Part shown: one piece after another, positions 1-11,709 of the stretch
How the letters are laid out: each line of letters opens with the position of its first letter
Position numbering within the stretch: the first letter of the stretch is position 1
Assembly (NCBI GenBank): GCA_024278215.1
Contig: JAJRTR010000110.1
Coordinates: 1-11,709, forward strand
Source: a bacterium
GTDB taxonomy: Bacteria; UBP15; UBA6099; JAJRTR01
DNA: 11,709 nt
Reading direction: 5' to 3'
Notes under the pieces: generated by a model
The model's database searches: none
Seen by the model: the letters and a program-made list of their open reading frames with translations, nothing else
What the model was told of the DNA's origin: nothing
Position numbers and translations under genes: made by a program

Positions 1-28
1 CGAAATTGTTCAGAGCAAGGCGGAGGTG

Positions 29-75
29 TAAAATCCTCGCAGGCGTACTTGTAGAGTACGTCGAGGACGATTTTG
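29..75. repeat. Imperfect hairpin element upstream of the glycosyltransferase
   Basis: Arms 29-49 and 55-75 pair around a 5-base loop (50-54). The apical stem is CGTACT/AGTACG, extended by a G-T and a G-C pair. After a three-base mismatched internal loop the basal AATCC-type arm pairs again, ending in an AAAA/TTTT stem. There is no T tract after the right arm, so it does not look like a Rho-independent terminator. The hairpin and its flank through about 110 do not look like coding sequence. It may be a dispersed REP-like element, but only one copy is visible here. The fold is seen in the sequence; its class is inference. Confidence 0.45.
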
Positions 76-128
76 TGCCGACAACGCAGCTATGGACAAT
101 AGCAGCCGACCGCAGCAGAATCAGAATT

Positions 129-211
129 TTGCAATTGGCTCCCATGACTATTTTGACTTCTGTGCAGGGCGGCTATACTATAAGGATGAAGCAGGATACA
201 GCCAATTGCAA
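129..211. repeat. 12-bp perfect inverted repeat flanking the promoter
   Basis: TTGCAATTGGCT at 129-140 is the exact reverse complement of AGCCAATTGCAA at 200-211. The arms are 59 bases apart and bracket the likely promoter at 153-181. Each arm contains the palindromic core CAATTG, so each could be a protein-binding half or full site. Alternatively the arms are the ends of a small element. Function is not shown. Confidence 0.4.
153..181 (+). promoter_or_regulatory. Candidate sigma70-type promoter for the glycosyltransferase
   Basis: TTGACT at 153-158 is followed after 17 bases by TACTAT at 176-181. An overlapping TATACT at 174-179 gives a 15-base spacer. This would start transcription near 188, leaving an untranslated leader of about 87 bases before the start codon at 275. 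It is the best promoter-like match in the first 274 bases. Confidence 0.45.
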
Positions 212-274
212 CATTATGTTCCTGACGAGTAGCGGCGAAATTGTAATTCTGCACATTACAGCAGGTGAATATCC

Positions 275-1528
275 ATGAATATATTGCATATATTGCACAG
301 AAAACCCGAATTGTACAGCGGCACAGAAAAGTTGGTATTACAGCTTGCGCGTATGGCAACCGGGGATGGTCATAAAGTAAGTATTCTGTACCCAAAAACG
401 GTGGCCGAAGAGATCGAACCGGTGATCGACGCCACGGAAGAAAACGGTGTCGGGCTGCTGGAAATCACCCGAACGGAGCGAGAGGGCGATTTTGCACCGC
501 CGGGGCCGGATGCGAGGGCGCTGAACGATTTGTTTTATGCGGCGCTCGACAGGATAGCACCTGATGTCGTTCATATTCACCAGTTAACCGATATGCCTGT
601 CGGCGCGCTTCCCGGCGCGGTCGGGTCAGGTGCGCGCACTGTGTTGACACTGCATGATTTCAGCCTGTTTTGCAAGCAGTTTTTTCTCGTCAGGAAAAAC
701 GGGAACTATTGCGACACTGCGGACAGTGGAAAGAACTGCGCGCGATACTGCGGAGAAAAACAGGCAGTAGAGCGAAGGCAGATGTGGCGGCAAATGCGCG
801 GGGGCGGCCCCGAGGCGGCATTTTACGGTAATGTTGTCCGAGCGAGGCAGATGGCTGTGAAAAGGGTTCACGTCGTTACTGCCCTATCGGAATTTGTTCT
901 TCAGATTTTCAGGAGAGAGGGTTTCGAACTGGAGAATGCGCGTGTGATCGAGCTGGGTATCGCGAAGTTCGAGGTCGAGCACAAAGGCGTGGTTGATCTG
1001 CCCGTAAGATTTGCAGCGCTCGGGACGATCTCGCGAAGCAAGGGGGCCGATCTGCTGATAGATGTATTCAAAGACATTGCTCCTGAGCAGGCTGTGCTTA
1101 CATTTCACGGTGGCCGCATAGACGCGGATGTGAAAGAGATGCTCGATGCCGCTGTCGCCGCGTACTCGAATATCAGGAACGCGGGTGCTTATGAGGAAAA
1201 AGAGCTGCCGGGGATACTTGCCGGAGCGGATTGCCTGATAAACGCGACGCGCCTGCCCGAGACGTATTCACTCGTGCTGTCCGAAGCGTGGCAGGCGGGT
1301 GTCCCCGTGATAGCCGCGGATATAGGCGCGATACCGGGGCGTGTCGACAGGGGAGTGAACGGTTTGCTTTTCGAGCCGGGCGACATGGGCGGACTGGCAA
1401 GAGCGGTGCAGACCGTCATCGGGGACCCGCAGATGATCGATAGAATGGCGAGCAACGCGCCGGAAGTAAAGGCACTGGGGCAATATTACGATGAGTTAAT
1501 GGAATTGTATGTAAGCGAGAAATATTGA
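275..1528 (+). CDS. Glycosyltransferase family 4 (GT-B fold)
   Basis: A 417-residue cytoplasmic sugar transferase that would move a sugar from a nucleotide-sugar donor to a cell-surface or lipid-linked acceptor; donor and acceptor cannot be told. The N-terminal Rossmann half opens with MNILHILHRKPELYSGTEKL, the usual GT4 start with a Gly-rich acceptor loop. A Cys cluster (C133, C146, C155, C159) in the middle resembles that of many GT4 enzymes. The C-terminal donor half has the E-x7-E signature at E329/E337 within LPETYSLVLSEAWQAGVPVI. There are no membrane segments. The start is chosen for AGGTGA at 263-268. The TGA stop (1526-1528) is the first three bases of a repeat element, so the last residues may be altered by insertion, although the length is normal. 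No other polysaccharide genes are adjacent. Confidence 0.88.
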   Translation: MNILHILHRKPELYSGTEKLVLQLARMATGDGHKVSILYPKTVAEEIEPVIDATEENGVGLLEITRTEREGDFAPPGPDARALNDLFYAALDRIAPDVVHIHQLTDMPVGALPGAVGSGARTVLTLHDFSLFCKQFFLVRKNGNYCDTADSGKNCARYCGEKQAVERRQMWRQMRGGGPEAAFYGNVVRARQMAVKRVHVVTALSEFVLQIFRREGFELENARVIELGIAKFEVEHKGVVDLPVRFAALGTISRSKGADLLIDVFKDIAPEQAVLTFHGGRIDADVKEMLDAAVAAYSNIRNAGAYEEKELPGILAGADCLINATRLPETYSLVLSEAWQAGVPVIAADIGAIPGRVDRGVNGLLFEPGDMGGLARAVQTVIGDPQMIDRMASNAPEVKALGQYYDELMELYVSEKY

Positions 1529-1668
1529 TTCGTGTGTAAAAATGCGCGGATGACATTTGTCAACAGACAATAAGCGACAATAGAGAACTCGCAAATAGCG
1601 TTTTTGTGAATTTCTGCTGACTTTAACAACAGCGGCTGTATTGAAAATGGCTAATTACACACGAATCA
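1526..1668 (-). mobile_element. 143-bp MITE-like element, copy 1 (called E1 here)
   Basis: Perfect 14-bp terminal inverted repeats TGATTCGTGTGTAA (1526-1539) and TTACACACGAATCA (1655-1668) bound a 143-base segment with no coding content. It is flanked by AATAT on both sides (1521-1525 and 1669-1673), a possible 5-bp target duplication. Read on the minus strand, it aligns without gaps to 3459-3601 at about 97 of 143 positions (hand count). Conserved blocks are the ends, an inner CATTTTCAA, an AAAGTC, and a TGACA-2-TGTCA dyad. It contains small internal palindromes, for example ACAGC-GGCTGT near 1630. The pattern fits a non-autonomous transposable element; no transposase is present in the window. 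Confidence 0.65.
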
Positions 1669-1694
1669 AATATTAGGCCCTTAACGCGCCGCAA

Positions 1695-1775
1695 GCGACA
1701 GCATGTTGTCGCCAGGCAGATAATGAGGTGACCGCAGCGTTCAGTCCCTGCGTTCAGGGGCGTAGCGCCGGAACG
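1695..1775. other. Cluster of hairpins, possible structured RNA or repeat
   Basis: Within the 406-base gap between the glycosyltransferase and tsaB, three foldable units are packed together. The first is a nearly perfect 18-base palindrome at 1695-1712 (GCGACAG... with one G-T). The second is CCCTG-cgtt-CAGGG at 1746-1759. The third is GGCG-tag-CGCC at 1759-1769. CGTTC (1738-1742) could close against GAACG (1771-1775) to form a multibranch. A direct repeat GCGTTCAG also occurs at 1737 and 1750. I do not recognise a known RNA family. From 1776 to 1934 I see only the tsaB ribosome binding site. Confidence 0.35.
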
Positions 1776-1920
1776 ATGGAAAACCGGTGTGGACGAGTGT
1801 GAATGCGATGACTGTGGTAACAATGAAACTCTGTGTGCCGTGCTCAAACCGCATTTGTTTGGGCACGAAAATGTGACCTTTTGGGTTCCGGTTGCGCCGG
1901 GTCAGGTTATTGCTTGTTTA

Positions 1921-1926
1921 AGGAGG
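1921..1926 (+). promoter_or_regulatory. Shine-Dalgarno site that fixes the tsaB start
   Basis: AGGAGG lies 8 bases before TTG 1935. It supports starting tsaB there rather than at the upstream in-frame GTG codon at 1833, whose extra residues have no TsaB-like character. The ATG overlapping the site at 1927 is in another frame and stops after four codons. Confidence 0.7.
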
Positions 1927-1934
1927 ATGAATAT

Positions 1935-2627
1935 TTGTTGACAGTCGGAGTGAGCACATCGTCGCCCGCGAGCAGTATAGCGATAATGGAAGACGGCTGC
2001 ATTGTGGGTGAAGATGCTTTCGAGGGCGCACGGTCGTGTGTCGAGGAGCTTATACCCAGATTAAAGAAACTTCTGGCGGATCAGGGGCGCGGCATGAGAG
2101 ACATCGGCAAACTTGCAGTGGACGTGGGGCCGGGCGGGCTGACCGGGTTGAAGATCGGCGTGGTTGCCGTAAAGACAATCGCGCAGGCGCTGGATATTCC
2201 TGTGGTGCCTGTTTCCTCGATGCGCGCGCTCTGCCACGGGCTCGACACGGAAACGGAATACATTATGCCGCTGATGCGGAGCACGAAGAAAGAGTTTTTC
2301 TCGGCGATATACCGCAAGAAACAGGGTGGTGTCGAATGTATTGAGCAAGAGCGTCTGGATACGCCGGAGGGGCTGGCCGGGCGGCTGGCGGATTTTGCCG
2401 GTGCGGAGATAACCGTAGCGGGAGACGGCGCGGGGCAGGCGGCGGAGGTGCTTGAATCGGAAAAAAATGTTACAATAAAGATGTGTGTAGATGATAAAAT
2501 GAAGTATCCAACTGCGAGGCTGGTCTGCCGGATCGCCGGAAGCGAGACCGGCCGTCACTGGCGGGAGATAAATCCCCGCTATCTGTGTCTGACAAATGCG
2601 GAGCGTAACTTTGGCATCAGAGTGTAG
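1935..2627 (+). CDS. tsaB: tRNA threonylcarbamoyladenosine biosynthesis protein TsaB
   Basis: TsaB is the ASKHA-fold scaffold partner of TsaD (with TsaE) in making t6A at position 37 of ANN-decoding tRNAs in the cytoplasm. The 230-residue length from TTG 1935 matches the family. The signature GPGGLTGLKIG sits at residues 65-75 (usual form GPGSFTGLRIG). PVSSMRAL follows, and PRYLCLTNAE near the C-terminus stands in for the usual PxYLR. Oddities: the normally conserved Asp of the N-terminal D-T-S/A motif is Val (V6 in VGVSTS), and the usual IDARRGEVY segment reads MRSTKKEFF, so the protein is diverged but intact. TsaB is not the catalytic subunit, which may allow this. rimI follows 19 bases later, the common tsaB-rimI order. 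tsaE and tsaD are not in the window. Confidence 0.85.
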   Translation: MLTVGVSTSSPASSIAIMEDGCIVGEDAFEGARSCVEELIPRLKKLLADQGRGMRDIGKLAVDVGPGGLTGLKIGVVAVKTIAQALDIPVVPVSSMRALCHGLDTETEYIMPLMRSTKKEFFSAIYRKKQGGVECIEQERLDTPEGLAGRLADFAGAEITVAGDGAGQAAEVLESEKNVTIKMCVDDKMKYPTARLVCRIAGSETGRHWREINPRYLCLTNAERNFGIRV

Positions 2628-2646
2628 GCAGAGGAAATGTATACCT

Positions 2647-3186
2647 GTGGCCGTCAGGCCGATGGAGATGGGCGATCTCCAGGAAGTATACACGATCGAG
2701 GTCGCGGCATATCCGAGGCCGTGGCCGATAAAATGCTTTATCGACGAGATGAACAAAAACCGGTTTGCGCGATATATTGTCGCGCTGGACCGCGACGAGT
2801 CGATCCTCGGGTACATAGGGATGTGGGTGATAAAGGGCGAAGCGCATATAACAAATATCGCGGTGGACCCGGTGTTCACGCGACGAAAGATCGCCGAGCA
2901 GATGCTAGTGAATTCAATAGAATATGCCATAGCTCAAAGATGTACTACGATGTACCTCGAGGTGCGCCGCTACAATATTGCCGCCCAGCGGCTCTACACG
3001 AGATACCTGTTCATACCGACGTATATAAAGGAGAAGTATTACCAGGACAACCATGAGGACGCCATCGAGCTTCGCATACAGAATTTGAATGAAGAAAAAT
3101 TTATTCTGAACTTCAGGCGACAGAGACAGCGCCTGTTGGACGTCCTCGGACTCGATCGGTTCCCCGGCCCGGGTGTTGTGCGATAA
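2647..3186 (+). CDS. rimI: GNAT N-acetyltransferase, RimI-like (ribosomal S18 alanine N-acetyltransferase family)
   Basis: A cytoplasmic GNAT-fold enzyme that would transfer acetyl from acetyl-CoA to a protein N-terminus; in E. coli RimI acts on ribosomal protein S18, which is also encoded in this window. Seen here: an N-terminal AYPRPWPIKCFIDEM block (residues 21-35), AHITNIAVDP (66-75), LEVRRYNIAAQRLY (104-117) and YYQDNHEDAIEL (131-142), all in family order. The acetyl-CoA pyrophosphate loop, normally RxxGxG/A, reads TRRKIA (78-83), with Lys81 where Gly is usual; the later Y-x3-G-F reads YTRYLF. About 35 extra residues follow the domain. GTG 2647 is chosen because GAGGAA (2631-2636) sits 10 bases ahead; ATG 2596 would overlap tsaB by 32 bases. 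Activity is uncertain because of the substitutions. Confidence 0.78.
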   Translation: MAVRPMEMGDLQEVYTIEVAAYPRPWPIKCFIDEMNKNRFARYIVALDRDESILGYIGMWVIKGEAHITNIAVDPVFTRRKIAEQMLVNSIEYAIAQRCTTMYLEVRRYNIAAQRLYTRYLFIPTYIKEKYYQDNHEDAIELRIQNLNEEKFILNFRRQRQRLLDVLGLDRFPGPGVVR

Positions 3187-3188
3187 TG

Positions 3189-3217
3189 TTGTGTTATTAA
3201 ATTGAATACCTTATAAT
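3189..3217 (+). promoter_or_regulatory. Candidate promoter downstream of rimI
   Basis: TTGTGT (3189-3194) is followed after 17 bases by a perfect TATAAT (3212-3217). A second TATAAT lies at 3245-3250 without a clear -35. A transcript starting near 3224 would cross the inverted-repeat structure at 3305-3439 and the second 143-bp element before reaching the thioredoxin gene. Confidence 0.45.
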
Positions 3218-3304
3218 AATAGACGTGAGATGCTTCCAATCGGGTATAATGTGCGTATGGACTAGTTAGTTTGAAATGTGGAAGTGATGGACGTCGGAAA
3301 AGAC

Positions 3305-3439
3305 GCAAAAACTGACGTTTTTGCATTCCAGAAAAAGCATGATTGTTGTATGCGGTGAGCGGATGCTGGCGACGAGCGGAGTAGCGGTGTTTGTGAAGAA
3401 TTGCTTTTTCTGGAATGCAACGACTGTGTCGTTGCAAAA
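3305..3439. repeat. Long inverted repeat with alternative flanking hairpins
   Basis: A perfect 19-bp inverted repeat, TTGCATTCCAGAAAAAGCA at 3321-3339 and its complement at 3402-3420, encloses 62 bases. A second fold overlaps each arm: GCAAAAAC-TGAC-GTTTTTGC (3305-3324, 8 bp) on the left and TGCAACGAC-TGT-GTCGTTGCA (3416-3436, 9 bp) on the right. The outer hairpins share bases with the long stem, so full long-stem and hairpin forms compete at their bases. The enclosed part carries a direct repeat GAGCGGA. No reading frame here looks coding. It resembles the palindromic ends of non-autonomous transposable elements, or a structured RNA; neither is proved. Confidence 0.55.
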
Positions 3440-3458
3440 TGTAATGCAGTATAAATGT

Positions 3459-3601
3459 TGATTCGTGTGTAATAAGTCATTTTCAAAAACAATGTTTTTG
3501 TCAAAGTCGGTCAAGATGCTTTAAAATGCTGAACATACGTTTGTTATAGTCGATCATTGTTGGTTGACATTTGTCATCTTCGACTTATTTCACATGAATT
3601 A
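3459..3601 (+). mobile_element. 143-bp MITE-like element, copy 2 (called E2 here)
   Basis: Begins with the same 14 bases as copy 1 (TGATTCGTGTGTAA, 3459-3472) and ends with a decayed complement TTTCACATGAATTA (3588-3601, 11 of 14 match). Its length is exactly that of copy 1, and it aligns gap-free with the minus strand of 1526-1668 at about 68 percent by hand count. It contains a perfect-arm palindrome CAAAAACA-A-TGTTTTTG at 3483-3499. The conserved dyad TGACA-TT-TGTCA is at 3565-3576. No target duplication is obvious (AATGT left, ACCCA right). It stops 6 bases before the Shine-Dalgarno of the thioredoxin gene. Confidence 0.6.
3564..3591 (+). promoter_or_regulatory. Weak candidate promoter inside element copy 2, facing the thioredoxin gene
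   Basis: TTGACA (3564-3569) is a perfect -35 hexamer. The best -10 is the poor TATTTC at 3586-3591 with a 16-base spacer. The -35 overlaps the TGACA-TT-TGTCA dyad, so a protein bound there could block it. If active, it would start a very short leader for the thioredoxin gene. Confidence 0.25.
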
Positions 3602-3619
3602 ACCCATGGAGGTGATTGC

Positions 3620-3940
3620 ATGTCGCCATTGGAGATTTCTCCTGAAATGTTTGACGGTGCGATAAGCGGGTCGGAGATACCGATTGCAGTTGATTTTTTC
3701 ACAAGCTGGTGCGGCCCGTGCAAGATGCTCGAGCCGCGCCTGTCGCAACTGGCGAAGGACTATGAGGGCAAGGTGAAGATTCTGAGCATCGACGCCGAAA
3801 AAGCTTCATCCATAGCCTGTGAACTGGACATACGCGGAGTGCCGACAGTGGTGTTTTTCAAGAACGGCTGCGAGCAGGAGCGTATCCTCGGCCTGGCCTC
3901 CTATGAGGAATTTGCCGCCCGCATCGAGTCGTTGCTGTAG
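3620..3940 (+). CDS. trxA: Thioredoxin
   Basis: A 106-residue cytoplasmic dithiol oxidoreductase that reduces protein disulfides and is normally recycled by thioredoxin reductase. The active site WCGPCK is at residues 30-35 (Cys31, Cys34) after VDFFTS. The cis-proline loop GVPTVVFF and the usual C-terminal helix follow, so the full thioredoxin fold is present with no extension or signal peptide. ATG 3620 is chosen for GGAGGTGA at 3608-3615, 4 bases ahead; an upstream in-frame start at 3557 would lie in the repeat element. The gene stands alone between repeats on its left and the rpsF promoter on its right. It could be a paralog rather than the main thioredoxin. Confidence 0.9.
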   Translation: MSPLEISPEMFDGAISGSEIPIAVDFFTSWCGPCKMLEPRLSQLAKDYEGKVKILSIDAEKASSIACELDIRGVPTVVFFKNGCEQERILGLASYEEFAARIESLL

Positions 3941-3986
3941 CCGAAGCGGCAAGCGGATTCCGATTCCCATTATTTTTCCGCCTGCA

Positions 3987-4014
3987 TTGAAAAATATTTT
4001 TTATATGCTACAAT
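3987..4014 (+). promoter_or_regulatory. Extended -10 promoter for the rpsF-ssb-rpsR-rplI operon
   Basis: TTGAAA (3987-3992) is followed after 16 bases by TACAAT (4009-4014), preceded by TGC, the TGn extended -10 element, in an AT-rich stretch. Start of transcription is expected near 4021, directly before the first paired bases of the rpsF leader helix. The rest of the 3941-4020 gap shows no gene. Confidence 0.7.
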
Positions 4015-4022
4015 AACCAACG

Positions 4023-4087
4023 TCCTTTCTGCTTTGTGCCCTGCGCCCGTCCAAGAGGGTCAGGCAGCAAAGCCACAGACCAAAGGG
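4023..4087 (+). promoter_or_regulatory. Structured rpsF leader, candidate S6:S18 autoregulatory site
   Basis: A long bulged helix can be drawn: CCTTT 4024-4028 with AAAGG 4082-4086; CTG 4029-4031 with CAG 4076-4078; CTTTG 4032-4036 with CAAAG 4068-4072; TGCC 4037-4040 with GGCA 4063-4066; TG/CA next; and a GCCC/GGGT tip (4045-4048/4057-4060). The 3' strand carries bulges CCA (4073-4075) and ACC (4079-4081). Known rpsF leaders that bind the S6:S18 complex also have a bulge on the 3' strand, with a CCG box mimicking 16S rRNA; here it would be CCA or ACC. The basal AAAGG overlaps the start of the GGGAGG ribosome binding site, so a stabilised helix would hide it. Fold is seen; regulation is inferred. 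Confidence 0.55.
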
Positions 4088-4099
4088 AGGTAAGACAAA

Positions 4100-4387
4100 T
4101 TGGTTAAATACGAAATACTTTATATCACCGATCCCACACTGACGGAAGAAAAACAGGCGGCTCTTCAGGACCGCATACGCAAGCAGATCGAAGTCGGCTG
4201 CGGCGAGATCGAATCCACCGACGATTGGGGCCTGCGCAGGCTTGCGTATCCCATCAACAAGATGGAAGAAGGCCGCTATACCCTGATAAATTTCCAGTCT
4301 GAAACGCAGAGCATAAAACCGCTCGACAAGCAATTCAGGCTGATTCAGGGCCTGATGAGATTTGTTATTGTCCGGAAGGAGAAGTGA
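4100..4387 (+). CDS. rpsF: 30S ribosomal protein S6
   Basis: S6 binds the central domain of 16S rRNA as a heterodimer with S18. The 95-residue length and the sequence are typical: MVKYEILYITDPTLTEE at the N-terminus, a central DWGLRRLAYPINKMEEGRYTLINF, and QGLMRFVIVRKEK at the end. The start is TTG 4100, set by GGGAGG at 4085-4090 with 9 bases between; no ATG is available at this point. It is the first gene of the operon, downstream of a structured leader. ssb follows 6 bases after the stop. Confidence 0.95.
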   Translation: MVKYEILYITDPTLTEEKQAALQDRIRKQIEVGCGEIESTDDWGLRRLAYPINKMEEGRYTLINFQSETQSIKPLDKQFRLIQGLMRFVIVRKEK

Positions 4388-4393
4388 GGACGA

Positions 4394-5059
4394 ATGCTCA
4401 ATAGAGTCATTCTGATCGGACGATTAACCCGGGACCCGGAGATGAAGCGAACGCCTACTTCGGGTGTGGCTCTGGCGAATTTTACTCTGGCGGTCGACAG
4501 GTATTTTCAGTCGAGCAAACGCGAAAAAGAAACGGACTTTATACGAATAATCGCGTGGGGCAAACTTGCGGAGACCTGCAAGGAATATCTCGGCAAGGGA
4601 CACCTGGTGGCTGTTGACGGAAGGCTGATGGTGCGCAAGTGGGAAACGCCCCAGGGTGAACGAAGGAGCATTTTAGAAGTGCGGGCGGAGGAAGTAAGAT
4701 TTCTCGAACGCTCACCGTCGTCGCGTAGCAGAGGCCGCATTGCCGACAGCGACATCCCGGAAGACGAAGAATACAGCGATGCCGGCAGAGGCAACACCGC
4801 CGGCAGCGGCGGCAAATGGGGCGGAGCCCCCGGAGGCGCGGGCGGCTCGACAGGTTCACCTGATCCCTCGGGACTCGGCGGACTCGACCCGGCGGACAAG
4901 GGTTCTCTGGACGCAGACCCGGGTTTCCCCGGCGGCGGAGATGAGATACCGGTCGAAAAAACGGATTCGGGCAAAAAGGATTTCGGCAACGTCTCGGACA
5001 GCCAGCTCGATGATGAAATAGATCTTGATGATGATGATCCATTTAAGGAGGATTTTTGA
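4394..5059 (+). CDS. ssb: Single-stranded DNA-binding protein
   Basis: SSB coats single-stranded DNA during replication, repair and recombination. Residues 1-105 form the OB fold: [20 protein letters not shown], then [30 protein letters not shown] and [15 protein letters not shown]. Residues 106-200 are a disordered linker rich in Gly, Ser, Asp and Pro. The acidic tail ends [11 protein letters not shown], so the usual terminal DDIPF-type tip is followed by four more residues and still ends in Phe. Total length of 221 is on the long side. The gene lies between rpsF and rpsR as in many bacteria, with GAGGA ahead of ATG 4394 and its stop 2 bases before rpsR. Confidence 0.95.
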
Positions 5060-5061
5060 TA

Positions 5062-5361
5062 ATGGCGCCACCACGTGGAAGAGGTAATGATAGAGGCGGT
5101 TCAAGAGGTAATGCAAGAGGCAAGAAAAGAACCGGAAGAGGTTTTTACCGCGGCAGGTCCAGAAAAGTCTGTGAATTCTGCATCGACAAGAGACTTCCCA
5201 TCGACTACAAGAATCTCGACCTGATGAACAAGTATATAACGGACAGGGGAAAGATAAAACCCAGGCGCATGACCGGCGCATGCGCAAAACATCAGCGCAA
5301 GATCACTGTGCAGATTAAACGGGCTCGCGAAATGGCTCTGATTCCTTACACTAAGGACTGA
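5062..5361 (+). CDS. rpsR: 30S ribosomal protein S18 with Arg/Gly-rich N-terminal extension
   Basis: S18 pairs with S6 on the 30S platform. The conserved core is residues 35-99 ([45 protein letters not shown]). C37, C40, C74 and H77 are all present, indicating a zinc-binding form. Before the core are about 34 residues of Arg, Gly and Lys ([18 protein letters not shown]), longer and more repetitive than usual. ATG 5062 has AAGGAGG (5045-5051) 10 bases upstream; TTG 5056, overlapping the ssb stop, would add two residues but leave only 4 bases of spacing. It is translationally close to ssb, which ends at 5059. Confidence 0.95.
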
Positions 5362-5439
5362 TCGCGCAAAGTAGCGCAATCATGACGAAAACGCTGATTC
5401 GCGCTGATATGTCTCCATAACGAAAGGAGCCGGAGAAAA

Positions 5440-6135
5440 ATGAAGATTATTTTAAAAGATTACATAGAAAATGTCGGCGACCGCGACGATGTCGTAACGG
5501 TTGCGGACGGCTACGCGAGAAACTTCCTGATACCGAAAGGGTTCGCCGTGCGTGCAACTTCATCGGAAATGAAGCAGCTTGCCCATCGACGGACATTTGA
5601 AGAACGCAGGCAGAAACGCCTCGACGAAAAGCTTGCAAAGCAGATGGACACAATCCGGGATTCTGAAATAGAAATGCATGCACATGCAAGTTCCGAGGGC
5701 AAACTTTACGGTTCGATCGCCCAGCGCCATATCGCCGGGGCGCTCACCGAGAAGTTCGGCGTCGAGGTAGACAGACGTCGTGTGAAGATGGAATCCCCTA
5801 TCAAGATGGTTGGCGAATATCAGGTTGTTGTGGATATGGGAAAAGAGCGCACGGTCAATGTCAAGGTAATCGTATCGAGCGGCGGCGGCCCCATCCAGGA
5901 CCCCGACGACAAACCCGCCGAAGTGAAAGAGGAAGTCGTCCCGGCGACCCCGGCGGAAGTTGAAACCGAGGTTGCACCCGAACCTGAACCGGAGGCCGAA
6001 GCACCGGCTGAAGAAACAGGTGAGGCTGGCGCCGAAACCGGGGAAGAAGCCCCTGCCGAAGAGGCGGACGAAGTGATGTCCGTAGAAGCGGATTCGGCAG
6101 ATGAAAAAGAGGCAGACGAAAAAAAAGAAATGTAA
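5440..6135 (+). CDS. rplI: 50S ribosomal protein L9 with acidic C-terminal tail
   Basis: L9 binds 23S rRNA through its N-terminal domain and extends outward from the L1 stalk base. Residues 1-148 are a full L9: MKIILKDYIENVGDRDDVVTV, then DGYARNFLIPKGFA, the long connecting helix (about 43-75), and the C-terminal domain through ERTVNVKVIV. After Gly-rich SSGGG comes an unusual tail of about 80 residues, almost wholly Glu, Ala, Pro, Asp and Val, ending ADEKKEM. Standard L9 stops near residue 148. The start ATG 5440 has GGAG-type sequence just before it. The 78-base gap after rpsR has only a small GCGC hairpin. It is the last gene of the ribosomal cluster. Confidence 0.95.
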   Translation: MKIILKDYIENVGDRDDVVTVADGYARNFLIPKGFAVRATSSEMKQLAHRRTFEERRQKRLDEKLAKQMDTIRDSEIEMHAHASSEGKLYGSIAQRHIAGALTEKFGVEVDRRRVKMESPIKMVGEYQVVVDMGKERTVNVKVIVSSGGGPIQDPDDKPAEVKEEVVPATPAEVETEVAPEPEPEAEAPAEETGEAGAETGEEAPAEEADEVMSVEADSADEKEADEKKEM

Positions 6136-6262
6136 TTGTCGGCAGGCGGCGTTCCATAACAGCCCGGAGAGTTGCGATTTCACAATATCTTGCTTTCGCC
6201 GAGATTATTTACAGGTATCATCGAGCCGTTTCACATGAGCGTAGATGAGCGCTTTGCAGCAT

Positions 6263-6266
6263 GGAG
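6263..6266 (+). promoter_or_regulatory. Ribosome binding site deciding the start of the small unknown gene
   Basis: GGAG at 6263-6266 is 7 bases before ATG 6274. The other in-frame candidates, TTG 6172 and ATG 6235, lack a comparably placed purine-rich site except a weak GGAG close to 6172, so 6274 is preferred. Confidence 0.45.
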
Positions 6267-6273
6267 ATTGGTT

Positions 6274-6594
6274 ATGAACACAACGTCGGTGGAACAGAAT
6301 GCTATGGAACTTGCACAGACGCATGCCGAGGGTGAAGGTGATATTTTAGAAATATACATGGCGATTTCTGAAAATGAGATACGTCTTATAGAAGTTGCGG
6401 AAACAGTTGGAACGACTCACGAAGTTCTGCCTTTTCAGTTCGACCCTCAACCTGCAGAGGGGCTGTTCTTTCCTATATCAATTGTAATGGTGAGTGTTGA
6501 AGAAATGGAAAAGATTATGAATGGAACCCTGCCTCTCCCGGATGGGTGGGGAGTGCCCGACCGTCTTCAACTGATTTTCAGGCGGGAAAGATAA
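6274..6594 (+). CDS. Small acidic protein of unknown function, partner of HEPN protein
   Basis: A 106-residue protein from ATG 6274 (an in-frame TTG at 6172 would give 140). I do not recognise a named family. Visible features are an acidic N-terminal helix (MNTTSVEQNAMELAQTHAEG), a strand-like ILEIYMAISENEIRLIEVAE (24-43), a hydrophobic PISIVMVSVEEME stretch (67-79), then LPLPDGWG (86-93) and a basic end IFRRER. There are no membrane segments or signal peptide. It ends one base before the HEPN gene, so the two are almost certainly cotranslated. In similar two-gene units the small protein can be an antitoxin, but the nucleotidyltransferase motif of MntA-type antitoxins (GSxxxG...D) is absent. 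Function is therefore open. Confidence 0.6.
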   Translation: MNTTSVEQNAMELAQTHAEGEGDILEIYMAISENEIRLIEVAETVGTTHEVLPFQFDPQPAEGLFFPISIVMVSVEEMEKIMNGTLPLPDGWGVPDRLQLIFRRER

Positions 6595-6595
6595 G

Positions 6596-7096
6596 ATGTC
6601 TTATGATCGTGAGTGGGCAGAAGCATATCTGAAACAAGCAGAGGAGGATTTGAAAGCTGCAAAGATACTTCAACTCGCAGCGCCCTCGGTTTTTTGTATG
6701 TTAATGCAGATGACATTCGAAAAGGCTGCAAAAGCGATCTTGCTCAGGAAAAAGGAACTACAACTTGAGACGGCTGTAAAATCACACTCAGCCGCATCCA
6801 GGCTTATTAGAATACTCAAAGAACATCGCAAGTTTTTGCCCTTGACCGACAACGGTAAGCATTACTTGTGGAAAGATGTTCTTCCGATAGTTGTAGAACT
6901 CGAACGCGCTCAACCTTCACTTGCGAAGAAGGGGATGCCGATTCTCGAATATCCATGGGAAGACAAACAGGGAAACGTATTATGTCCGGCAAGTAGCTTT
7001 CCGATGAACGCCCGCCTGTCAGGTGCCAGGACAACAGCACCGAGATTACTGAAGTTTGCAACCCTTCTCCTATCAGATATTAAACGATTTCTTTGA
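6596..7096 (+). CDS. HEPN-domain protein, possible RNase toxin-like
   Basis: A 166-residue protein with a HEPN-type all-helical domain: helix 1 WAEAYLKQAEEDLKAAKILQL (residues 7-27) and helix 2 SVFCMLMQMTFEKAAKAILLRKKE (31-54) match the family pattern of a DL-x2-A helix followed by FEKA-x-KA. An R-x4-H motif, RILKEH, is at R72-H77; this is the kind of motif used by HEPN ribonucleases, but it lies earlier than usual and just after helix 2, so catalysis is uncertain. The C-terminal half (EYPWEDKQGNVLCPAS, then TTAPRLLKFATLLLSDI) is not a standard HEPN part I can name. It starts 1 base after the upstream gene. Base composition is more AT-rich than the neighbours. A non-catalytic HEPN role is the alternative. 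Confidence 0.7.
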   Translation: MSYDREWAEAYLKQAEEDLKAAKILQLAAPSVFCMLMQMTFEKAAKAILLRKKELQLETAVKSHSAASRLIRILKEHRKFLPLTDNGKHYLWKDVLPIVVELERAQPSLAKKGMPILEYPWEDKQGNVLCPASSFPMNARLSGARTTAPRLLKFATLLLSDIKRFL

Positions 7097-7274
7097 AAGA
7101 TTATTCTTTTCCGGAAAAATCTTGTTATCACTTTCTCTTGTACTGAATCATGGATAAAATGTGATAAATAGTCTTTTACCGATAGCCCGCATCTTTCACC
7201 TTTGCGGAACAGGTTGATTCAAACACAATCGGCTCACTCGGCAGACAAGCAGATAAAGAGAAGGAAGTACACTA

Positions 7275-8669
7275 ATGGCAGAAGCAATAGGGAAAACGCA
7301 TATTCCGCCGCAGAGCATCGAGGCAGAACAATCCGTTCTCGGGGCGATGATGCTCGACCGCAACCAGATAGCCGTGGCCACGGAGTTTCTCAGATCAGAC
7401 TATTTCTATAAAGAAGCCCACGCGATTATCTATGAAGCGATCGAGGAAGTGTTTAAAAAGAATGAGCCTGTGGATATTGTAACGGTGCGTGAGCACCTGG
7501 ATAAAACGGGCAATCTCGAAAAAGTCGGTGGCGGTGCGTATCTTACGACGATTCTGGACATGGTGCCTTCGCCCGAGTATGCCGAGCACTACGGGAAAAT
7601 CATCGAGAGCAAGTATATGCTGCGCCAGCTTATAAACGCTTCCAACCGCATCGCGGCGGATGCTTATGAGTGGGAAGGCGAAGTCCCGGACCTCGTGTCC
7701 GACGCCGCGAAGATAATCCACGACATCGGCGGAGACCGCAGCAGCCGCGAGATTATTCCGATGAAGGCTGCCGTCAAGGACGCCCTGAAGACGCTACAGG
7801 ACCGTTTCGAGAACCGCGGTAAAATGGAAGGCGTGTCGTCCGGTTTCAAAGGCATAGATACGTACACGACGGGTTTTAAGCCCGGCGAACTTATCATTCT
7901 CGCGGCGCGGCCCGGCATGGGGAAAACGAGTCTGGCCCTGAATATATGCGAGGAGGTCGCGTTGAGGGAGAAGAAGTCGGTCGGTTTCTTCAGTCTCGAA
8001 ATGTCGGCGGAACAGCTTGTGCTGCGCATGGTGTGTTCGCTGGGCGAGATCGACGCGACCAAAATTAAAAAGGGATTCCTGATAGATAAAGATTGGGAGA
8101 AACTCGGCAAGGCGTTCGACGCGCTGAAGAATGCGCCGGTTTCGCTTGTGGATTCAAGTTCGTTGTCCGGCACTCAACTGCGTGCCAAGGCGCTGAGAAT
8201 GGATCAGGATTCGGAAATCGGGCTGGACTTTTTAGTCATCGACTACCTCCAGCTCATGACTGCGTCCGGGCGGCGGCCCGACAGCAGGGTGCAGGAAATA
8301 TCCGACATCACCCGCCAGCTCAAGCTGCTAGCTCGTGAACTGAATATCCCCATTCTCTGCCTCTCACAGCTTTCGCGACAGACGGAGGCCCAGCGCGGCA
8401 CCAAAAAACCGCAGCTTTCGCACCTGCGCGATTCCGGCAGTATCGAGCAGGACGCGGATATTGTGATGTTCATCTATCGCCCCGATTATTATGAGGATGA
8501 TAAGAAAAACGAGAATGGCGGCGCGGATGTCGCGGAAGAAGAAAGCGATTACGTCGAGGCCGAAGTGCGCATCGCAAAAAACAGGAACGGCCCGACCGGC
8601 ACGGCGAAGATGACATTTATGAAATATTACACACGCTTCTATGACGCGGCTCTTGAGGATGATTATTGA
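7275..8669 (+). CDS. dnaB: Replicative DNA helicase DnaB
   Basis: A 464-residue hexameric 5'-3' helicase that unwinds DNA at the replication fork. The N-terminal primase-interacting domain covers about residues 1-125 (PPQSIEAEQSVLGAMMLD, VDIVTVREHL). After a linker, the RecA-like domain has Walker A ARPGMGKTS (211-219), VGFFSLEMSAEQLVLR (236-251), Walker B FLVIDYLQLM (319-328), LCLSQLSRQTE (361-371) and the arginine-finger segment LSHLRDSGSIEQDADIV (381-397). Length is normal and there is no intein. The start ATG 7275 has AAGGAAG a few bases upstream. The 178-base gap before it holds a palindrome (TTTTCCGGAAAA, 7107-7118) and a TTATCAC/GTGATAA pair (7125-7131, 7161-7167) of unknown role. I find no convincing promoter there. 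Confidence 0.97.
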   Translation: MAEAIGKTHIPPQSIEAEQSVLGAMMLDRNQIAVATEFLRSDYFYKEAHAIIYEAIEEVFKKNEPVDIVTVREHLDKTGNLEKVGGGAYLTTILDMVPSPEYAEHYGKIIESKYMLRQLINASNRIAADAYEWEGEVPDLVSDAAKIIHDIGGDRSSREIIPMKAAVKDALKTLQDRFENRGKMEGVSSGFKGIDTYTTGFKPGELIILAARPGMGKTSLALNICEEVALREKKSVGFFSLEMSAEQLVLRMVCSLGEIDATKIKKGFLIDKDWEKLGKAFDALKNAPVSLVDSSSLSGTQLRAKALRMDQDSEIGLDFLVIDYLQLMTASGRRPDSRVQEISDITRQLKLLARELNIPILCLSQLSRQTEAQRGTKKPQLSHLRDSGSIEQDADIVMFIYRPDYYEDDKKNENGGADVAEEESDYVEAEVRIAKNRNGPTGTAKMTFMKYYTRFYDAALEDDY

Positions 8670-8706
8670 AAAAAGAATGGTGAATGAAAACACAAACCTG
8701 AATCGT

Positions 8707-8726
8707 TCCCACTGTCCCCAGTGGGA
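8707..8726 (+). other. Perfect hairpin between dnaB and purD
   Basis: TCCCACTG (8707-8714) and CAGTGGGA (8719-8726) pair exactly around the tetraloop TCCC. No T tract follows, so it is not a classic intrinsic terminator. It may be a Rho-associated end of dnaB, a processing site, or part of the purD leader. Confidence 0.45.
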
Positions 8727-8777
8727 TGCGTGGACTGAATGCTCCAGTGTTCACAATATCAAAGGAGACACAAAGAT

Positions 8778-10052
8778 ATGAAAGTTCTGGTAGTAGGCGG
8801 AGGCGGAAGAGAACACACGCTGTGCTGGAAACTGGCACAGAGCGAAGAAGTCGAAAAAGTTTACTGCGCACCGGGCAACGCCGGTATCGCACGGGACGCC
8901 GAATGTGTACCGATCAGGGCCGACGACATCCCCGCACTTCTGGAATTTGCGCGCGGAAATAATATCGAGCTGACCGTCGCCGGGCCGGAACTACCGCTAA
9001 CACTCGGCATTGCAGACGCTTTCCGCGAAGCGGGGCTGCGCATTTTCGGTCCGGTGAAGGCGGCTGCGGCACTCGAGGGCAGCAAAGTTTTCGCTAAGGA
9101 ATTCATGCGTGAAATGAGTATACCGACAGCCGACTTCGCTGTTTTCGACGATCTCGACAGTGCTGTCGCGCATCTCGACACAATTGATTTCCCGACTGTT
9201 GTCAAGGCGGATGGCCTCGCGGCAGGCAAGGGCGTGCTGGTTGCAAAAGATAAAACGGAAGCCGCGGAGTTTCTGCGGTTGACGATGTCGGATAAGAAGT
9301 TCGGCGACGCCGGCGCGCGTGTTCTGATCGAGGACTGTCTCGCAGGTGAAGAATGCTCGATACTTGCGCTCGCCGACGGCAGGGACATGATCGTGCTCAC
9401 TCCCTCGCAGGACCACAAGAGAGCCTACGACAACGACGAAGGACTGAACACCGGTGGTATGGGCGCGTATTCGCCCATTTCGATTGTCGGTGATTCGGAC
9501 ATTGAAAAGATAAAAGAATTAGTGCTTCAGCCTGTGGTGGACGGCATGAACAAAAAGGGAAGCCCGTTCGTTGGAGTTATATACGCCGGTCTGATGCTGA
9601 CGGAAAACGGGCCGATGGTGCTCGAGTATAACGTGCGGTTCGGCGATCCCGAGTGTCAGGCGGTGATCCCGCTGATCGAGGGCGACTTCGCGCGTATGCT
9701 GGCGCTTGCCGCCGACGGGCGGATCGGCGAGGTGGACTGGAAACCCGCGTCGCGCTCCGCGCTATGTGTCGTTATGGCATCCGGCGGATACCCCGGCAGC
9801 TACGCGAAAGGCGAACCCATCAGCGGACTCGCTGCGGCGGGCGACATGGACGATGTGGTTGTCTTCCACGCCGGAACCGCCGAAAAGGACGGCAGGATAG
9901 TGACCGCCGGCGGCCGTGTGCTGGGGGTTACGGCACTCGCTGACGACCTCGCCGCCGCGCAGCAGCTCGCCTACGAAGCTGTCGGTAAAATCTCCTGGAA
10001 AGATGTCCACTACAGGAAGGACATAGGAAAGCGAGACCTCGAAAGAAGCTGA
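8778..10052 (+). CDS. purD: Phosphoribosylamine-glycine ligase (GAR synthetase)
   Basis: Catalyses the second step of purine synthesis in the cytoplasm: 5-phosphoribosylamine, glycine and ATP give glycinamide ribonucleotide. The 424 residues match the family. Seen: MKVLVVGGGGREHTLCWKLA and VYCAPGNAG at the N-terminus, AGPELPLTLGIADAF (68-82), the ATP-grasp loop VVKADGLAAGKGVLVAKDK (141-159), DCLAGEECSILALADG (186-201), and PSQDHKRAYDNDEGLNTGGMGAYSP (209-233), then VLEYNVRFGDPECQ, all expected. ATG 8778 is chosen for AGGAGA at 8763-8768; an upstream in-frame start at 8739 would add residues absent from the family. Other pur genes are not adjacent. Glycine, its substrate, may come from the serine pathway encoded next door. 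Confidence 0.96.
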   Translation: MKVLVVGGGGREHTLCWKLAQSEEVEKVYCAPGNAGIARDAECVPIRADDIPALLEFARGNNIELTVAGPELPLTLGIADAFREAGLRIFGPVKAAAALEGSKVFAKEFMREMSIPTADFAVFDDLDSAVAHLDTIDFPTVVKADGLAAGKGVLVAKDKTEAAEFLRLTMSDKKFGDAGARVLIEDCLAGEECSILALADGRDMIVLTPSQDHKRAYDNDEGLNTGGMGAYSPISIVGDSDIEKIKELVLQPVVDGMNKKGSPFVGVIYAGLMLTENGPMVLEYNVRFGDPECQAVIPLIEGDFARMLALAADGRIGEVDWKPASRSALCVVMASGGYPGSYAKGEPISGLAAAGDMDDVVVFHAGTAEKDGRIVTAGGRVLGVTALADDLAAAQQLAYEAVGKISWKDVHYRKDIGKRDLERS

Positions 10053-10182
10053 GTTCGCATTTTATCCCTGCGCAATATGGAAGAAGAAGCCGGAATGTAT
10101 TACAATGTTGGGGTTTTGCTCCGTGTATGGTGCTAACTATGCAGAAAGCAAACACCAGCAGGAGAGTAAGGAGAAAGTCGAT

Positions 10183-11322
10183 ATGAAAAAAGAATTGCTC
10201 ATGACGCCGGGACCTTCGCAGGTACCGCACGAGGTGGCTGCCGCGGGTGCTGTGCCGATCATGCACCACCGAAGTGGTGAATTCAAGGAGATATACGGAA
10301 AACTAACTGAAGACATGAAAAAAGTCTTCGGCACAAAAGGGGATGTCTTCATCATCGGCAGCTCGGGCACGGGCGCGATGGAGGCTTGCGTGGTGAACAC
10401 GCTGTCGCCGGGCGACAAGGTAATCGTCGGCATAACCGGCAAGTTCGGCGAACGCTGGCAGAAACTCTGCGAAACTTACGGGATGAACGTAGTCGAAATA
10501 ACAAAGGAATGGGGCGACATTGTCACAGCCGCCGACGTGCACCGCGCGCTGGACGAAAACCCCGACGCGAAGGCGGTCTTCGTCACATATAGTGAAACAT
10601 CCACGGGAGTGAGAACACCTATTGAAGAGATCGGCCCGGTGGTCGACAAAACCGGCGCGCTCTGCATAGTAGACGCGGTAAGCGCGCTGGGCGGCATGGA
10701 AATGAAAATGGACGAGTGGAAGCTCGACCTCGTCGCCGCGGGCTCGCAGAAAGCGCTCATGCTCGCGCCCGGCATCGCTTTTCTCGGGGTGCGCGGCGAA
10801 AAAGTGTGGAAAGCCTGTGAACGCTCCACTATAAAAAAGTTTTACCTCGACATGAAGTTGTACAAAAAGGCGGTCGAGAAAAAAAGTTACACGCCGTTCA
10901 CAACATCCGTTTCGCTCTGTCTCAGCCTGCGGGCCGCGCTCGATATGCTGTTCGACGAAGGCCTTGAAAACGTGTACGCGCGGCACAGCAAGCTCGCCGC
11001 GGCGGGTCGCGCCGCCGTCACCGCGCTCGGGCTCGAACTCTTCGCGAAGTTCCCTTCGGAAATCGAAACAGTGTTCAAAGTGCCCGACGGCATCGACGGT
11101 CTGGAACTCCTGCGTATAGCGAGAGAACACTACGGAGTGCGCGTCGCCGGCGGGCAGCAGCCATATAAAGGTAAAATAGTGCGCATTGCACACATGGGCT
11201 ATTGCACGGGGCAGGACCTGATACAGGCAGTCGCCGCAATCGAGATGGCGCTTGTGGAACTGGGCGCGAAAATAGAACCCGGCTCAGGCGTGCGGGCGGT
11301 TCAGGAGGAGTTGCTGAAATGA
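10183..11322 (+). CDS. Class V PLP-dependent aminotransferase (alanine-glyoxylate / serine-pyruvate type)
   Basis: A 379-residue fold-type I aminotransferase. It opens with LLMTPGPSQVPHEV and IMHHRSGEF, the substrate loop of the alanine-glyoxylate aminotransferase group. SSGTGAMEACV (60-70) binds the PLP phosphate, SETSTG is at 137-142, IVDAVSALGG holds Asp164, and the PLP lysine is Lys190 in AAGSQKALMLAPG. The end, VRVAGGQQPYKGKIVRIAHMGYC, is also typical. ATG 10183 has TAAGGAGA (10167-10174) 8 bases ahead; upstream in-frame codons are AT-rich leader. The stop overlaps the serA start by 4 bases (ATGA). That coupling suggests it acts as the phosphohydroxypyruvate or glyoxylate transaminase of serine/glycine synthesis, standing in for SerC. 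Substrate is not provable from sequence alone. Confidence 0.9.
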   Translation: MKKELLMTPGPSQVPHEVAAAGAVPIMHHRSGEFKEIYGKLTEDMKKVFGTKGDVFIIGSSGTGAMEACVVNTLSPGDKVIVGITGKFGERWQKLCETYGMNVVEITKEWGDIVTAADVHRALDENPDAKAVFVTYSETSTGVRTPIEEIGPVVDKTGALCIVDAVSALGGMEMKMDEWKLDLVAAGSQKALMLAPGIAFLGVRGEKVWKACERSTIKKFYLDMKLYKKAVEKKSYTPFTTSVSLCLSLRAALDMLFDEGLENVYARHSKLAAAGRAAVTALGLELFAKFPSEIETVFKVPDGIDGLELLRIAREHYGVRVAGGQQPYKGKIVRIAHMGYCTGQDLIQAVAAIEMALVELGAKIEPGSGVRAVQEELLK

Positions 11323-11709
11323 AACCGAAAGTACTTATTGCGGACAAGCTTTCCGACGCCGGTATAGACATACTCAAGCAGAAATGCACCGTGACCGTAA
11401 AGACCGGCATGAAGGAATCCGAACTGATAAAGGAAATCCCGAAGTATAACGCGATGGTAGTGCGCAGCGGCACGAAGGTCACGAAGAAAGTGATCAAAGC
11501 CGCAAGGAAGCTGGAGATAGTGGCGCGCGCGGGCGTCGGCGTCGACAACATCGACATACCGGCGGCAACTGAAGCGGGCATACTTGTGGTCAATTCGCCG
11601 ACAGGCAACATTCTTGCCGCCGCCGAACTCGCCGTAGGCCACCTGTTTGCGCTTGCCAGGCATATCCCGCACGCGGACAGGTCGATGCACGAAGGGCGCT
11701 GGGACCGCA
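11319..11709 (+). CDS. serA: D-3-phosphoglycerate dehydrogenase, 5' part (runs off the window)
   Basis: SerA oxidises 3-phosphoglycerate to 3-phosphohydroxypyruvate with NAD+, the first committed step of serine synthesis. Only 130 codons are in the window. MKPKVLIADKLSDAGIDILKQ and YNAMVVRSGTKVTKKVI are the N-terminal substrate-domain start. IVARAGVGVDNIDIPAATEAGILVVNSPTGN (residues 67-97) carries the conserved Arg-Ala-Gly substrate loop (R70). ELAVGHLFALARHIPHAD follows, leading to the NAD domain. The NAD Gly-rich motif and catalytic Glu/His lie beyond the edge, as would any ACT domain. AGGAGG (11303-11308) sits 10 bases before ATG 11319, inside the aminotransferase gene, so the two are translationally coupled. 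Confidence 0.93.
   Translation, partial: MKPKVLIADKLSDAGIDILKQKCTVTVKTGMKESELIKEIPKYNAMVVRSGTKVTKKVIKAARKLEIVARAGVGVDNIDIPAATEAGILVVNSPTGNILAAAELAVGHLFALARHIPHADRSMHEGRWDR

Follow-up and report, generated by a model that had tools for sequence, protein, structure and literature searches.

Two segments of equal length

The window analysed here is a stretch of 11,709 nucleotides from a bacterial draft genome. It contains, at positions 1526-1668 and 3459-3601, two segments of exactly 143 bp in opposite orientation, which a first-pass annotation had aligned without gaps at about 97 positions. Because a lack of indels at about 32% divergence appeared unusual for a dead transposon, the annotation suggested that length or structure is constrained, as in a MITE with active mobilisation or in a functional regulatory or RNA unit. 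Which of these are the segments, and does their equal length carry any meaning? We are highly confident that both are members of one MITE family that has no coding capacity and generates 4-6 bp duplications at A-N4(-6)-T sites.

The coordinates are exact. Reverse-complemented, 3459-3601 agrees with 1526-1668 at 96 of 143 positions without a gap, compared with a mean of 40.5 (sd 5.1) and a maximum of 57 in 2000 pairs of dinucleotide shuffles of both segments. The copy at 1526-1668, assigned to subfamily A (Table 1), has perfect 14-bp inverted ends; in the copy at 3459-3601, assigned to subfamily B, the end is perfect only at 3459. The ends had been described as shared, which is correct in that the TIR TGATTCGTGTGTAA is found in both copies; the 3601 end is degenerate. 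No target duplication remains in the flanks of the B copy. The inner TGACA-TT-TGTCA block, kept in both subfamilies, is, judged from its sequence, a candidate subterminal protein-binding site.

Table 1. Features of the two MITE copies and of the adjoining gene (positions in the window).
Feature	Position	Strand	Remarks
Glycosyltransferase gene	275-1528	+	stop codon TGA (1526-1528) supplied by MITE end
Left target duplication of A copy, AAATATT	1520-1526		core AATAT 1521-1525; last T is element base 1
MITE copy, subfamily A	1526-1668	+	143 bp, or 141 bp with the outermost T and A assigned to the target
Left TIR of A copy, TGATTCGTGTGTAA	1526-1539	+	
Inner block of A copy, GATGACATTTGTCA	1549-1562		includes TGACA-TT-TGTCA; retained in both subfamilies
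Right TIR of A copy	1655-1668	-	perfect
Right target duplication of A copy, AAATATT	1668-1674		core AATAT 1669-1673; first A is element base 143
MITE copy, subfamily B	3459-3601	-	143 bp; 3601 end degenerate
Intact TIR of B copy	3459-3472	+	
Same inner block in B copy	3565-3578		TGACATTTGTCATC on + strand
Degenerate TIR of B copy	3588-3601	-	TAATTCATGTGAAA on - strand; 3601 end given as TTTCACATGAATTA

Copies and subfamilies

The first-pass annotation had allowed for the outcome that the genome holds no further copies and that the alignment does not exceed shuffled controls. DNA searches with each segment found the family at about 40 places in the 4.55-Mb, 207-contig draft genome from which the window comes, and the alignment lies far above the shuffles. 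Subfamily A accounts for about 21 places (76-100% identity to 1526-1668) and subfamily B for about 19 (89-100% identity to 3459-3601), with a cross-identity of about 70% between the two sets. A covariance model made from 30 copies recovers about 42 distinct places and one place of a second family (see below) in the same genome; it matches none of six other genomes of the phylum. A third variant of the family, 145 bp long, lies at C84:102699-102843. Several copies are broken off at contig ends, which is usual for repeats in draft assemblies.

The consensus sequences, drawn from 14 rows for A and 17 for B, each measure 143 bp and are identical at 107 of 143 positions (75%), ungapped over the whole length including the centre. 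The divergence of about 32% therefore holds for the two copies of the window but overstates that of their ancestors, the remainder being private mutations. Copies of A are pairwise 81-99% identical and those of B 87-99%; the closest pairs, at up to 99%, suggest that mobilisation was fairly recent. The full copies span 142-146 bp and have the ends TGATTCGTGTGTAA...TTACACACGAATCA, with TIRs of 14-20 bp. The blocks kept besides the ends include GATGACA-2-TGTCAA, a GACTTT stretch and AAATG-CT. Three other sequences, at 6257 on the minus strand of L087 and in L103 and L107, begin with the MITE end and have about 134 bp in common (70-91%); they resemble A and B only in the first 20 bp, and a second end was not found in them.

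Outside this genome the searches gave little. Plasmids contained no relatives of the A copy and phages none of the B consensus; scans of viral contigs, run with the two-ended element and with the extended end, gave zero matches, and the same scans of the genome collection two single ones, in unrelated gammaproteobacterial MAGs (L133, L134), which is near chance level. The exact TIR string TGATTCGTGTGTAA did not occur in the literature searched.

Target duplications and empty sites

Perfect flanking direct repeats of at least 4 bp are found at 22 of the 31 full copies (15 of 4 bp, 5 of 5 bp and 2 of 6 bp); with the flanks randomly re-paired, 1.9 copies are expected by chance and the maximum in 2000 trials was 7. 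An A precedes and a T follows the duplication in 20 of the 22. Since the element always has the form T...A, a length of 143 bp with duplications of 4-6 bp in an A-N-T context is indistinguishable from 141 bp with duplications of 6-8 bp. The flanking duplications foreseen by the first-pass annotation thus exist, mostly of 4 bp (6 bp with the invariant A..T) instead of the 5 bp it named.

Insertion within this same genome is proven by two repeats, R1 and T1, that occur both empty and filled. In R1 the filled form is GAGCCAATTGCAAAATT, a B copy and then AAAATTATGTTC, and the empty form in other R1 copies is GAGCCAATTGCAAAATTATGTTC. The empty form of T1 is CGATACAAAGTTGACACG (in L109), and the A copy inserted in T1 duplicates AAAGTT and itself holds a further insert. 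The same ACAAAGTT position of T1 copies is occupied by three different elements with ends of the MITE family's type (L125/L106, L102 and L111) and is a possible insertion hot spot.

Other short repeats are scattered through the same DNA. R1, bounded by GAGCCAATTGCAAAATT, is present in dozens of copies in the stretches examined (e.g., L060, L008, L087 and L108); the window opens within a copy (1-141) truncated at the contig end, and another incomplete one lies at about 200-270. Adjoining the B copy, at about 3319-3420, is an inverted repeat TTGCATTCCAGAAAAAGCA ... TGCTTTTTCTGGAATGCAA, which may be another dispersed element; GGAATGCAACGACTGTGTCGTTGCA from this region recurs in L149. A short hairpin, approximately CCCGCATTTGTGAAATATGCGGG, is dispersed as well and inserted into MITE copies (L090 at C77:11274-11443, L086 at C160:63380, L108, L110 and L111).

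Position relative to genes

When the sequences left and right of each element are rejoined, 5 of the 31 junctions cross an ORF of at least 100 amino acids, versus 76% of random control positions in the same flanks. Both consensus sequences have stop codons in all six frames. At the A copy of the window the glycosyltransferase gene ends with AAA TAT TGA, in the reconstructed empty site with AAA TAT TAG; the protein is unchanged because the TGA of the element stands in for the TAG. The B copy has rimI on one side and a thioredoxin gene on the other; it ends 18 bp before a likely start codon of the thioredoxin gene. A stretch around GTGCCGTGCTCAAACCGCATTTGTTTGGGCACG (window about 1830-1875), within what appears to be a 5' extension of the tsaB frame, recurs in L132, L086 and L148 beside MITE insertions.

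Is the length of 143 bp under selection?

The second reading offered at the outset was that of a functional RNA or regulatory unit, located between genes and held at 143 bp by structural selection. It would account for the equal lengths of the A and B consensus sequences and for the kept inner blocks, and it could draw on the thioredoxin gene directly downstream of the B copy and on one sigma-70-like site within that copy (TTGTCA-18-TAAAAT, 3498-3527). Yet the interior without the ends folds at -0.49 kcal/mol (RNAalifold, 28 sequences), the stable stem of the full element is formed by the inverted ends only, an Rfam match is absent in the window, and matches to promoter and terminator patterns are not above those in shuffles. 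Such a unit also has no need for transposition, which the target duplications and empty sites demonstrate.

The argument from the missing indels does not stand either. Changes within the subfamilies comprise roughly 10-15 small indel events versus about 230 substitutions, and from this rate we estimate that only about 1.5-2.5 indels are predicted over the 36 differences between the consensus sequences. Zero gaps are therefore unremarkable and weak evidence of constraint, the shortage not being significant; common descent from one 143-bp ancestor together with the observed indel rate explains the ungapped similarity. Taken together, these results make selection for an RNA or regulatory function very improbable.

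Still less probable is that A and B are unrelated and have their TIRs alone in common, having arisen by separate internal deletions of one autonomous transposon: the sequences in L087, L103 and L107, with only their ends in common with A and B, speak for this, but the two consensus sequences are 75% alike across all 143 bp, gapless and centre included, and separate deletions would not give the same junctions.

We therefore assign both segments to one MITE family on the basis of the target duplications, the empty sites, the avoidance of genes, the stop codons in six frames and the lack of a conserved RNA fold in the interior. This bears out the MITE reading of the first-pass annotation, which the many copies and the TIRs also support.

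Search for the transposase

In the draft assembly zero pairs of TIRs (up to 2 mismatches) lie 0.7-6 kb apart on one contig, and unpaired TIRs are surrounded by ordinary genes or other repeats, with no autonomous partner among them. One half-end is located just past the stop codon of a flagellin gene (L102). A test with PF01609 gave three transposases of the DDE_Tnp_1 type, which NCBIfam classes as one IS4 and two IS1634; the family TIR is absent at all three.

That the family consists of MITEs of this genome's IS1634 transposons is scarcely credible: the two transposases are present and their target duplications are of similar length (about 6 bp), but plasmid IS1634 relatives of the one in L114 have TIRs of the CTGAAGTT/CCGAACTTCCCC type, the L114 gene is followed downstream by GGGAAGTTCAG, the same IS1634 motif, and not by GATTCGTGTGTAA, and these differences from the family TIR exclude IS1634 as the source.

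The IS4-family element (L113) is bounded by CTTGGTTCCAATACCGTTCAGTTAAG; within the C160 copy of the MITE end there is a string resembling such an end, perhaps a MITE of that element. A derivation from IS256, which duplicates 8-9 bp of target, is not supported, the draft genome having no match to PF00872 and the core duplications being 4-6 bp (6-8 with A..T). A search of the draft genome with PF00665 (rve) likewise gave no match; the controls for both profiles were positive. The transposase may have been lost, or the draft assembly may lack its gene; a multi-copy IS could be missing because the draft is in 207 contigs and several copies lie on contig ends.

A second family and a possible common transposase

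The same genome harbors a second MITE family with the ends TGATTCCGGCGCAAAAAGTCC, a length of 104-145 bp and A-N4-T duplications, copies of which are found at L142 1501-1632 and in L143, L145, L147 and L149 (C22, C62, C90, C115 and C126). It used the AAAATT target in repeat R1 once, as did the first family, and in C62 one of its copies sits within a first-family end. The end motif TGATTC...AAAAAGTC is common to both families and suggests, as a matter of sequence, that a single transposase group serves them all. The wider proposal, that A, B and the TGATTCCGGCGCAAAAAGTCC family all owe their movement to a single undescribed group of transposases, which recognizes TGATTC-N6-AAAAAGTC ends and cuts A-N4(-6)-T targets, is speculative, and we consider it unlikely; if true, such a group would belong to a phylum in which mobile elements have yet to be described.

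For the MITE family of the window we propose that its copies are mobilised in trans. A transposase encoded elsewhere, probably of the DDE type, would recognise the TIRs, perhaps together with the kept subterminal blocks, excise or copy the element and place it into AT-rich targets with a staggered cut. Subfamilies A and B descend from one 143-bp ancestor, and each was amplified on its own to about 20 copies.

Comparison with known MITEs

These results add a MITE family that is well supported and proven by empty sites; the collection searched holds only seven genomes of its phylum. They also reveal a genome crowded with several nested families of short repeats, which helps explain the fragmented assembly. 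The general picture is left as before by this family.

Prokaryotic MITEs have been reviewed (PMC10969869), and Correia/NEMIS, RUP and ERIC have been compared with each other (PMC2229807). Like these, the present elements are shorter than 500 bp and AT-rich, have TIRs and target duplications but no conserved frame, and are intergenic, present in tens of copies and inserted into one another (PMC10969869, PMC2229807). Correia and RUP have TA at their termini, whereas the present family has A-N4-T and another TIR sequence (PMC2229807). From MITEs in general it differs by its 143 bp in two subfamilies, and from the IS1634 family, present in the genome and similar in its duplications, by its TIRs. 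The Chunjie MITE of Geobacter uraniireducens likewise forms tens of small intergenic copies with TIRs, direct repeats and partial copies; at 178-235 bp it is longer (PMC10969869). The family itself is new, its kind is well known: it is an ordinary genomic parasite.
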